Part shown: positions 1-64,000 of the stretch, in pieces
Numbering within the stretch: position 1 is the stretch's first letter
How the letters are laid out: every line of letters begins with the position of its first letter
Source: Verrucomicrobiales bacterium
GTDB lineage: Bacteria; Verrucomicrobiota; Verrucomicrobiia; Verrucomicrobiales; V1-33
Assembly (NCBI GenBank): GCA_947460575.1
Contig: CANHIJ010000003.1
Location: 1-64,000, forward strand
Reading direction: 5' to 3'
DNA: 64,000 nucleotides
Position numbers and translations under genes: made by a program
Notes under the pieces: model-generated
Database searches by the model: none
The model's input: the letters and a program-made list of their open reading frames with translations, nothing else
What the model was told of the DNA's origin: nothing

Positions 1-10
1 GCGACCCAGC

Positions 11-190
11 ATGGGGCAACCGCTTCGCGGTTGGGGGCCTTTGGCGTCGATGTCCCGGGGGTTAAAACCCCCGGCTAGTCATGGGGAACCGCTCCGCGGT
101 TCATGAGGAACCGTTTCGCCGTTCATGAGGAACCGTTTCGCGGTTCATGAGGAACCGTTTCGCCGTTCATGGGGAACCGTTTCGCGGTTC
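11..190. repeat. 22-bp tandem hairpin repeat array
   Basis: Five direct copies of a 22-bp unit begin at 81, 103, 125, 147 and 169. A diverged sixth copy lies at 11-32. Units carry arms GAACCG and CGGTTC around a short TTTCG or CTCCG-like loop, so most can form a hairpin. The second and fourth units carry a C for G change in the right arm (GCCGTTC), so good and weakened hairpins alternate. A related copy lies inverted at 47180-47201. No reading frame explains it. It looks like a locally amplified dispersed intergenic repeat. Confidence 0.85.
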
Positions 191-707
191 ATGGGGAGGC
201 GCCTCCCAGGAGATCTCGGAAACGCGGTTGACCTATATTAACCTGAAAGTGGGAGTTGAAAATCGACCATGGGGCCTTTTTCTCTCTATGTGCGGACCAT
301 GAGCCGTTTTTTCGGCCTCAGGAGACTCACCCTTTGGGTGAGACCCCTCCGTTGTCAAAAGCCCCACATCGTGGCCGGTGGACAAGCCGCGCGGCGATGC
401 CGGAGGCATCCTAGCGTGTAGCCGGTGGTGAGCGCAGCGACACCACCGGAGCCCCATCTCAAAAGGGCCCGCACCCCGGCAGGGGTGCCCGCGCTCCGTC
501 TCCCCAAAATGCCCAACGCGTGAGGAGAAAGCCTAACGCTCCGGTGCATCGCACTCGCGGATGAAGATAGTCAACTGCCGGTTTTAGGAGTAATTAGGCG
601 GCGGGCGGCGGCCGCAGGTTACTGGCAAATAAGCGGCGCGGCCGATGGGGAATGGGATGTAACTCGCTGGGGCGGAGCCACTGCTGGCGGCGCCGCCTTC
701 TTAGCGG
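191..707. other. gene-free stretch with inverted repeats
   Basis: No convincing gene. Short frames here have arginine/proline-rich, low-complexity composition and no recognisable domain. Two inverted repeats are visible: about 325-342 (CTCACC with GGGTGAG), and a perfect 9-bp stem at 422-430 with 441-449 around the loop AGCGCAGCGA. These resemble dispersed intergenic palindromes. The downstream convergent end is the stop of the minus-strand hydrolase. Confidence 0.6.
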
Positions 708-1712
708 CTAGGCCTGCCACTGCCAGCGCTCGGCCCACCAGCCGTAGCGGTTGGGGCTCTGCTGGACGATGTGGCCCAGGCCGGGCCAGGGGAGGTGGAA
801 TCCGTAGCATCGGGTGCGCTGGGCGGCGGCCTCGGCCCAATAGCGCTGGCGGGTGCGGATGCTGAGTTCGGGGTCGTGATCGAAGGCGATATTCCACTCT
901 GGTTGGGCGAACATGAGGAGGTGGTGGTGGGCGAGGTCCATGAGGTGGAGCAGCTCTTGGCCGTCGGAGCGGAGGCGAAAGCAGGCGTGCCCGGCGGTGT
1001 GGCCGGGGGCGGATTCGACGCGGAGGCGGCCGCCGAAGAGTTCGGTTCCAGCGGCGGTGGGCTGGAGGACTTTGGATAGGGTGTCGAAATGGCCGCGCAC
1101 TTCTTTGATCATGCCGGGGATGCCCTGGGGGTCGCGGCGGGAGCGGGAGAAGTCGGGTTGGGGCTGGCGCCAGAAGGCGAGTTCTTCGGGGAGGAGGTGG
1201 ATGGCGGCGTTGGGGAAGGCGGGTTGGCCGTTGTTGACGAAGCCGTTGAGGTGATCGGCGTGGGCGTGGCTGAGGAAGCCGGCGGTGACTTGCTCGGGGC
1301 GGATGCCGACGGCGGCGAGGCCGTCTTGGAGCCAGCCCATGCGGGGGTTGGTGCCCCGGCCGAATCCGGCGTCGAAGAGGGCGATTTCTTGGCCGAGTTT
1401 GACGACCAGGAGATTCACGTAGAGGGGCAGGGTGTCGAGGGATTCGCCGTGGCGGAGCATTTCGGCGCGCATGGCGGCGCGCTCGGCGGCGGGGTGCATG
1501 AGGTCGAGTCCCTCGCGGAAGGCGAGGTCGCAGTCGCTGATGGAGAAGGCTTCGAGGCTGCCGATGGCGAAGCGGTGGACAAAGGGTTGACGGAAAGGGG
1601 TGGGGAGTTCCGCGCTGTGGGCGGAGCTGCCGACGAGGGCGGGCCAACTGGCGAGGGCTGCGGCGGCGAAGTGGCGGCGGGAGAGGGCGGGGGCGGAGGG
1701 AGGCTGGGGCAT
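708..1712 (-). CDS. Exported metallo-beta-lactamase-fold hydrolase
   Basis: A 334-residue zinc hydrolase of the metallo-beta-lactamase fold, probably periplasmic. The start MPQPPSAP gives a short N-region, then SRRHF and a hydrophobic Ala-rich stretch that fits a Tat-type signal peptide; upstream in-frame residues look non-coding. The core shows LLVVKLGQEIALFDAGFG, the metal motif SHAHADHLNGF (HxHxDH), then APGHTAGHACF and a later conserved-looking HLMDLAHHH. This order matches the OPHC2/AHL-lactonase-like branch, but the substrate cannot be told from sequence. It diverges from the penicillin-binding protein gene with a gap of about 110 bp. Confidence 0.8.
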   Translation of the reverse strand: MPQPPSAPALSRRHFAAAALASWPALVGSSAHSAELPTPFRQPFVHRFAIGSLEAFSISDCDLAFREGLDLMHPAAERAAMRAEMLRHGESLDTLPLYVNLLVVKLGQEIALFDAGFGRGTNPRMGWLQDGLAAVGIRPEQVTAGFLSHAHADHLNGFVNNGQPAFPNAAIHLLPEELAFWRQPQPDFSRSRRDPQGIPGMIKEVRGHFDTLSKVLQPTAAGTELFGGRLRVESAPGHTAGHACFRLRSDGQELLHLMDLAHHHLLMFAQPEWNIAFDHDPELSIRTRQRYWAEAAAQRTRCYGFHLPWPGLGHIVQQSPNRYGWWAERWQWQA

Positions 1713-1824
1713 CCCTGAGGGTACGGAGGCGGGGGGAATCGACGAGCAGGAAAATCGCGCGGCGGCGGGCGGCGGGCCATTTTTGTCTGTGCGGCGGGAG
1801 GATTCTGGCGATGGTGGGAAAGCT

Positions 1825-4020
1825 ATGCCTGCCCGCCCTGTTTTGCCGTCTGCGCGGCTTTGCTGCGCCTGGTTTTTTCCGGGGTGGCGGCTCCGGGTGG
1901 CCGCTTGGCCGTGGCTGCTGCGGTGGCCGCTGCAGCTGGCGGTGGGGGCGACTGGCTTAGGGCTTGCCGCCATTTTGATAGGAGATTTAGCCTATCGTTC
2001 GCTGGCGCGGCGCTACGACTTGGATAGCCTGGGGCGGATGCCGGCGCGGAGCGAGGTGTACGACGCCCGCGGAGGGTTGTTGGGAAAGCTGCACGGGGAA
2101 GACCGCCGGGTGGTGCCGCTGAGCCAGGTGGCTCCGGATTTTATCAAGGCCTTGCTGGCGCGGGAGGACAGTCGGTTTTATGAGCACGGGGGGGTCGACC
2201 TGGTGGGGGTGGTGCGGGCGGTGGTGCGGACTCTGCAGGACCCCAAGGTGCGCCAAGGGGCGAGCACGATCACGATGCAGTTGGCTCGCAACAGCTTCGA
2301 CCTGACCCGGGAGAAGTCGCTCCACCGCAAGTTGTTGGAGATGGCCATCACCCGGCGGATTGAGGACCAGCGGAGCAAAGCGCAGATTTTGGAGCTGTAT
2401 GTGAACCGGATTTTTTTTGGTACGGGGCTTTTTGGGGTGGAGCGAGCGGCGGAGAGCTATTTTGGAAAATCGGCCCTGGGGCTGACTTTGGATGAATCGG
2501 CGATGTTGGCGGCGATTATTCGGGGGCCGAATGCGTTTTCTCCGTTCCGGCACTATGAAGTGGCGCGGAGCGGGCGGGACATGGTGTTGGATCGGATGGT
2601 GGCCACGGGGGTCTTGTCGGCGGCGGCGGCGGCGGCCGCCAAGCGGGTGAAAACCAAAGTTTTGGCGCCGCCGCAGGCGCCGCCGGACAGTTGGGCTTTA
2701 GATGCGGTGCGGCGGGATTTGGAAAAAGTGCTCGACCAGGGGGAAGTGGGGGAGGGGGGCTTGAAGATATACACTACCTTGGAGCCGGAGCTGCAGCGGG
2801 CTGCGGAGGAGAGCTTGAACCGGCAGTTGGCCGCGGTGGAGAAGGGGCCTGGCTACCCGCACCAGACGTGGGCCTTGTATGAGCGGCTGGTGCAGCGCGG
2901 TCTAGCGGTGGAGCCGGAGTACTTGCAGGGCGCGGTTATTTTGCTCGAAAACCACACTGGGGCGATCCGGGCGGCGGTGGGCGGCCGGGACATCCGGCAC
3001 AGTGGCACCAACCGGGCCCTGCAATCGCGGCGGCAGGTGGGATCGGCCTTCCAGCCCTTGGTTTACGCTGCCGCGGTGGAGCGGGCGGGCCTGTGGCCGG
3101 GACAGTTGATTTTCGACGGCCCCCTGTTGCCGGGGGAGGTGCGGGGGGAGGAAGGGCTCGTCAGTCCGGCGAATGCGGATGGGCGCTTTGGGGGATGGCA
3201 GTCGGCCTGGTGGGGCCTAGCGAAGTCGCGCCATACTATGGCGGTGCGGGTGGGGGAGTTGGCAGGGGTGGACCAGGTCAAGCAACTGGCGGCAGCGGCG
3301 GGGCTGTCGGGGATCGCGGGACGCTCGCCCCAGCTCTATTTGGGAAATCTGGGGGCTACGCTGGAGAGCTTGAGCAGCGCTTTTTCGCTTTTTGGAAATG
3401 GCGGGCAGCGCTGTCGGCCGTTTCTGATCGACCGCATTGAGACCGGCGAGGGCGAGCTCGTCTACCGCAGCGGGGTCATTGCCTACCCGGTGCTGAGCCC
3501 TGGCAGCGCGTGGTTGACGACGCGGATGATGGAGCAGGTGCTGGGGCCTGAGGGCACCGCGGCGGGGGTCCAGGGCTTGGGGTTTCGGGGGCTCGCGGCG
3601 GGCCAGACGGGCAGTGCAGACGATTTTCGCGACGCCTGGTTTATCGGCTACAGCACGGCGCTAACCTGTGGGGTTTGGGTGGGGCTGGACGATACCTCGC
3701 GCCGCGCTCCGCAAGGCTATGGAAGTCGCCTGGCTTTGCCGATATGGGCGGAAGTGATGGCCAGGGGCCCCGCGCTGGGCTATGCGGCGGGGGCGTCCTG
3801 GCCGTCGCCGGGGCCGGTGGAGAAAGTGGCGATCTGTGCGGTTTCTGGCCTGCTAGGATCGCCCGGCTGTGGAGGGGCGGCGGCGGAGGTGGAGCTGCCG
3901 AGCAGCCATGTGCCGCGGGAGGTCTGCCGCCACCAAGAGGGGCGCGGAGCGGCGGCGGGAGGGGCCGAGGAGCTGCGCCAGCCGGGGTTCTGGCAGCGGC
4001 TGGGGCAACGGTGGCGCTGA
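1825..4020 (+). CDS. Class A penicillin-binding protein with altered transpeptidase motifs
   Basis: A 731-residue inner-membrane peptidoglycan synthase. A membrane anchor lies at about residues 29-53. The GT51 glycosyltransferase domain is intact-looking, with EDSRFYEHGGVD at 114-125 and QGASTITMQLARN at 144-156. It is followed by a linker and a transpeptidase-like domain from about 365. The three transpeptidase motifs are all changed: SxxK reads SAFQ at 407-410, SxN reads SRH at 468-470, and KTG reads QTG at 594-596. The surrounding residues (GSAFQPLVYAAA, AKSRHTMAVRV, AGQTGSADDFRDAWFIGYS) align well with the family, so these are substitutions and not misalignment. I infer glycan polymerisation without normal cross-linking. 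The start at 1825 puts the hydrophobic anchor near the N-terminus. Confidence 0.85.
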   Translation: MPARPVLPSARLCCAWFFPGWRLRVAAWPWLLRWPLQLAVGATGLGLAAILIGDLAYRSLARRYDLDSLGRMPARSEVYDARGGLLGKLHGEDRRVVPLSQVAPDFIKALLAREDSRFYEHGGVDLVGVVRAVVRTLQDPKVRQGASTITMQLARNSFDLTREKSLHRKLLEMAITRRIEDQRSKAQILELYVNRIFFGTGLFGVERAAESYFGKSALGLTLDESAMLAAIIRGPNAFSPFRHYEVARSGRDMVLDRMVATGVLSAAAAAAAKRVKTKVLAPPQAPPDSWALDAVRRDLEKVLDQGEVGEGGLKIYTTLEPELQRAAEESLNRQLAAVEKGPGYPHQTWALYERLVQRGLAVEPEYLQGAVILLENHTGAIRAAVGGRDIRHSGTNRALQSRRQVGSAFQPLVYAAAVERAGLWPGQLIFDGPLLPGEVRGEEGLVSPANADGRFGGWQSAWWGLAKSRHTMAVRVGELAGVDQVKQLAAAAGLSGIAGRSPQLYLGNLGATLESLSSAFSLFGNGGQRCRPFLIDRIETGEGELVYRSGVIAYPVLSPGSAWLTTRMMEQVLGPEGTAAGVQGLGFRGLAAGQTGSADDFRDAWFIGYSTALTCGVWVGLDDTSRRAPQGYGSRLALPIWAEVMARGPALGYAAGASWPSPGPVEKVAICAVSGLLGSPGCGGAAAEVELPSSHVPREVCRHQEGRGAAAGGAEELRQPGFWQRLGQRWR

Positions 4021-4100
4021 TTTTTTTAAAAATGGGGTCTCACGCAAAAATCTAGGTCTAGCGCATTTGGTGCTTGCAGGGAGTTTAGCGCAAAGGTAGC

Positions 4101-4176
4101 GTGGTGTTGGCATAGGCGTCAGGAAGAAATGGGACCGACCATTTTTGAGTCGGTCAGGCGACTTTGCCAACACCAC
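4101..4176 (+). other. Structured intergenic element, nested hairpins
   Basis: A perfect 12-bp inverted repeat pairs 4101-4112 with 4165-4176. Inside it a second 7-bp hairpin pairs 4133-4139 (GACCGAC) with 4149-4155 (GTCGGTC) around a 9-base loop. It ends about 50 bp before the AP2/H1-like gene, so it could be a 5' leader structure or a separate small RNA. There is no T-run after it, so it is not a standard terminator. Strand is assumed from the downstream gene. Confidence 0.55.
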
Positions 4177-4227
4177 ACCAAGGATACCAATCCGGAACCA
4201 ATACCAACGAACCAAACACACCATTAT

Positions 4228-4599
4228 ATGTCCGCCCCAGCACCTAGACCCATGTACGGCATCAGCCGGATCGACCAGCCCGAGAAGAAAAACCACGGAT
4301 GGTATGTCCGCGTGACCTTCAAGGGCAAGACGGAGCAGAAGTTCTTTGCCGACAAGGCCCACGGGAGCAAGCCCAAGGCCCTCAAGATGGCCCAAGAGCA
4401 TCGCGACCACTTGGTGACGCTCCTCCCGCCAGCGCGCCAGGAAGCCGCCGCCCGCAAGCGCGCCGTCTCCAAGAAAGTGATCGCCGCCAAGAAGGCCGCC
4501 GCTGCGGAGGCCCCGGCCCCCGCGAAGAAAGCCGCTCCCGCCGCGAAAAAGGCTGCCAAGAAGGCCGCCAAGAAAGCGGCTAAAAAAGCGGCCAAATAA
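4228..4599 (+). CDS. Small AP2-like protein with histone-H1-like lysine tail
   Basis: A 123-residue basic protein, probably DNA-binding. Residues 9-62 (MYGISRID, GWYVRVTFKGK, KFFADKAHGSKPKALKMAQEHRD) resemble the short AP2-type domain found in some bacterial and phage proteins, with the typical W-V-R strand and ALKMAxxHRD helix. Residues 75-123 are a lysine/alanine tail with KKAA repeats similar to histone H1 and chlamydial Hc1 tails. The ATG at 4228 is chosen because upstream codons (TNQTHHY) look like leader. The gene sits between two structured intergenic elements. A nucleoid-associated or regulatory role is inference. Confidence 0.65.
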   Translation: MSAPAPRPMYGISRIDQPEKKNHGWYVRVTFKGKTEQKFFADKAHGSKPKALKMAQEHRDHLVTLLPPARQEAAARKRAVSKKVIAAKKAAAAEAPAPAKKAAPAAKKAAKKAAKKAAKKAAK

Positions 4600-4620
4600 T
4601 CATCGAGTTCCACTTATCGA

Positions 4621-4710
4621 CTGATCTGTCCCCACCGGATTGGCTTTCCCGCGGCGCGCCTCTGTCAGGAGGCGACTGCCCTAGGTCAGTCCGGTGGCTT
4701 GACAGGTCAG
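4621..4710 (+). other. Rod-like structured element upstream of the ABC ATPase
   Basis: A 90-nt stretch can fold end to end. 4621-4630 pairs with 4701-4710 (10 bp, one G-U). 4632-4644 pairs with 4685-4697 (13 bp with two G-U). An apical hairpin pairs 4657-4662 with 4669-4674 around TGTCAG. It ends 26 nt before the ATG of the ABC gene. It has no poly-T tail, so a simple terminator is unlikely. It could be a leader, a small RNA or a repeat-derived palindrome. I do not recognise a known riboswitch class. Confidence 0.55.
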
Positions 4711-4736
4711 GGGGAGGAGTTGCTTAGTGGAAGGAA

Positions 4737-5429
4737 ATGACTGACCACTTAAACGCCCCTGCGGGGGAGGCCTTTTTGAGCGCTAGCGGGGTGCATCGCA
4801 CCTACCACGTGGGGGGGGACGCGATCGAAGTATTGCGGGGGGTGGACTTGAGCGTGGCCCAAGGGGAGCGGGTTTTTCTGTGCGGGCCCTCGGGGGCGGG
4901 AAAGACAACCTTGCTGTATGTGCTGGGAGGGCTGGAGCGGCCAGACCGCGGGGAGGTGCTGCTGGAGGGAAAATCGGTTTACGGGGGGAGCGGGGCGCGG
5001 CAAGCCAAGTTGCGGAATGCGGCGATTGGCTACATTTTTCAAAATTATTTGCTTTTGCCGGAGCTGACGGCGCTGGAGAACGTGTGTTTGCCGGCTTTGA
5101 TCGGGGGGCGCCAGGCCAAAGCGCGGGGGGAAGAATTGCTGGGGAAGGTGGGGCTGGGGGCGCGGCTGCAGCACTTGCCGACGCAGTTGAGCGGAGGGGA
5201 GCAGCAGCGGGTGGCCATCGCCCGCTCGCTGATCAACAATCCCTCGGTGATCTTTGCCGACGAGCCGACGGGCAACCTGGACTCCAAGACGGGAACGGCG
5301 GTCATGAATTTGCTGCTTTCCGTGGTTGCCGAGGAGGGGAAAACCCTCATGGTGGTGACCCACGACACGCAACTTGCGGGGCAGGGGGACCGGATGTTGG
5401 TGCTGCGGGACGGGATGCTGGTGGACTAG
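4737..5429 (+). CDS. lolD: ABC transporter ATP-binding protein, LolD/MacB type
   Basis: A 230-residue cytoplasmic ATPase of the LolD/MacB/FtsE branch, which powers lipoprotein release or related envelope export. It has Walker A GPSGAGKTTLL (50-60), a Q-loop at IFQNYLLLPELT, the signature LSGGEQQRVAIARS, Walker B VIFADEPTGNLDS, and the switch His in VVTHD. Length fits the family. No permease gene (LolC/E or MacB) is adjacent, so its partner must be elsewhere. The start is uncertain: the purine-rich AAGGA is almost against the ATG, while GGGGAGGAG lies further upstream. Confidence 0.8.
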   Translation: MTDHLNAPAGEAFLSASGVHRTYHVGGDAIEVLRGVDLSVAQGERVFLCGPSGAGKTTLLYVLGGLERPDRGEVLLEGKSVYGGSGARQAKLRNAAIGYIFQNYLLLPELTALENVCLPALIGGRQAKARGEELLGKVGLGARLQHLPTQLSGGEQQRVAIARSLINNPSVIFADEPTGNLDSKTGTAVMNLLLSVVAEEGKTLMVVTHDTQLAGQGDRMLVLRDGMLVD

Positions 5430-5505
5430 GGTTTGTCCGGCGGACCGGGCCAGCAGGCCGCAGCTGATCTGTCAGGGCCCCGCGAAAGCCACTTCCCCAT
5501 TGCCC

Positions 5506-6372
5506 ATGAAGATTTATATCGACGGAACCCTGCACGAAGAAGCTGCCGCCAAGATTTCGGTGTTTGACCACGGGCTGCTCTATGGGGATGGGGTTTTTGA
5601 GGGGATTCGCTTTTACAATCGGCGGGTTTTCCGGCTCGAGGAGCACATTCAGCGGCTCTACTCCTCCGCGCGGTCGATTTTGCTGACGATACCGCTGACT
5701 CCGGAGGAGATGACCGAGGCCTTGCTGGAGACCTGCCGGGCCAACGCGCTGGACAACGGGTACATCCGCCTGGTGGTGACCCGCGGGAGTGGACCGATGG
5801 GACTGAGCCCCTACAAGTGCCCCAAGGCTTCGGTGATCATCATCGCGTGCAGCATTCAGCTCTATAGCGACGAGGCCTACCGCAGCGGTTTGACCCTGGC
5901 CACCTGCGCCACGCGTCGCCCGATGCACGACATCTTGAGCCCGCAGGTGAAGAGCCTGAATTATTTGAACAACGTGATGGCCAAGGTGGAAGCGATGCAG
6001 GCGGGCGCGGAAGAGGGGATCATGCTCAATGAGCGCGGCTTGGTGGCGGAGTGCACGGGGGACAATGTCTATATTGTCAGCCGGGGGGCGATCACGACGC
6101 CCCCAATCACGGCGGGGGCGCTGGACGGGATCACCCGCGGGGTGGTTTTCCAGATTGCGGAGGAGTTGGGGATACCGATGCAGGCGGCGGACCTCAGCCG
6201 CCACGACATCTACACTGCGGAGGAATGTTTCCTCACGGGGACTGCCGCCGAAGTCATCGCCGCGGTTAAATACGACCAGCGCATCATCGGCGCGGGCATT
6301 CCGGGCCCGATCACGCAGCGCGTGATTGCCCGCTTCCGCGAAATCGCGGGCAGCACGGGAACTCCCTTCTGA
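5506..6372 (+). CDS. ilvE: Branched-chain-amino-acid aminotransferase (class IV PLP)
   Basis: A 288-residue fold-type IV PLP enzyme that most likely transfers amino groups between glutamate and branched-chain 2-oxo acids. Visible features are IYIDGTLHEEAAAKISVFDHGLLYGDGVFEG at the N-terminus, the PLP lysine K149 in VKSLNYLNN, ECTGDNVYIV, and the phosphate-binding GALDGITRG. The class also includes D-alanine aminotransferase and aminodeoxychorismate lyase. FEGIRFY and length favour IlvE. It stands about 75 bp after the ABC gene and may share its transcript. Confidence 0.8.
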   Translation: MKIYIDGTLHEEAAAKISVFDHGLLYGDGVFEGIRFYNRRVFRLEEHIQRLYSSARSILLTIPLTPEEMTEALLETCRANALDNGYIRLVVTRGSGPMGLSPYKCPKASVIIIACSIQLYSDEAYRSGLTLATCATRRPMHDILSPQVKSLNYLNNVMAKVEAMQAGAEEGIMLNERGLVAECTGDNVYIVSRGAITTPPITAGALDGITRGVVFQIAEELGIPMQAADLSRHDIYTAEECFLTGTAAEVIAAVKYDQRIIGAGIPGPITQRVIARFREIAGSTGTPF

Positions 6373-6413
6373 CCCGGGCTGCGGCTCTCTTTTTTCTTTT
6401 CCACAGCACCTCC

Positions 6414-7022
6414 ATGAAGGAACTCAGCGACGGCATTTATCACTGGATCTACCGGGGCCTCAGTCTTCAGGCCGTGGGTCTGACGCTGGGGGTGTTGCTC
6501 ATTGTGGGCCATCTCCTCGCCTTGCTGAAGCAGGACAAAATCCTGCCTTGGCTGTCCACGGTGCCGCGCTCCATGAACATGGGGACCTTTTTTCTGACGG
6601 TTTCCTTTTTGTGGGCCTTAATGGTGGCCACTTCGATGGACCTTGGGGAATTCCACCAGGCCCGGTGGCTGGCGCAGTTTGCCCTGCCGCTCTTTTATAT
6701 TGGGACGCTTTTCATCGCCAACGACTACCTGGGAGCCCGGGCGCTGGGGTGCTTTTTGCTCTTGGTCGCTTGTCCGGTGCTGGACGCGGCCTTTTTGAAG
6801 CCCCCGCAGTCGCGCCTGCTTTTGAGCGCGCTGGCTTACGGCTGGATTGTGGCGGGGCTTTTCTGGGTGGGCATGCCCTTTACGCTGCGCGACCAGATTG
6901 CGTGGTTGCAGGCCAAGCCGACGCGCTACCGGGCGGTCTGCCTGGGGGGACTGGGCTACGGGATCTTGGTGCTGGCGGCGGCGCTGCTTTACTACGGGGC
7001 GCCGCCCAGCCCAGCTCTGTGA
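6414..7022 (+). CDS. Six-helix membrane protein, function unknown
   Basis: A 202-residue hydrophobic protein, not recognised. Hydrophobic segments lie at about 18-38, 55-75, 85-102, 107-126, 135-155 and 175-195, so about six membrane helices. There are few charged residues in the helices and no catalytic motif that I can name. It starts 41 bp after ilvE and is followed 34 bp later by another small membrane protein, which suggests the two act together. Confidence 0.65.
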   Translation: MKELSDGIYHWIYRGLSLQAVGLTLGVLLIVGHLLALLKQDKILPWLSTVPRSMNMGTFFLTVSFLWALMVATSMDLGEFHQARWLAQFALPLFYIGTLFIANDYLGARALGCFLLLVACPVLDAAFLKPPQSRLLLSALAYGWIVAGLFWVGMPFTLRDQIAWLQAKPTRYRAVCLGGLGYGILVLAAALLYYGAPPSPAL

Positions 7023-7056
7023 GGGACCCTATTTCCTTTGGATTCTCATAGGTGAC

Positions 7057-7407
7057 ATGATCAAGCACTACCTGCCTCACCTGATTTTTTTTGCGGTCTT
7101 TTTCACCGCCGCGATCCCCGTGCTCTATTACCTGCGGAGGAAGCATCCCGATCCGCGCTTTCGCCCGTCCTTCGGGGAAATGTCCCTCCTCACGGTCATT
7201 GCGCTGTTCATTTGCGGGTGCATGGCGATGGCATTGGGCAGCCTCTTCAAGCCGGAGAACGATGGATCTGCGTTTAAAATGAAGCCCTTCGACGGCCCCG
7301 GCCCGGCGGGGGAGGGATCGGAGCAGGGGGGCGGCAGCGATGGCCGCCGATCCCAGGACAAGGGGTCCAAGGGCGAGAGCCCGCGCCGCACTAACGACCG
7401 CAAATAG
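7057..7407 (+). CDS. Small two-helix membrane protein with charged tail
   Basis: A 116-residue protein with two hydrophobic segments (about 7-26 and 42-62) and a C-terminal tail of about 50 residues rich in Gly, Ser, Lys and Asp, probably disordered. The start at 7057 follows an AGGTG-like ribosome site. I do not recognise a family. Its position right after the six-helix protein and 21 bp before the GcvH-like gene suggests a common transcript. Confidence 0.6.
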   Translation: MIKHYLPHLIFFAVFFTAAIPVLYYLRRKHPDPRFRPSFGEMSLLTVIALFICGCMAMALGSLFKPENDGSAFKMKPFDGPGPAGEGSEQGGGSDGRRSQDKGSKGESPRRTNDRK

Positions 7408-7428
7408 CCTGCCGCTTCTCACTTTCTC

Positions 7429-7905
7429 ATGACTGCCCCTGCTGCCCGCGAATGGATTCAATTTCGCCACGCTCGGTTCACGGCGCGCTTTCCGGCCGAT
7501 TTCAGCTATTCTCCGTCGCACTATTGGATGATGCCGGTGCCGGGGGAGCCTGGCCTTTGGCGGGTGGGCTTCACCAAGTTTGCCACTCGCATGCTAGGGG
7601 AATTGGTCGATTTCACGTTCAATCCTCCGCTGGGAGGCGGGGTCCAGCCGGGCGAGATGATCGGTTGGGTCGAGGGCTTCAAGGCCGCGAGCGATGTTTT
7701 TTGTGTGATGTCGGGGGAGTTTGCGGGGAGCAATCCGGCCCTGCAGGCCGATGCCTGCATCGTGCGCAGCGACCCCTATCTGGAAGGCTGGCTGTACAGC
7801 GTGCGCGGCGAGCCGGAACCCGGCCACCTCACCGCCCAGGGCTACCTCGACTTGCTCAACGCCACCATCACGCGCATGGCGGAGCAGGAACACCCCGAAG
7901 AATAG
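7429..7905 (+). CDS. Glycine cleavage H-protein-like lipoyl carrier
   Basis: A 158-residue member of the GcvH family. Those proteins carry lipoamide on a lysine and shuttle the aminomethyl group in glycine cleavage. The core GWVEGFKAASDVFCVMSGE matches the lipoylation segment (usual ESVKAASD), so K85 is the likely lipoyl site. The C-terminal SDPYLEGWLYSVR matches the family end. It differs from standard GcvH in the EGFK sequence and a longer N-terminus. No gcvT or gcvP is nearby. It sits 21 bp before an aldolase and upstream of glcD-glcF, so a role beside glycolate/glyoxylate metabolism or as an alternative lipoyl carrier is possible. I do not assign gcvH firmly. Confidence 0.65.
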   Translation: MTAPAAREWIQFRHARFTARFPADFSYSPSHYWMMPVPGEPGLWRVGFTKFATRMLGELVDFTFNPPLGGGVQPGEMIGWVEGFKAASDVFCVMSGEFAGSNPALQADACIVRSDPYLEGWLYSVRGEPEPGHLTAQGYLDLLNATITRMAEQEHPEE

Positions 7906-7926
7906 CCGCTTTCCCCCCCTTTTTTC

Positions 7927-8757
7927 ATGAAATCATACCGCCTCAACCGCCTCTTCCACCCTCGTTCCGGCCGCTGCTTCGATGTCGCGGTGGACCACGG
8001 ATTCTTCAACCAGCCCGGTTTTCTGAGCGGCATTGAAGACATGCGCGAGGTCGTCAAGACCTTGGTCGCTGCAGGGCCAGACGCCATCCAACTCACCGCG
8101 GGGATGGCCCGCCATCTCCAGGATTTGCCAGGCCGCTTCAAGCCGTCCCTGGTGCTGCGCACCGACGTGGCTAATATCTATGGAAAAACCCTTCCCGACA
8201 CCCGGTTTAGTTTAATGCTAGAGGAGACGATGCTCCAAGCGGTCCGCCTGGATGCGGCCTGCGTGTGCGTGAATTTGTTCCAGATCCCCGGGGCTCCGGA
8301 AGTGCATGCGGAATGCGTGCGCAACATTTTGCGCCTCAAGCCGCAGGCCGACTACTACGGCATGCCCATGATGGTGGAGCCGCTCGTGTTTCAGCCCAAC
8401 GCCGCGGCGGGGGGCTATCAAGTCAATGGGGACGAGTCCACCATCACCCACCTGGTCCGCCAGGCGGTGGAATTGGGCGCCGACATCATCAAGGCGGATC
8501 CCACGGACGACGTCAGCGCCTACCATCGGGTGGTCGCGGCGGCTTCGGGCATACCGGTCCTGGTGCGGGGCGGCGGGCGGGTCAGCGACGAGGAGATTTT
8601 GCGGCGCACCCAGGGCCTTCTGGCGCAGGGGGCCTCGGGGATCGTGTACGGGCGCAACGTCATTCAGCACCCCAATCCCCAGGGCATCACCCGGGCCCTC
8701 ATGGCCATGGTGCACGAGGGAGTGGACGTCCCCGCGGCCCTGGCGATGATTTCCTAG
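7927..8757 (+). CDS. DhnA/LsrF-family class I aldolase
   Basis: A 276-residue TIM-barrel aldolase of the DeoC/FbaB/LacD superfamily (archaeal-type class I fructose-bisphosphate aldolase or LsrF-like). Visible are DVAVDHGFF near the N-terminus, the putative Schiff-base lysine K189 in GADIIKADPT, and the phosphate-binding VRGGGRVSDEE. Members cleave or form sugar phosphates through a lysine imine. The exact substrate is not readable. It lies between the GcvH-like gene and glcD with gaps of 21 and 10 bp, which fits one operon. Confidence 0.7.
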   Translation: MKSYRLNRLFHPRSGRCFDVAVDHGFFNQPGFLSGIEDMREVVKTLVAAGPDAIQLTAGMARHLQDLPGRFKPSLVLRTDVANIYGKTLPDTRFSLMLEETMLQAVRLDAACVCVNLFQIPGAPEVHAECVRNILRLKPQADYYGMPMMVEPLVFQPNAAAGGYQVNGDESTITHLVRQAVELGADIIKADPTDDVSAYHRVVAAASGIPVLVRGGGRVSDEEILRRTQGLLAQGASGIVYGRNVIQHPNPQGITRALMAMVHEGVDVPAALAMIS

Positions 8758-8767
8758 CCTCGCAGCC

Positions 8768-10159
8768 ATGAACCCCGCTTTGCTCCAGGCGTTGCGCGCA
8801 GCCCTCGGCGCGGGCCACGTCCTCACTCAGCCTGAGGACTTGATTCCCTATCGATTTGATGGGACCGCGGCTCTGCAGCAGATGCCGGGAGCGGTGGTTT
8901 TTCCCGGGGACACCGAGGAGGTGGCGGCCTGCGTCCGGCTGGCGCGGGCCCACGGGGTGGTGGTGGTTCCCCGCGGATCGGGGACGGGGCTCAGCGGGGG
9001 GAGCTTGCCGCTGGCGGGCTGCCTGGTGGTGGTGCTGGTGCGGCTCGACCGCATCCTGGAGACCGACCCCAAAAACCTCACGTTGCACGCGCAGTGCGGG
9101 GTGATCACCAAGGCGATCGACGACGCGGCCGCGGTCCACGGCTTGTTTTATCCTCCGGACCCGGGCTCCATGAAGATCTCCACCATCGGGGGGAATGTGG
9201 CGGAAAATTCGGGCGGCCTGCGGGGTTTGAAGTACGGGGTGACCCGGGACTACGTGATGGGCTTGCGGGTGGTCTTGCCGGACGGCGCGGTCACGTTTTT
9301 GGGCAACAAGTGCGTCAAGGACGTGGCGGGCTACTCCATGAAGGACCTCTTTATCGGTTCGGAGGGCACCCTGGGGATCGTCACCGAGGTGCTGCTCAAA
9401 TTGGTGCCGCGCCCTGCGGCGCGCCGCACTTTGGTGGCGCTCTACGACTCCATGGAGCAGGCCGCGGCCACCGTTAGCGCCATCATCGCGGCGCACATCA
9501 TTCCGTGCACTTTGGAGTTTCTCGACCAAATGACGCTGCGCTGCGTGGAGGACTACGCGCGGATTGGCTTGCCCACGGACGTCGCCGCGCTCCTCCTGAT
9601 GGAGACGGACGGGCACCCCGCGGCGGTGGCGGCGGAGGCCGAGCGGATGCGGGAGATCGCCCTAGCTCATGGGGCCCGGGAGGTTCGCCTGGCGGCGGAC
9701 GCCGCGGAGGCGGAGCGCTTGGCCACGGCGCGCCGCTCGGCCTTTTCGGCCCTGGCGCGGGTGCGGCCGACCACGATTTTGGAGGACGTCACGGTGCCGC
9801 GCAGCGAGCTTTCCAAGCTGGTGGCCTTTGTGGCGGAAACGGCGCGCCGCCATTCCCTGTTAGTGGGGACTTTTGGGCACATGGGGGACGGGAATTTGCA
9901 CCCCACTTTTCTAACGGACGAGCGGGATGCAGGGGAGATGCACCGGGTCGAGTTGGCCCTGAGCGAAATTGTCGACGAGACCCTGCGCTTGGGCGGCACG
10001 ATCACGGGGGAACACGGGGTCGGCCTGGCTAAAAAAGCCTTTTTGCCGCGGCAATTCGACGAGGGCAGCCTAGCTTTGTTGCGCGCGATCAAGCAGGCGC
10101 TGGATCCGGAGCACCGCTTTAATCCGGGCAAGATTTTTGATTTTCCGACCCCGCCCTGA
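8768..10159 (+). CDS. glcD: FAD-linked glycolate/D-lactate oxidase subunit GlcD
   Basis: A 463-residue flavoprotein of the FAD-binding type 4 (PCMH) family, oxidising a 2-hydroxy acid such as glycolate or D-lactate. It shows VVVPRGSGTGLSGG for FAD pyrophosphate binding, PGSMKISTIGGNVAENSGGL, GTLGIVTEV, and the C-terminal FGHMGDGNLHPTF and TITGEHGVGLAKK. Length matches GlcD. The next gene is the iron-sulfur partner GlcF. A GlcE subunit, present in E. coli, is not seen, so this resembles two-subunit GlcDF systems. Confidence 0.88.
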   Translation: MNPALLQALRAALGAGHVLTQPEDLIPYRFDGTAALQQMPGAVVFPGDTEEVAACVRLARAHGVVVVPRGSGTGLSGGSLPLAGCLVVVLVRLDRILETDPKNLTLHAQCGVITKAIDDAAAVHGLFYPPDPGSMKISTIGGNVAENSGGLRGLKYGVTRDYVMGLRVVLPDGAVTFLGNKCVKDVAGYSMKDLFIGSEGTLGIVTEVLLKLVPRPAARRTLVALYDSMEQAAATVSAIIAAHIIPCTLEFLDQMTLRCVEDYARIGLPTDVAALLLMETDGHPAAVAAEAERMREIALAHGAREVRLAADAAEAERLATARRSAFSALARVRPTTILEDVTVPRSELSKLVAFVAETARRHSLLVGTFGHMGDGNLHPTFLTDERDAGEMHRVELALSEIVDETLRLGGTITGEHGVGLAKKAFLPRQFDEGSLALLRAIKQALDPEHRFNPGKIFDFPTPP

Positions 10160-10209
10160 GTTTCCGCCCGGGGGCCCCGCCCGCGCCCCAAACCAGTCCC
10201 TTGCTCCCC

Positions 10210-11523
10210 ATGTCTGCTTCTCCCTCACTGCTGGCCACCTTGGATTACGCCGTCTTGCAGCAGTGCATGCACTGCGGCATGTGCCTGCCGACTTGCCCCA
10301 CCTACGAGGCGACCAAGCGGGAGCGGCACAGTCCGCGGGGGCGGATCGCCCTGATGCGGGCGGTGGCCGACGGCGAGCTTCAGGCGAGCCGGGCCTTTGC
10401 CGAAGAAATGTATTACTGCCTGGGCTGTTTGGCCTGCGAGAGCGCCTGTCCGGCGGGGGTGGATTACGGCACGCTTTTTGAGACTGCGCGGGCGGAGGTC
10501 GAGCGGGTCGGGGCGGCGGCGGCGCCGCAGCGGAGCTTTTGGCGCTGGCTGACGTTGCGGCACCTTTTTTTAAAGCCTGGGCTGCTGCGGGCGGTGGGGC
10601 AAGCGCTGCGGTATTACCAGCGATCGGGGGCTGAGGCGGCGGTGCGCCGGTCGGGCTTGCTCCGGCTGCTGCCGCTGTCCCTGCAGCGGCTCGAGCCGCA
10701 AACCCCGCTGATGGCCGCGGCTTTTTCTAACGAATTAATTAGTCCGCTGGAGCGCCCGGCGGGGGTGCCCCGGCGCCGCGTGGCCCTGCTCACGGGCTGT
10801 GTCCAGGACCTGGCATTTCCGGACATCAACCGGGACACCGCGGACGTCCTTTTGGCCAATGGCTGCGAAGTGCTGACGCCTCCAGTGCAGCCCTGCTGCG
10901 GTTCGCTGCACGCCCACAATGGGGACCTCGCGGCGGCCCGGGAGCTGGCGCGCCGCCAGTTGGACCTCTTCCCGGTCGACCAGCTAGACGCCGTCATCAC
11001 CAACGCGGGGGGCTGCGGCTCGCACCTCAAAAAATACGGCCACCTCCTCGCGGATGATCCGGCCTACGCCGCCCGGGCCCGGGCCTGGGATGCTAAGGTG
11101 CAGGACATCCACCAGTTTTTGATGGCCACGGGCTGCCGCGCCCCGAGCGCGGGCTGCGGGGAAAGCCGGGTCGCCTACCACGAGTCGTGCCATCTCTGCC
11201 ACGGGCAGAAAATAAGTCGCCAGCCGCGCGCGCTGCTCGGCCTCATTCCGGGGCTGGAGCTGGAGGAGATGAAGGAGTCGACCTGGTGCTGCGGTAGCGC
11301 CGGGATTTACAACATCACCCAGCCGGAACAGTCCGCCGCCTTGCTCGAACGCAAACTGGGCCACCTCGCGGCCACCGGGGCCCCCGCGGTGGCCACGGCC
11401 AATCCCGGGTGCCACCTCCAGCTGCAGAATGGCTTGGCGGCGTCGCCGGGCCACCCGTGTCAGAGCGTGGCCCACCCAGTGAGCCTCCTGGCGAGGGCCT
11501 ACCGGGCGGAAAAATCGGGCTGA
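10210..11523 (+). CDS. glcF: Glycolate oxidase iron-sulfur subunit GlcF
   Basis: A 437-residue electron-transfer partner of GlcD. Two [4Fe-4S] motifs lie at the N-terminus: C19-x2-C22-x2-C25-x3-C29 and C70-x2-C73-x2-C76-x3-C80. Two cysteine-rich CCG domains follow, with QPCCGSLHAHNGD, NAGGCGSHL, HESCHLCHGQ and TWCCGSAGIYN. The ATG at 10210 is preferred to an in-frame TTG three codons upstream. The gene starts about 50 bp after glcD and ends close to the convergent cysN. Confidence 0.88.
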   Translation: MSASPSLLATLDYAVLQQCMHCGMCLPTCPTYEATKRERHSPRGRIALMRAVADGELQASRAFAEEMYYCLGCLACESACPAGVDYGTLFETARAEVERVGAAAAPQRSFWRWLTLRHLFLKPGLLRAVGQALRYYQRSGAEAAVRRSGLLRLLPLSLQRLEPQTPLMAAAFSNELISPLERPAGVPRRRVALLTGCVQDLAFPDINRDTADVLLANGCEVLTPPVQPCCGSLHAHNGDLAAARELARRQLDLFPVDQLDAVITNAGGCGSHLKKYGHLLADDPAYAARARAWDAKVQDIHQFLMATGCRAPSAGCGESRVAYHESCHLCHGQKISRQPRALLGLIPGLELEEMKESTWCCGSAGIYNITQPEQSAALLERKLGHLAATGAPAVATANPGCHLQLQNGLAASPGHPCQSVAHPVSLLARAYRAEKSG

Positions 11524-11545
11524 GCTGGAGGGGGCGAGTCGCGGA

Positions 11546-12793
11546 TCAGCCGCGGATCATGCCGGCGGCCACGGTTTCGTTGGTGCCGGCGTCGATGAGG
11601 ATAAAGCTGCCAGTGATGCGGTTTTTGGCGTAGGCGTCGAAGATCACCGGGGCGCTGGTGCGCACCGAAATGCAGCCGATGTCGTTCATGCGGAACTCCA
11701 AGTCGTCCTCGATCTTGTGGAGGGTATTGATGTTCACTTTGTAGCGGACTTCCTTGATGACGGCCTGCACCTCGCGGGTGGTGTGGCGCAGCACGTAGCG
11801 CCCGCGGGGGGACATGGGTTGCTCGCCAAACCAGCAGATCATGGCCTCGATGTCCTGGCTCACCTGAGGCGGGTTGTTCGACTTCACGATCATGTCGCCG
11901 CGGCTGGTGTCGATTTCGTCCTCCAAGAGCAGGCTGACGGAGAGGGGGCTATAGGCTTCCTCCAGGGGGCCATCGCTGGTGTGGATTTCCTTGATTTTGC
12001 TTTGGAAACCGCTCGGCAGCACGGTGACGGCGTCGCCGGGCTTGAAAACCCCGCCGGCCACGCGGCCGCTGAAGCCGCGGAAGTCGGGCCACTGCCCGCT
12101 CTGGGGGCGGATCACCCACTGGACCGGAAAGCGGGCCTCGACGTGGTTTTCAGTGGTGCCCACGTAAACCGTCTCCAGGTGGTAGAGTAGGGTGGGCCCT
12201 TGGTACCAGGGCATGTGGGTGGATTTTTCGACCACGTTATCGCCCTGGAGGGCGCTGATGGGGATGAAGGTCATTTCCACCAAATTGTCCAAGCGGCTGG
12301 CGAAGTTGGTGAAGGACTCCTTAATTTCCTCAAAGCGGGCTTCGGCGAAGTCCACCAAATCCATTTTGTTGACGGCCACGACCACGTGCTGAATGCGCAG
12401 CAAATTGGCCAAAAAGGCGTGGCGGCAGGTCTGCTCGATGACTCCCTTGCGGGCGTCGATGAGGATGATCGCCAGGTTGGCGGTGCTGGCGCCGGTGACC
12501 ATATTCCGGGTGTACTGGATGTGGCCAGGGGTGTCTGCGATGATGAATTTCCGCCGGGGAGTGGCAAAGTAGCGGTAGGCCACATCGATGGTGATGCCCT
12601 GCTCGCGTTCCGCCCGCAGGCCGTCGGTCAGGAGGGCCAGGTCGACGCGCTCGTCGCCGCGCTTGCGGGAAAAGCGCTCCACCGCTTCCAGTTGGTCCTC
12701 AAAGATGGACTTGGAATCGTAGAGCAGTCGGCCAATCAGGGTCGATTTACCGTCGTCGACCGAACCGGCAGTAGTGAAGCGAAGGAGGTCCAT
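11546..12793 (-). CDS. cysN: Sulfate adenylyltransferase GTPase subunit CysN
   Basis: A 415-residue translation-factor-like GTPase that drives ATP sulfurylase with CysD, making adenosine 5'-phosphosulfate. Motifs are GSVDDGKSTLIGRLL (P-loop), ITIDVAYRYF, DTPGHIQYTRNM, and NKMDLVD. It has no C-terminal APS kinase domain, so it is the CysN and not the CysNC form. The gene follows cysD on the minus strand after 47 bp. The start MDLLRFTTAG at 12793 is chosen because the P-loop then sits near the N-terminus as in the family. Confidence 0.92.
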   Translation of the reverse strand: MDLLRFTTAGSVDDGKSTLIGRLLYDSKSIFEDQLEAVERFSRKRGDERVDLALLTDGLRAEREQGITIDVAYRYFATPRRKFIIADTPGHIQYTRNMVTGASTANLAIILIDARKGVIEQTCRHAFLANLLRIQHVVVAVNKMDLVDFAEARFEEIKESFTNFASRLDNLVEMTFIPISALQGDNVVEKSTHMPWYQGPTLLYHLETVYVGTTENHVEARFPVQWVIRPQSGQWPDFRGFSGRVAGGVFKPGDAVTVLPSGFQSKIKEIHTSDGPLEEAYSPLSVSLLLEDEIDTSRGDMIVKSNNPPQVSQDIEAMICWFGEQPMSPRGRYVLRHTTREVQAVIKEVRYKVNINTLHKIEDDLEFRMNDIGCISVRTSAPVIFDAYAKNRITGSFILIDAGTNETVAAGMIRG

Positions 12794-12840
12794 GAGCTGA
12801 GAAAAAGGGGTGAAAAGGGGTGGGGGAGGTTGTGGCAGGC

Positions 12841-13758
12841 TCAGAAATAGCCTTCCTTCTTGCGGTCCTCCATGGCGCTCTCGCTGCGCTGGTCGTCGGC
12901 CCGGGTGCCGCGCTCGGTCTGGCGGGCGGCGGCGACTTCGGCGATGATGTCGTCGAGGGAAGCGGCGGGCGACTCCACGGCGCCGGTGCAGGTCACGTCG
13001 CCGATGGTGCGGAAGCGCATGGTTTTCTGCTGGATCAATTCCTCGGGCTGGGGTTGGGCGAAGCCGGTTTCGGCGTCGAGCCACGAGCCGTCGCGCTGAA
13101 AGACCTGGCGCTGATGGCTAAAGTAGAGGGAGGGGAGCGGGATGTTTTCCTGGCGGATGTAGAGCCAGACGTCCATTTCAGTCCAGTTGGAGAGGGGGAA
13201 AACGCGGAATTGCTCGCCTGCGTGCATCCGGCCATTAAAAAGGTTCCACAGCTCCGGGCGCTGGTTTTTGGGGTCCCACTGGCCGAAGTCGTTGCGGTGG
13301 CTAAAAAAGCGCTCCTTGGCGCGGGCCTTCTCCTCGTCGCGGCGCCCCCCGCCGAGGCAGGCGTCAAATTTCTGGTCCGCGATGGCGTCCAGCAGGGTTA
13401 CCGTTTGCAGCTTGTTGCGGCTGGCGCGGTGGCCTTTCTCCTCCACGGCCCGGCCGCGGTCGATGCTCTCCTGCACGCTGGCCACCAACAGGCGAGCCCC
13501 GATCTGCTCCACAAAGGAATCGCGGTACGTCAGGGTTTCCGGAAAATTGTGCCCGGTGTCGACGTGGAGCAAGGTGAAGGGCAGGCCCGCGGGGTGAAAG
13601 GCCTTGCGGGCCAACCACGCCATCACAATGGAGTCCTTGCCCCCAGAAAACAGCAGGGCCGGGTGGCGAAATTGGGCCGCGGTCTCCCGCAGCACGTAGA
13701 GGGCCTCGGACTCCAACTGCTGGAGCAAGCTGACATGGTAGGAACGGATGGGCGGCAT
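12841..13758 (-). CDS. cysD: Sulfate adenylyltransferase subunit CysD
   Basis: A 305-residue adenylyl-transfer subunit of ATP sulfurylase, of the PAPS reductase/N-type ATPase fold. It shows the PP-loop ALLFSGGKDSIVM, LLHVDTGHNFPET, and DACLGGGRRDEEKARAKER. The C-terminal TIGDVTCTGAVES and DRKKEGYF are typical of CysD. Length equals the E. coli protein. First gene of a two-gene minus-strand operon with cysN. It diverges from efp across a spacer of about 145 bp. Confidence 0.93.
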   Translation of the reverse strand: MPPIRSYHVSLLQQLESEALYVLRETAAQFRHPALLFSGGKDSIVMAWLARKAFHPAGLPFTLLHVDTGHNFPETLTYRDSFVEQIGARLLVASVQESIDRGRAVEEKGHRASRNKLQTVTLLDAIADQKFDACLGGGRRDEEKARAKERFFSHRNDFGQWDPKNQRPELWNLFNGRMHAGEQFRVFPLSNWTEMDVWLYIRQENIPLPSLYFSHQRQVFQRDGSWLDAETGFAQPQPEELIQQKTMRFRTIGDVTCTGAVESPAASLDDIIAEVAAARQTERGTRADDQRSESAMEDRKKEGYF

Positions 13759-13813
13759 GGCGGAAAAGTCGCCACCTTAATCCAGGCGGATCACTCGGCA
13801 AGCGAATTCTCCT

Positions 13814-13854
13814 AATTCCCTATAGGATTTAAGTGGAATTGCCGGAATTTCCGA
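13814..13854. promoter_or_regulatory. Palindromes in the cysD-efp divergent spacer
   Basis: AATTCC at 13814-13819 is repeated inverted at 13835-13840, and an 11-bp near-palindrome CGGAATTTCCG lies at 13843-13853. The spacer carries the promoters of both divergent genes and is AT-richer than its surroundings. The palindromes may be operator sites, but no known binding consensus is recognised. Confidence 0.3.
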
Positions 13855-13902
13855 AATCAGGGTTGGCAGTGGCGGGATTGCCAGTGTACTTTGCGGGCTC
13901 CT

Positions 13903-14469
13903 ATGGCATCCACACCGGTCATCAATCTTCGCAAAGGGCACGCCGTCCGCTACAATGGCGACGTCTGTCTCGTCACGGGCACTGAGCTCAAGACTCCTCC
14001 CCGCATGGCGTCCTACGTCCAAATGTCGATCAAAAGCATCGGCACGGGCCGGGTGCACAACCTGCGCATGACTTCCAACGAGTCGCTCGACAGCGTCAAC
14101 CTGACGAAGGAAGACTACGAATACAGCTATAAGGACAGCGGCGGCTACCACTTCCTGCACATGGTGACCTACGACGACGTGGCGCTCAGCGAGGAGATGA
14201 TTTCTGGGGTGAAAGACTTTTTGATTGAGGGGCAAAAGTACTTGGTGGTGTTCACCGACGACGTGCCCGCCACCATTGAGCTTCCGGCCTCGATGGTGAT
14301 GGTGGTGGCCGAGGCCCCCGAAGGCGTGAAGGGCGACTCCGCCAACAACGTCTACAAATCCGCGGTCATGCAGACCGGCTTGGTGGTCGGGGTGCCGCTT
14401 TTCATCAATCCGGGTGAGAAGATCAGCGTCAAGACCGAAGACGGCAGCTACTTGGGCCGCGCCAACTGA
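13903..14469 (+). CDS. efp: Elongation factor P, arginine at the loop tip
   Basis: A 188-residue translation factor that relieves ribosome stalling at polyproline. It has the KOW-like N-domain (RKGHAVRYNGDVCLVTG) and two OB domains, ending VGVPLFINPGEKISVKTEDGSYLGRAN as in the family. The tip of the first-domain loop reads TPPRM, with R34 where E. coli EF-P has the modified lysine K34 (PGKG). Arginine at this place is known from EF-Ps rhamnosylated by EarP. No earP, epmA or epmB is in the window. Confidence 0.92.
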   Translation: MASTPVINLRKGHAVRYNGDVCLVTGTELKTPPRMASYVQMSIKSIGTGRVHNLRMTSNESLDSVNLTKEDYEYSYKDSGGYHFLHMVTYDDVALSEEMISGVKDFLIEGQKYLVVFTDDVPATIELPASMVMVVAEAPEGVKGDSANNVYKSAVMQTGLVVGVPLFINPGEKISVKTEDGSYLGRAN

Positions 14470-14496
14470 GCGCCCCGCGGCTCCGTCGCCGATCCC

Positions 14497-14526
14497 GCCC
14501 CGCCGCGCAATCGGCGGGGCTTTTTT
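14497..14526 (+). terminator. Rho-independent terminator after efp
   Basis: A perfect 9-bp GC stem pairs 14497-14505 with 14512-14520 around CGCAAT, followed directly by six T. It lies 28 bp after the efp stop and separates efp from the tRNA-tuf transcript. Confidence 0.9.
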
Positions 14527-14580
14527 ATGGGGCGCCCCCGCCGCGGGCCAGGAAAAGCTTGCGGAATGCAAAAATTGCCT

Positions 14581-14608
14581 TTGACATGGAGGGCTGGGCG
14601 TCTAGTGT
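14581..14608 (+). promoter_or_regulatory. Sigma-70-like promoter for the tRNA-Thr/tuf operon
   Basis: A perfect -35 box TTGACA at 14581-14586, a 16-bp spacer and TAGTGT at 14603-14608 as -10. Transcription would start about 190 bp before tRNA-Thr. The leader in between carries a CCTGCATGCAGG palindrome near 14665 and no gene. Confidence 0.55.
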
Positions 14609-14802
14609 CGCCGACGCTTTGTGAAGGCGGCTTCCCGACAATAGGATCTGCGCGATCACCCTGCCTGCATGCAGGAAATCGCCAGCCCACGACGAGTAGC
14701 TTCCCTCTGCAGGGCGTGCAGGACCCGGCACCGGAATATGTCCGCCCTTGGCGACAAGGACTCATATTGCGGTGTTGTTTCGTCTCTGCGGAAAACAGAT
14801 TT

Positions 14803-14877
<75 letters not shown>

Positions 14878-14923
14878 TTTCTTCAGTCACTCCAAACTCC
14901 ACCACCTACCCTAATCGACCACC

Positions 14924-16108
<1,185 letters not shown>

Positions 16109-16303
16109 AGCGCAGCGGGCCACTCGGTCCGACCTCGGGAAAGCAGGGCGTGCAACACCGCCCTGCTTTCCTTGTCTGGAGCCGACCAATCTCCCGCCGC
16201 GCCCGCTCCTTTCCTGCCGCCGATTCCTTTTTAAGGATCGCGCTTGACAAGCTCTCTTCTATTCCCGAAGTTCCTCGCCCGCCAAATGTCGGGCACCCCA
16301 TCC

Positions 16304-16379
16304 AGGTCCATAGCTCAATTGGTAGAGTAGCGGTCTCCAAAACCGTTGGTTGTAGGTTCGAGTCCTACTGGGCCTGCCA
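16304..16379 (+). tRNA. tRNA-Trp (anticodon CCA)
   Basis: A 76-nt cloverleaf. Acceptor AGGTCCA pairs with TGGGCCT (one G-U). The anticodon stem holds loop CTCCAAA with CCA, and the T arm is GTAGGTTCGAGTCCTAC. Discriminator G and an encoded CCA follow. It lies 29 bp before secE, the usual tRNA-Trp/secE neighbourhood. Confidence 0.96.
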
Positions 16380-16408
16380 TTTTTTCCCTCCTCGCCGTTC
16401 CCCTCTTC

Positions 16409-16633
16409 ATGATTGGCTCTATCCGCAAATTCTTTTCCGAAGTCGGACTCGAACTCAGAAAGACGACCTGGCCCTGGGACGCCAAAGAGCGTGGTTTTAA
16501 AAGGTTCAAAGAGCTGACGGATTCCACCTTGGTGGTGGTGGTTGGCCTGGTCATCCTGGGAGCCTATGTGGCCGGCTGGGACTTCATCATGATGTACGTG
16601 ATGAAACTCTTCACCTTGGGGATCAGCCGCTGA
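16409..16633 (+). CDS. secE: Preprotein translocase subunit SecE
   Basis: A 74-residue single-span subunit of the SecYEG channel. The amphipathic segment with VGLELRKTTWPWDAKERG matches the conserved SecE region, followed by a membrane helix at about 42-62 (TLVVVVGLVILGAYVAGWDF). Short one-helix form as in most bacteria. Directly upstream of nusG, the standard order. Confidence 0.92.
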   Translation: MIGSIRKFFSEVGLELRKTTWPWDAKERGFKRFKELTDSTLVVVVGLVILGAYVAGWDFIMMYVMKLFTLGISR

Positions 16634-16714
16634 GCTGCCCTGCGGCGCCGCTAGGCCTCGCTCCGGGCTGGTCCCAACCTCCCACCAACCCCCTCTTTTT
16701 ACAATTTCGATTCC

Positions 16715-17284
16715 ATGGGCGCTATTCCCGCAGCTAGAGATCAATGGTACGTCATTCACGTTCTCTCCGGACAGGAGCAGAAGGTGCGGGACAACCTCAT
16801 TCGCCGCATTCAAACGGAGGAAATGGGGGATTTGGTCTTTGAAGTGCTGTTGCCTCAGGAGCGCGTTTCCGAAGTGCGCAAAGGGTTGAAACGGGAGACC
16901 AAGCGGAAGTTTTTTCCCGGTTACCTCCTGGTGAACATGCAGATGCTGACCGAGAACGGGGCCCTGGTGGACAAGTCTTGGTATTTTATCAAGGACACGG
17001 TGGGGGTCATCAACTTTGCTGGGACGCGCGATAAGCCGACCCCGATGCGGCCCAAGGAAGTGGAGCAAATGCTCCTGCAAATCCGCGAGCGCGAGGACCA
17101 CGTCAAACCAAAGATCGCCTTTGAAGTCGGCGACACCGTCAAGGTGGCGGACGGGCCTTTTGAATCCCAAACCGGGATCGTCGAGGAAATCGACCCCGAA
17201 AAGGGCAAGCTCCGCGTGTCCGTCAGTATTTTTGGACGCTCCACCCCCGTCGACCTCGAATACTGGCAGGTCGAAAAGGCTTAA
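16715..17284 (+). CDS. nusG: Transcription antitermination factor NusG
   Basis: A 189-residue factor that binds RNA polymerase and couples it to ribosomes or Rho. The NGN domain begins QWYVIHVLSGQEQKVRDNL and includes KRKFFPGYLLVNM. The C-terminal KOW domain shows FEVGDTVKVADGPFESQTGIVEEI and ends GRSTPVDLEYWQVEK. Order secE-nusG-rplK is conserved. Confidence 0.96.
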   Translation: MGAIPAARDQWYVIHVLSGQEQKVRDNLIRRIQTEEMGDLVFEVLLPQERVSEVRKGLKRETKRKFFPGYLLVNMQMLTENGALVDKSWYFIKDTVGVINFAGTRDKPTPMRPKEVEQMLLQIREREDHVKPKIAFEVGDTVKVADGPFESQTGIVEEIDPEKGKLRVSVSIFGRSTPVDLEYWQVEKA

Positions 17285-17342
17285 TGGCCCGCCCCCCCTT
17301 TTTTCTACGCTTTCCCTTTAATACTGCACTCATCTCCCTGTC

Positions 17343-17768
17343 ATGGCTAAAGAAATCATCAAAACCATCAAGCTCCAAATTCCTGCCGGAGCTGCCAATC
17401 CCGCCCCTCCCGTTGGACCTGCTCTGGGCCAGGCCGGGGTGAACATCATGATGTTCTGCAAAGAATTCAACGCCCAGACCCAAAAGGCGGCGGGGGACAT
17501 CTTGCCCGTGGTGATCACCGTCTACAAGGACAAGTCCTTCAGCTTCATCACCAAGCAGCCCCCCGCGAGCCTCCTCCTCAAGAAGGCCGCCGGCATCGCC
17601 TCCGGCTCGAAAGTGCCCCACAAGGAAAAGGTCGCCAAGTTGACCCGCTCCCAAGTGGAAGCCGTGGTGAAGCAGAAAATGCCCGACCTCAACGCTAATT
17701 CCCCCGAAGCTGGCTACCGCATCATCGCCGGCACCGCCCGCCAGATGGGCATCGAAGTAGAAGCCTAA
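17343..17768 (+). CDS. rplK: Ribosomal protein L11
   Basis: A 141-residue 50S protein of the GTPase-associated centre. It shows [35 protein letters not shown], then [21 protein letters not shown], and the C-terminal RNA-binding part ending [15 protein letters not shown]. Length is standard. First ribosomal protein gene of the rplKAJL block. Confidence 0.97.
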
Positions 17769-17785
17769 ACCTCCATCGCCCCTTT

Positions 17786-17834
17786 GCGGGCCGCCAGCTG
17801 CCAGCAGAAATCTCTGTCGGCGAACGCGGCCCGC
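17786..17834 (+). promoter_or_regulatory. Inverted repeat in the rplK-rplA spacer
   Basis: A perfect 9-bp pair, GCGGGCCGC at 17786-17794 and GCGGCCCGC at 17826-17834, encloses 31 nt. The rplK-rplA spacer here is unusually long (196 bp), while many bacteria have these genes nearly abutting. It may act as attenuator, processing site or L1-binding leader. None of these is proven. Confidence 0.35.
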
Positions 17835-17964
17835 CTGTCCCCACCCTCAACACCCGCAGGAGGATCTGAAGTCCTGAGCCCCGCGCTTTCTTAAGCCTTC
17901 CGCCCGCGGAAACGCCAAAAGCCAACGCTCTCCCCGATTTCTTCCGCTCGCACTGCATCCCGCC

Positions 17965-18666
17965 ATGTCCCAGAACCGATCCAAACGCTACACTTCCGCC
18001 AAAAAGTTGGTGGATTCCGCCAAGTCCTATGTCTTCGAAGAAGCCATGGAACTCTTAAAGAAGCTCCCAGCCCCGAAGTTCAATCAGTCGGTGACGATTT
18101 CCATGCACATGGGAGTTGATCCGAAAAAGGGCGATCAGATGATCCGCGCCACTTGTCCGCTGCCCCACGGCACCGGGAAGAAGGTCACGGTTTTGGTGTT
18201 CGCCCAAGGCGCTGCCGCCCAGGCGGCCCGCGATGCCGGAGCGGAGTACGTCGGGTATGAAGACATGATCCAAAAGATCCAGGGTGGATTCCTCGACTTC
18301 GACGTCGCCGTGGCCACTCCCGACGCCATGACCGAAGTGCGCAAGCTTGGCCGCCAACTCGGGCCGCGCGGCTTGATGCCGAACCCCAAGACGGGCACGG
18401 TGACGGACGACACCGCCGGGGCCGTCAAGGCTGTCAAGGCGGGCCGAGTCGACTTCAAGCTCGACAAGAATGGCAACATTTCGGTGCCCGTGGGCAAGAT
18501 TTCCTTTGAAGTCAGCCAGCTCGCGGAAAACGCCGTGGCCGTGATCGAAGCGGTCCAGCGGGCCAAACCGGCCACTGCCAAAGGGCGCTATATTGAAACT
18601 ATCAGCGTCACCGCCACCATGTCCCCCTCCGTGGTCATCGACTCCTCGAAATACGTCAAGGCCTGA
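17965..18666 (+). CDS. rplA: Ribosomal protein L1
   Basis: A 233-residue L1-stalk protein and, in many bacteria, a translational repressor of its own operon. It begins SQNRSKRYTSAKKLVDSAKSY and contains the signature segment GPRGLMPNPKTGTV and KNGNISVPVGKISFE. The C-terminus (GRYIETISVTATMSPSVVID) fits the family. Length is standard. Confidence 0.97.
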   Translation: MSQNRSKRYTSAKKLVDSAKSYVFEEAMELLKKLPAPKFNQSVTISMHMGVDPKKGDQMIRATCPLPHGTGKKVTVLVFAQGAAAQAARDAGAEYVGYEDMIQKIQGGFLDFDVAVATPDAMTEVRKLGRQLGPRGLMPNPKTGTVTDDTAGAVKAVKAGRVDFKLDKNGNISVPVGKISFEVSQLAENAVAVIEAVQRAKPATAKGRYIETISVTATMSPSVVIDSSKYVKA

Positions 18667-18704
18667 GCCCTGCTCCCCTGAACCTCCCACGGATACCCTT
18701 TGCT

Positions 18705-19268
18705 ATGAATCCTGACAAAAAAGTCATCGTCGATCAGCTCCTCACGCGGATCAACACTTCACCCTACGTTCTCCTGGTGGACTACACCGGCATGACCGTG
18801 CCGCAGTTTAACGAGATCCGGAAGCGCCTTCGCGGCGTGGGATCGAATCTCCACGTCACCAAGAACAGCTACGTCAAAGCCGCCGGGGCGACCCGCGGAT
18901 TTCCCGAAGCGCTTCACGCCGACCTCAAGGGTCAGACCGCGATCGTCTTTGGCGATGCCGATGTCTGCCGCGCCGCCCAGGTGGTGAAGAAGTTCCGCAC
19001 GGAAACCAAAAAACCCGCCATCAAGAGCGCCGTCCTCGACGGGGCCTTGCTCAGCCCGGAGAAGGTGGAGACTTTGGCCGACGTCGGCAGCCGCGAGGAC
19101 CTCCTGGCCAGCTTGCTGGGCGTGATCAACGCCCCTGGTTCTTCCATCGCCCGCGCCATTCGCGCCAAGGCGGAAAAGGACGGCGGTCCTCTCCCTGCGG
19201 AAGACGAAGCCCCCGCTGCGGAGGCCTCCGCCGCGGAGGAAGCCCCTGCCGCCGCTCCCGAAGCGTAA
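18705..19268 (+). CDS. rplJ: Ribosomal protein L10
   Basis: A 187-residue stalk base that carries L7/L12 dimers. The core shows LLVDYTGMTVPQFNEIRKRLRG, HVTKNSYVKAA, and the C-terminal L12-binding helix region. A tail of about 25 residues is almost only Ala, Glu and Pro, longer and more acidic than in E. coli (165 residues). The spacer to rplA is only 38 nt, leaving no room for the usual long L10 leader upstream. Confidence 0.95.
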   Translation: MNPDKKVIVDQLLTRINTSPYVLLVDYTGMTVPQFNEIRKRLRGVGSNLHVTKNSYVKAAGATRGFPEALHADLKGQTAIVFGDADVCRAAQVVKKFRTETKKPAIKSAVLDGALLSPEKVETLADVGSREDLLASLLGVINAPGSSIARAIRAKAEKDGGPLPAEDEAPAAEASAAEEAPAAAPEA

Positions 19269-19342
19269 CCCCTCTTGCACCCGCTCTGCGGGGGCAGTCC
19301 CAAACCCACTGAAACACCAACGATAAACCCAGTTCCTTGCCG

Positions 19343-19383
19343 GATGGACGGCTGTCCATCTCAATCCCTCCGGGGCTCCGGAG
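19343..19383 (+). promoter_or_regulatory. Twin GGCT-loop hairpins before rplL
   Basis: Two perfect hairpins lie 7 nt apart in the rplJ-rplL spacer: GATGGAC-GGCT-GTCCATC at 19343-19360 and CTCCGG-GGCT-CCGGAG at 19368-19383. They end 23 nt before the rplL ATG. Identical tetraloops and different stems suggest selection on the RNA structure. They could be a leader for autogenous control or a processing site. Confidence 0.5.
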
Positions 19384-19406
19384 TTCGGCGATACTGACCC
19401 AAGCAT

Positions 19407-19775
19407 ATGGCCAACCTAGAACAAATCATCACTGACCTCAGCGCCCTCACCATCCTGGAGGCTTCCGAACTCGTCAAAGCCCTCGAAGAGAAGTGGGGCG
19501 TCAGCGCTGCTGCCCCTTCCGGTGGCGGTGGCCCAGTCGTCGCCGCGGTGGTCGAAGAGAAGACTGAATTCGACGTCGTCCTCGTTGAAGGCGGCCCGAA
19601 CAAGATTGCCGTCATTAAGGAAGTCCGCGGCGCGGTCGCCGGCCTCGGCTTGGCCGAAGCCAAGGCCCTCGTCGAAGGCGCCCCCAAGGTGCTCAAGAGC
19701 GGCATCCCCAAGGCCGAAGCCGAAGAGATCAAGAAGAAGATCGAATCTGCTGGCGCCAAGGTCGAAATCAAGTAA
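19407..19775 (+). CDS. rplL: Ribosomal protein L7/L12
   Basis: A 122-residue stalk protein that recruits translation factors. The N-terminal dimerisation part ([28 protein letters not shown]) is followed by an Ala/Gly/Pro hinge. The C-domain begins [24 protein letters not shown] and ends [14 protein letters not shown]. Length and sequence are standard. Confidence 0.97.
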
Positions 19776-19791
19776 TTGCCCCGTTTTTTCT

Positions 19792-19815
19792 GGCGCCCCT
19801 GGTCTCAGGGGCGCC
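19792..19815 (+). promoter_or_regulatory. Stem-loop in the rplL-rpoB spacer
   Basis: A perfect 9-bp stem, GGCGCCCCT with AGGGGCGCC, around GGTCTC, lies 16 nt after rplL. A T-run precedes it and none follows, so it is not a strong terminator. In many bacteria this spacer holds an attenuator or RNase site that lowers rpoBC relative to rplJL; a similar role is inferred. The rest of the 323-bp spacer has no gene. Confidence 0.5.
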
Positions 19816-20098
19816 GGATTCTCCCGCCCTGCCGACCGGATATCCAGGATCTTTTTCGCTTCGCCCCGTATTTTTCGCCCTTCCTCCGGTAGCTCGGCCG
19901 CCCCCTCTTTTCCAGACCCAGACCAAATTTGAATCGCCGCCCGTTTCAAGTCCAGTTTTCATAGCCGCGCAAGTATGGCGTTCCCCCCCTCAGTAAGTAG
20001 GGATGGAACCTCATACTTCTTCGCGTTTTCCCCTTTTTGTCCCCCGCGCACGCCCCCGCGCGCTTCTCCCCACGCTCAACCCATATTCCATCGCCACT

Positions 20099-23935
<3,837 letters not shown>

Positions 23936-24019
23936 TTCTTCGCGGGGGGCCGCCCGTTGCCGGTCGGCCTTCCGCTTTCTCCTTCATTTTTCCATTTCCA
24001 CTTCCCACTTCCATTTCCT

Positions 24020-27000
24020 ATGAGCGTTGAAACCCAACTGCGCGAACTGTTCGGCGGCGATGCCCGCCCCCAAGGCTTCGACCACGTGGCCATCACGGTG
24101 GCTTCCTCTCCCACGATCCAAAGCTGGAGCCGGGGCGAGGTCAAGAACCCGGAAACCATCAACTACCGGACCTTCAAACCTGAAAAGGGCGGCCTCTTCT
24201 GTGAGCGCATTTTTGGACCGACCCGCGACTGGGAATGTTCCTGTGGCAAGTACAAGCGCATCAAGCACAAGGGCGTAGTCTGCGACCGCTGCGGCGTCGA
24301 AGTCACCCTGTCCCGGGTGCGCCGCGAGCGCATGGGCCACATCGAATTGGCCGTCCCAGTCACTCACATCTGGTTTTACAAGTGCATGCCGAGCCGCTTA
24401 GGTTTGGCCCTCGACATGACCGCCCGCCAGCTCGAGCGCGTCATTTATTATGAGGACTACGTGGTCATCGACCCGAAAAACACCCCTCTGACGAAGGCGC
24501 AGCTCCTCACCGAAGTCGAGTTCCGCGAAGCCGAAGAGCAATACGGCGAAGACGCCTTTGTGGCTTCCATGGGCGCCGAAGCGGTGGAAGACCTCCTCGC
24601 CAGCATCAACCTCCCTGAGCAGATCGTCGAGCTCCAGGAGGCCATGACCAAAACCCGCTCCAAGCAGACCCGCAAAAAGCTCGCCAAGCGCCTCAAGCTG
24701 GCCCAGGGCTTCCACGGCAGCCACAGCCGCCCCGAGTGGATGGTGATGCGCGTGCTTCCCGTGATCCCGCCCGACCTGCGCCCGCTGGTGCCCCTCGAAG
24801 GCGGCCGCTTCGCCACGTCTGACCTCAACGACCTCTATCGCCGCGTCATCAACCGCAACAACCGCCTGCGCAACCTCCTGTTGCTCAAGACGCCCGACGT
24901 CATCATCCGCAATGAAAAGCGCATGCTCCAAGAGGCCGTCGACGCCCTCTTCGACAACGGCCGCCACGGCCGCGCCGTCACTGGCGCCGGCAACCGTCCG
25001 CTCAAATCCCTCAGCGACATGCTCAAGGGCAAGGGCGGCCGCTTCCGGCAAAACCTTCTCGGCAAACGCGTCGACTACTCCGGCCGCTCCGTCATCGTCA
25101 TCGGGCCTGAATTGAAGCTCAACCAGTGCGGTCTTCCCAAGAAGATGGCCTTGGTGCTCTTCGAACCCTTCATCATCCGCCGCCTGAAGGAACTCGGCTA
25201 CGTGCACACGGTGCGCTCCGCCAAGAAGATGATCGAGCGCCGCACCCCAGAGGTCTGGGACATCCTCGAGGAAGTCACCAAGGGCCACCCCGTCCTCCTC
25301 AACCGCGCCCCGACGCTCCACCGCCTCTCCATCCAGGCCTTCGAGCCCGTCCTCATCGAAGGCGAAGCCATTCGCGTTCACCCGCTCGTCTGTACCGCCT
25401 ACAACGCGGACTTTGACGGTGACCAAATGGCGGTCCACGTGCCTCTCTCGGTGGAAGCCCAAATGGAGGCTCGCCTCCTCATGTTGGCGACCAATAACAT
25501 CTTCTCGCCTTCCAGCGGCAAGCCGGTCACGACGCCTTCCCAGGACATTACCCTGGGCGCCTACTTCCTCACCCAGACTCGCAACCTTCCCCCCCAAAAG
25601 GGCGAGATCGAGCCCCGCAAGCCGCTCTTCGAGACCATCTCGGAAGTCGAAGCCGCCCTCTACGACGGCGCGGTCGAGATCCACCAGATGATCCGTTTCA
25701 AAAACCCCGACCGCGGCAAGACCACCATTTTCGGGAATCCCACCGACACCGTGGTCGAAACTACGCCCGGCCGCGTCTGCTTCAATGAAATCTGGCCGCC
25801 CGCCATGGGCTTCGTCAATAAAAACGTCGGCAAGAAGCAGCTCTCCGACATCATCTGGCGCTGCTGGCAAACCGCGGGCCATCAGGAAACGGTGTACGCC
25901 CTCGACCGCCTCAAGGAGCTCGGCTTCAAGGCCGCGACCCAATCCGGCTGTTCCATCGGCATTACCGACATGGTCATCCCCGTGGAGAAAAAGGGCGAAC
26001 TCGAAAAAGCCTACATCCGCCTCGAGGAACTCGACAAGCAATACAAGCGCGGCGTCATCACCGACCGCGAGCGCCACAACATGATCATCGACTTGTGGAC
26101 CCAAGCGGGCGACCACATCCAGCAAAGCCTCTTCCGCACCCTCGAGTTCAACGAAGGCAAGAAGAACGCCAACCCGCTGTTCATGATGGTCGATTCCGGA
26201 GCGCGCGGCAACAAGCAGCAGATCAAACAGCTCGGCGGGATGCGCGGCCTCATGGCCAAGCCCTCCGGCGAAATTATCGAGCGCCCCATCACCGCTAACT
26301 TCCGCGAAGGCCTCTCGGTGCTCGAGTACTTCATCTCCACCCACGGCGCCCGCAAGGGGCTCTCCGATACCGCCCTCAAGACCGCCGACTCCGGCTACAT
26401 GACCCGCAAGTTGGTCGATGTGGCCCAAGACGTCATTGTCTTCGAGCACGACTGCGGCACCACCAATGGGATCACGGTCGGCTCCCTCTACGAAGGCGAC
26501 GAAGAAGTGGTCGATCTCAAGACCCGCATCTACGGCCGCGCTTCCTGCGAAACCATCAAGGATCCGGTCACCAAGGCGAACATCATCAAGGCCAACAGTA
26601 TCATCACCGAAAAGCAGGCCGACTCCCTGATGAAGATCGGCGTGGAGCAACTCAAGATCCGCTCGGTCCTCACTTGCGAAAGCAAGCGCGGCTGCTGCGT
26701 GCTCTGCTACGGCTTGCACCTCGGCACGGGCTTCGAAGTCAAGATCGGCGAGGCCGTCGGTATCGTCGCCGCCCAGTCGATCGGCGAACCCGGCACCCAG
26801 CTGACGATGCGTACCTTCCACGTCGGCGGCGTTGCCGGCACCAGCTTCAAGCAACCGATCGTCAAGGTCAAAAACTCCGGGACGGTCCGCTACAACGACC
26901 TCCGCGCGGTCTTGAGCACTGATGGCAACCACATCGTCCTCACCAAAAACGGAACCGTTTCCGTCCACGACGAATCCGGCCTCGAACTGGAAGGCCACAA

Positions 27001-28162
27001 GTTGGTGGTCGGTTCGGTCATCTACAAGCCCGAGGGCGCCCTGATCAAGAAAGGCGAAACCCTCGTCACTTGGGAACCGCACTCCGTCCCCGTCATCACC
27101 GAACGGGAAGGCGTGGTCGATTTCCGCGACATGATCCAAGGCATCACCCTCGGCAAGGGCGGTGAAAAGGGCAGCGAAGGCGCCATCGTCCTCGAACACA
27201 AAGAGGACCTCCACCCCCAGATCGTCATCGTGGATAACAAGACCAAGGAAGTCCTCGCCAGCTACTCGATCCCCGCGGGCGCGTTCCTTTCCGTCAAGAA
27301 GGGCGACAAGGTCTCCGCCGGTACTACCCTCGCCAAGACCCCTCGCAAGGTCAGCAAGGCCAAGGACATCACCGGGGGTTTGCCCCGCGTCGCCGAGCTC
27401 TTCGAAGCCCGCAAACCCAAGGACCACGCCGAAATTGCCAAAATCGACGGCGTCGTCGCCATCGGCGGCATGGTTCGCGGCAAGCGCAAGGTCATCGTCC
27501 GCGATGAGGAAACCGGAGACGAAGAAGAACACCTCGTCCCCCGCGGCAAACACATCATCGCCTTCGAGGGCGACCGCGTGAAAAAGGGTGACCAACTCAC
27601 CGAAGGTCCCGTGGTTCCTCACGAAATCCTCGACATCCTCGGGCCCCACATGCTCCAGGAACACCTCGTCAACGAAGTCCAAGAAGTCTACCGCCTCCAG
27701 GGCGTGGAAATCAACGACAAGCACATCGAGATCATCATCCGCCAGATGCTTCGCAAGGTGAAAATCACCGATCCCGGCGACACCGAATTCCTCTGGGGCG
27801 ACCAGGTGGAGCGCATCGCCTTCGAGGAAGCCAACGCCAAGATCCTGGAACAAGGCGGCAAGCCCTCCGAGGCCGAGCCCGTCCTTCTCGGGATCACCAA
27901 GGCCTCCCTGGAGACCGATTCCTTCATCTCCGCGGCCTCCTTCCAAGACACCACGCGCGTCCTCACCGATGCCGCCACCTTGGGCAAGGCCGACTGGCTG
28001 CGCGGCTTTAAGGAAAACGTCATCATGGGCCACCTCATCCCGGCCGGTACCGGCTTCCTCCGCAACCGCGACATGCGCGTCAAGGAAGCAGGTGAAACCA
28101 CCACCACCGAAGGCCTCGACTCCATCGAGGACGAAGCCGATTCGTTCCTCGCCGGTCTCTAA
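24020..28162 (+). CDS. rpoC: RNA polymerase beta' subunit
   Basis: A 1380-residue catalytic subunit. The N-terminal zinc site is [20 protein letters not shown]. The lid/rudder region and [24 protein letters not shown] follow. The active-site Mg motif is [12 protein letters not shown]. The second zinc cluster is [13 protein letters not shown], with the trigger-loop region and [18 protein letters not shown]. The ATG at 24020 begins [10 protein letters not shown]; upstream in-frame residues are spacer. It is 84 bp after rpoB and ends at a strong terminator. Confidence 0.97.
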
Positions 28163-28199
28163 GCCAAACGCGCTCACCCTCCCCGCCCCGCGGGCCCTC

Positions 28200-28238
28200 A
28201 GCCGCAGCTCCCTTCCCCGGGGGCTGCGGCTTTTTCCT
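28200..28238 (+). terminator. Rho-independent terminator after rpoC
   Basis: A 9-bp stem pairs AGCCGCAGC (28200-28208) with GCTGCGGCT (28223-28231), followed by a T-rich tract. It lies 37 bp after the rpoC stop and closes the tuf-to-rpoC block. Confidence 0.9.
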
Positions 28239-28409
28239 TCAGACTCCCTCCCCGCCCGCGCCGGGATGTGCTTGCAGCCCCTGCAATGCCCCGGGGAACG
28301 CCGAGCCCCAGCTCGGCGCCGAAAACCATCGGAACCCCTGGGCGACGCCAATTATAAGTGACCCCCGACGACAATGAAAACAGCGCGCCAAGGGGGCGGC
28401 ATCCCTCAG

Positions 28410-28535
28410 CCCAGGGCAAGGCCCTGGAATTACCACGCGCCAAAGGAATTCAAGCCCTGTAGGGGCGGCCAGCGCTAGCCCAGGGCAACGCCCTGGGTTT
28501 ACCCAGTACAAAAAGAATGGAAGCCCTGAAGGGGC
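28410..28535 (+). repeat. Composite palindromic repeat, two tandem copies
   Basis: Each copy has palindrome P1 (CCAGGGC, 3-nt loop, GCCCTGG), exactly 24 nt, then palindrome P2 (AGCCCTG[T/A]AGGGGC). P1 lies at 28410-28428 and 28479-28497; P2 at 28453-28466 and 28522-28535. The tandem period is 69 bp. The 24-nt middles are alike in their A-rich part. Confidence 0.75.
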
Positions 28536-28587
28536 GCCCTAAAATCGGCTCCGGCCGCATCCCCCGGTCGCCGGACAGGAAAATAAC

Positions 28588-28638
28588 GCGGTGCAAACCC
28601 GCGCCCAGTCGCGGGCGCCGCACCGCGGCGCGGGTTTG
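28588..28638. repeat. Interleaved inverted repeats
   Basis: CAAACCCGCGCC at 28594-28605 pairs perfectly with 28627-28638. GCGGTGC at 28588-28594 pairs perfectly with GCACCGC at 28620-28626. The order is A-B-A'-B', so the two stems cross and would be either alternatives or a pseudoknot. Confidence 0.5.
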
Positions 28639-28697
28639 GTCCTCGTCCACCGGGCCGCGGCGCTCCTTCAGAGCGCACCGGTGCGCGGCCAACCCAA

Positions 28698-28742
28698 CCC
28701 AGGGCGTTGCCCTGGGCTGGTATGCAAAGCCCCGTTGGGGCT
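28698..28742. repeat. Variant palindromic repeat copy
   Basis: P1 (CCCAGGGC-GTT-GCCCTGGG) at 28698-28716 is followed after 12 nt by a P2-like palindrome GCCCCGTTGGGGCT at 28729-28742. It is a shorter version of the composite element, and half the usual middle is missing. Confidence 0.65.
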
Positions 28743-28927
28743 TGGGCCAGGCCGATGACCTGGTCGATGGCGGCATCAGGACGCCAAGGGGCTGGGTCAT
28801 GGCGGCGCCACGAGCGATCCCGCCGTGTCCGCGAGTGACGCCCCGTCCCCGTCGGCCGCGCCGGTTCTTTGCGGGAAAATAGGCCGATGTGTCGGGAAAA
28901 TGGCATGTGTCGTCTACCTATTATGTA

Positions 28928-28984
28928 GCCCCTTCAGGGCTTGGGGCGATTTTTGGGCGGATAGACCCAGGGCGTTGCCCTGGG
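28928..28984 (-). repeat. Composite palindromic repeat, inverted copy
   Basis: P2 in reverse (GCCCCTTCAGGGCT) at 28928-28941, exactly 24 nt, then P1 (CCCAGGGC-GTT-GCCCTGGG) at 28966-28984. Spacing equals the two direct copies upstream, so this is the same element on the other strand. Confidence 0.75.
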
Positions 28985-29247
28985 CTGGCGTAGGCCGCGC
29001 CGTTGGCGCTCTCAAGGCTGCGCCGATGGCGCTGTGAAGCCGCGCCCCAACGGGGCCTCCCATCTCATCTCATCCCATCTCATCCGAGGGTGGCACCCTG
29101 GTATGGCCCGCGGGGCGCGATTTGAGCCAAGGGCAGGCGGCCTGTTCGCCTTTGGCCCCGGCGGGGCCCGCGGCGCGCGGCCCGGGGCGCCCGCGGTGGG
29201 CGGGCGGTTGGGCGCGGACACGCGGTGGCATTTCCGGCGGGGGGAGG

Positions 29248-32200
29248 CTAGCGCCAGAGGCCGCTGGCGGTGAATTGGGTCCAGGCCCAGCGGATCAGGC
29301 GGAGGAGGGTGAAGGCGAGCCAAAGGCACCAGGCGAGCATGAGGCCGCGGTAGACCCAGATGGAGACGGAAAAAACCGAGGTTGCAGGCAGGGCGGCGGG
29401 GCTGCGGTCTTGGTACCACTGGAGGGTATTGAGCCAGGATCCTTCGCCGAGGATGAACATGGTGGGTCGGCCAAGCAGGCCGGCATGGACCATGAAGACC
29501 ACCACGGCCGCGGCCAGGAGGGCTCCGATGGCGAGGGTGACTTGCTGGAGCTTGAACCAGCCGGGGGTCAGGCGGCCCCCGCTTTGCCCGCGCCACGCGA
29601 GCCAGAAAAGCCACAGCACCAGGAAGCCGCCGCCGATGAGCGGGATTTGAGTAAGGCCGGGGATGAGGAGGCTCCATTGGCGCCGGGTGAGCGGGGAGAG
29701 GGGGATGCTGGCGAGGATTTGGGCGAAGAGGACGGCGGCCAGGAGCACGGCCCAAAAGCGCACCGCGGGGCCGTTGAGCGGGCCGCGGGTCCAGAGGATC
29801 CAGCGGTTGTCGGGAAGTTGCATCGTCGTCGTGATATTAGCGCTCTCCACCGGCAGGACCACGGTGCCGGAGGTGGCTGCGGTGGCGAGGGGGAGGGCCT
29901 GGGACCAGGCCGCGGCGATGCGCTGTTTGCCAGGGCGGATCGGGATGATGAGGCGGCCGTCCTCGCGGCGCACCGGGGTCGCCTGGCCGCCGATAGTTAG
30001 GGAAGTGATATCGGCGTCGCCGGGGAGGGCCACGGGGAAGTCGCGGCCGAGGCTGGCTTCGACGTCGAGGGTCAGGGTGGTGGAGCGCCGCTGGGAGGAG
30101 AGGGCGAGGGCTTGGGTGACGCGGCTGACGGTGGTGGTTTCGCCTGCAAGGGGTTCGGGGCGGGTGATGGCGAGGCTGACTTTTTCGCCGGGCCAGGGGT
30201 GCCAGGTGGGGATGAGGTCGGATTCCTGGGCGGCGAAGATGGGGCTGAGGCCCTCGAGGGCGACGTTCCAGAGGGGGGAGGTTTCCAGGTGCCAGCGCTC
30301 GATCCAGCGGTCGGTCGATTCGGCTGATAGGGTGATGGCGGGCTGGACGGGGAGTTCGCTTTCCCAGGTGAAGGAGGCCTCGGCAGCGCCGAGGCGGACG
30401 TCGACGCGGCCGTTGGCTTCGGTGAGGCCGCCGGTGAGGATGCGCTCGCTGGGGAGGAGGGGAAGGGAGAGGGAGAGGGCCTTGCCGGGGGCGGATAGGC
30501 GGGTGATTTTGGTGTGGACTTGCCAGACGAGGCCCAATTCGAGGTGGCGGTCGACGGCGACGACGGCGTTGAAATCGCGTCGGTCGTAGGCGGCTTCGGT
30601 TTGGCTGCGGGCCTGTTGGCGGGCGAAGAAGACCTGGGCTTCGGGGACGCCGCTGGGGTTGACCCCGGTGACGGTCCAGCCGGGGGCGGCGATTTCGACC
30701 AAGCGGGGTTTGAGTTCGAAGGTCCACTGCCATTCGGTGGCGGAGGGGACAGCGCCGCGCACCGTGACGCGGTGGGAGCCTGGGGGCAGGGCGATCCAGA
30801 GGAAGCCGTCGCGGCGGGCCACGGCGGGGGCGGGTTGGCCGACGATTTCGACCGCTGCGGGGGACCAGGCGGGGAGGCGGCCGGGGAGGGGGACGGCGGC
30901 AAAGGTGGCGGTGTGGATGACGGCCTCCATGGTGAGCTGTCTATCCGCTAGGGTGAGTTTGACCCAAGGGATTTCGGCGGCGCGGGGGAAGGCGTCGGAG
31001 GGTTTGAGGAGGAGGTCGCGGAGTTGGTCGAGGAGGGCGGGGGAGGGAAAGGCCGCGGGGCTGGGATCGGCGGAGGGTTGAGCCAAAGGATCGGCGGGGC
31101 TCTGGGCCGCGGGGCTCTGGGCGGAGGCGGGGCTGGAGAGGAGGGCGAAGAGGAGGGCGGCGGAGGCGGCGGCGAGGGCACCAGGGAGGGGAGGGGGGCC
31201 GGATGGGGGACGGCTTTCGCGGGGGGTGCGGCGCTTCCAGAGGATCCCGCAGAGGGCGGCGAAGAGGCTGAGGCGGACGGCGACGAGGGCGCGCTGGACC
31301 CAGGAGGGCAACAAGATGGGGTGGATGGTTTGGGAGGCGGAGACGGGGCCATTCCAGCCGAAGTAGATAGTGCGCCACTGCCATTCGGGGAGGGCGGGGC
31401 CGGTTTGGATTTGGGCTTTTTGGTCGTAGATGAGGTTGGATTTGAGGGGGGCTTTTTGGCTGCGCTCCTGGCTGGGGGTGGCTTCGCTCTGCTCCCCGCT
31501 GTAGCTGGAAGCTACAAATTTGGTGATAACTGGGCTAAACAGTGAGGGGGTGGCGCGGAGTTTTTCGACTTGGGGAAAGAGCATGCCGGTGACCTGCTGG
31601 CTGATGAAGGGGAGGGCCACGGCGGCGAGGGCGAGGAGGCTGAGCCCTTGGGCGGCCGCGAGGATCTTGGCGGCGCGGCCGCCGAGGGGCACGACTTTCA
31701 CCAGGGCCAGCACCGCGACCAAGGCAAACCAGGTCCAGCGCGGGGCCCCGGGTTCTTGCCAGGAAAGGAGCAACAACAGCAGGGCGACGAGGCCGCCGCC
31801 CAGGCCGTAGAGGCGGTAAACGGATAGCGAGAAGACGAGCAGAAGAAAGACATCGAGCAGCGACCAGGCGGTGAGCCAGTCGCCCTCGGTCCACTCGGGG
31901 CCAAAGAGGGCAAAGAGGCGCCAGCCGGGGGGAAGGTGGAGGGTGCCGCCGAGGGTTTCGGCTCCGCTGGTCCAGCCGGTGGCGGGGACGGCGCCCGTGA
32001 AGGGGGCGCGGCCGGTGGCTTCGAGTTGGATGTCGCGGGTGCGCACTTCCACGCCTGGTTCCTGGGTGAGGGGGTTGCGGGTGATGAGTTGGCCAACGCC
32101 GCCGATTTTGACGGCGCCGAGGGCGTGGCCGGGGGCGGCGTCGAGGCGCCAGGTGCGCTGGGCGGAGCCAGTGAGGCGGTCCCGGTAGGTGACGCTGCGG

Positions 32201-33267
32201 CCGACTTCATCGAGCCAGAATTCGCGCTGGAATTTCAAGCCGGGCGGGCGCTCGTGGCCCATGCCGCGGAGTTTTTCTTCGATTTGGAAGGGGATTTTGG
32301 AATCCCAGAGGAAGATGGGGAGTTGGCGCCAGGCTTCGGGGAAGGTGGTTTGGGAGACGTCGATGGAGGAGATGCCGCGTAGTTCGATGACGCGCAGTTG
32401 GGGGGCGGCGCGAAGGGCGATCAGTTCGCTGTCGGCCTGGGGTTGGGCGCCGTCGGCGTAGCGAAATTGCGCGAGGGGCGCGGTGCGGAAGGCGGTGTAT
32501 TTCAGGGTCCATTTGCCGGCGCGGACCTGGGCCTTGAGGCGACCGGCTTCGTCGACGGCGCAGGGGATGGGGGCGTCGAGGGAGCTAAGGAGCCAGCCTT
32601 CGGGGAGGAGGTTGCCGAGGGATTCCTCGCGGCTTTTTCCGGCCACGGAGAGTTCGATTTCGCTGTGAAGAAGCATGGGAATGCCGTCTTCGAGGACGCG
32701 GTAGACCTGGCGGGTGAGGAGGTCGCGGTCGGCGGCCTCGGCGCGAGTGCGCTTGAGCCAGAGGGTGCCGTCGGGCTCCCAGTCGGGGGCTTCCACGGGT
32801 TTTCCGTCGGTCGTGAGGGCGAGGAGGCCGATCTCGGGCGGGACCGGGAGGCGTTCCGGCATGGATTTCCAGGGGAAGGAGCCGGCGACGGTGTGCTTGC
32901 CGGGAGCGAGGCGAAGGGAAGGACGGGACTCGCGGGCGAGGACGGGGGCGGGCTGGCCGTCGAGGGTGACCTCTTGCGGCCAGGCTTCGGGGCCGCCGGG
33001 GAGGGGTAACCAGGCGGGATCGAAGGCTTCGACGCTCAGGGAAAAGGTGCCGCCGGAGGGGGTGGCTTGGAGTTGCAGGGTGGCGGGCCAGAGGCTAGGG
33101 CGCTGGGTGGGGTCGGAGTAGAGCGGGGGGCTGTGGGCCTGCGGGGCCTCGCGGAGGGCCCAAGCTTCCCAGCCGCGGAGGGCCTCGGGCACGGGCGGAG
33201 GCGACTGGGCTTGCAGGGCGGCGCCGAGTTGACAGGCCGCGAGGAGGAGGGAAAGGCGGAGCATCAT
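29248..33267 (-). CDS. Large repeat-containing membrane protein, function unknown
   Basis: A 1339-residue protein not assigned to a known family. It begins MMLRLSLLLAACQLGAALQA, a signal peptide or first membrane helix. A beta-rich exported region runs to about residue 465, then a hydrophobic cluster at about 470-560, and single helices near 660 and 700. A second exported region spans about 730-1125, and four hydrophobic segments end the protein. A motif of the form GQPAPV-x-R-x-DG-x-L-x-I-x-L-x-PG-x-H recurs at about 102-129, 808-838 and 1092-1120, with weaker copies near 240-262. The two halves therefore look like a duplication. It diverges from the GH99-like operon across about 220 bp, which suggests an envelope or polysaccharide role, but this is inference. 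Confidence 0.65.
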   Translation of the reverse strand: MMLRLSLLLAACQLGAALQAQSPPPVPEALRGWEAWALREAPQAHSPPLYSDPTQRPSLWPATLQLQATPSGGTFSLSVEAFDPAWLPLPGGPEAWPQEVTLDGQPAPVLARESRPSLRLAPGKHTVAGSFPWKSMPERLPVPPEIGLLALTTDGKPVEAPDWEPDGTLWLKRTRAEAADRDLLTRQVYRVLEDGIPMLLHSEIELSVAGKSREESLGNLLPEGWLLSSLDAPIPCAVDEAGRLKAQVRAGKWTLKYTAFRTAPLAQFRYADGAQPQADSELIALRAAPQLRVIELRGISSIDVSQTTFPEAWRQLPIFLWDSKIPFQIEEKLRGMGHERPPGLKFQREFWLDEVGRSVTYRDRLTGSAQRTWRLDAAPGHALGAVKIGGVGQLITRNPLTQEPGVEVRTRDIQLEATGRAPFTGAVPATGWTSGAETLGGTLHLPPGWRLFALFGPEWTEGDWLTAWSLLDVFLLLVFSLSVYRLYGLGGGLVALLLLLLSWQEPGAPRWTWFALVAVLALVKVVPLGGRAAKILAAAQGLSLLALAAVALPFISQQVTGMLFPQVEKLRATPSLFSPVITKFVASSYSGEQSEATPSQERSQKAPLKSNLIYDQKAQIQTGPALPEWQWRTIYFGWNGPVSASQTIHPILLPSWVQRALVAVRLSLFAALCGILWKRRTPRESRPPSGPPPLPGALAAASAALLFALLSSPASAQSPAAQSPADPLAQPSADPSPAAFPSPALLDQLRDLLLKPSDAFPRAAEIPWVKLTLADRQLTMEAVIHTATFAAVPLPGRLPAWSPAAVEIVGQPAPAVARRDGFLWIALPPGSHRVTVRGAVPSATEWQWTFELKPRLVEIAAPGWTVTGVNPSGVPEAQVFFARQQARSQTEAAYDRRDFNAVVAVDRHLELGLVWQVHTKITRLSAPGKALSLSLPLLPSERILTGGLTEANGRVDVRLGAAEASFTWESELPVQPAITLSAESTDRWIERWHLETSPLWNVALEGLSPIFAAQESDLIPTWHPWPGEKVSLAITRPEPLAGETTTVSRVTQALALSSQRRSTTLTLDVEASLGRDFPVALPGDADITSLTIGGQATPVRREDGRLIIPIRPGKQRIAAAWSQALPLATAATSGTVVLPVESANITTTMQLPDNRWILWTRGPLNGPAVRFWAVLLAAVLFAQILASIPLSPLTRRQWSLLIPGLTQIPLIGGGFLVLWLFWLAWRGQSGGRLTPGWFKLQQVTLAIGALLAAAVVVFMVHAGLLGRPTMFILGEGSWLNTLQWYQDRSPAALPATSVFSVSIWVYRGLMLAWCLWLAFTLLRLIRWAWTQFTASGLWR

Positions 33268-33486
33268 GGAGCGGGATGGGTTGGGGAAAACTAAGGCCAA
33301 AAGGGCCGCGGCGCCGCTTTATTTTGCGGCGGCCGGGCGGGCCCGCGGCGGGGCCTCCGGGCGAGCCGCCGATGCCCTCTTGCTCTGACAACGCGGCGTC
33401 TCTATGGGGGACCGCGCCGCGCCCCGTGACCGGGAAACCTTGAGAGGCGCGGGCCCGCGGCCGACGTAGTCTAGTTTTTTATCTCT

Positions 33487-35241
33487 ATGCGAATGACCCC
33501 TTGGTGCTCTCTGATTCTCCGCGGCGGCGCGATGTGTTTTTGCGCTGGGGCCCCCCTGCGCGCTGCCTGGGACCTTCGCCCCGACAGTTGGGTGGCCACC
33601 GACGGCCTGGGGCGGAGCCTGCCCAGCGCCGCCGAGGTAGGCTTGCCCAAGGCGAACCGCGCGGTAGGGCTTTTTTATTTCCTGTGGAATGAGGGGCAAA
33701 ACGCGGTCTACGACCTCACCAAGTTGGTGGCCGCGAACCCCGCGCAGCCTGCCTTGGGCCCGCCGGGCGCCTTTCACCACTGGGGCGAGCCCCTTTTTGG
33801 ATACTATCGCCAGGACGATGTCTACGTCCTGCGCAAGCACATTCAAATGGTCAGCGATGTTGGGGTAGATGTGCTTTTTCTCGACGTCACCAATGCCCTC
33901 ACTTATGATGGGGTGCGGGACCGCCTTTGCGAGGAGCTGAGCCAGCGGCGCGCCCAGGGGCAGGCGGCGCCCGCGATAGCTTTTCTGGCTAACAGCAACA
34001 GTGCGCAGACCGTGGAGCACTTGTACCGGACCTTTTACCAGCCCGGGAAGGGGCGCGAGCACTGGTTTATGTGGCTAGGCAAGCCGCTGCTGCTGAGTCC
34101 GCCCGAGGGCTTGAGCGAGGAAGTGAAGGCCTTTTTTACGATCCGGCATTCGTGGGCCTGGACCAAGGACCAGGCGTGGTTTGGGGATGGGCGGGACAAG
34201 TGGCCGTGGCTCGACCACACGCCGCAAACACCCGGCTGGCACCTCAGCCGCGAGCAACCAGAGCAGATCGTGGTCTGCGCCGCGGAGCACCCCATTTCTA
34301 ACATTGGGCGCAGTTTCCACGGCGGCCAGCAGCCTCCTCCAGAGCGGTGGCAATCCGCCGCCGGGGCCTACTTTGCGGAGCAGTGGCAGCGGGCGCTCGA
34401 AGTTGATCCGCCCTTGGTTTTTCTCACGGGTTGGAACGAGTGGATCGCGCAGCGCTTCATCGACAAGGACGGCTCCATGCGCATGGCCGGGCGCCAATTG
34501 CAGCCGGGGGATTCCTTTTTTGTGGATCAATACTCGGCCGAATTCAGCCGCGACCTTGAGCCCATGAAGGGCGGGTTTGGCGACGCCTATTATTATCAAA
34601 TGGCCGGGGCCATCCGGCGCTACAAGGGAGCCCGTCCGCCCGAGCCGGTGGCGGCCACGGCCATCGCCGTGGATGGCCAATTTGCCGACTGGGAAGCCGC
34701 GGCGCCGGAGTTCCGCGATACTTTGGGCGACCCGGCGCGGCGCGACCATCCCGGTTGGCAGGGGGAGCCGGCCTTTCTCGACCAGTCGGGTCGCAACGAC
34801 CTTGCGGTAGCCAAAGTGGCCCAGGATGGGGCGCAGCTCTATTTCTATGTGCGCACGAGCGAGGCGCTGAGCGAGCCATCGGCGGATTGGATGCAGCTGT
34901 GCCTGGACAGCGACGGCAATGCCGCCACTGGTTGGCTGGGATACGACTACGTGGTCAATCGCCGCGGCTTGGCGGGCCAGCGGGGCACTTTGGAGAAGTT
35001 CCAGTCGGATGGCAGTTCCCGCGCCGTGGCGGTGGAAATCCCCCTGCGCTGGCAAAATAACCAGCTCGAACTAGCCATTCCGCGGGCGGCGCTCGGGCTG
35101 TCCGGCGGCGCGGCGGCGATCGATTTCAAGTGGGTCGACAACATCACCCTGGGCGGGGAGGCCGCAGCCTTCACGCTGCACGGCGATGCCGCGCCCAACG
35201 ACCGCTTTAACTTCCGCGCTCTGCTTTCCGCGCTTCCATGA
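33487..35241 (+). CDS. Secreted GH99-like glycoside hydrolase with C-terminal sugar-binding-like domain
   Basis: A 584-residue exported protein. The N-terminal hydrophobic stretch up to about residue 26 fits a signal peptide. The catalytic-type domain shows AVGLFYFLWNEGQN, YYRQDDVYVLRKHIQMVSDVGVDVLFLDVTN and TGWNEWIAQRF, typical of GH99/GH71-like alpha-mannan-active or WbsX-related proteins. From about 395 a beta-rich domain (AIAVDGQFADWEAA, DSDGNAATGWLGYDYVVNR) resembles CBM9-like modules. The substrate is not known. It is the first gene of a chain with ATGA overlaps and shares its stop with the ATG of the 54-codon ORF. Confidence 0.75.
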   Translation: MRMTPWCSLILRGGAMCFCAGAPLRAAWDLRPDSWVATDGLGRSLPSAAEVGLPKANRAVGLFYFLWNEGQNAVYDLTKLVAANPAQPALGPPGAFHHWGEPLFGYYRQDDVYVLRKHIQMVSDVGVDVLFLDVTNALTYDGVRDRLCEELSQRRAQGQAAPAIAFLANSNSAQTVEHLYRTFYQPGKGREHWFMWLGKPLLLSPPEGLSEEVKAFFTIRHSWAWTKDQAWFGDGRDKWPWLDHTPQTPGWHLSREQPEQIVVCAAEHPISNIGRSFHGGQQPPPERWQSAAGAYFAEQWQRALEVDPPLVFLTGWNEWIAQRFIDKDGSMRMAGRQLQPGDSFFVDQYSAEFSRDLEPMKGGFGDAYYYQMAGAIRRYKGARPPEPVAATAIAVDGQFADWEAAAPEFRDTLGDPARRDHPGWQGEPAFLDQSGRNDLAVAKVAQDGAQLYFYVRTSEALSEPSADWMQLCLDSDGNAATGWLGYDYVVNRRGLAGQRGTLEKFQSDGSSRAVAVEIPLRWQNNQLELAIPRAALGLSGGAAAIDFKWVDNITLGGEAAAFTLHGDAAPNDRFNFRALLSALP

Positions 35242-35402
35242 GCATTTTGGTGCTAGGCACGGGCCATTTGGGCAGGGTGCGGAGCGCGGCGGCGCGGGTA
35301 AATGGGCTGGTGCGGGGCGGCAATCTGAGCGAGAAGGAGGCCTTCTCGCTCTGCCGGAGGGCCGCGGGAGGGCTTTTTATTCTAACATGCAACTGCCCAT
35401 GA
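35238..35402 (+). CDS. 54-residue ORF with Rossmann-like start, possible gene remnant
   Basis: A 54-codon frame starts at ATG 35238, overlapping the GH99-like stop (ATGA), and ends at TGA 35400-35402, overlapping the ATG of the next gene in the same ATGA way. The first 12 residues, MSILVLGTGHLG, look like the beta1-glycine-loop start of an NAD(P)-binding Rossmann protein, but the rest does not continue the fold. It may be a remnant of a deleted gene kept for translational coupling, or a genuine small protein. A hairpin of 11 bp lies inside it at 35327-35351. Confidence 0.5.
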   Translation: MSILVLGTGHLGRVRSAAARVNGLVRGGNLSEKEAFSLCRRAAGGLFILTCNCP

Positions 35403-36355
35403 GTCGACTTCCCGCTGCTCACTCCGCCGCCCCAGCGACGCGGCGCCGCTTTTTGGGCGGTCTCGCCGGGGCCGCGGTGGCCGGTCCCTTGCTGGCCGCC
35501 CCTTCTCGGACTGAGCCCGCGCTGAAGGCGGAGGACTGGGTTTTCATCGATAATGGCAAGCTGCGCCTGGGGGTGAAGCGGGCCTCTGGGGCCGGAATCG
35601 GCTGGCTTTCCGCGAGCGGTTCGAAGGAAAATCTGCTCGACCACTGGGACCACGGCCGCCTCATCCAACAAAGCTATTACGGCAAGGAAGATGGGTCGCG
35701 CTGGGTCGACAAGCCCTGGCGCTGGAATCCAGTGCAGGGCGGCGACTACCGGGGCCAGGCCGCCGAGGTGTTGGAGTTGCAGAGCGACGCGGTTTCCCTC
35801 ACCGCGAGGATTCGGCCGCGCAATTGGGCCGGTGGACAGTTGCTCGGAGACTGCGAAATGCGCCAGCGCATCCGTTTGGAGGGCGATCTCGTGATAGCCC
35901 GGATGGGTTTTCGCTATACCGGAAAGGAAAGCCATCCCGCGGTCCACCACGAGGTGCCCGCGGTCTTCCTGGCGCCGCGCTTTGCCACCTTGGTGCACTA
36001 CCAGGGCGACCAGGCGTGGACGGGGGGGGCGCTGCAGCGGTCCCGGCCGGGCTGGCCTAACGAGAGTCGGTCGATCCCGGAGCACTGGGCGGCCTACGTC
36101 GACGAGGAGGACCGCGGGCTGGGAGTGTTTGTGCCGATCGCCCAGGAATTGACCTGCTATCGTTTTGGGGCTTCGGAGGCGGCCGCGGGGGCCTGTTCTT
36201 ATTTTGCGCCGCTGGTGACATTTGCGATTACTCCGGGGCTGGATTTCAGCTACGACATGGTTTTGGCGGTGGGGCGCCCGCCGGAGATGCGGGCGGCTTT
36301 CGCGGGGATCAAGGACCGGCTGGCGGCAACCCTACCTGCTTCTCAGGCGAAATGA
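35399..36355 (+). CDS. Tat-exported protein of unknown function
   Basis: A 318-residue protein beginning MSRLPAAHSAAPATRRRFLGGLAGAAVAGPLLAAPS, a clear twin-arginine signal. The mature part is beta-rich, with KLRLGVKRASGAGIGWLS, DHWDHGRLIQQSYYG and the segment EVPAVFLAPRF. It recalls proteins with a galactose-mutarotase-like or lyase-type beta-sandwich, but I do not assign a family. The start at 35399 is chosen over 35387 because it overlaps the stop of the 54-codon ORF as ATGA, like all other junctions in the operon. Its own stop overlaps lutA. Confidence 0.7.
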   Translation: MSRLPAAHSAAPATRRRFLGGLAGAAVAGPLLAAPSRTEPALKAEDWVFIDNGKLRLGVKRASGAGIGWLSASGSKENLLDHWDHGRLIQQSYYGKEDGSRWVDKPWRWNPVQGGDYRGQAAEVLELQSDAVSLTARIRPRNWAGGQLLGDCEMRQRIRLEGDLVIARMGFRYTGKESHPAVHHEVPAVFLAPRFATLVHYQGDQAWTGGALQRSRPGWPNESRSIPEHWAAYVDEEDRGLGVFVPIAQELTCYRFGASEAAAGACSYFAPLVTFAITPGLDFSYDMVLAVGRPPEMRAAFAGIKDRLAATLPASQAK

Positions 36356-37068
36356 AAATAGCGCTTTTTATTCCCTGTTTTATCGACGCGGTTTATCCCC
36401 GAGTGGGGATCAGCATGGTGCAGATTTTGGAGAAGCTGGGGCACCAGGTAGAGTTCGCGGAGGCCCTAACTTGTTGTGGGCAGCCGCCCTACAATTCGGG
36501 TTATTGGCCGGAGGCGCGAAAGGTGGCCCGGCGGGTGGTGGCGGGGCTGGCGGAGGCCGAAGTGGTCGTGATCGGGAGCGGGTCGTGCGGGGCCATGTTG
36601 AAAGTTTGCTATGGAGAGCTCTTTGCGGGCGAGCCCGAGGAGGCGGCGGCCCGCGCCTTGGCGGCAAAATGCTATGAGTTTTCCGATTTCCTGGTGAACC
36701 GGCTGGGGGTGGTGGATGTGGGGGCGGCGTTTCCGCACCGGGTGACCTTCCACGACGGCTGCCACGGGCTGCGGGAAATGAATGGGAAGGCCCCGCCGCG
36801 GGAGCTGCTCCAGCAGGTGCGCGGTCTGGAGTTAGTGGAGATGGGAGAAGCCGAGACCTGCTGCGGTTTTGGCGGCACCTTTGCGACCAAATATCCCGCC
36901 ATCTCCACCGCCATGGGCGAAGTCAAATGCGCTTCCGCCGCGGCGACCGGCGCGGACTTCATGGTCTCGAACGACTCTAGCTGCCTGATGCACCTCCAGG
37001 GCTTGCTGGACCGTCAGGGGCGGCCGCTCAAAACCCTGCACCTCGCGGAAATCCTGGCCTGCTCATGA
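36352..37068 (+). CDS. lutA: L-lactate utilisation Fe-S protein LutA
   Basis: A 238-residue cytoplasmic protein with two cysteine-rich CCG domains (LTCCGQPPYNSG, and FHDGCHGLRE with ETCCGFGGTFATKYP). It belongs to the LutA/YkgE family that with LutB and LutC oxidises L-lactate to pyruvate in place of LldD. It begins MKIALFIPCFIDAVYP as in the family. ATGA overlaps both the upstream and downstream genes. Confidence 0.9.
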   Translation: MKIALFIPCFIDAVYPRVGISMVQILEKLGHQVEFAEALTCCGQPPYNSGYWPEARKVARRVVAGLAEAEVVVIGSGSCGAMLKVCYGELFAGEPEEAAARALAAKCYEFSDFLVNRLGVVDVGAAFPHRVTFHDGCHGLREMNGKAPPRELLQQVRGLELVEMGEAETCCGFGGTFATKYPAISTAMGEVKCASAAATGADFMVSNDSSCLMHLQGLLDRQGRPLKTLHLAEILACS

Positions 37069-38492
37069 ACCCTAACGCGGCCCAGTTCCAGACCGACGCC
37101 GGGCGGCTCGCTGCCGACCTGACGCACCGCCAGCGCATTCAGAGCGCGATGGCGAAATACTACGCGGCGCGCCTGCCGCGGCAGGCCCTTTTTCGGGATT
37201 GGCAGGAGGGGCGGCAGACCGCGGCCGAGACCAAATGGGCCGCGCTCCAGCAGCTCGACGAGCACCTCCTCGCCTTTGAAAAAAACGCCACTGCCCGCGG
37301 CACGCAAGTACACTGGACGAGCACGAGCGAGCAGGCTCGCCAGGTCATTGTGGACATCATTCAGCGGCACCGCGCCCAGCGCATCGTCAAGTCCAAGGTC
37401 ATGACGTCCGAGGAAATCCACCTCAATCAGCTGCTGGAATCGCTGGGCTTCGAAGTGGTAGAAAGCGACCTCGGGGAATACATCCAGCAGCTCAAGGGTG
37501 AGCCCCCCTATCACTTTGTTTTTCCCTGCATGCACCTCAGCCGGGAGGAAATCAGCGACCTCTTTGAGAACCACCTGGGCACTGCCCAGACCCACGACCC
37601 CGAAGCCCTGACGATGATTGCGCGGCGGGTGCTGCGGCAAAAGTATTTGGCGGCGGACGTGGGGATCACTGGGGCTAACTTCATTGTGGCGGAGACCGGG
37701 ATGGTTTCCATTACGGAAAATGAGGGCAACGCCCGGCTCACGGCGGCCTTGCCGCGGGTCATGATCACCTTGGTGGGGATTGAGAAAATCTTGCCGCGGC
37801 TGTCGGACCTAGCGCTTTTCTTGCCGATGCTGGCGACCGCCGGGACCGGCCAGCCGCTGACCTGTTACAACACCATGTACGGCGGTCCGCGCCAGTCGGG
37901 CGAGGCCGATGGGCCGGAGGAATGGCACGTGGTTTTGTTGGACAACAACCGCACGGCGCTCCTCGCCGACCCCGAGCAGCGCGACGCCCTGCACTGCATT
38001 CGCTGCGGCGCCTGCCTCAACGTGTGCCCGATTTTCAAGAATGTGGGCGGCTTCAGCTACGGCACTACCTATCAAGGGCCGATTGGCGCGGTGATCACCC
38101 CGCACCTGCGCGGGCTGCAAGATTGGAAGCATTTGTCCGCTGCCTCTAGCCTCTGCGGGGCCTGCACCGAAACCTGCCCCGTGAAAATCGACCTCCACCA
38201 CCACTTGCTGCAAAACCGCCGCAACGCCGTCCAGCAGGGCGGGGGCGGCTGGGAGGGCCTGCTGTGGCGCGCTTTTGCCTTTGTGATGAACCGCCCGCGC
38301 CTCTACCGCCTCGCGGTCCGACTCGGGCGCTGGGCCCAACCGCTTCAGGGCCTGGTGCAGGGGGAAGCCTTCGATCCGCTGCAAGCTTGGACGAAAACCC
38401 GGGACCTTCCGGACTTGGCGCCCCAGTCGTTCCGCGCCTTTTGGGCCCAGCGCGTCTCGGCCCCGGCGCCGGAGGAAAGGAGGCCCACATGA
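37065..38492 (+). CDS. lutB: L-lactate utilisation Fe-S protein LutB
   Basis: A 475-residue protein combining an N-terminal LUD domain (VKSKVMTSEEIHLNQLLE, GITGANFIVAETGMVSITENEGN) with two ferredoxin-type motifs, CIRCGACLNVCPIF and CGACTETCPVKID. This is the LutB/YkgF layout for electron transfer in lactate oxidation. Length is standard. It lies in the ATGA-coupled lutABC order. Confidence 0.92.
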   Translation: MNPNAAQFQTDAGRLAADLTHRQRIQSAMAKYYAARLPRQALFRDWQEGRQTAAETKWAALQQLDEHLLAFEKNATARGTQVHWTSTSEQARQVIVDIIQRHRAQRIVKSKVMTSEEIHLNQLLESLGFEVVESDLGEYIQQLKGEPPYHFVFPCMHLSREEISDLFENHLGTAQTHDPEALTMIARRVLRQKYLAADVGITGANFIVAETGMVSITENEGNARLTAALPRVMITLVGIEKILPRLSDLALFLPMLATAGTGQPLTCYNTMYGGPRQSGEADGPEEWHVVLLDNNRTALLADPEQRDALHCIRCGACLNVCPIFKNVGGFSYGTTYQGPIGAVITPHLRGLQDWKHLSAASSLCGACTETCPVKIDLHHHLLQNRRNAVQQGGGGWEGLLWRAFAFVMNRPRLYRLAVRLGRWAQPLQGLVQGEAFDPLQAWTKTRDLPDLAPQSFRAFWAQRVSAPAPEERRPT

Positions 38493-39178
38493 CTGAGCGC
38501 GACAAAATCCTGCAGCGCATCCGCCAAGCGCTGGTCATGCCTTCGCCCAAGCCGGGCTCGCACGGGACGGTTTTCGGCATTGGCGCGGCCCGCACCGCGG
38601 CGCAGAGCGCCCGGGACTGGCTGCCGCAAGTGGGCCCGAGCCAAGGCGATTGGGTCACCCGGTTCACGCAAAATTGCAGCGAATTGAAAACCGAGGTCAT
38701 AGTGGCGGCGGATGCGGCCGCGGCCCAGGTGCAGTTGCAGCGCTTGGCGGCCGCGGAGCAGTGGCGATCGGTTGCCACCCACGGCGCGGGCGAGGCGGCG
38801 GCGGCGGCGGCGTCCCTGGGACTGCCAGTGTTGCGCACTGACGGGGGGTACCGCGCGGAGGAGTTAGAAGCGTGCGGCGCGGGGATTACCGATTGCGACG
38901 CCCTGGTGGCCCAGACCGGCTCGATTCTCCTCACGGCGCGCAGCGGGGGCGGTCGGGCCCTCTCGGTGCTGCCCCCGCACCATGTGGTGGTGGCGCGCCG
39001 CGAGCAGTTAGTGCCCGATCTTCCGGCGGCCTTCGCGTGGCTGCACCACTGCTATGGACCGGCGGCTTGGCCTAGCATGATCACCCTCATCACTGGCCCA
39101 AGCCGCACGGGGGACATCGAGCGCATCTTGGTGCTGGGGGCCCACGGGCCCAAGAAACTCACCGTTGTGATCTACTGA
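38489..39178 (+). CDS. lutC: L-lactate utilisation protein LutC
   Basis: A 229-residue LUD-domain protein of the LutC/YkgG family. It shows GITDCDALVAQTGSILLTA, LSVLPPHHVVVARREQLV and the end ITGPSRTGDIERILVLGAHGPKKLTVVIY. The start at 38489 overlaps the lutB stop and follows a good AGGAAAGGAGG ribosome site. It is the last gene of the operon. Confidence 0.9.
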   Translation: MTERDKILQRIRQALVMPSPKPGSHGTVFGIGAARTAAQSARDWLPQVGPSQGDWVTRFTQNCSELKTEVIVAADAAAAQVQLQRLAAAEQWRSVATHGAGEAAAAAASLGLPVLRTDGGYRAEELEACGAGITDCDALVAQTGSILLTARSGGGRALSVLPPHHVVVARREQLVPDLPAAFAWLHHCYGPAAWPSMITLITGPSRTGDIERILVLGAHGPKKLTVVIY

Positions 39179-39318
39179 GGTGCGCCGACCGCGGTTGGCC
39201 CGCGGCGTTGGATTGGCGGCGCGAACGGGCGCTTGGCTGCTGGGGCTTCCTGTCGTTTTCCTTTGTGCGGTTGGCCTTTTGCTGCTCCCCTACGGTAAAT
39301 CTAACCTCGCTATTGCTC

Positions 39319-40392
39319 ATGGACAAATCCGCCAAAGCCTTCCTGCACCAACTCCTCGGAACCCCTAGCCCGACCGGTTTTGAAATCACCGGGCAGCGCG
39401 TCTGGGCCGCCTACGTCAAAGCGTTCAGCGACCGGGTAGAGAGCGATGCCTATGGCAGCGCCTGGGCGGTGCTGGAGGGGAAGTCGCCCGTCAAGTTGAT
39501 GCTCGAAGCCCACGCCGACGAGATCGGCTACATGGTTAAGCATATCACCAAGGAGGGTTTCATCCACGTCGACCGCATCGGGGGCAGCGACTACGCCACG
39601 GCGCGGGGGCGCAAGCTGATTTTCCAAGGCGACAAGGGGCCGGTCAAAGGGATCATCGGCAACACCGCGATCCACATTCGGGACCGGACGGGTGGAGAGA
39701 AAGCGCCCGAGGTGCATGAATTGTATGTCGATGTCGGGGCCGACTCCGACAAGGAAGTCGCCAAGTTGGGCCTGCGCGTGGGGCATCCGGCGGTGTATGC
39801 GGATAGCTTGGAGGAATTTGGCGCGGGTCGCCTCTGCGGGCGCGCCATCGACAACCGCATGGGGGGATTCATCATCGCCGAAGTGATGCGCCGCTTGCAC
39901 AAGCAGCAGGATAAACTGGCGGTCACGGTGGTGGCGGCTAACTGCGTGCAGGAGGAAATCGGAGGCTATGGGGCGCGCATGGTCACCTACCGCTTGCAGC
40001 CCGACGTGGCGATTTGCCTCGATGTGACCCACGCCACGGACACCCCGGGAATTGAGAAATCGAAGCACGGCAGCATCAAGTTAGGGGCGGGCCCCAGCGT
40101 GACCCACGGCACGGCCTGCCATCCCCTGGTGGTGCAGCGGATCGAAAAAGTGGCGGCCAAGGAAAAGATTCCGCTGCAGCACGAGTCCTCCTCCCGCTAC
40201 AGCGGCACCGACACCGATTCGATGTACCACATCCGGGCCGGGACGCCGTGCGGGCTGGTTTCGCTGCCGCTGCGCTACATGCACAGCGTGGTGGAATTGG
40301 TCGACCTCCAGGACGTCGAGCAGGTCATTCAATTGCTCACCGCTTTTGCGCTCAGCTTGAAGCCCGAAGACAGCTTCGCGCACCAACTCTAG
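39319..40392 (+). CDS. M42-family glutamyl aminopeptidase
   Basis: A 357-residue metallo-aminopeptidase of the M42 family (FrvX/TET-like). Motifs are GTPSPTGFE, the metal ligand segment EAHADEIGYMV, GRAIDNRMGG, CVQEEIGGYGA, and DVTHATDTPG, then TDTDSMYHIRAGTPCGLVSLPLRYMHS. These proteins degrade peptides as large tetrahedral assemblies. The ATG at 39319 is chosen because upstream residues are hydrophobic leader out of family. It is separated from lutC by 140 bp. Confidence 0.88.
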   Translation: MDKSAKAFLHQLLGTPSPTGFEITGQRVWAAYVKAFSDRVESDAYGSAWAVLEGKSPVKLMLEAHADEIGYMVKHITKEGFIHVDRIGGSDYATARGRKLIFQGDKGPVKGIIGNTAIHIRDRTGGEKAPEVHELYVDVGADSDKEVAKLGLRVGHPAVYADSLEEFGAGRLCGRAIDNRMGGFIIAEVMRRLHKQQDKLAVTVVAANCVQEEIGGYGARMVTYRLQPDVAICLDVTHATDTPGIEKSKHGSIKLGAGPSVTHGTACHPLVVQRIEKVAAKEKIPLQHESSSRYSGTDTDSMYHIRAGTPCGLVSLPLRYMHSVVELVDLQDVEQVIQLLTAFALSLKPEDSFAHQL

Positions 40393-40410
40393 GCGCGCCG
40401 GGAGCGGCAT

Positions 40411-40445
40411 AAAAAAGCCGGGCCCCGCGCGGGGTCCGGCTTTTT
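40411..40445. terminator. Bidirectional terminator between the M42 peptidase and gnd
   Basis: AAAAAAGCCGGGCCCCGC and GCGGGGTCCGGCTTTTT form a stem of about 13 bp with one G-U. It has A-run and T-run on the two sides, so it can terminate both convergent transcripts. Confidence 0.9.
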
Positions 40446-40472
40446 GCATGGGAGGTGCGAGGGGCGGGGGCC

Positions 40473-41900
40473 TTAGCCTTCGTCTTCGACCACGTCGGGC
40501 CACTCGGTGTGGAAGGGCTTGCCTTCGGGCTTGTCGAGGCGCTCGTAGGTGTGGGCGCCGAAGAAGTCGCGCTGGGCCTGGAGGAGGTTAGCGGGGAGGC
40601 GGGCGGCGCGGTAGCTGTCGTAGTAGCCGAGGGAGGCGCTGAAGGCGGGGACGGGGATGCCGTTAGTGACGGCGAGGGCGACGGTTTCGCGCCAGCTTTG
40701 TTGGAACTGGTTGAGGAGGTCCTTGAAGAAGGGATCCAGCATCAAGTTAGTGAGGCCGGGATTGCTGCGGAAGGCGTCGGTGATGCGGTTGAGGAACTTG
40801 GCGCGGATGATGCAGCCGCCGCGCCAGATGGCGGCGATTTTGCCGAGGTCGAGGTCCCAATGTTTCTTTTCGCCCATGGTCTTGATGAGGTCGAGGCCCT
40901 GGGCGTAGGAGATGATTTTGGAGGCAAAGAGGGCGTCGTGGACCTTGGCCACGAGGACTTGCTTCTCGATGCTGATGTTGGCCACGGGGCCTTGGAGGTG
41001 GGCGCTGGCGGCGAGGCGCTGCTTGCGCTGGCTGGAGAGAATGCGGGCTTCGACGGCGGCGTTGATAGTGGAAATGACCACCGCGTTTTCGACCGCGTTT
41101 TGCAGGGTCCACTGGCCGGTGCCTTTTTGGCCCGCTTTGTCGACGATCAGCTCCACGATGGGGGTGCCGGTTTCCTCGTCTTTTTGGGCGAAGATTTTGG
41201 AGGTGATCTGGATGAGATAGGACTCGAGGTCGCCGTTGTTCCAGTCGGTGAAGACTTGGGCCATTTCGTCGGAAGAGAAGTCGGCCGCTTTGAAGATGTT
41301 ATAAGCTTCGCAGATGAGCTGCATGTCGCCGTACTCGATGCCGTTGTGCACCATTTTGACGTAGTGGCCCGCGCCGCCGGGGCCGATATGGGTCACGCAG
41401 GGCTCGCCGTTTACCTTGGCGGAGATGCTTTCAAAAATGGGCTTCATAACCTCCCAGGTGCTGGCGGGGCCGCCGGGCATGATGGAGGGACCTTTGAGGG
41501 CGCCTTCTTCGCCGCCGGAGACGCCGGCGCCGATGAAGCGGAGGCCGAGTTCGCCGAGTTCGGCGTCGCGCCGCTCGGTGTCGCTGTAGAGGCTATTGCC
41601 GCCGTCGATGATGATGTCGCCCTTGTTGAGCAGGGGGACGAGGGCCTCGATGACGGCGTCCACCGGGGCGCCGGCTTTGACCATGATTTGGATCTTGCGC
41701 GGGGTGGAGAGGGACTCCACGAAATCCTCCAAGGTGCGGCAGCCCACTAACTTTTTCTCGGGATTGTCGGCGATGAATTGGTCGGTGACCGCCGTGGTGC
41801 GGTTGTAGACGCTGACTTGGAAGCCGCGGCTTTCCACGTTGAGGACGAGGTTTTGGCCCATGACGGCCAGGCCGATTAATCCGAAGTCGCTTTTGCTCAT
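40473..41900 (-). CDS. gnd: 6-phosphogluconate dehydrogenase, decarboxylating
   Basis: A 475-residue NADP enzyme of the oxidative pentose phosphate pathway. It begins with the Rossmann motif FGLIGLAVMGQNLVLNVESRGF. Later come GAGVSGGEEGALKGPSIMPGG, HIGPGGAGHYVKMVHNGIEYGDMQ with the catalytic Lys, and DKAGQKGTGQWT. The C-terminal end is PEGKPFHTEWPDVVED. Full length. It is convergent with the M42 peptidase and divergent from moaE. Confidence 0.96.
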   Translation of the reverse strand: MSKSDFGLIGLAVMGQNLVLNVESRGFQVSVYNRTTAVTDQFIADNPEKKLVGCRTLEDFVESLSTPRKIQIMVKAGAPVDAVIEALVPLLNKGDIIIDGGNSLYSDTERRDAELGELGLRFIGAGVSGGEEGALKGPSIMPGGPASTWEVMKPIFESISAKVNGEPCVTHIGPGGAGHYVKMVHNGIEYGDMQLICEAYNIFKAADFSSDEMAQVFTDWNNGDLESYLIQITSKIFAQKDEETGTPIVELIVDKAGQKGTGQWTLQNAVENAVVISTINAAVEARILSSQRKQRLAASAHLQGPVANISIEKQVLVAKVHDALFASKIISYAQGLDLIKTMGEKKHWDLDLGKIAAIWRGGCIIRAKFLNRITDAFRSNPGLTNLMLDPFFKDLLNQFQQSWRETVALAVTNGIPVPAFSASLGYYDSYRAARLPANLLQAQRDFFGAHTYERLDKPEGKPFHTEWPDVVEDEG

Positions 41901-41984
41901 ATTCTATCAGGTTTTGCTCTTGAAGTGGGGGAAGGGCAGGGGTTTGGGGGGAAGGGCAAAGTGTCCCGCTCCCCTTGCTTGGCA

Positions 41985-42386
41985 ATGGAAAATGCGTCCG
42001 TCTTGATAACCCTCGGCCCCGAGCCGGTGCCGTCGCCTCCGCCTGCGGACAGCGGGGCGTGGGGGGCGCAAGTGTGTTTTTGGGGGCGGGTGCGGGACTC
42101 CGAGGACGGGCGACCGCTGCGCGGCATTACCTACAGCGCCTATCCGGCGATGGCCCTGCGGGAGCTGGAAGCGGTGGCGGCGGCCCTGCAAGAGGCGTTT
42201 GGGCCGCACCCCTTGAGGCTGCACCACCGCACGGGTTTTGTGGCCAATGGCGAGGCCTCTTTGCTGATCGCGGTGGCGGGTCGACACAGCGCGGAATCAT
42301 TTGCGCTCTGCGCCGAGTATGTGCGACGACTCAAGGTGGCCGTGCCGGTCTGGAAGCACCCCGAGTTCCTCCCCAGCGCGCCCTGA
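41985..42386 (+). CDS. moaE: Molybdopterin synthase catalytic subunit MoaE-like
   Basis: A 133-residue protein of the MoaE family, which with MoaD adds dithiolene sulfurs during molybdopterin synthesis. It shows GAQVCFWGRVRDSEDGRPLRGITYSAYPAMA, HHRTGFVANGEASLLIAVAG, and RLKVAVPVWKHPEF with the two expected lysines. The usual HR pair in the VxxxHR segment reads HS here. No moaD or other cofactor gene is adjacent. The start at 41985 (MENASVLITLG) fits the family. Confidence 0.8.
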   Translation: MENASVLITLGPEPVPSPPPADSGAWGAQVCFWGRVRDSEDGRPLRGITYSAYPAMALRELEAVAAALQEAFGPHPLRLHHRTGFVANGEASLLIAVAGRHSAESFALCAEYVRRLKVAVPVWKHPEFLPSAP

Positions 42387-42396
42387 TCCGCGCCCC

Positions 42397-42981
42397 ATGA
42401 ACCTGCCCAATCAACTCACGGTATCTCGCCTAGCCTTTACTGGCGCCTTTGTTGTGGCGACTTCGGTGCCTGGGCCCTACGCGTTCACCCTGGGGTTGGG
42501 CCTCTTCGTCCTGGCTTCCATCACCGACTGGCTGGATGGAAAAATCGCCCGGGAGCGGAATTTGGTAACCGCTTTTGGGGAGTTGATGGACCCCCTGGCA
42601 GACAAAATTTTGCTGGCGGCGGCCTTTGTGACGCTGATGGAACAGGGGCTGATGCCCGGCTGGCTGGTGATCGCCATCCTGGCGCGCGAATTTCTCGTCA
42701 CCGGCCTGCGCCTGGTGGCGGGGGCCCGCGGGGCGGTGCTGGCGGCGGACCGCCTGGGCAAGCAGAAGACGCTGTGGCAGATCGTGACCGCCTGTTATTT
42801 GCTCTTTTACTTGGCGAGCCGCGAAAGCCCTCTGGCCTTTGCGCGGCCTCTCTTTGAGCTGAAGGGGCTTGGGGTGTCGACCCTGTTGCCGCTGCTGCTG
42901 GGGCTAACTTTGGCAACTACGCTGTATTCGGGGCTGGCCTATTTTTGGAAAAACCGGCAAGTGGTGCTCGACCAGATGTGA
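42397..42981 (+). CDS. pgsA: CDP-diacylglycerol-glycerol-3-phosphate phosphatidyltransferase
   Basis: A 194-residue membrane enzyme making phosphatidylglycerophosphate. The CDP-alcohol transferase motif D-x2-DG-x2-AR-x8-G-x3-D-x3-D is complete in DWLDGKIARERNLVTAFGELMDPLADK. It begins MNLPNQLTVSRL, as PgsA does, and has about four or five membrane segments. It follows moaE by 10 bp. Confidence 0.9.
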   Translation: MNLPNQLTVSRLAFTGAFVVATSVPGPYAFTLGLGLFVLASITDWLDGKIARERNLVTAFGELMDPLADKILLAAAFVTLMEQGLMPGWLVIAILAREFLVTGLRLVAGARGAVLAADRLGKQKTLWQIVTACYLLFYLASRESPLAFARPLFELKGLGVSTLLPLLLGLTLATTLYSGLAYFWKNRQVVLDQM

Positions 42982-43034
42982 GCGCTGCGCCTGCGCTTTA
43001 CGTCCGCTCCTTTCCATGTCACAACTCCCTATTT

Positions 43035-43685
43035 ATGAAATCTGACCCTTCCCGAGCCCTGCCACTTTCCGCTCTCCGGCGCGCCCTGCTGCTGGCCGGG
43101 AGCACGGCGCTGATCGCCTCCTCCTGTGCCGACCGCCCTGCCTATGGGCCGGAGAGCAATGTCTTTGCCCCCCGCTACGGGTACGGCAGCGCCCCAGCCA
43201 ACTTGGAGGAGCGCCCCGCCGCCCCAGCCGATGCGCCAGGGCGCGCCAATCCCCAAGTCCAGGACGGTCAACCCCGCAAGGTCCCAGAAATCTTGCGCGA
43301 CCCCTCCAATACCACGGTCGACCTCAGCCCTCCGCCCAGCAAGGCCGCTCCAGGGCAAGCCCCGGAGCAGACCGCTCCCCCGGCGGAGGCCGCCCCCGCC
43401 CGGACCCCGGCCCCAGCCTTGACCAAAGCCCCGGCGGAGGCCGCTCCAGCCCCGGCCCCCGAGGCGGCGGCGCCCGCCCCCGAGCGGATTGCGGCTCCGG
43501 CCCCCGCTCCCGTCAAGCCCGCCGTGGCGCGCGAGGACTTACCCTTTGGCCAGCCGGTGGTGGGCAAGAAGGGCTTTGTCTACAGCCCCTACGCCCCGGA
43601 CAAGGGCCAGGTCGACGTCCAGGATATTCCCTCGGGCACCAAGGTGAAGTGCCCGTACACCAACAAGGTTTTCCGCGTGCCTTGA
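43035..43685 (+). CDS. Proline/alanine-rich putative lipoprotein
   Basis: A 216-residue exported protein. The N-terminus (ALRRALLLAGSTALIASSCADR) fits a lipoprotein signal with a weak lipobox at ASSC. A long Pro/Ala/Glu-rich region (about 50-170), likely extended, leads to a compact C-terminus GKKGFVYSPYAPDKGQVDVQDIPSGTKVKCPYTNKVFRVP. That end resembles a short domain I associate with verrucomicrobial proteins. The long linker suggests a reach through the periplasm. The exact role is unknown. Confidence 0.6.
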   Translation: MKSDPSRALPLSALRRALLLAGSTALIASSCADRPAYGPESNVFAPRYGYGSAPANLEERPAAPADAPGRANPQVQDGQPRKVPEILRDPSNTTVDLSPPPSKAAPGQAPEQTAPPAEAAPARTPAPALTKAPAEAAPAPAPEAAAPAPERIAAPAPAPVKPAVAREDLPFGQPVVGKKGFVYSPYAPDKGQVDVQDIPSGTKVKCPYTNKVFRVP

Positions 43686-43831
43686 GCGGCCGATTGGCCC
43701 GCGGCCGGAGCCCCGGCCGGAGCTCGCCTTGCCCGGCGCCGGCCTTCACGAGGCCTGCGCCGCGCTTTTTTCCCCGACTTCTCCGTTGCCGGGCGGCTTG
43801 GGCGCCTCCTGATGGGATAGGTCCTTTTTTC

Positions 43832-44695
43832 ATGAAGTCATTTTCCGACATTTCTCTGGCCGTCTTTGGCCCCGGCCTTTTGGGCGGTTCGCTGCTGCTG
43901 GACGCCCGCCTCCACGGCGTGGGCGACCTGCGGGTTTGGGCGCGGCGCGAGGAAAGTCTCGGCGAGGTGCGCCAGCGCGGCCTGGCCGACTTTGCCTCCA
44001 CGGAAGCGGCGGCAGTGGCCGAAGGAGCCGACCTCCTGGTACTCTGCGTCCCCGTCGGCGGGATGCCCGCCCTCGCGGAGCAAATCGTGCGGGCCCGCCT
44101 GGGGGCGAATCCGGTGGTCACCGATGTCGGCAGCGTCAAGGCTTCGGTGGTGGCGGGAGTGGGCGGAGTGTGCCGCCGGGCGGGCCTGGCTTTTGTGGGC
44201 AGTCATCCCATGGCGGGGGCGGAGACCGCCGGCTTGGGCGCGGCTCGGTCTGGGCTTTTCCAGGGGGCGGCCTGCATCCTGACTCCTGAGTCGGAGACGT
44301 CCCCCGCTGCCCTGGCTAAAGTGGAGGCCTTCTGGCAGGCCTTGGGTTGCCGCACCGCGCAGATGGATGCGGCGCGGCACGACGCCTTGGTGGCGCGGAT
44401 CAGCCACTTGCCCCACCTCGCCGCGGTGGCCGCTACCCTCGCCGCCTTCAAGCCGGACCCCTCCATGGCCCAGTTCGCCGCGGGCGGCCTGCGCGACACC
44501 ACCCGGGTGGCCTCCGGCCCCCCGGAAATGTGGCGCGAAATATTGCTAGAAAACCGCCTGGCGATCCTGCCGGCCCTGGCCGACCTGCACCGCGCCACGG
44601 GCGAACTGCTTGAAATTTTGGAGAAAGCGGACGAGGGCCAGTTGCTCGCCCGCCTCGAGGAGGCCCAGCGCCTGCGGGCGACCCGCTATCCCTGA
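43832..44695 (+). CDS. tyrA: Prephenate/arogenate dehydrogenase
   Basis: A 287-residue NAD(P)-dependent dehydrogenase for tyrosine synthesis. It has the Rossmann motif LAVFGPGLLGGSLLLDAR, VTDVGSVKASVV, FVGSHPMAGAETAGLGAA with the catalytic His, and ISHLPHLAAVAATLA. It has no chorismate mutase or ACT domain. It precedes aroA by 70 bp in a tyrA-aroA-cmk order common in bacteria. Confidence 0.9.
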   Translation: MKSFSDISLAVFGPGLLGGSLLLDARLHGVGDLRVWARREESLGEVRQRGLADFASTEAAAVAEGADLLVLCVPVGGMPALAEQIVRARLGANPVVTDVGSVKASVVAGVGGVCRRAGLAFVGSHPMAGAETAGLGAARSGLFQGAACILTPESETSPAALAKVEAFWQALGCRTAQMDAARHDALVARISHLPHLAAVAATLAAFKPDPSMAQFAAGGLRDTTRVASGPPEMWREILLENRLAILPALADLHRATGELLEILEKADEGQLLARLEEAQRLRATRYP

Positions 44696-44765
44696 GTCCC
44701 CTCCGGCCCCGTTCCTCTTTCCCCTTTTTCGCCCCTTTTTCGCCTCCCTTCGACCCCGCTTTGCC

Positions 44766-46163
44766 ATGTCAGAATTTCGCGTTAGAAAAGCCCACCCCAT
44801 CGCCACAGAAATCACCGTTCCCGGTGACAAAAGCATCTCGCACCGCGCCATCATGTTTGCCTCCCTAGCGAATGGGACGAGCGAGATTACCGGCTTCCTC
44901 CCCAGCGGCGACTGCCTCAGCACCGCGGCCGCTTTTCGCGCCATGGGGGTGGAAATTGCTTTTTTCCGGGAAGACGGCAGTCCCTGGCAGCCCACGCCCG
45001 CGGGGGAGGGACCGCACCGCGTCGTCGTCCACGGCCGGGGCCTGCGGCTCCACGCCCCCACGGGCCCGGTGGACTGCGGAAACTCCGGCACCACCATGCG
45101 CCTGCTCGCGGGCATCCTCGCGGGGCAAGCATTCACCGCCGTCATGACCGGCGACGAGTCCCTTAGCAAGCGCCCTATGAAGCGCGTCACCGAGCCACTT
45201 TCCCTGATGGGAGCGCGCTTTGAGGCCACTGGCCCGGGAGGCACGCCGCCCCTCACGGTGCACGGCCGCCCCCCGCTCGAGGCCATCACCTATGCGCTGC
45301 CCATGGCCAGCGCTCAGGTGAAAAGCGCCGTCCTCCTCGCGGGACTTTACGCCGAGGGCAAGACCACGGTGATTGAGCCCGCGGTGACGCGCAATCACAC
45401 TGAGACCATGCTGCGCCATTTTCGGGTCAAGACGGTTTGCCAGGGCCCGGCCATTTCGATCTATGGCGGCCAGGTGCCGGAAAGCCGGGACTTCCATGTG
45501 CCCGGAGACATTTCCAGCGCCGCCTTCTGGCTGGTGGCGGCCGCCGTGCAACCGGGCTCCGACCTCGTCATCAAGGGCGTCGGCCTCAACGAGACCCGCA
45601 CCGGCATTCTCAAAGTCCTCCTGCGCATGGGCGCGCAAATCGCCGAGGACGTCACCGATGGCGCCGACGGCGAACCCCGCGGCACCCTCATCATCCGCGG
45701 CGGCGGCTTGCAGGGCACCTGCATCGAGGGCGCAGAAATCCCCAACGTCATCGATGAACTCCCCATCCTAGCGGTGGCCGGGGCCCTGGCCCACGGCACC
45801 ACCATCATCCGCGACGCCGCGGAACTCCGCGTCAAGGAGACCGACCGCATCGCTGCGGTAGTCGAAAACCTGCGGCGCTTCGGCGTCTCCGTCCGCGAGC
45901 TCCCCGACGGCATGGAAATCACCGGCTCGGGCGGCCGCCCCCTGGTCGGCGCCAGCGTCACCAGCTTTGGCGACCACCGCATCGCCATGGCCTTCGCCAT
46001 CGCCGGGCTCTTTTCCGAGGGCGAATCAATCATCTCCGACGTAGACTGCGTGAGCACCTCCTACCCTGGCTTTGCCGAACACCTGCGCCTCTTTCAGTCC
46101 CGGGACGTCACCGGCACGATCACTCCAGTCATCGACCGCCTGCCCGGGTCCCTGCCCCTCTGA
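44766..46163 (+). CDS. aroA: 3-phosphoshikimate 1-carboxyvinyltransferase (EPSP synthase)
   Basis: A 465-residue enzyme of the shikimate pathway joining PEP to shikimate 3-phosphate. Motifs are VPGDKSISHRAIMFASLANG, VDCGNSGTTMRLLAG, SLSKRPMKRVTEPL, MASAQVKSAVLLAGLYAEG and RVKETDRI, and GDHRIAMAF near the end. It resembles the Bacillus and Agrobacterium type more than the E. coli type. Confidence 0.95.
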   Translation: MSEFRVRKAHPIATEITVPGDKSISHRAIMFASLANGTSEITGFLPSGDCLSTAAAFRAMGVEIAFFREDGSPWQPTPAGEGPHRVVVHGRGLRLHAPTGPVDCGNSGTTMRLLAGILAGQAFTAVMTGDESLSKRPMKRVTEPLSLMGARFEATGPGGTPPLTVHGRPPLEAITYALPMASAQVKSAVLLAGLYAEGKTTVIEPAVTRNHTETMLRHFRVKTVCQGPAISIYGGQVPESRDFHVPGDISSAAFWLVAAAVQPGSDLVIKGVGLNETRTGILKVLLRMGAQIAEDVTDGADGEPRGTLIIRGGGLQGTCIEGAEIPNVIDELPILAVAGALAHGTTIIRDAAELRVKETDRIAAVVENLRRFGVSVRELPDGMEITGSGGRPLVGASVTSFGDHRIAMAFAIAGLFSEGESIISDVDCVSTSYPGFAEHLRLFQSRDVTGTITPVIDRLPGSLPL

Positions 46164-46167
46164 GCCC

Positions 46168-46830
46168 ATGCCCGATTCCTTTGTCATCGCCATCGACGGT
46201 CCCGCCGCCTCCGGGAAAAGCAGCGTCTCCAAGGTTTTGGCGCGCCGCCTCCACTGCTCCCACGTCAACAGCGGCGCCCTCTACCGCGCCGCCACCTGGG
46301 GCATCTTGCAAGCCGGCGCCGACCCCGCCGACCCCCGCGCCGTCGCCGCCGCGCTCGCGGCCCTCCACCTCGATTGCCTCCCCAGCGGCTCCGGCTTCAC
46401 CATTTTAGTCAACGGAGTCGACCCCGGCGACCAACTCCGCCAGCCCGCGGTGGCCTCCCAGGTCTCCTCCGTCGCTAGCATTCCCGAAGTGCGGGATCTC
46501 CTCACCGCGCAATTGCGCCGCCTCGCGGAGGGGCGCAGCCTGATTATGGAGGGCCGCGATATCGGCAGCGTGGTTTTTCCCCACACTCCTTACAAGTTTT
46601 ACATCGACGCCAGCGAAGCCGTCCGCCTGAGCCGCCGCCGCGCCCAGGGCGAAGTCGATTCCCTGGTCACCCGCGACCAACAAGATTCCACCCGCAAAAC
46701 CGCTCCCCTCGTGGTCGCCCCCGACGCCCGCGTCATCGACACCACCGCCCTCGAACTCGACCAAGTGGTCGCCGAAGTCCTCGCCGCCCTGGTGGCCCGC
46801 GGCCTCCCCGCAGGCAGCGCCGAAAGCTGA
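46168..46830 (+). CDS. cmk: Cytidylate kinase
   Basis: A 220-residue CMP/dCMP kinase. P-loop IAIDGPAASGKSSVSKVLARR, the substrate site VNSGALYRAATW, MEGRDIGSVVFP, FYIDASEAVRLSRRRAQ, and a C-terminal DSTRKTAPLVVAPDARVIDTT are standard. It starts 4 bp after aroA, so the two are coupled. Confidence 0.95.
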   Translation: MPDSFVIAIDGPAASGKSSVSKVLARRLHCSHVNSGALYRAATWGILQAGADPADPRAVAAALAALHLDCLPSGSGFTILVNGVDPGDQLRQPAVASQVSSVASIPEVRDLLTAQLRRLAEGRSLIMEGRDIGSVVFPHTPYKFYIDASEAVRLSRRRAQGEVDSLVTRDQQDSTRKTAPLVVAPDARVIDTTALELDQVVAEVLAALVARGLPAGSAES

Positions 46831-46922
46831 AATTTTTGCGGGAAAGGGCCAAAATCTACTTGCGCCCCGCCGCTTCCCGCGCATTCTGATGACCCGCAGC
46901 GCTGGCTGCGTTTCCCACAAAA

Positions 46923-46997
46923 GACCCTTTCGTCTAACGGTTAGGACACGACCCTTTCACGGTTGTAATACGGGTTCGATTCCCGTAGGGGTCGCCA
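46923..46997 (+). tRNA. tRNA-Glu (anticodon TTC)
   Basis: A 75-nt cloverleaf. Acceptor GACCCTT pairs with AGGGGTC (one G-U). The anticodon loop is CTTTCAC with TTC, and the T arm is CGGGTTCGATTCCCG. Discriminator G and an encoded CCA follow. The 3' end takes part in a downstream inverted repeat. Confidence 0.96.
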
Positions 46998-47030
46998 CTT
47001 TTGTAACATATACGTTACCCCAAAAGTGGC
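46994..47030. repeat. Inverted repeat starting at the tRNA-Glu 3' end
   Basis: GCCACTTTTG at 46994-47003, the last tRNA bases and their flank, is repeated inverted as CAAAAGTGGC at 47021-47030. An inner TAAC/GTTA pair extends the hairpin after a CCC bulge. It could be a terminator-like hairpin or a trace of integration at the tRNA end. Confidence 0.5.
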
Positions 47031-47363
47031 GGCCGAAAGCGCCCGCCGCGCCAGCGCCTCGCTGATCTGTTTATTTTTCTATCCACCGACAGGTGGCGGA
47101 AAGCGGAAAATCGCCCCCGCGCCCCCCGCGCCTGCCGCCCCCCAACTGCCCCCCTCAACTGCCAAACATGGGCGCCCTCAACCGCGGAGCGGTTGCCCCA
47201 TGCGGGGCCGCCCTGGGTTTTCCTGGCGGGGCTCTGGCCCATTTTCGGGGCGGGGCATCGCGGGCCATTGCGGGGCGGCCCCGCTTTTGCGGGTTGAGTT
47301 TTCTTGCGGTGGCTGTCATGGTCGCCCTCCCCGGCACGGTTCCGGCTTCTTCCCCCTTTTATT
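47031..47363. other. Spacer with a dispersed repeat copy
   Basis: No gene is supported. It contains at 47180-47201 an inverted copy of the 22-bp element from 11-32, with one mismatch, and a small GC hairpin at 47270-47284 followed by four T. The xseB promoter should lie here. Confidence 0.55.
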
Positions 47364-47678
47364 ATGCCTGCCCGCCCCCGGTCCCCTTTGGCTGCTCCAG
47401 ACGCTGTGGAGACATCCTTTGAGCAGTCCATTGAGGAATTGGATCAGATTATCCAGGCCCTGGACGGGGATCCGCAGGGTTTGGACGAATTGGTGGCTCG
47501 CTATGAGCGGGGCATGCAGTTGCTGAGCCGGTGCCAGCAGCAGTTGGACGCGGCCCAACTCCGCATTGAACAGATTTCCCGCCGCGCCGAGGAGGGACCC
47601 GCCGCTGCGCCGAGCCCCCCGAGCCCTTTGCCTCCTTTGCCCCCTGTTGCTTCCGATGATGAAATCCGACTCTTTTAA
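47364..47678 (+). CDS. xseB: Exodeoxyribonuclease VII small subunit
   Basis: A 104-residue subunit. The family core SFEQSIEELDQIIQALDGDPQGLDELVARYERGMQLLSRCQQQLDAAQLRIEQI lies at residues 16-70, followed by a Pro-rich tail. It overlaps the dxs start by 23 bp. The xseB-dxs neighbourhood is known in many bacteria. No xseA is in the window. Confidence 0.88.
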   Translation: MPARPRSPLAAPDAVETSFEQSIEELDQIIQALDGDPQGLDELVARYERGMQLLSRCQQQLDAAQLRIEQISRRAEEGPAAAPSPPSPLPPLPPVASDDEIRLF

Positions 47679-49566
47679 CCCAGAGGATCTCCCCGAGATC
47701 CGCTCCCCCGACGACGTCAAGCGCCTCAGCGACAAGCAGCTGCTGCAGTTGGCGGAAAAGGTGCGGCGCGATTTGATTGAGACGCTCGCCAACACGGGAG
47801 GTCACCTCGGTCCTAACCTTGGAGTGGTGGAGTTGACGATTGCGCTGCACCGGGTGTTCCATTCCCCGCAGGACAAGTTCATTTTTGACGTCAGCCACCA
47901 GGGCTATGTGCACAAAATGCTGACGGGCCGCTGGGATCGGCTCTCCACGATGCGGCAATACGAGGGCCTCAACGGCTTTTTGCTGCGCAGTGAGAGCGAG
48001 CACGATTGCTATGGGGCGGGACACGCGGGCACGGCGATGAGCGCCGCCCTGGGCTTCGCGGTGGCGCGGGACTTGAAGGGCACGGACGAGCACGTGGTCT
48101 GCGTGGCGGGCGATGCCGCCTTCACTTGCGGGCCGACCTTTGAGGCGCTCAACAACGTGGCCTCCTCCACCAAGCGCTTTATCACGGTCCTCAACGACAA
48201 CGAGTGGTCGATCGACAAAAACGTCGGGGCCATCGCCCGCTATTTTACGGCGCTTTCGACTAATAGCGCCTACGCCCACCTCCACGACAAGGCGGCCCAG
48301 TTTGTGGAAAAGATCGGAGGCAAGGCGATGCGCAAATTGGTCGGCAAGGTCGAGGGCAGCGCGAAAAACCTCATCCTGCCGAGCGTCATTTTCGAAGAGT
48401 TTGGGATGCGCTACTACGGGCCCATCGACGGCCACAATCTCCCGTTGTTAGTGAAGACCTTTGAGTTTCTCAAGACGCAGAGCGAGCCCGTGATTCTCCA
48501 CATCATCACCGAAAAGGGCCGCGGCTACGAGCCCGCTCTAGCCAATCCCGGGAAGTTCCACGGGCTGGGCACCTATGAGATTGAGACCGGGGAGACGGCC
48601 CCTAGCCCGACGCCGACCTGTTCCCAGATTTTTGCGGAATCGCTGGTCCGCTTTGCCCGGGAGGACCGCAAGATCGCGGCCATCACCGCGGCCATGCCGG
48701 GCGGCACTGGCTTGGGCTATTTTAAGAAGGAGTTGCCGGAACGGTACTTTGACGTGGGGATTGCGGAGGAACACGCCGCGCTTTTTGCCTGCGGCCTGGC
48801 GGCCCAAGGCCTGCGCCCTTTCCTGGCCATTTACAGCACGTTCATGCAGCGGGCCTACGACATGATCATTCACGACATGGCCTTGCAGAAACTGCCAGTG
48901 CGCCTGTGCATGGACCGCGGCGGCCTGAGCGGCGACGACGGCCCGACCCACCACGGGCTGTTTGACATTGGCTACTTGCGCCACGTGCCGGGGCTGATCC
49001 ACATGCAGCCCAAGGACGAGGATGAGTTCGTGGACATGCTGTGGACCATGGCCAACTACGAAGCCGGCCCCACCGCGATCCGCTACCCGCGCGGCGCCAT
49101 CACCGGGCGGGCGATCAAGGAAAAGCCGCAATTGCTCGAGATCGGCGAGGCCGAAGTAGTGGCCGACGGCACCGATGTGGCCCTGATCGGGCTGGGGAGC
49201 ATGTTCGATATGGCCGCGCAGGCCAAGATTCAGCTCGAAGCCCTCGGGTACTCCGTGGCGCTGATCAACCCGCGCTGGATCAAGCCGCTCGACACCGCGG
49301 TGCTAGAGCGCTATGCCCGCCGCTGCCGCGTCCTCTGCACCTTGGAAGACCACGTCCTCCACAACGGCTTCGGCTGCGGCGTCATCGAGCACCTCCACGG
49401 CGTCGGCCTCTACACCCCCGTGGAGCGCATCGGCTGGCCGGATGCATTTGTCGAACACGGCACCCCCGCCATCCTGCGCGCCAAGCATGGCCTGACTCCC
49501 GAGGACTGCGTCCGCAAGGTCCTGCAGCAACTCCAAGCCAAGCGCGCCGTCCCCGCCTTCGTCTGA
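47656..49566 (+). CDS. dxs: 1-deoxy-D-xylulose-5-phosphate synthase
   Basis: A 636-residue thiamine diphosphate enzyme that starts the MEP isoprenoid route. It shows NTGGHLGPNLGVVELTIALH, FDVSHQGYVHKMLTGR, the TPP motif GDAAFTCGPTFEALNN ... LNDNEWSIDKNVG, and DVGIAEEHAALFACGLA with the catalytic Glu. RPFLAIYSTFMQRAYDMIIHDMALQKLPVRLCMDRGG follows. It could supply precursors for the hpnD product encoded later. Confidence 0.95.
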   Translation: MMKSDSFNPEDLPEIRSPDDVKRLSDKQLLQLAEKVRRDLIETLANTGGHLGPNLGVVELTIALHRVFHSPQDKFIFDVSHQGYVHKMLTGRWDRLSTMRQYEGLNGFLLRSESEHDCYGAGHAGTAMSAALGFAVARDLKGTDEHVVCVAGDAAFTCGPTFEALNNVASSTKRFITVLNDNEWSIDKNVGAIARYFTALSTNSAYAHLHDKAAQFVEKIGGKAMRKLVGKVEGSAKNLILPSVIFEEFGMRYYGPIDGHNLPLLVKTFEFLKTQSEPVILHIITEKGRGYEPALANPGKFHGLGTYEIETGETAPSPTPTCSQIFAESLVRFAREDRKIAAITAAMPGGTGLGYFKKELPERYFDVGIAEEHAALFACGLAAQGLRPFLAIYSTFMQRAYDMIIHDMALQKLPVRLCMDRGGLSGDDGPTHHGLFDIGYLRHVPGLIHMQPKDEDEFVDMLWTMANYEAGPTAIRYPRGAITGRAIKEKPQLLEIGEAEVVADGTDVALIGLGSMFDMAAQAKIQLEALGYSVALINPRWIKPLDTAVLERYARRCRVLCTLEDHVLHNGFGCGVIEHLHGVGLYTPVERIGWPDAFVEHGTPAILRAKHGLTPEDCVRKVLQQLQAKRAVPAFV

Positions 49567-49598
49567 ATCCACTAATCCCAGCCCACCACTCACGGCCT

Positions 49599-50726
49599 AT
49601 GACTCCCTCCTTTCCAGCAGCGCTCCGCGGCGGGGCCCCCTTCACGCTGTGGCTGGATCCGGCCCGTTGGCCTGCGCCCGCCGCCGCGGCACCCGCGGCG
49701 TCCGCGGCGCCTCCAGCCCAGGGGCGGCCTGCGCCGATCCAGCTGCCCGGCGCTGGATTTACGCTGTGGCTCGACCCCGCCCGCTGGCCTGCGGCCGCCG
49801 CTCCTCCAGCCCAGGCGCCGCCCGCGCCGCTGCAGTTGCCCGGCGCCGCCTTTACGCTGTGGCTCGACCCCGCGGGTTGGCCGACCGCGGCCCCGGCCGT
49901 CTCTGAGCCGACCCCAGCGACCCCTGAGCCGACGCTCGGCGGCGCCGCGGCGCCTCCAGCCCCGGCGGTGGCCCCGCGCATTTCCCTGGCGCACAGCCGG
50001 GCCTTTACGCTGTGGACCCGCCCTGGCCAGGTGGTGCCGTTGCCGATGAAAAATGGTTTTACGGCCGCGCAATTCGCCGCCTCCCTCGCTACCCCAGCGC
50101 CGACCGCGGCTCGCCCGGCGGCCTGCGAAGCTGCGGTCGGCCCGCCGCCAATCGCCTGGGAGCGCTGGATGCCCCTCGGCACCGCGGCGGTCGCGGTGCT
50201 CGGCCTCAATGCCTTGACTGCCGCGGCCGATGCTAGGAAATCCGTCGCAAGCCAAACGGAGATCACCGGGCTGACTCGGCGGGTGGAAGAAGATGCCCAG
50301 CGGGTCACCTCCTTGGCTCACGGCCTGGGGGAAAGCCTAGCCAAGGCTGAATCCCGCGCCGCTCAGCTGCAGAAACAAAACGCCCGCCTCAGCGCTGACC
50401 TTGCCAAGGCCCAGGAAGCGAGCCGCCAGGCGGAAACGCGCGCCGCTAGCCAGGAGGCGGTGATTGGCGGGCTCGGGGCGCAATTGAAGGAGGCCCTCCA
50501 AGCGGCGGCGGCGGCGGCCGTCCAGGCCGAGACCGCCATGGTGGGAGCCCAGGAGGAATCGTCCCGATTGCAGCGCGAGTCTGGAGCGGCGCTGGTGGCC
50601 CTCCGGCAGACCCTGGGCGGCCTGGAAGCGGAGAAAGCGGCGGCCATCAAAGCGGCGGCCGATGCCGCGGCCGCGCTAGCAGTCCTGCAGGCCAAATGGG
50701 ATGCCCTGCCCAAGGCGGCGCCCTGA
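49599..50726 (+). CDS. Protein with repeated FTLWLDPARWP motifs and coiled coil
   Basis: A 375-residue protein I do not recognise. The first 145 residues hold four copies of one short motif: FTLWLDPARWP at 15-25, FTLWLDPARWP at 54-64, FTLWLDPAGWP at 85-95 and a degenerate FTLWTRPGQVVP at 136-147. Pro/Ala-rich linkers of 20-40 residues separate them. A hydrophobic segment lies at about 191-210, followed by a coiled coil to the end (EITGLTRRVEEDAQRVTSLAHGL, then Ala/Glu/Gln heptads). There is no obvious signal peptide. The architecture suggests an anchored scaffold with four docking peptides. It starts 32 bp after dxs. Confidence 0.7.
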   Translation: MTPSFPAALRGGAPFTLWLDPARWPAPAAAAPAASAAPPAQGRPAPIQLPGAGFTLWLDPARWPAAAAPPAQAPPAPLQLPGAAFTLWLDPAGWPTAAPAVSEPTPATPEPTLGGAAAPPAPAVAPRISLAHSRAFTLWTRPGQVVPLPMKNGFTAAQFAASLATPAPTAARPAACEAAVGPPPIAWERWMPLGTAAVAVLGLNALTAAADARKSVASQTEITGLTRRVEEDAQRVTSLAHGLGESLAKAESRAAQLQKQNARLSADLAKAQEASRQAETRAASQEAVIGGLGAQLKEALQAAAAAAVQAETAMVGAQEESSRLQRESGAALVALRQTLGGLEAEKAAAIKAAADAAAALAVLQAKWDALPKAAP

Positions 50727-50792
50727 GGCGGTCCGCGGGCTTGGCAGGTCCGGGCTGGCGCGGGGAGCGATCTTGACTTAAAAGTTCCGCTT

Positions 50793-51749
50793 ATGCCTTT
50801 CGCTCGCCGCCGCTTTCTCTGGCTCGCCGCTGCGGCCGCCGCTGCCCCGGCGGCCCCGGCTCAGGCGGGCATCGACCACTTGCCGATCCATACCACTTTT
50901 GTGAACCGGGAGCGGTTCCAGGCGATCATGGCCAAGGCCCGCGCCGCGGGCTGGGCTCGGCTGCCCATGGGGACGCGCCTCGCCCTGCTGGGCCGGGAAT
51001 GCCTGGGGATTCCTTATGTCGGCTACACCTTGGAAATTGACGACCGCATCGAGTGCCCGTCTGCTAACTTTAATGGATTGGATTGCTGGACGTTTTTTGA
51101 AATCGCCCTGGGGATGGCGCGCTTGTTAGAGCGGCCCGGGAGCGCGGGGGCGCCGCCGGATTTGCTGAAGGAAATTCAGTGGACGCGCTACCGGGCGGGG
51201 CGTTGCCAGGGGAATTATCTGGAGCGGATTCACTATCTCAACGAGTGGTTTATCGACAACGAGGCGCGGGGCAACGTGCAGGACATCACGCGCCGCCTCG
51301 GCGGGGCGGTGCGCCTGGAGGGGCGGGAAAGCCGGGAGATGACGGTGCTGTGGAAGGGCTATCGCTACCTGCGCTGCAATCCCGCGCTGCGCCCACACAT
51401 GGCGCGCCTGGAAGCGCGGGTGAATGCGCTGCCGGTGTGGTACATCCCGAAAAGCGGGGTGGCCCAGATTGAGGGGCAGCTGCAAGACGGCGACATCGCG
51501 GGCATCGTGGCCAAGGATCAGGGCGGGGTTTGTTCCCACGTGGGCCTGATCACCCGCAGCGGCGGCCAGGCGCGCTTGATGCACGCGTCCAAAAACCATC
51601 GACAGGTGGTGTTAGACCAGGCCATTTCTAAGTACCTCAACAGTTTCACGAGCCACGCCGGCCTGATTGTGGCACGCCCCTTGCCCACCGCTCGGGAGGT
51701 CACCTCGCGGGCCGCCTACGAGGCCAATTTGCGGGCTTTGGGCGCGTGA
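50793..51749 (+). CDS. Exported DUF1460 protein, NlpC/P60-like
   Basis: A 318-residue exported protein with an RRR-hydrophobic Ala-rich signal (residues 1-25). The segment SANFNGLDCWTFFEIALGMA places a candidate catalytic Cys98 as in DUF1460, a papain-like family related to NlpC/P60 that may cut cell-wall amides. A later GGVCSHVGLITR and RLMHASKNHRQVVLD offer candidate His residues. Periplasmic wall turnover is inferred. Confidence 0.75.
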   Translation: MPFARRRFLWLAAAAAAAPAAPAQAGIDHLPIHTTFVNRERFQAIMAKARAAGWARLPMGTRLALLGRECLGIPYVGYTLEIDDRIECPSANFNGLDCWTFFEIALGMARLLERPGSAGAPPDLLKEIQWTRYRAGRCQGNYLERIHYLNEWFIDNEARGNVQDITRRLGGAVRLEGRESREMTVLWKGYRYLRCNPALRPHMARLEARVNALPVWYIPKSGVAQIEGQLQDGDIAGIVAKDQGGVCSHVGLITRSGGQARLMHASKNHRQVVLDQAISKYLNSFTSHAGLIVARPLPTAREVTSRAAYEANLRALGA

Positions 51750-51769
51750 GCGGGGCTCGGATAAGAAAG

Positions 51770-52195
51770 TTAGGGGCGGCGGCCTTCGTCGCAGTCGTAG
51801 TAGTCGAAGAAGGTCACAATATCTGGGCGGTCGGCTAGGCGGGAGGCGATTTTGTGTTGTTCAAGGCGTCCGGTGGCGCCGGTGTCGTCGTCGCGCCAGC
51901 CGGTTTTGGAGGCGTATTTGTTCCAGACGAGCATTTCTTCTTCGCTGGGCCGACGGCCCTGCTGAAAGCACCATTCGAGGAGGGCCTCGTCGCTGGCGGG
52001 GTCGGCGGCGCGCTCGCGCAGGGCGCGGTAGTCGACGTGGAGAAAGCGGCAGATGCGGCCGTCAAATCCCTCGCCGAGCATGGGCAGGTAGTCGGCGGGA
52101 AGTTCTCCGGCGCGGAGAAGGCGCATTTTGTCGAGCATGCGGGCGAAGTAGAGCAGGCCGAGGGTGGGGTCGTGGGCGGAGCGGGGGAAGGGCAT
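51770..52195 (-). CDS. DUF5069 protein
   Basis: A 141-residue cytoplasmic protein. The core TLGLLYFARMLDKMRLLRAGELPADYLPMLGEGFDGRICRFLHVDY is the DUF5069 signature, and the CFQQGRRPSEEEMLVWNKYASKTGWRDD part follows it. This family is common in Verrucomicrobiota and its function is unknown. It lies 20 bp after the alpha/beta hydrolase gene on the same strand and may be co-transcribed. Confidence 0.8.
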   Translation of the reverse strand: MPFPRSAHDPTLGLLYFARMLDKMRLLRAGELPADYLPMLGEGFDGRICRFLHVDYRALRERAADPASDEALLEWCFQQGRRPSEEEMLVWNKYASKTGWRDDDTGATGRLEQHKIASRLADRPDIVTFFDYYDCDEGRRP

Positions 52196-52215
52196 GGGGC
52201 TGGGGCGGCGGGAGG

Positions 52216-53094
52216 TTAGCCTCGGGCGAGGAGATCGTCGAGGATGGGACCGGCTTGGTTGGTAAGGATGGAATAATGGCCGTCCTCGCAGGCGTGGAAG
52301 GTGGCGGTGGGAAGGCCGGCGGCAAAGGCGGCGGCGGCGGAGCAGGCGAAGTTGCGGTCTTGGGTGCCGTGCCAGAAGCTGAGGGGGGAGCGGATTTCCG
52401 CGGGGTCGAAGGGCCAAGCGAGGGCGTAGGGTTGGGCGTCTTCCCAGAGTCCGCGCATGCCCGATTGCATGGCGCGGCGAAAGGCCGGGTAAAATTGAGC
52501 GAAGCGCTCTTTGGGCCACAGGGCGGCGCGGTCGCGGGGGCCGAGGATGCGCAGGGCGAGCCAGAGGGCGGCGCGAGGCGGGGGGATGCGGCCGAGGCGG
52601 ACCGCGGCGGCGAGGGCGGCTTGGAGGAGCCAGGGGGCGCGGTCGTGGAGCGCCAGCATGGCTTGGTAGACTGGGGAGAGGTGGCGGCGCGCGGGGCCGG
52701 GGGCGGCAGGGAGGGCGCCGCAGACGATGGCGGTGGCGCGGACGCTCGGACCCAAGGCCCAGGCGGTCGCCAGGGCGTAGGGGCCGCCGCCGGAAAGTCC
52801 GAGGACGAAGCTTCGGTCGAGTTGTAGGTGGTCGGCCAGGGCTTGCACCAAGGGGGGCCAGTCGAGCAGGGAGCGCCCGGCCTGACTCGAGGAGGCGCTG
52901 ATGCCGGGGCGATTCGGGGCGATGAGGCGGAGGCCGCGGTCGAGGGCGGCCTGGTGGATGAGGGAGCCTTGTTGGGCTTCGCCGGGCCAACCGTGGAAGA
53001 AAAAGAGGGCCGGACCGCGAGGGCAGCCGTACTCGCGGAAGCTGAGGACTTGGCCCGAGGGAAGCCGAAAAGTGTGGAGCATCTCTGCCAGCAA
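52216..53094 (-). CDS. Alpha/beta hydrolase
   Basis: A 292-residue serine hydrolase. The oxyanion segment HGWPGEA, the nucleophile elbow GLSGGG with S101, D246 in HGTQDRN and H273 in EDGHYS form a likely catalytic triad. Substrate is unknown. An alternative start at residue 5 (MLHTF) is possible. It diverges from rpmE across 189 bp. Confidence 0.8.
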   Translation of the reverse strand: MLAEMLHTFRLPSGQVLSFREYGCPRGPALFFFHGWPGEAQQGSLIHQAALDRGLRLIAPNRPGISASSSQAGRSLLDWPPLVQALADHLQLDRSFVLGLSGGGPYALATAWALGPSVRATAIVCGALPAAPGPARRHLSPVYQAMLALHDRAPWLLQAALAAAVRLGRIPPPRAALWLALRILGPRDRAALWPKERFAQFYPAFRRAMQSGMRGLWEDAQPYALAWPFDPAEIRSPLSFWHGTQDRNFACSAAAAFAAGLPTATFHACEDGHYSILTNQAGPILDDLLARG

Positions 53095-53283
53095 GGCGGA
53101 AAACGGGGGAGGCGCAAGGGCGGGCCCGGGCTGAGCGCCCAGCTAGGGGCGGCAAAAGGACTTGAATTCCAGTTGCATCGGGGCACAGCGTCCCTAGTAT
53201 GCCCTCCCGATTTCCGGGGTTTTGGGCGGCGGAGTTCCGCGGCTCACCGGTAATACTTCGTCCACAGTCAACTGCTGCCTGCC

Positions 53284-53568
53284 ATGAAACCTGATCTCCA
53301 TCCGAAACTAAACCACGTCGTCTTTGTGGATACCGCTTGCGGTGCCCGCTTCATCACCCGCTCCACCGCCACCTCCAAGCAGGTGGAAGTCATCGACGGC
53401 GTCGATCACTACGTGGTAGCCCTGGGCATCACCTCGGCGTCCCACCCCTTCTTCACGGGCGAGCAAAAGTTTATCGATACCGCCGGGCGGGTCGAGAAAT
53501 TCGCCAAGCGCTTTGGCGCCACCGCGACGCGCCGCAGCGCCCCCAAGCTCACTGGTTCCGCTTCTTAG
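53284..53568 (+). CDS. rpmE2: Ribosomal protein L31, non-zinc (type B-like)
   Basis: A 94-residue 50S protein. It begins MKPDLHPKLNHVVFVDTACGARFITRST and shows SASHPFFTGEQKFIDTAGRVEKFAKRF. The CxxC zinc pair of classical L31 is absent, since only one Cys is present. It precedes prfA by 129 bp, a frequent neighbour pair. Confidence 0.88.
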   Translation: MKPDLHPKLNHVVFVDTACGARFITRSTATSKQVEVIDGVDHYVVALGITSASHPFFTGEQKFIDTAGRVEKFAKRFGATATRRSAPKLTGSAS

Positions 53569-53697
53569 CGCGTTGCCCCCCTTTTTCAGCCGAACGGTGC
53601 CGCATTCCCCGCGAATGCCGCACCGTTTTGCTTTGTCCAGCGGACCGCCGCGGACTGTTTGCCCTCCCTGTTAGTAACGCCCCACCCTCCTCCCGCT

Positions 53698-54777
53698 GTG
53701 GACTACGCCCCGCTGATTGAAAAACGACGCCAGCGCCTCGCCGAACTGGACGAGGCTATCTCGTCGCCCGAGTTTTACCAGGACCCCAAAAAAGCGGGGC
53801 TGCTGACCCGCGAGCACGCTCAGATCAAGAAGCTGTTAGCGCTGTGGGAGGAGCACCAGAGCGTGCGGCGGCAAATCGCGGAGAACGAGGCCATGGCCAA
53901 GGGCGACGACGCTGAATTCGCCGCCCTGGCGGCGGAGGAATTGCCCGGCCTGCGGGGGCGCGAGGAAACTCTCGCCACCCAGGTGCAATACGCCCTCTTG
54001 CCGCGCGATGTCACCGAGGACCGCGACGCCATTGTCGAAATTCGCGCGGGGACGGGCGGGGACGAGGCCGGGCTTTTTGCGGCCGATTTGCTGCGCATGT
54101 ACACCCGCTACGTCGACGCCATGGGTTGGAAAATCGAGCCCATGGATGCGAGTACTTCGGACGCGGGCGGCTACCGGGAAGTGGTCTTCAAGGTCACGGG
54201 GGAGGAAGTGTTTCGCTTTTTGAAATACGAGAGCGGGGTGCACCGGGTGCAGCGGGTGCCCGCCACCGAGGCCCAGGGCCGCATTCACACGAGCACCGCG
54301 ACGGTGGCGGTGCTGCCGGAGGCCGATGAAGTCGACGTGGAGATTAAGCCTGACGAGTTGCGCATTGAGGTCTGCCGCGCCAGCGGCGCGGGCGGCCAAG
54401 GGGTCAACACCACCGACTCCGCGGTCCAGGTTTTGCACCTGCCTACGGGCTTGATCGTGCGTTGTCAGGACGGGCGCAGCCAAATCAAAAATAAGGAGAA
54501 GGCGATCACGATTTTGCGCTCCCGATTGTTAGAACGCAAGCAGCAGGAGGAAGCCGCCAAGTACTCCGCTAACCGCAAGGCCCTGATCGGCAGCGGCGGG
54601 CGCGAGGAGAAAATTCGCACCTACAACTACCCGCAAAATCGGGTCACCGACCACCGGGTCAATCTCACCCTCTACAACCTGACGGGCTACATGGAAGGCG
54701 ACCTCGCGGGCATGATCAGTACCTTGCAGGCCAGCGAAATGGCCGCCCGCCTGGAGGAAGCGGGCCTGGGGAACTGA
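53698..54777 (+). CDS. prfA: Peptide chain release factor 1
   Basis: A 359-residue stop-codon factor. The catalytic GGQ lies in ASGAGGQGVNTTDSAVQVLHLP. The RF1 recognition tripeptide PAT lies in RVPATEAQGRIHTST, which separates it from RF2. A GTG at 53698 (DYAPLIEKRRQRL) gives the usual length, since no ATG fits, and upstream codons are spacer. Start choice is therefore good but not certain. Confidence 0.92.
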   Translation: MDYAPLIEKRRQRLAELDEAISSPEFYQDPKKAGLLTREHAQIKKLLALWEEHQSVRRQIAENEAMAKGDDAEFAALAAEELPGLRGREETLATQVQYALLPRDVTEDRDAIVEIRAGTGGDEAGLFAADLLRMYTRYVDAMGWKIEPMDASTSDAGGYREVVFKVTGEEVFRFLKYESGVHRVQRVPATEAQGRIHTSTATVAVLPEADEVDVEIKPDELRIEVCRASGAGGQGVNTTDSAVQVLHLPTGLIVRCQDGRSQIKNKEKAITILRSRLLERKQQEEAAKYSANRKALIGSGGREEKIRTYNYPQNRVTDHRVNLTLYNLTGYMEGDLAGMISTLQASEMAARLEEAGLGN

Positions 54778-54779
54778 GC

Positions 54780-54798
54780 GCTTTTTGGTTAAAAAAGC
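54780..54798. terminator. AT-rich bidirectional terminator between prfA and a convergent gene
   Basis: GCTTTTT at 54780-54786 pairs with AAAAAGC at 54792-54798 around GGTTA. The stem has T-runs on both sides, so it could end both transcripts, though its stem is short and AT-rich. Confidence 0.45.
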
Positions 54799-55463
54799 TA
54801 TTGGATGGCGACGGCGAGGCGGTAGAAGGCGCGGCCGCCCGCGGCGAAAGGCAGGCCGAGGCGCAGCTTGAGTCGCTCGTAGGCGGGGGCCACGGAAGTG
54901 GGGCCGCTCAGCACCGCGTAGAGGGCGGGCGCCCAGGTGGCGAGCTGGAGGGAGGATTCGGGGAGGAAGCGTCCGGCATTTTTGCGGCGGATGAATTCTA
55001 GGGTGAGATAGGGGGCACCGTCGATGATTTCCTCGCGGAAGCAGGGCAGGCCGCCGGTGGTTCCTGGTCCTGCTAGAGGAGAGCCGGGGACGAAGGGCGA
55101 GAGGTTGAAGGCGAATTCGAGCAGGTTGGGGACGAGGTCGCCATCGGGGTCGCCGTAGGGTCCGGCTTCGGGTTCGCTCGGGCTTCCAAAGAAGGCGGTT
55201 TGCCAGGCGGCGAAGGCCGCGGGACCGGCCCCGCTGCTGGCGGCGTCGAGGAGGCCGGTGAATCCGCCGAGCTGGAAATACGGGCCGCTGGCGGCGCTGC
55301 CCCCCCAGCTGGAGAGGGCTTGCTGCACCGCGTAGCTGGAAGATGCCGCGGGGCCGCCCCCGGAATCGAGGGCTCCATCGATTTGATAGGGTCCGCCCGC
55401 GCCTGCGGGGGCGGTGGGGGCGGCGGCGAGGAGCGCGAGACCCGCGCGGAGCCAGAGGGTCAT
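54798..55463 (-). CDS. Exported protein with DPDGD-type motif
   Basis: A 221-residue secreted protein. Signal peptide MTLWLRAGLALLAAAPTAPAGA, then YQIDGALDSGGGPAASSSYAVQQAL, a GG/S-rich beta start seen in surface proteins of this phylum. GDPDGDLVPNLLEFAFNLSP follows (calcium-type DxDGD), with a beta-rich end. No enzyme motif. Its ATG overlaps the stop of the kelch gene (ATGA), so both are made together. Confidence 0.7.
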   Translation of the reverse strand: MTLWLRAGLALLAAAPTAPAGAGGPYQIDGALDSGGGPAASSSYAVQQALSSWGGSAASGPYFQLGGFTGLLDAASSGAGPAAFAAWQTAFFGSPSEPEAGPYGDPDGDLVPNLLEFAFNLSPFVPGSPLAGPGTTGGLPCFREEIIDGAPYLTLEFIRRKNAGRFLPESSLQLATWAPALYAVLSGPTSVAPAYERLKLRLGLPFAAGGRAFYRLAVAIQ

Positions 55464-57172
55464 GGGCGCTGGTAGAGATAGAAGGTTTGCCCTACGCGGT
55501 AGCGGCCTCCGGCGCTGAAGCCGACGCCGTTGGATCCGCCCCAGACGATCATTTCGCTGCCCGTCCATTCCATGTTAGGGAGGACTCTGGCCGCGGGGGC
55601 GCCGGAGGCGGTGAGGGAAGTCCAGGTGCTGTTGGTGGGGTTGTAGCGGGCGCCGCTGCCGCTGTAGGCGAGGGAGGTGGCGCTGGTGGATCCGCCCCAG
55701 ACGATCATTTCGGAGCCGGTCCAGACGGCGCTGTGTTGGATGCGGCCCTCGGGGGCCCCGGCGGCGGCGAGGTCCTTCCAGGAATTAGTGCTAGGAGAGT
55801 AGCTGGCCCCGCTGTTGTAGGCGGAGCTGGCGCCGGGGATGGTGCCACCCCAGGCGAGCATTTCGCTGCCGGTCCAGACCGCGGTGTGGTAGAAGCGGGG
55901 GTTGACGGAGGGGGCGGCGGCAGTCCAGGTCCCGGCGCCGAGGGGGTTGAAGCGGAGGCAGTCGCTGAAGGCCGCGAGGCCGTTAGTGCCGCCGTAGACG
56001 AGCATTTCGGAGCCAGTCCAGATGGCGCTGTGGAGGTGGCGGGGGGCGGGAGCGGCGGCGGCGGGAAGGGCCGTCCAGGTGCCGCCGACGCCGAGGCCGG
56101 GATGATAGCGGGCGCCGTCGCCGAGGACGCTGCTGCCGTTGTTACCCCCGAAGAGGAGCAGTTCGGCGCCGGTCCAGACGGCGGTGGCGTTGAAGCGGCC
56201 GACCGGAGCGTTTGTCAGGCTCATGGCCGTCCAGCGGTCGGTGCTGGGATTGTAGCGGCCGCCGGAGTTGGGATAGGCCCCGGCGCTGCGGCCGCCCCAA
56301 ACGATCATTTCCGTGCCGGTCCAGATGGCTAGAGGGTTTTCCCGGTTGGCGGGCTGGCCCTCAGCATTCATGGGGGTCCAGGCATTGGTGGCCGGGCGGT
56401 AGCGCCAGCCTTCGGCGCCGTCTCCCCAAATCAGCATTTCGCTGCCGGTCCAGACGGAGGCGGCGCGGTCGCGGGCGGAGCCTCCAGCGATGGCGGTCCA
56501 GGTGTCGCCGGACTGGAGCGTCCCGGCGGGGACGTAGCCGGCGTCGCGGAGAGCGGGGGCGTCGGCTTGGAGGGAAACCAGGGCCGCGCCGGGAGGGACG
56601 GTTCCCTGGCCGGAGGCGGCGAGGCTGTCGGCGACGGCGGTGGGGGCGAGGGCGGCGGCGGAGACGGAACCTGGGGCTATTTTGCTAGCGGTGACGGCGC
56701 CCGGGGCGAGTTGGGCGGTGCTGATGGCGCCGTCGCGGACTTGGTCGGCCATCAGGGCGTAGGCCACGGCGGCGAGGCGCTGGTCGGGGCTGAGTTGTTG
56801 CCAGCCGTTGAGGCCGTCGCTGAACCAGACGCGGAGGTGGACGTCGCCGTGGCTGAAGAGGCCTGCGGGGAGCGGGCTCATGCCGGGGCGCGTGGCGTCG
56901 CCTAACATTATACTGTAGAGGCCGCCCTGGACGCCGAGGGAGACCGCGGCCGCGGGAGCGGAGCCGCCCGCGCTGGTGCCGTCGTTGCTCCAATAGGTCG
57001 TGGCGCCATTGGCGCTGAGGAGGGCGAACTTGAATTGGCCGGTGCCCGTGAAGTCGGCCCCGCTGACGCGCGCCCGACCTTGATAGTGGAGCAGCTGGGG
57101 GACCTGGGCCGCGAGGGGCAGGGCGCTGGCCCAGCAGGCGAGGAGGGCGGGGGCGAGGAGGGAAGAGCGCAT
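55460..57172 (-). CDS. Exported kelch-repeat protein
   Basis: A 570-residue surface-type protein. A signal peptide (MRSSLLAPALLACWASALPLAAQ) is followed by an N-domain beginning QLLHYQGRARVSGADFTGTGQFKFALL, like fibre-type surface proteins. A repeat-rich linker follows (ISTAQLAPGAVTASKIAPGSVSAAAL). At least seven kelch-type blades carry the core AVWTGSEMIVWGG or close forms, giving a beta-propeller for binding. Start could instead lie at 57211. It is followed by the DPDGD gene with ATGA overlap. Confidence 0.75.
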   Translation of the reverse strand: MRSSLLAPALLACWASALPLAAQVPQLLHYQGRARVSGADFTGTGQFKFALLSANGATTYWSNDGTSAGGSAPAAAVSLGVQGGLYSIMLGDATRPGMSPLPAGLFSHGDVHLRVWFSDGLNGWQQLSPDQRLAAVAYALMADQVRDGAISTAQLAPGAVTASKIAPGSVSAAALAPTAVADSLAASGQGTVPPGAALVSLQADAPALRDAGYVPAGTLQSGDTWTAIAGGSARDRAASVWTGSEMLIWGDGAEGWRYRPATNAWTPMNAEGQPANRENPLAIWTGTEMIVWGGRSAGAYPNSGGRYNPSTDRWTAMSLTNAPVGRFNATAVWTGAELLLFGGNNGSSVLGDGARYHPGLGVGGTWTALPAAAAPAPRHLHSAIWTGSEMLVYGGTNGLAAFSDCLRFNPLGAGTWTAAAPSVNPRFYHTAVWTGSEMLAWGGTIPGASSAYNSGASYSPSTNSWKDLAAAGAPEGRIQHSAVWTGSEMIVWGGSTSATSLAYSGSGARYNPTNSTWTSLTASGAPAARVLPNMEWTGSEMIVWGGSNGVGFSAGGRYRVGQTFYLYQRP

Positions 57173-57262
57173 CAGTTTAGAAAAAAGGGGAGGGCGCCAG
57201 GCCATGGCCATGAGCTGTAGGGAGGACGCCGCGAAAAGTCGATGCCCTTCTCCAGGGCCCAC

Positions 57263-58135
57263 CTAGGCGGGTGCGGGCGGGCGTCGGCCAAAAAGTCCCT
57301 TGGTCCAGGCCCCGGCCACCAGGCGGGCCTTGCGCAGCGACGACAGGCGGTAGCGCTGGTCGAACACGCGGTAGCCATCGGCTTCAAGGAGGTCGAGGGT
57401 TTCACTGTAAATGCGGCGCATCGCTTCCGCGGCGAGCAGGGGGCGGCGGTCCCGCTTGACCAGGGCGGCGCGGGCCAGCTCGTAGTAGGACCGGGCGCGG
57501 GCTACTTCCTGGCGCATCAGGCGCACAAAAGCCTCGTTGTATTTTCTGTTAGAGAGGTCGGCCACGCTGTACCCGGCGGCCGCGAGGTCGTCGAGGGGCA
57601 AGTAAACGCGCTGGCCGTTTTCCCAGTCGGCGCGGATATCCCGAAGAATGTTCGTAATCTGGAGGGCGTAGCCGAGGTTGATGGCGTAGTCGCGGCTGCG
57701 CTCGTCGCGGCAGCCGAAGATGCGCACGCTGACCAGGCCGACGCAGCTGGCGACGCGGTAACAATAGAGCTTGAGGTCTTCCCAGGTTTGATAGGGATGG
57801 GGGTCGATGTCCATGGCTACGCCGTCGATGATGGCGGTCATTTCATCGGCGGGAATGTGGTGGCGGTGGCGGAGTTCGAGCAGATCGCGCTCGAAGGGGT
57901 CGCAGTTGGGGGCTTCGCCGCGGACCACGGCGCGCCAGCGCTCGAGGGCCTGGAGGCGCTCGGGGGTGGTCCAGCCCTCGTCGTCGGCGATGTCGTCGAC
58001 GATGCGGCAGAAGGCGTAAAAAACGTACATGTCCTGGCGGCGGCGCTTGGGGAGGCAGGCGAGGGCGAAGGCCAAGTTCGATCGGCTGCGCTTCACGATG
58101 TCGTGAGCGGAGGGGCCGGAAGAAGTGGAGCTCAT
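57263..58135 (-). CDS. hpnD: Squalene/phytoene synthase family, HpnD-like
   Basis: A 290-residue prenyl-condensing enzyme. The aspartate motifs are DDIADD at 47-52 and DIRAD at 166-170. YCYRVASCVGLVSVRIFG and ALQITNILRDIRADWENGQRVYLP fit presqualene diphosphate synthase HpnD of the HpnCDE squalene route. HpnC and HpnE are not seen here. The ATG overlaps the upstream membrane protein stop by ATGA. Confidence 0.82.
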   Translation of the reverse strand: MSSTSSGPSAHDIVKRSRSNLAFALACLPKRRRQDMYVFYAFCRIVDDIADDEGWTTPERLQALERWRAVVRGEAPNCDPFERDLLELRHRHHIPADEMTAIIDGVAMDIDPHPYQTWEDLKLYCYRVASCVGLVSVRIFGCRDERSRDYAINLGYALQITNILRDIRADWENGQRVYLPLDDLAAAGYSVADLSNRKYNEAFVRLMRQEVARARSYYELARAALVKRDRRPLLAAEAMRRIYSETLDLLEADGYRVFDQRYRLSSLRKARLVAGAWTKGLFGRRPPAPA

Positions 58136-59202
58136 GGGGATGGGGCGGCGCGCCGACGGAGGGGGCGGGCTGGGGGCGGGGGCGGTTCCGCCCGCAAGTT
58201 GACCCATGCGCTGAGTGCCAGCACCGTCAAGCCTATTTGGACGAGGGCGTGGGCGACCGCCAAGAGGACCTGCAGCCCGGGGGGGGCGCTGGAGCTGGCC
58301 TTGGCCAATGCTCGGCCGGCCAGGCCCCACAGGTGTGCTCCCAGGCCTGCGGCGGCGAGCCAGGCGAGGGCTTGCCAGCCGCGGGAACGCCAGAGGGCGC
58401 CGGCTTGTTGGGCGCCCTGGCCCCAGAGGTCCGACGAGCGCAGGTGGAGAAAGAGGAGCGGCGCAAAAGCTAGGGCGAGGCCGAGGGCGGCGAGGAGGGC
58501 GCGCCCGGCGGGGAGGGCTTCGGGGGGCAGCCAGCGCCCCAGCCACCAAGCGCTGCCGTGGCCGAGGGCCCAGGGCCAGAGCCTCAGGGAGTGGGCGGCG
58601 GAGGATTCCAGCCAGCGCACCCCGGCGACTTTTTTGGGGGCGCGGTCTTCGGTTTCTGCTAGGAGGAGGAGCCCCGCGAGGACGGCGGCGGAGGGCCAGC
58701 CCACCAGGGGGATGGCGAGCAAGGTGGCCCCGGCGTGCCAGACCGCGGGTAATTGGAATCTGGCTAGGGAGGCATCGGCGATGAGGGCGGCGGCGCCGAT
58801 GAGGAGGAGGGCGAGCCAGCGCGCCCCGGATTGGCTAGTGACGGAGGAGGTTCCTTTGAGAAAGCCTTGGCGGAGCCCTGCGGCGTTGGCGGCGAGCAGG
58901 CCTGCGGAGAGGAGGGCCACGGCGGGGCCGAAGGTAAAGCCGTGCCAGGCTTGGAGCAGGGCGGCCGCGGTTCCGGCTAGGGCGGGCTCGGTTGGCAGGT
59001 GGGGCAGGGTGTGGGCGCGTCCATGGGCGGCGAGCGCTTCCGCGCCGAGGAGGGCGGCAGGCAGCGCCGCGGCGGCGGGGTATTTTCGGATGAGATGGGC
59101 GCCGCGGCGGAACTCCGCGCGCCAGGGCTGGACCGCAAAAAAGAGGGCGGCGCAGGCCGCCGCCCCGGCTCCCCAGCACCATGGCAACCAGCGCGGGTCC
59201 AT
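58132..59202 (-). CDS. Multi-helix membrane protein, unknown
   Basis: A 356-residue hydrophobic protein with about eight or nine Ala/Leu-rich membrane segments spread along its length and no motif I recognise. It lies 19 bp after lepB and overlaps hpnD by ATGA, so the three form an operon. Its role may be in envelope or lipid handling, but that is inference. Confidence 0.6.
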   Translation of the reverse strand: MDPRWLPWCWGAGAAACAALFFAVQPWRAEFRRGAHLIRKYPAAAALPAALLGAEALAAHGRAHTLPHLPTEPALAGTAAALLQAWHGFTFGPAVALLSAGLLAANAAGLRQGFLKGTSSVTSQSGARWLALLLIGAAALIADASLARFQLPAVWHAGATLLAIPLVGWPSAAVLAGLLLLAETEDRAPKKVAGVRWLESSAAHSLRLWPWALGHGSAWWLGRWLPPEALPAGRALLAALGLALAFAPLLFLHLRSSDLWGQGAQQAGALWRSRGWQALAWLAAAGLGAHLWGLAGRALAKASSSAPPGLQVLLAVAHALVQIGLTVLALSAWVNLRAEPPPPPARPLRRRAAPSP

Positions 59203-59221
59203 CGGGAAGCGGGCCGGGGGC

Positions 59222-60496
59222 TCAGCGAATCAACCCAAAGTGGGGGAGGAAGGGCCAGTAGACGAAGAGGGCGGGCCCCACTAAGTTTTGCTCGGGCACC
59301 GGCCCCCAGTATCGGCTATCGGAACTTTCCGGGCTGTTGTCGCCCATGGCCATATAGGATTTTTCCCCGAGTTGCACGGCTTGCTCGCCATGGACGTAGT
59401 CGCCGTTGACGATCGTATAGCCGCGGTAGCCATTTTCTCGGCTCATGACCTTGCGCATGCCGACTTCGGCGGCGGGGGCGCCGTTGATTTGCAGCGCGCC
59501 GACTGGTTGCGGGGCCCGGCCGGGGATGCTGACCACGGATTCAGTGGCAGAGAGTGATAGGCGGTCGCCCGGCAGCGCGGTGAGGCGCTTGATGTAGTGC
59601 TGGGAATCAATCCCCGGGGGGGGCTGGATGCCTTTGATGTCGGCAGTGGAGAAGACAAAGACCTCGCCGCGGGTCGGGGTTCTGAAGTGATAGGCCATTT
59701 TGTTGACGAGCACCTGATCGCCGGTGTCGATGAGGCCGCGCACCAGCAGGGTGCCGGGCGCTAGCTCGTGGCCCTTGACGCGGACTTCGAGGGTTTCCAC
59801 GCCGCTGAGCAAAGTGCGCTCGCCATCGCCGGAAACGGTCGGCTTGGGTCCCACCCAGAGGCTTTCCCACATTTGGCGGGTCGGAACATAGCCCGTGAGG
59901 GTCCGCTCTTGGTGCAGCGGGTCTTCGAAAATGAGGTCGGTGACCGTAAAGAAGTGCAGGGTGGAGCGCTGGCGGATGGCGACCAGGCGCACTGGACCCC
60001 AGTCCGCGGGGAGGCGCATTTCCACGTAATTGCGGCCGCGGGCGAGGTATTCGAGGCCTCTCAGCAGGGGGTTAGGGAAGGAATCGCTTTCGGGCAGGGC
60101 CCGGGCGGTGATGCCGTTGAGGGTCGGCTGCATGGAAGCCGTGGGAATTTTGAAGGGCTGGAGGAAGTAGGCGCGGATCCCCAGGGCCACCACGATGGCC
60201 ACCACGATGACTTCGATGTTCTCCTTGATGGCCGAGGACCGATAGCCCGGGACGGAGCCTTCGCAGGCTATGATCAACTCCCGCTCGAGTCCGGCGGTGG
60301 CTTCCTCGTTGCGGCGGCGCAGCGCGGTTTGGTGCTGCTTTTGCAGCTGGCGCACCCAGTCCTGCTTCTCGGGGTGCATGAGGTCGGCGTTGTACTGGAG
60401 GAATTTCTTTACGCCGTCTGATAGGTGGATGGCCTTCTTCATCCATCCGGGCTTGAACAGGGGCAGGCGGGGGTCGGGAGCGAGTTCCGGGGGCAT
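59222..60496 (-). CDS. lepB: Signal peptidase I
   Basis: A 424-residue membrane protease that removes signal peptides. Membrane segment at about 94-114. The catalytic Ser121 lies in KIPTASMQPTLNG, and the Lys266 in QVLVNKMAYHF. Box E is MAMGDNSPESSDSRYWGPVP. It is longer than E. coli LepB because of an insertion between the Ser and Lys boxes. The start MPPELAPDP at 60496 is preferred; an earlier in-frame ATG at 60604 would add a non-family stretch. Confidence 0.9.
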   Translation of the reverse strand: MPPELAPDPRLPLFKPGWMKKAIHLSDGVKKFLQYNADLMHPEKQDWVRQLQKQHQTALRRRNEEATAGLERELIIACEGSVPGYRSSAIKENIEVIVVAIVVALGIRAYFLQPFKIPTASMQPTLNGITARALPESDSFPNPLLRGLEYLARGRNYVEMRLPADWGPVRLVAIRQRSTLHFFTVTDLIFEDPLHQERTLTGYVPTRQMWESLWVGPKPTVSGDGERTLLSGVETLEVRVKGHELAPGTLLVRGLIDTGDQVLVNKMAYHFRTPTRGEVFVFSTADIKGIQPPPGIDSQHYIKRLTALPGDRLSLSATESVVSIPGRAPQPVGALQINGAPAAEVGMRKVMSRENGYRGYTIVNGDYVHGEQAVQLGEKSYMAMGDNSPESSDSRYWGPVPEQNLVGPALFVYWPFLPHFGLIR

Positions 60497-60732
60497 GGGC
60501 GGCAGGACTGGTGTTGGACGAACCTTCCCCTCATGGGGCCTTTCCCGGCTCCCCGCAAGGCAAAGTCCGGAGCCGCCGGGGGCGGAATCGATTTGGCTTG
60601 CCATGGCGCCGACTTGAGTTGAGGAGAAGGCGGCCGTTTTTCCTATCGCTAGCGCCCGGCGTGCGCTGCGCCGCGCCGCATCTCGCTGGGGAAATCGGGG
60701 CGCCCCGTTTTTGTTCCAACCCTACATTTTGC

Positions 60733-61920
60733 ATGATCCGCTGCTGTCCTGGACTCCTGTGCATCGCCTTGATTTGGCCGCTGCTGGCGACGGCCTGCCG
60801 CGAGGAGGTGGTCGTGCCTCCGGCCGCTCCGGCGCTGGTCAAGGTGGCCAAGCCGCTCCGGGCGGACGTGCCGGTGGTGGTGGAGGTCATCGCCCAGACC
60901 GAGGCCACCGCTAACGTGGAGGTGCGGGCCCGGGTGGAGGCCACGGTGGAGCGGATCGCCTTTCAGGAGGGCACCGCGGTGAAGCCGGGGGACCTGCTTT
61001 TCGTGTTAGACAAAAAACCCATTGAGCAGCGCTTGGCGGCCGCGCGAGGTAACCTCGGGCAAGCCGTGGCCGCTCTGGGCCGCACCCGCCAGGACGTGCT
61101 GCGCCTTCGGCCGCTCGCGGCCCGCAGCGCCGTGCCGCAAAAGGACCTCGACACCGCCCTGGCCCTTGAGCAGCAGGCCCAGGCCGCCGTGGATACGGGC
61201 GAGGCCCAGGTGAAGAGCGCGGAATTGGACCTCAGCTACACCGAGGTCACCGCCCCCGTCGCTGGGATGATCGGGGCCAAACAGGTCGACGTCGGCTCGC
61301 TGGTGGGCAAGGGCCAGCCCACGTTGCTGGCGGTGATTTCTCCCCTCGATCCCATCTGGGTCAACTTTGAAACCAGCGAAGTCGCCTATTTGAATAATGC
61401 AGCGCGGTTTCGCGAGGTCGGCGGAGCGGCGGATTTCTCGCTCGTTCTAGCCAATGGCAAGCAGCATCCCCACCCGGGGAAACTGGCTTTCGTGGACCGC
61501 ATCGTCAACGCATCAACCGGGACGATCCGGCTGCGCGTGGAGTTTCCCAATCCCGAAAAAATCCTCCGCCCCGGGCAATTTTGCCGGATTCGCGCCCTGG
61601 CCCGCACTCTGCCGGGAGCCCTGTTGATTCCGCAGCGCGCGGTGCAGGAGTTGCAGGGGCTGTGCAATGTCATTACGGTGGGGCCGGACGGCAAGGCCGC
61701 CCACAAGCGCGTCCAAATGGGCAATCGCATCGGGTCCCTCTGGGTGGTGGAGTCCGGCCTGGGACCGGACGACCAGGTCGTCGTCGAGGGCCTGCTCAAG
61801 GCCCGGGACGGAGCTCCGGTGCAGGCCCAGCCGACTGCGATCGATGACACTTCGCTACAGGAATTGCGGCGCAGCGTGCCCGGCGGGGCTCCTCCCGCGG
61901 CGGCGCCAGTCGCTCCTTAA
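60733..61920 (+). CDS. RND efflux periplasmic adaptor (MFP)
   Basis: A 395-residue AcrA/MexA-type membrane-fusion lipoprotein. Signal with LLATAC lipobox-like end, then VEVRARVEATVERIAFQEGTAVKPGDLLFVLD (lipoyl half), a hairpin, DLSYTEVTAPVAGMIGAKQVDVGSLVGKG (second half) and a beta-barrel domain. It precedes the pump gene by 22 bp. Divergent from lepB. Confidence 0.9.
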   Translation: MIRCCPGLLCIALIWPLLATACREEVVVPPAAPALVKVAKPLRADVPVVVEVIAQTEATANVEVRARVEATVERIAFQEGTAVKPGDLLFVLDKKPIEQRLAAARGNLGQAVAALGRTRQDVLRLRPLAARSAVPQKDLDTALALEQQAQAAVDTGEAQVKSAELDLSYTEVTAPVAGMIGAKQVDVGSLVGKGQPTLLAVISPLDPIWVNFETSEVAYLNNAARFREVGGAADFSLVLANGKQHPHPGKLAFVDRIVNASTGTIRLRVEFPNPEKILRPGQFCRIRALARTLPGALLIPQRAVQELQGLCNVITVGPDGKAAHKRVQMGNRIGSLWVVESGLGPDDQVVVEGLLKARDGAPVQAQPTAIDDTSLQELRRSVPGGAPPAAAPVAP

Positions 61921-61942
61921 GCCCCTTCACGGAAGCTCCCCT

Positions 61943-64000
61943 ATGGCTGACTTTTTTATCCGACGGCCCATCGTGGCCATGGTGATCTCCATTTTGTTGG
62001 TGATCATCGGATCCTTTACCCTAACGCGCCTTCCGATTTCGGAATACCCTGAGGTAAGTCCTCCCGTGGTGCAAGTGAGTGCTAACTTCCGCGGGGCCGC
62101 GGCGGAGGCGGTGGAGGCCTCGGTGGCCACGCCGCTGGAAGCGCAGATCAATGGGGTGGAGGACATGCTCTATATGAAATCGGTCAATGCGGCCGATGGC
62201 TCCATGAGCCTCAGCGCCACCTTCGACCTTGGCAGCAGCGTCAGCTTGAACCAGGTGAACGTGCAAAACCGGGCGTCCCTCGCTTTCCCCCGCTTGCCCG
62301 AGGCGGTGACCCGCGAGGGGGTCAGCGTGAAGCGCTCTAGCCCCGACGTCCTCCTGGTGGTGGGCTTGGTTTCGCCTCAGGGGACCTACGACGCGGTTTT
62401 TCTGTCCAACTACGCGACGATCAACATGATCGACGCCATCGCGCGGGTCAGCGGAGTGGGGGATGTGCGCAATTTTACGGCGCAAGACTATGCCATGCGG
62501 CTCTGGATCGACCCCGAGCGCCTAGCGGCTTTTGGGTTGACGCCGGCGGACGTGATGGCCGCGGTGCGGGAGCAAAATGCTCAGGCCGCCGCGGGCCTGG
62601 TGGGAGCTGAGCCGGCCCAGAAGGGGCAGGAATTTCAGTACAACGTGGTGGCCAGCGGGCTGCTCCAGGAGCCCAAGGAGTTTGAGGAAATCATCGTCCG
62701 CTCGAATCCCGATGGATCCCAAATCAAAGTCAAGGACGTGGCCCGCATTGAGATGGGTGCCCAGGTGTACAAGAGTACCGCCCGCGTCAATGGGGCCCCG
62801 GCCGCGGCGCTGGGCATTTATTTGGCCCCGGGGGCCAATGCCCTGGCTACCGCGGGGGCCATCAAGCAGCAACTAGCGGAAATGGCGCTGCGCTTTCCTC
62901 CCGACGTGAAGGTGGAAATCACCCTCGACTCCACCCTTCCGATCAGCGCTTCCATGGAGTCGATCGTGCACACCTTGATGGAAGCTTTGGTGTTAGTGAT
63001 CTTGGTGGTCTTCCTCTTTTTGCAGAGCTTTCGGGCCACCTTGATCCCCATGCTGACGGTGCCGGTGGCTTTGCTGGGGACATTTATGGTTTTCCCGCTG
63101 CTCGGTTTTTCGGTGAATACCCTGACGCTTTTTGGTCTGGTGTTGGCGATTGGGATTGTGGTGGATGACGCCATTGTGGTGGTGGAGGCGGTGATGCACC
63201 ACCTGGAGCACGGGCTGAGTCCGGTAGAGGCCACCAAGAAGGCCATGAAGGAAGTGTCGGGGCCGGTGGTGGCGATCGCTTTGATTCTCTGCGCGGTGTT
63301 TGTGCCGGTGGCCTTCATACCTGGGCTGACGGGGACGCTTTACCAACAGTTTGCCATCACGATTGCGGCCTCGGTGATTTTTTCGGCGATCAATGCGCTC
63401 ACCCTCAGCCCGGCGCTGGCGGCACTGCTGCTGCGTCCGCCCCAGGAGCGGCGCGGGCCACTGGGCTGGTTTTTTGGGCGCTTCAATCGAGGCTTTGAAG
63501 CAGTGACGGCGCGCTACACGGGGGTGGTGGGTTTTCTGGTGCGGCGCTCGGCGCGGGCGATGCTGCTTTTAGTGGCGGCGGGGGTGGGCATCGTATGGAT
63601 CGGCAAGCAGGTGCCGGGAGGCTTCGTGCCGGATGAGGACAAGGGTTACTTTTTTGTGGCGGCGGAGTTGCCCGACGCAGCCTCGCTGCAGCGCACGCAG
63701 GCGGTCAGCCAGCAGATTGAGGCCCTCCTGCAAAAAACCGAGGGAGTGCAATCCTTTCTCAATATTGCGGGCTTCAGCATCATGTCGAACGTGTCGTCGC
63801 CTAACGCGATTACCTTTTTTGTGAGTTTGAAGGACTGGAAGGAGCGCGCCGCGCCGGAGACGCACGTGAAGGGGATCATCAAGCAATTGATGCGGCAATT
63901 TGCGGCGATCCCGGAGGCCCGGGTGTTGGCTTTTGGGCCGCCCTCGCTGCCGGGCTACGGCAACGCCTCAGGTTTCACCTTTGAGTTGCAGGACCGGGTC
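61943..64000 (+). CDS. RND inner-membrane efflux pump, truncated by window end
   Basis: The first 686 codons of an AcrB-type HAE1 transporter. It begins MADFFIRRPIVAMVISILLVIIGSFTLTRLPISEYPEV, has the porter domain with the PxVxVS segment, and TM helices from about 340. The proton-relay aspartates D408 and D409 lie in GIVVDDAIVVVE. There is no stop within the window, so the 3' end is missing and not broken. Drug or metabolite efflux with the upstream adaptor. Confidence 0.92.
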   Translation, partial: MADFFIRRPIVAMVISILLVIIGSFTLTRLPISEYPEVSPPVVQVSANFRGAAAEAVEASVATPLEAQINGVEDMLYMKSVNAADGSMSLSATFDLGSSVSLNQVNVQNRASLAFPRLPEAVTREGVSVKRSSPDVLLVVGLVSPQGTYDAVFLSNYATINMIDAIARVSGVGDVRNFTAQDYAMRLWIDPERLAAFGLTPADVMAAVREQNAQAAAGLVGAEPAQKGQEFQYNVVASGLLQEPKEFEEIIVRSNPDGSQIKVKDVARIEMGAQVYKSTARVNGAPAAALGIYLAPGANALATAGAIKQQLAEMALRFPPDVKVEITLDSTLPISASMESIVHTLMEALVLVILVVFLFLQSFRATLIPMLTVPVALLGTFMVFPLLGFSVNTLTLFGLVLAIGIVVDDAIVVVEAVMHHLEHGLSPVEATKKAMKEVSGPVVAIALILCAVFVPVAFIPGLTGTLYQQFAITIAASVIFSAINALTLSPALAALLLRPPQERRGPLGWFFGRFNRGFEAVTARYTGVVGFLVRRSARAMLLLVAAGVGIVWIGKQVPGGFVPDEDKGYFFVAAELPDAASLQRTQAVSQQIEALLQKTEGVQSFLNIAGFSIMSNVSSPNAITFFVSLKDWKERAAPETHVKGIIKQLMRQFAAIPEARVLAFGPPSLPGYGNASGFTFELQDRV

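Follow-up and report, generated by a model that had tools for sequence, protein, structure and literature searches.

Class A penicillin-binding proteins (PBPs) normally build sugar chains and also cross-link them, and are treated as bifunctional enzymes. Class A PBPs that are dead in their transpeptidase (TP) half are already known from engineering. The S510A variant of Escherichia coli PBP1b still polymerises glycan, and its glycosyltransferase (GT), an L,D-transpeptidase, and a D,D-carboxypeptidase together build the wall (PMC5089857). Genomes that carry a class A PBP gene are scored as having normal wall machinery, as was the case for Akkermansia (PMC8406291), and three class A PBPs are listed for Verrucomicrobium spinosum (PMC4803751). 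A search of open-access full texts, with most subscription journals outside its range, turned up no description of a naturally TP-dead class A PBP from Verrucomicrobia. Here, we describe a putative enzyme of this kind, encoded in a stretch of 64,000 nucleotides (the window) from a Verrucomicrobiales bacterium (GCA_947460575.1, contig CANHIJ010000003.1). The finding bears on the action of beta-lactams in this order.

The coordinates of the features are collected in the table below. Residues are numbered from the ATG at 1825; a longer frame opens upstream at 1600 (GTG). The PF00905 match covers positions 1-298 of the 299 in the Pfam model and lies C-terminal to GT51, which corresponds to a full-length TP domain. 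The GT51 motif residues E114-D115, S147-T148, K169, E172, and K185 are all present. On the NCBIfam model TIGR02074, the window protein scores 460 bits against a curated cut-off of 508.75; the intact congeners L006, L008, and L035 score 488-499, and a more distant intact ortholog (L017) reaches 526. The score on TIGR02070 (MtgA/MGT) is 127 bits against a cut-off of 182.65, and the protein carries a TP domain, so it falls outside the monofunctional GT51 enzymes.

Table. Coordinates and supporting details of the features discussed; positions without a contig handle refer to the window.
Feature	Location	Strand	Basis or remark
Class A PBP gene, PBP1A-type ortholog, 731 aa	1825..4020	+	ATG start 1825, stop TGA 4018-4020
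Predicted N-terminal membrane helix, residues 38-61	1936..2007	+	AlphaFold2 model secondary structure, hydrophobic sequence
GT51 glycosyltransferase domain, residues 85-258	2077..2598	+	PF00912, 192 bits
TP domain, residues 369-645, fold predicted to be retained, active site lost	2929..3759	+	PF00905, 49 bits
SxxK site, SAFQ (S407, K410Q), codons TCG GCC TTC CAG	3043..3054	+	Direct codon reading
SxN site, SRH (S468, N470H), codons TCG CGC CAT	3226..3234	+	Direct codon reading
KTGT site, QTGS (K594Q, T597S), codons CAG ACG GGC AGT	3604..3615	+	Direct codon reading
Metallo-beta-lactamase-fold hydrolase adjoining the PBP gene in both changed species	711-1811	-
Clade B paralog, locus L179, GTAFT/GKN/KTG	G000:C15:4008-6209	-	Second PBP1A-type class A PBP of the genome
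Clade C-type loci L183, L240, L255-L258, L185, L249, L184			About 580-680 aa; f2 genus, G191, G007 (the window's own family)
Genomes without a GT51 match			G037, G045, G053, G066, G069, G072, G075, G104, G117, G128

The codons confirm the motifs, residue numbers, and positions given in a preliminary description of the locus. That description was headed by the statement that all three TP motifs are changed, which holds for the loss of Lys410, Asn470, and Lys594 but not for Ser407 and Ser468, both of which are still present. The TP active site has been lost in the window protein, and the remainder of the domain has been kept. An alignment of 46 homologs drawn from many phyla shows no variation at S407 and S468, and conservation of at least 90% at each of K410, N470, and K594. 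At each of the three sites, the window codon can be derived by a first-position A-to-C difference (AAR to CAG, AAY to CAT, and AAR to CAG).

Orthologs were gathered from 37 genomes of the order, the family, and the named GTDB collection. Aligned with its homologs of the same class, the window protein stands out at the changed sites: 47 of the 49 family members with a TP domain, all Verrucomicrobiia orthologs, keep S/K/S/N/K and the SxxK, SxN, and KTG motifs, and the two exceptions are sister species. The congeners L006, L007, and L008 are intact and read STFK/SRN/KTG. The protein of the sister species (L005, on the same contig, CALQKQ020000142.1, as L034) comes from a separate MAG, is 79% identical, and reads SAFA/SRR/QAG, with T595A as an additional change; in the alignment of homologs taken from the named collection, L034 alone is changed. 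K594Q is common to both species, the other two sites differ (Q/H/Q against A/R/Q), and both serines are kept in each. Since the sister species is the only other one affected, and its residues are not the same, the change is a loss specific to this lineage with later drift and not a sequencing error. The loss is recent and, among the orthologs examined, confined to these two species, and the simplest history is one loss in their common ancestor with subsequent drift.

The downstream neighbors (a basic protein, an ABC ATPase, a class IV aminotransferase, and others) are common to all four congeners G001-G004; the gene is therefore the orthologous one and not a substitute. In the tree, the window protein lies inside the genus and groups with the sister species at 100 SH-aLRT. 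Synteny and tree together rule out a paralog or a horizontal replacement, and the open frame and a GT51 dN/dS of about 0.04 rule out a pseudogene.

To locate the changes relative to constraint, columns at least 93% conserved in the 47 intact orthologs were used, 56 of them in the TP domain and 51 in GT51. The window protein departs from none of the 51 GT51 columns, which bears out the earlier view that this domain is intact. It departs from five of the TP columns (K410Q, N470H, K594Q, T597S, and T598A), every one of them an active-site position. The hypergeometric probability that all five fall within nine active-site columns is about 3e-5, where the nine columns were chosen by us and include T598. 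The sister species is changed at 9/56 TP columns; T595A, D603G, and a short deletion spanning 448-450 are among these changes. By pairwise counts, the two changed species are 91.6% identical in GT51 and 74.8% in the TP domain.

Branch codon models on five congeners were used to estimate dN/dS, and the values are approximate because synonymous divergence is high and near saturation in some comparisons. For GT51, dN/dS was 0.046 in the changed lineage (foreground) and 0.047 in the background. For the TP domain, it was 0.083 in the foreground versus 0.028 in the background (P 0.015), and dN/dS = 1 was rejected (P 4e-36). With the two tips only as foreground, the values were 0.095 and 0.035 (P 0.014; dN/dS = 1 rejected, P about 2e-32), and after removal of nine active-site codons they were 0.085 and 0.035 (P 0.051). 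Thus, dN/dS of the TP domain rose about three-fold after the loss and stayed far below 1, and that of GT51 was unchanged. The TP domain is relaxed, with modest significance, yet it remains under purifying selection, as does GT51.

An AlphaFold2 model built from 46 sequences has a mean pLDDT of 85, mostly above 90 in the TP domain. Foldseek returned E. coli PBP1b and Acinetobacter baumannii PBP1A as the nearest solved structures. Whole-chain TM scores were modest (0.5-0.6), probably reflecting domain orientation over a long chain. Based on the high pLDDT and these nearest folds, the TP fold is expected to be intact in the window protein.

The explanation that we consider quite probable is that the window protein is a membrane-anchored class A PBP reduced to glycan polymerisation, with a folded, non-catalytic pseudo-transpeptidase. 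Its GT51 domain would polymerise lipid II like that of any class A PBP; the intact domain and its dN/dS of about 0.04 suggest that glycan polymerisation is retained. The TP domain would fold but could not take the acyl-enzyme step, because the SxxK lysine, the SxN asparagine, and the KTG lysine are gone, and it would neither cross-link peptides nor bind beta-lactams well. Some weak residual activity is conceivable on sequence grounds, as both species retain Ser407 and Ser468. The pseudo-transpeptidase may be kept because it supports the GT domain or contacts with partners, and new strands would be cross-linked by class B PBPs, the PBP1C-like class A protein, or YkuD-type L,D-transpeptidases. 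The scaffold role, the biochemical consequence, and the identity of the cross-linkers are what we infer from these data. The preliminary description had proposed that D,D-transpeptidation is abolished, which the missing active-site residues beside an intact GT51 support as the best reading. Of the fates it then offered, glycan polymerisation only is the one favored here; a different activity is without support, given that the two changed species carry different replacement residues.

A competing explanation, with a chance somewhat short of even, is that loss of the entire TP domain is under way in this protein: the activity became redundant, the active site is drifting, and the remaining constraint serves only folding and GT stability, with no new role. 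The three-fold rise in dN/dS fits this course, as does the more decayed TP domain of the sister species. The wider family also lends support. We surveyed 138 GT51 proteins, most of them from the class Verrucomicrobiia, and placed them on a quick LG+G4 tree with some long branches; this gave three PBP1A-type clades (A, B, and C). Clade A is the family of the window protein and contains 47 intact members, the two changed ones, and one GT51-only stump near a contig end. Its sister, clade C, has nine members with eroded TP domains that lack the SxN and KTG regions and keep GT51. GT51-only stumps also occur in the order, and of the 14 genomes sampled in other orders of the class, 10 gave no GT51 match. 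Against progressive loss stand a post-loss TP dN/dS of only about 0.08-0.10 and the retention of every conserved column outside the active site in the window protein.

Three GT51-only frames were recorded, L197 (276 aa), L260 (283 aa), and L266 (241 aa); the last two lie near contig ends, where truncation by the assembly is possible. On the quick tree, treating losses as irreversible gives a count of seven and unordered parsimony five changes, with one counted stump possibly cut by the assembly. These counts suggest that TP activity of class A PBPs was lost several times in the order. PBP1C-like proteins of the order were canonical in all eight surveyed.

Clade B, to which the second PBP1A-type protein of the window genome belongs, is found order-wide and has 61 members (including L101-L120 and L161-L179). 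Apart from two GT51-only stumps, all but L271 lack the serine or the lysine of SxxK. The replacement motif is mostly GTAFT or GTAxL, the KTG motif is mostly kept, and the TP domain is full length. Decay in this clade is graded, because four members (L238, L246, L253, and L272) keep the lysine with threonine in place of serine. L271 (G029), L272 (G035), and L253 (G189) combine SAFK or TAFK with SKN and KTG; these less decayed members could serve to order the steps of loss.

It is also conceivable, though unlikely, that the pseudo-transpeptidase has acquired a new regulatory role. It might, for instance, sense stem peptides or hold them, gate GT51, or recruit a class B PBP or an L,D-transpeptidase. 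The fold and the conserved columns are held under selection, and the clade B paralogs, with a full-length TP domain, a fairly constant GTA[F/V/I/L]-x motif, and a mostly intact KTG, look as expected of a retained non-catalytic function. Speaking against such a role, neither a partner nor a co-varying gene emerged, and Q/H/Q in one species and A/R/Q in the other give no common new residue set. Very unlikely is an altered rather than dead TP domain that is slowly acylated through an unusual base, such as His470 in place of Lys410: the two invariant serines in both species would suit it, but the sister species has Ala/Arg/Gln together with T595A (QAG) and hence no common alternative base. An assembly or sequencing error in one MAG can be practically dismissed, as the preliminary description had anticipated for sequencing error, even though the window genome is a draft in 216 contigs. 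The three first-position A-to-C differences lie apart from one another in a frame that stays open, the conserved GT51 columns are untouched, and the second species, known from its own independent MAG, carries other changes at these sites.

If the window protein is a glycan polymerase only, cross-linking would fall to other enzymes of the cell. The window genome encodes three GT51 proteins, namely the window protein, the clade B paralog, and a canonical PBP1C-like protein. In all, six TP domains are present, three of them in class B PBPs with SxxK and KTG, alongside nine YkuD matches (two weak) and SEDS proteins. In this genome, whose assembly is 89.6% complete, we found no PBP1A-type transpeptidase whose active site is normal, though a copy may have been missed. 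The sister species has the same enzyme set, with its PBP1C-like gene cut by a contig end. The PBP1C-like protein, the three class B PBPs, and about nine YkuD proteins are thus candidate cross-linkers. A compensating gain of class B PBPs, SEDS, or YkuD proteins was looked for and not found, since their counts do not exceed those of intact congeners; this speaks against the favored explanation. The hydrolase adjoining the PBP gene was also considered as a compensating beta-lactamase and rejected, as it most closely resembles organophosphorus hydrolases and acylhomoserine lactonases, and the intact congener G003 carries an ortholog at another location.

More tentatively, and with rather less confidence than an even chance would warrant, it might be proposed that Verrucomicrobiales repeatedly switched off the TP half of class A PBPs and kept GT51 and mostly the TP fold. 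The PBP1A-type enzymes would then be beta-lactam-insensitive glycan polymerases whose pseudo-transpeptidase has a non-catalytic task, and no PBP1A-type transpeptidase would be left in the lineage of the window. One genus and its order offer a natural series, from the intact enzyme through an erased active site with the fold kept and an eroded TP domain to the GT51-only stump. This series makes the coupling of GT and TP, and the role of a non-catalytic TP fold, testable.

Compared to PBP1A and PBP1B (E. coli PBP1b, 5hlb/3vma; A. baumannii PBP1A, 3ue1), the window protein has the same GT51 and TP architecture, N-terminal membrane helix, and overall fold, but the SxxK lysine, the SxN asparagine, and the KTG lysine are replaced, and the bifunctional label fails for this reason. 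The paralog of clade B is also a class A PBP that keeps GT51 and has lost the SxxK dyad; its loss is old and order-wide, with serine changed to threonine, lysine lost, and KTG mostly kept, whereas the window protein keeps both serines and has lost Lys, Asn, and Lys. With the monofunctional MtgA/MGT enzymes it shares the predicted activity, glycan polymerisation only, but it carries a full-length and still constrained TP-fold domain. It is expected to work like the engineered E. coli PBP1b S510A (PMC5089857), polymerising glycan without D,D-transpeptidation and leaving cross-linking to others; unlike that variant, it is natural and has lost Lys/Asn/Lys while keeping the nucleophilic serine.
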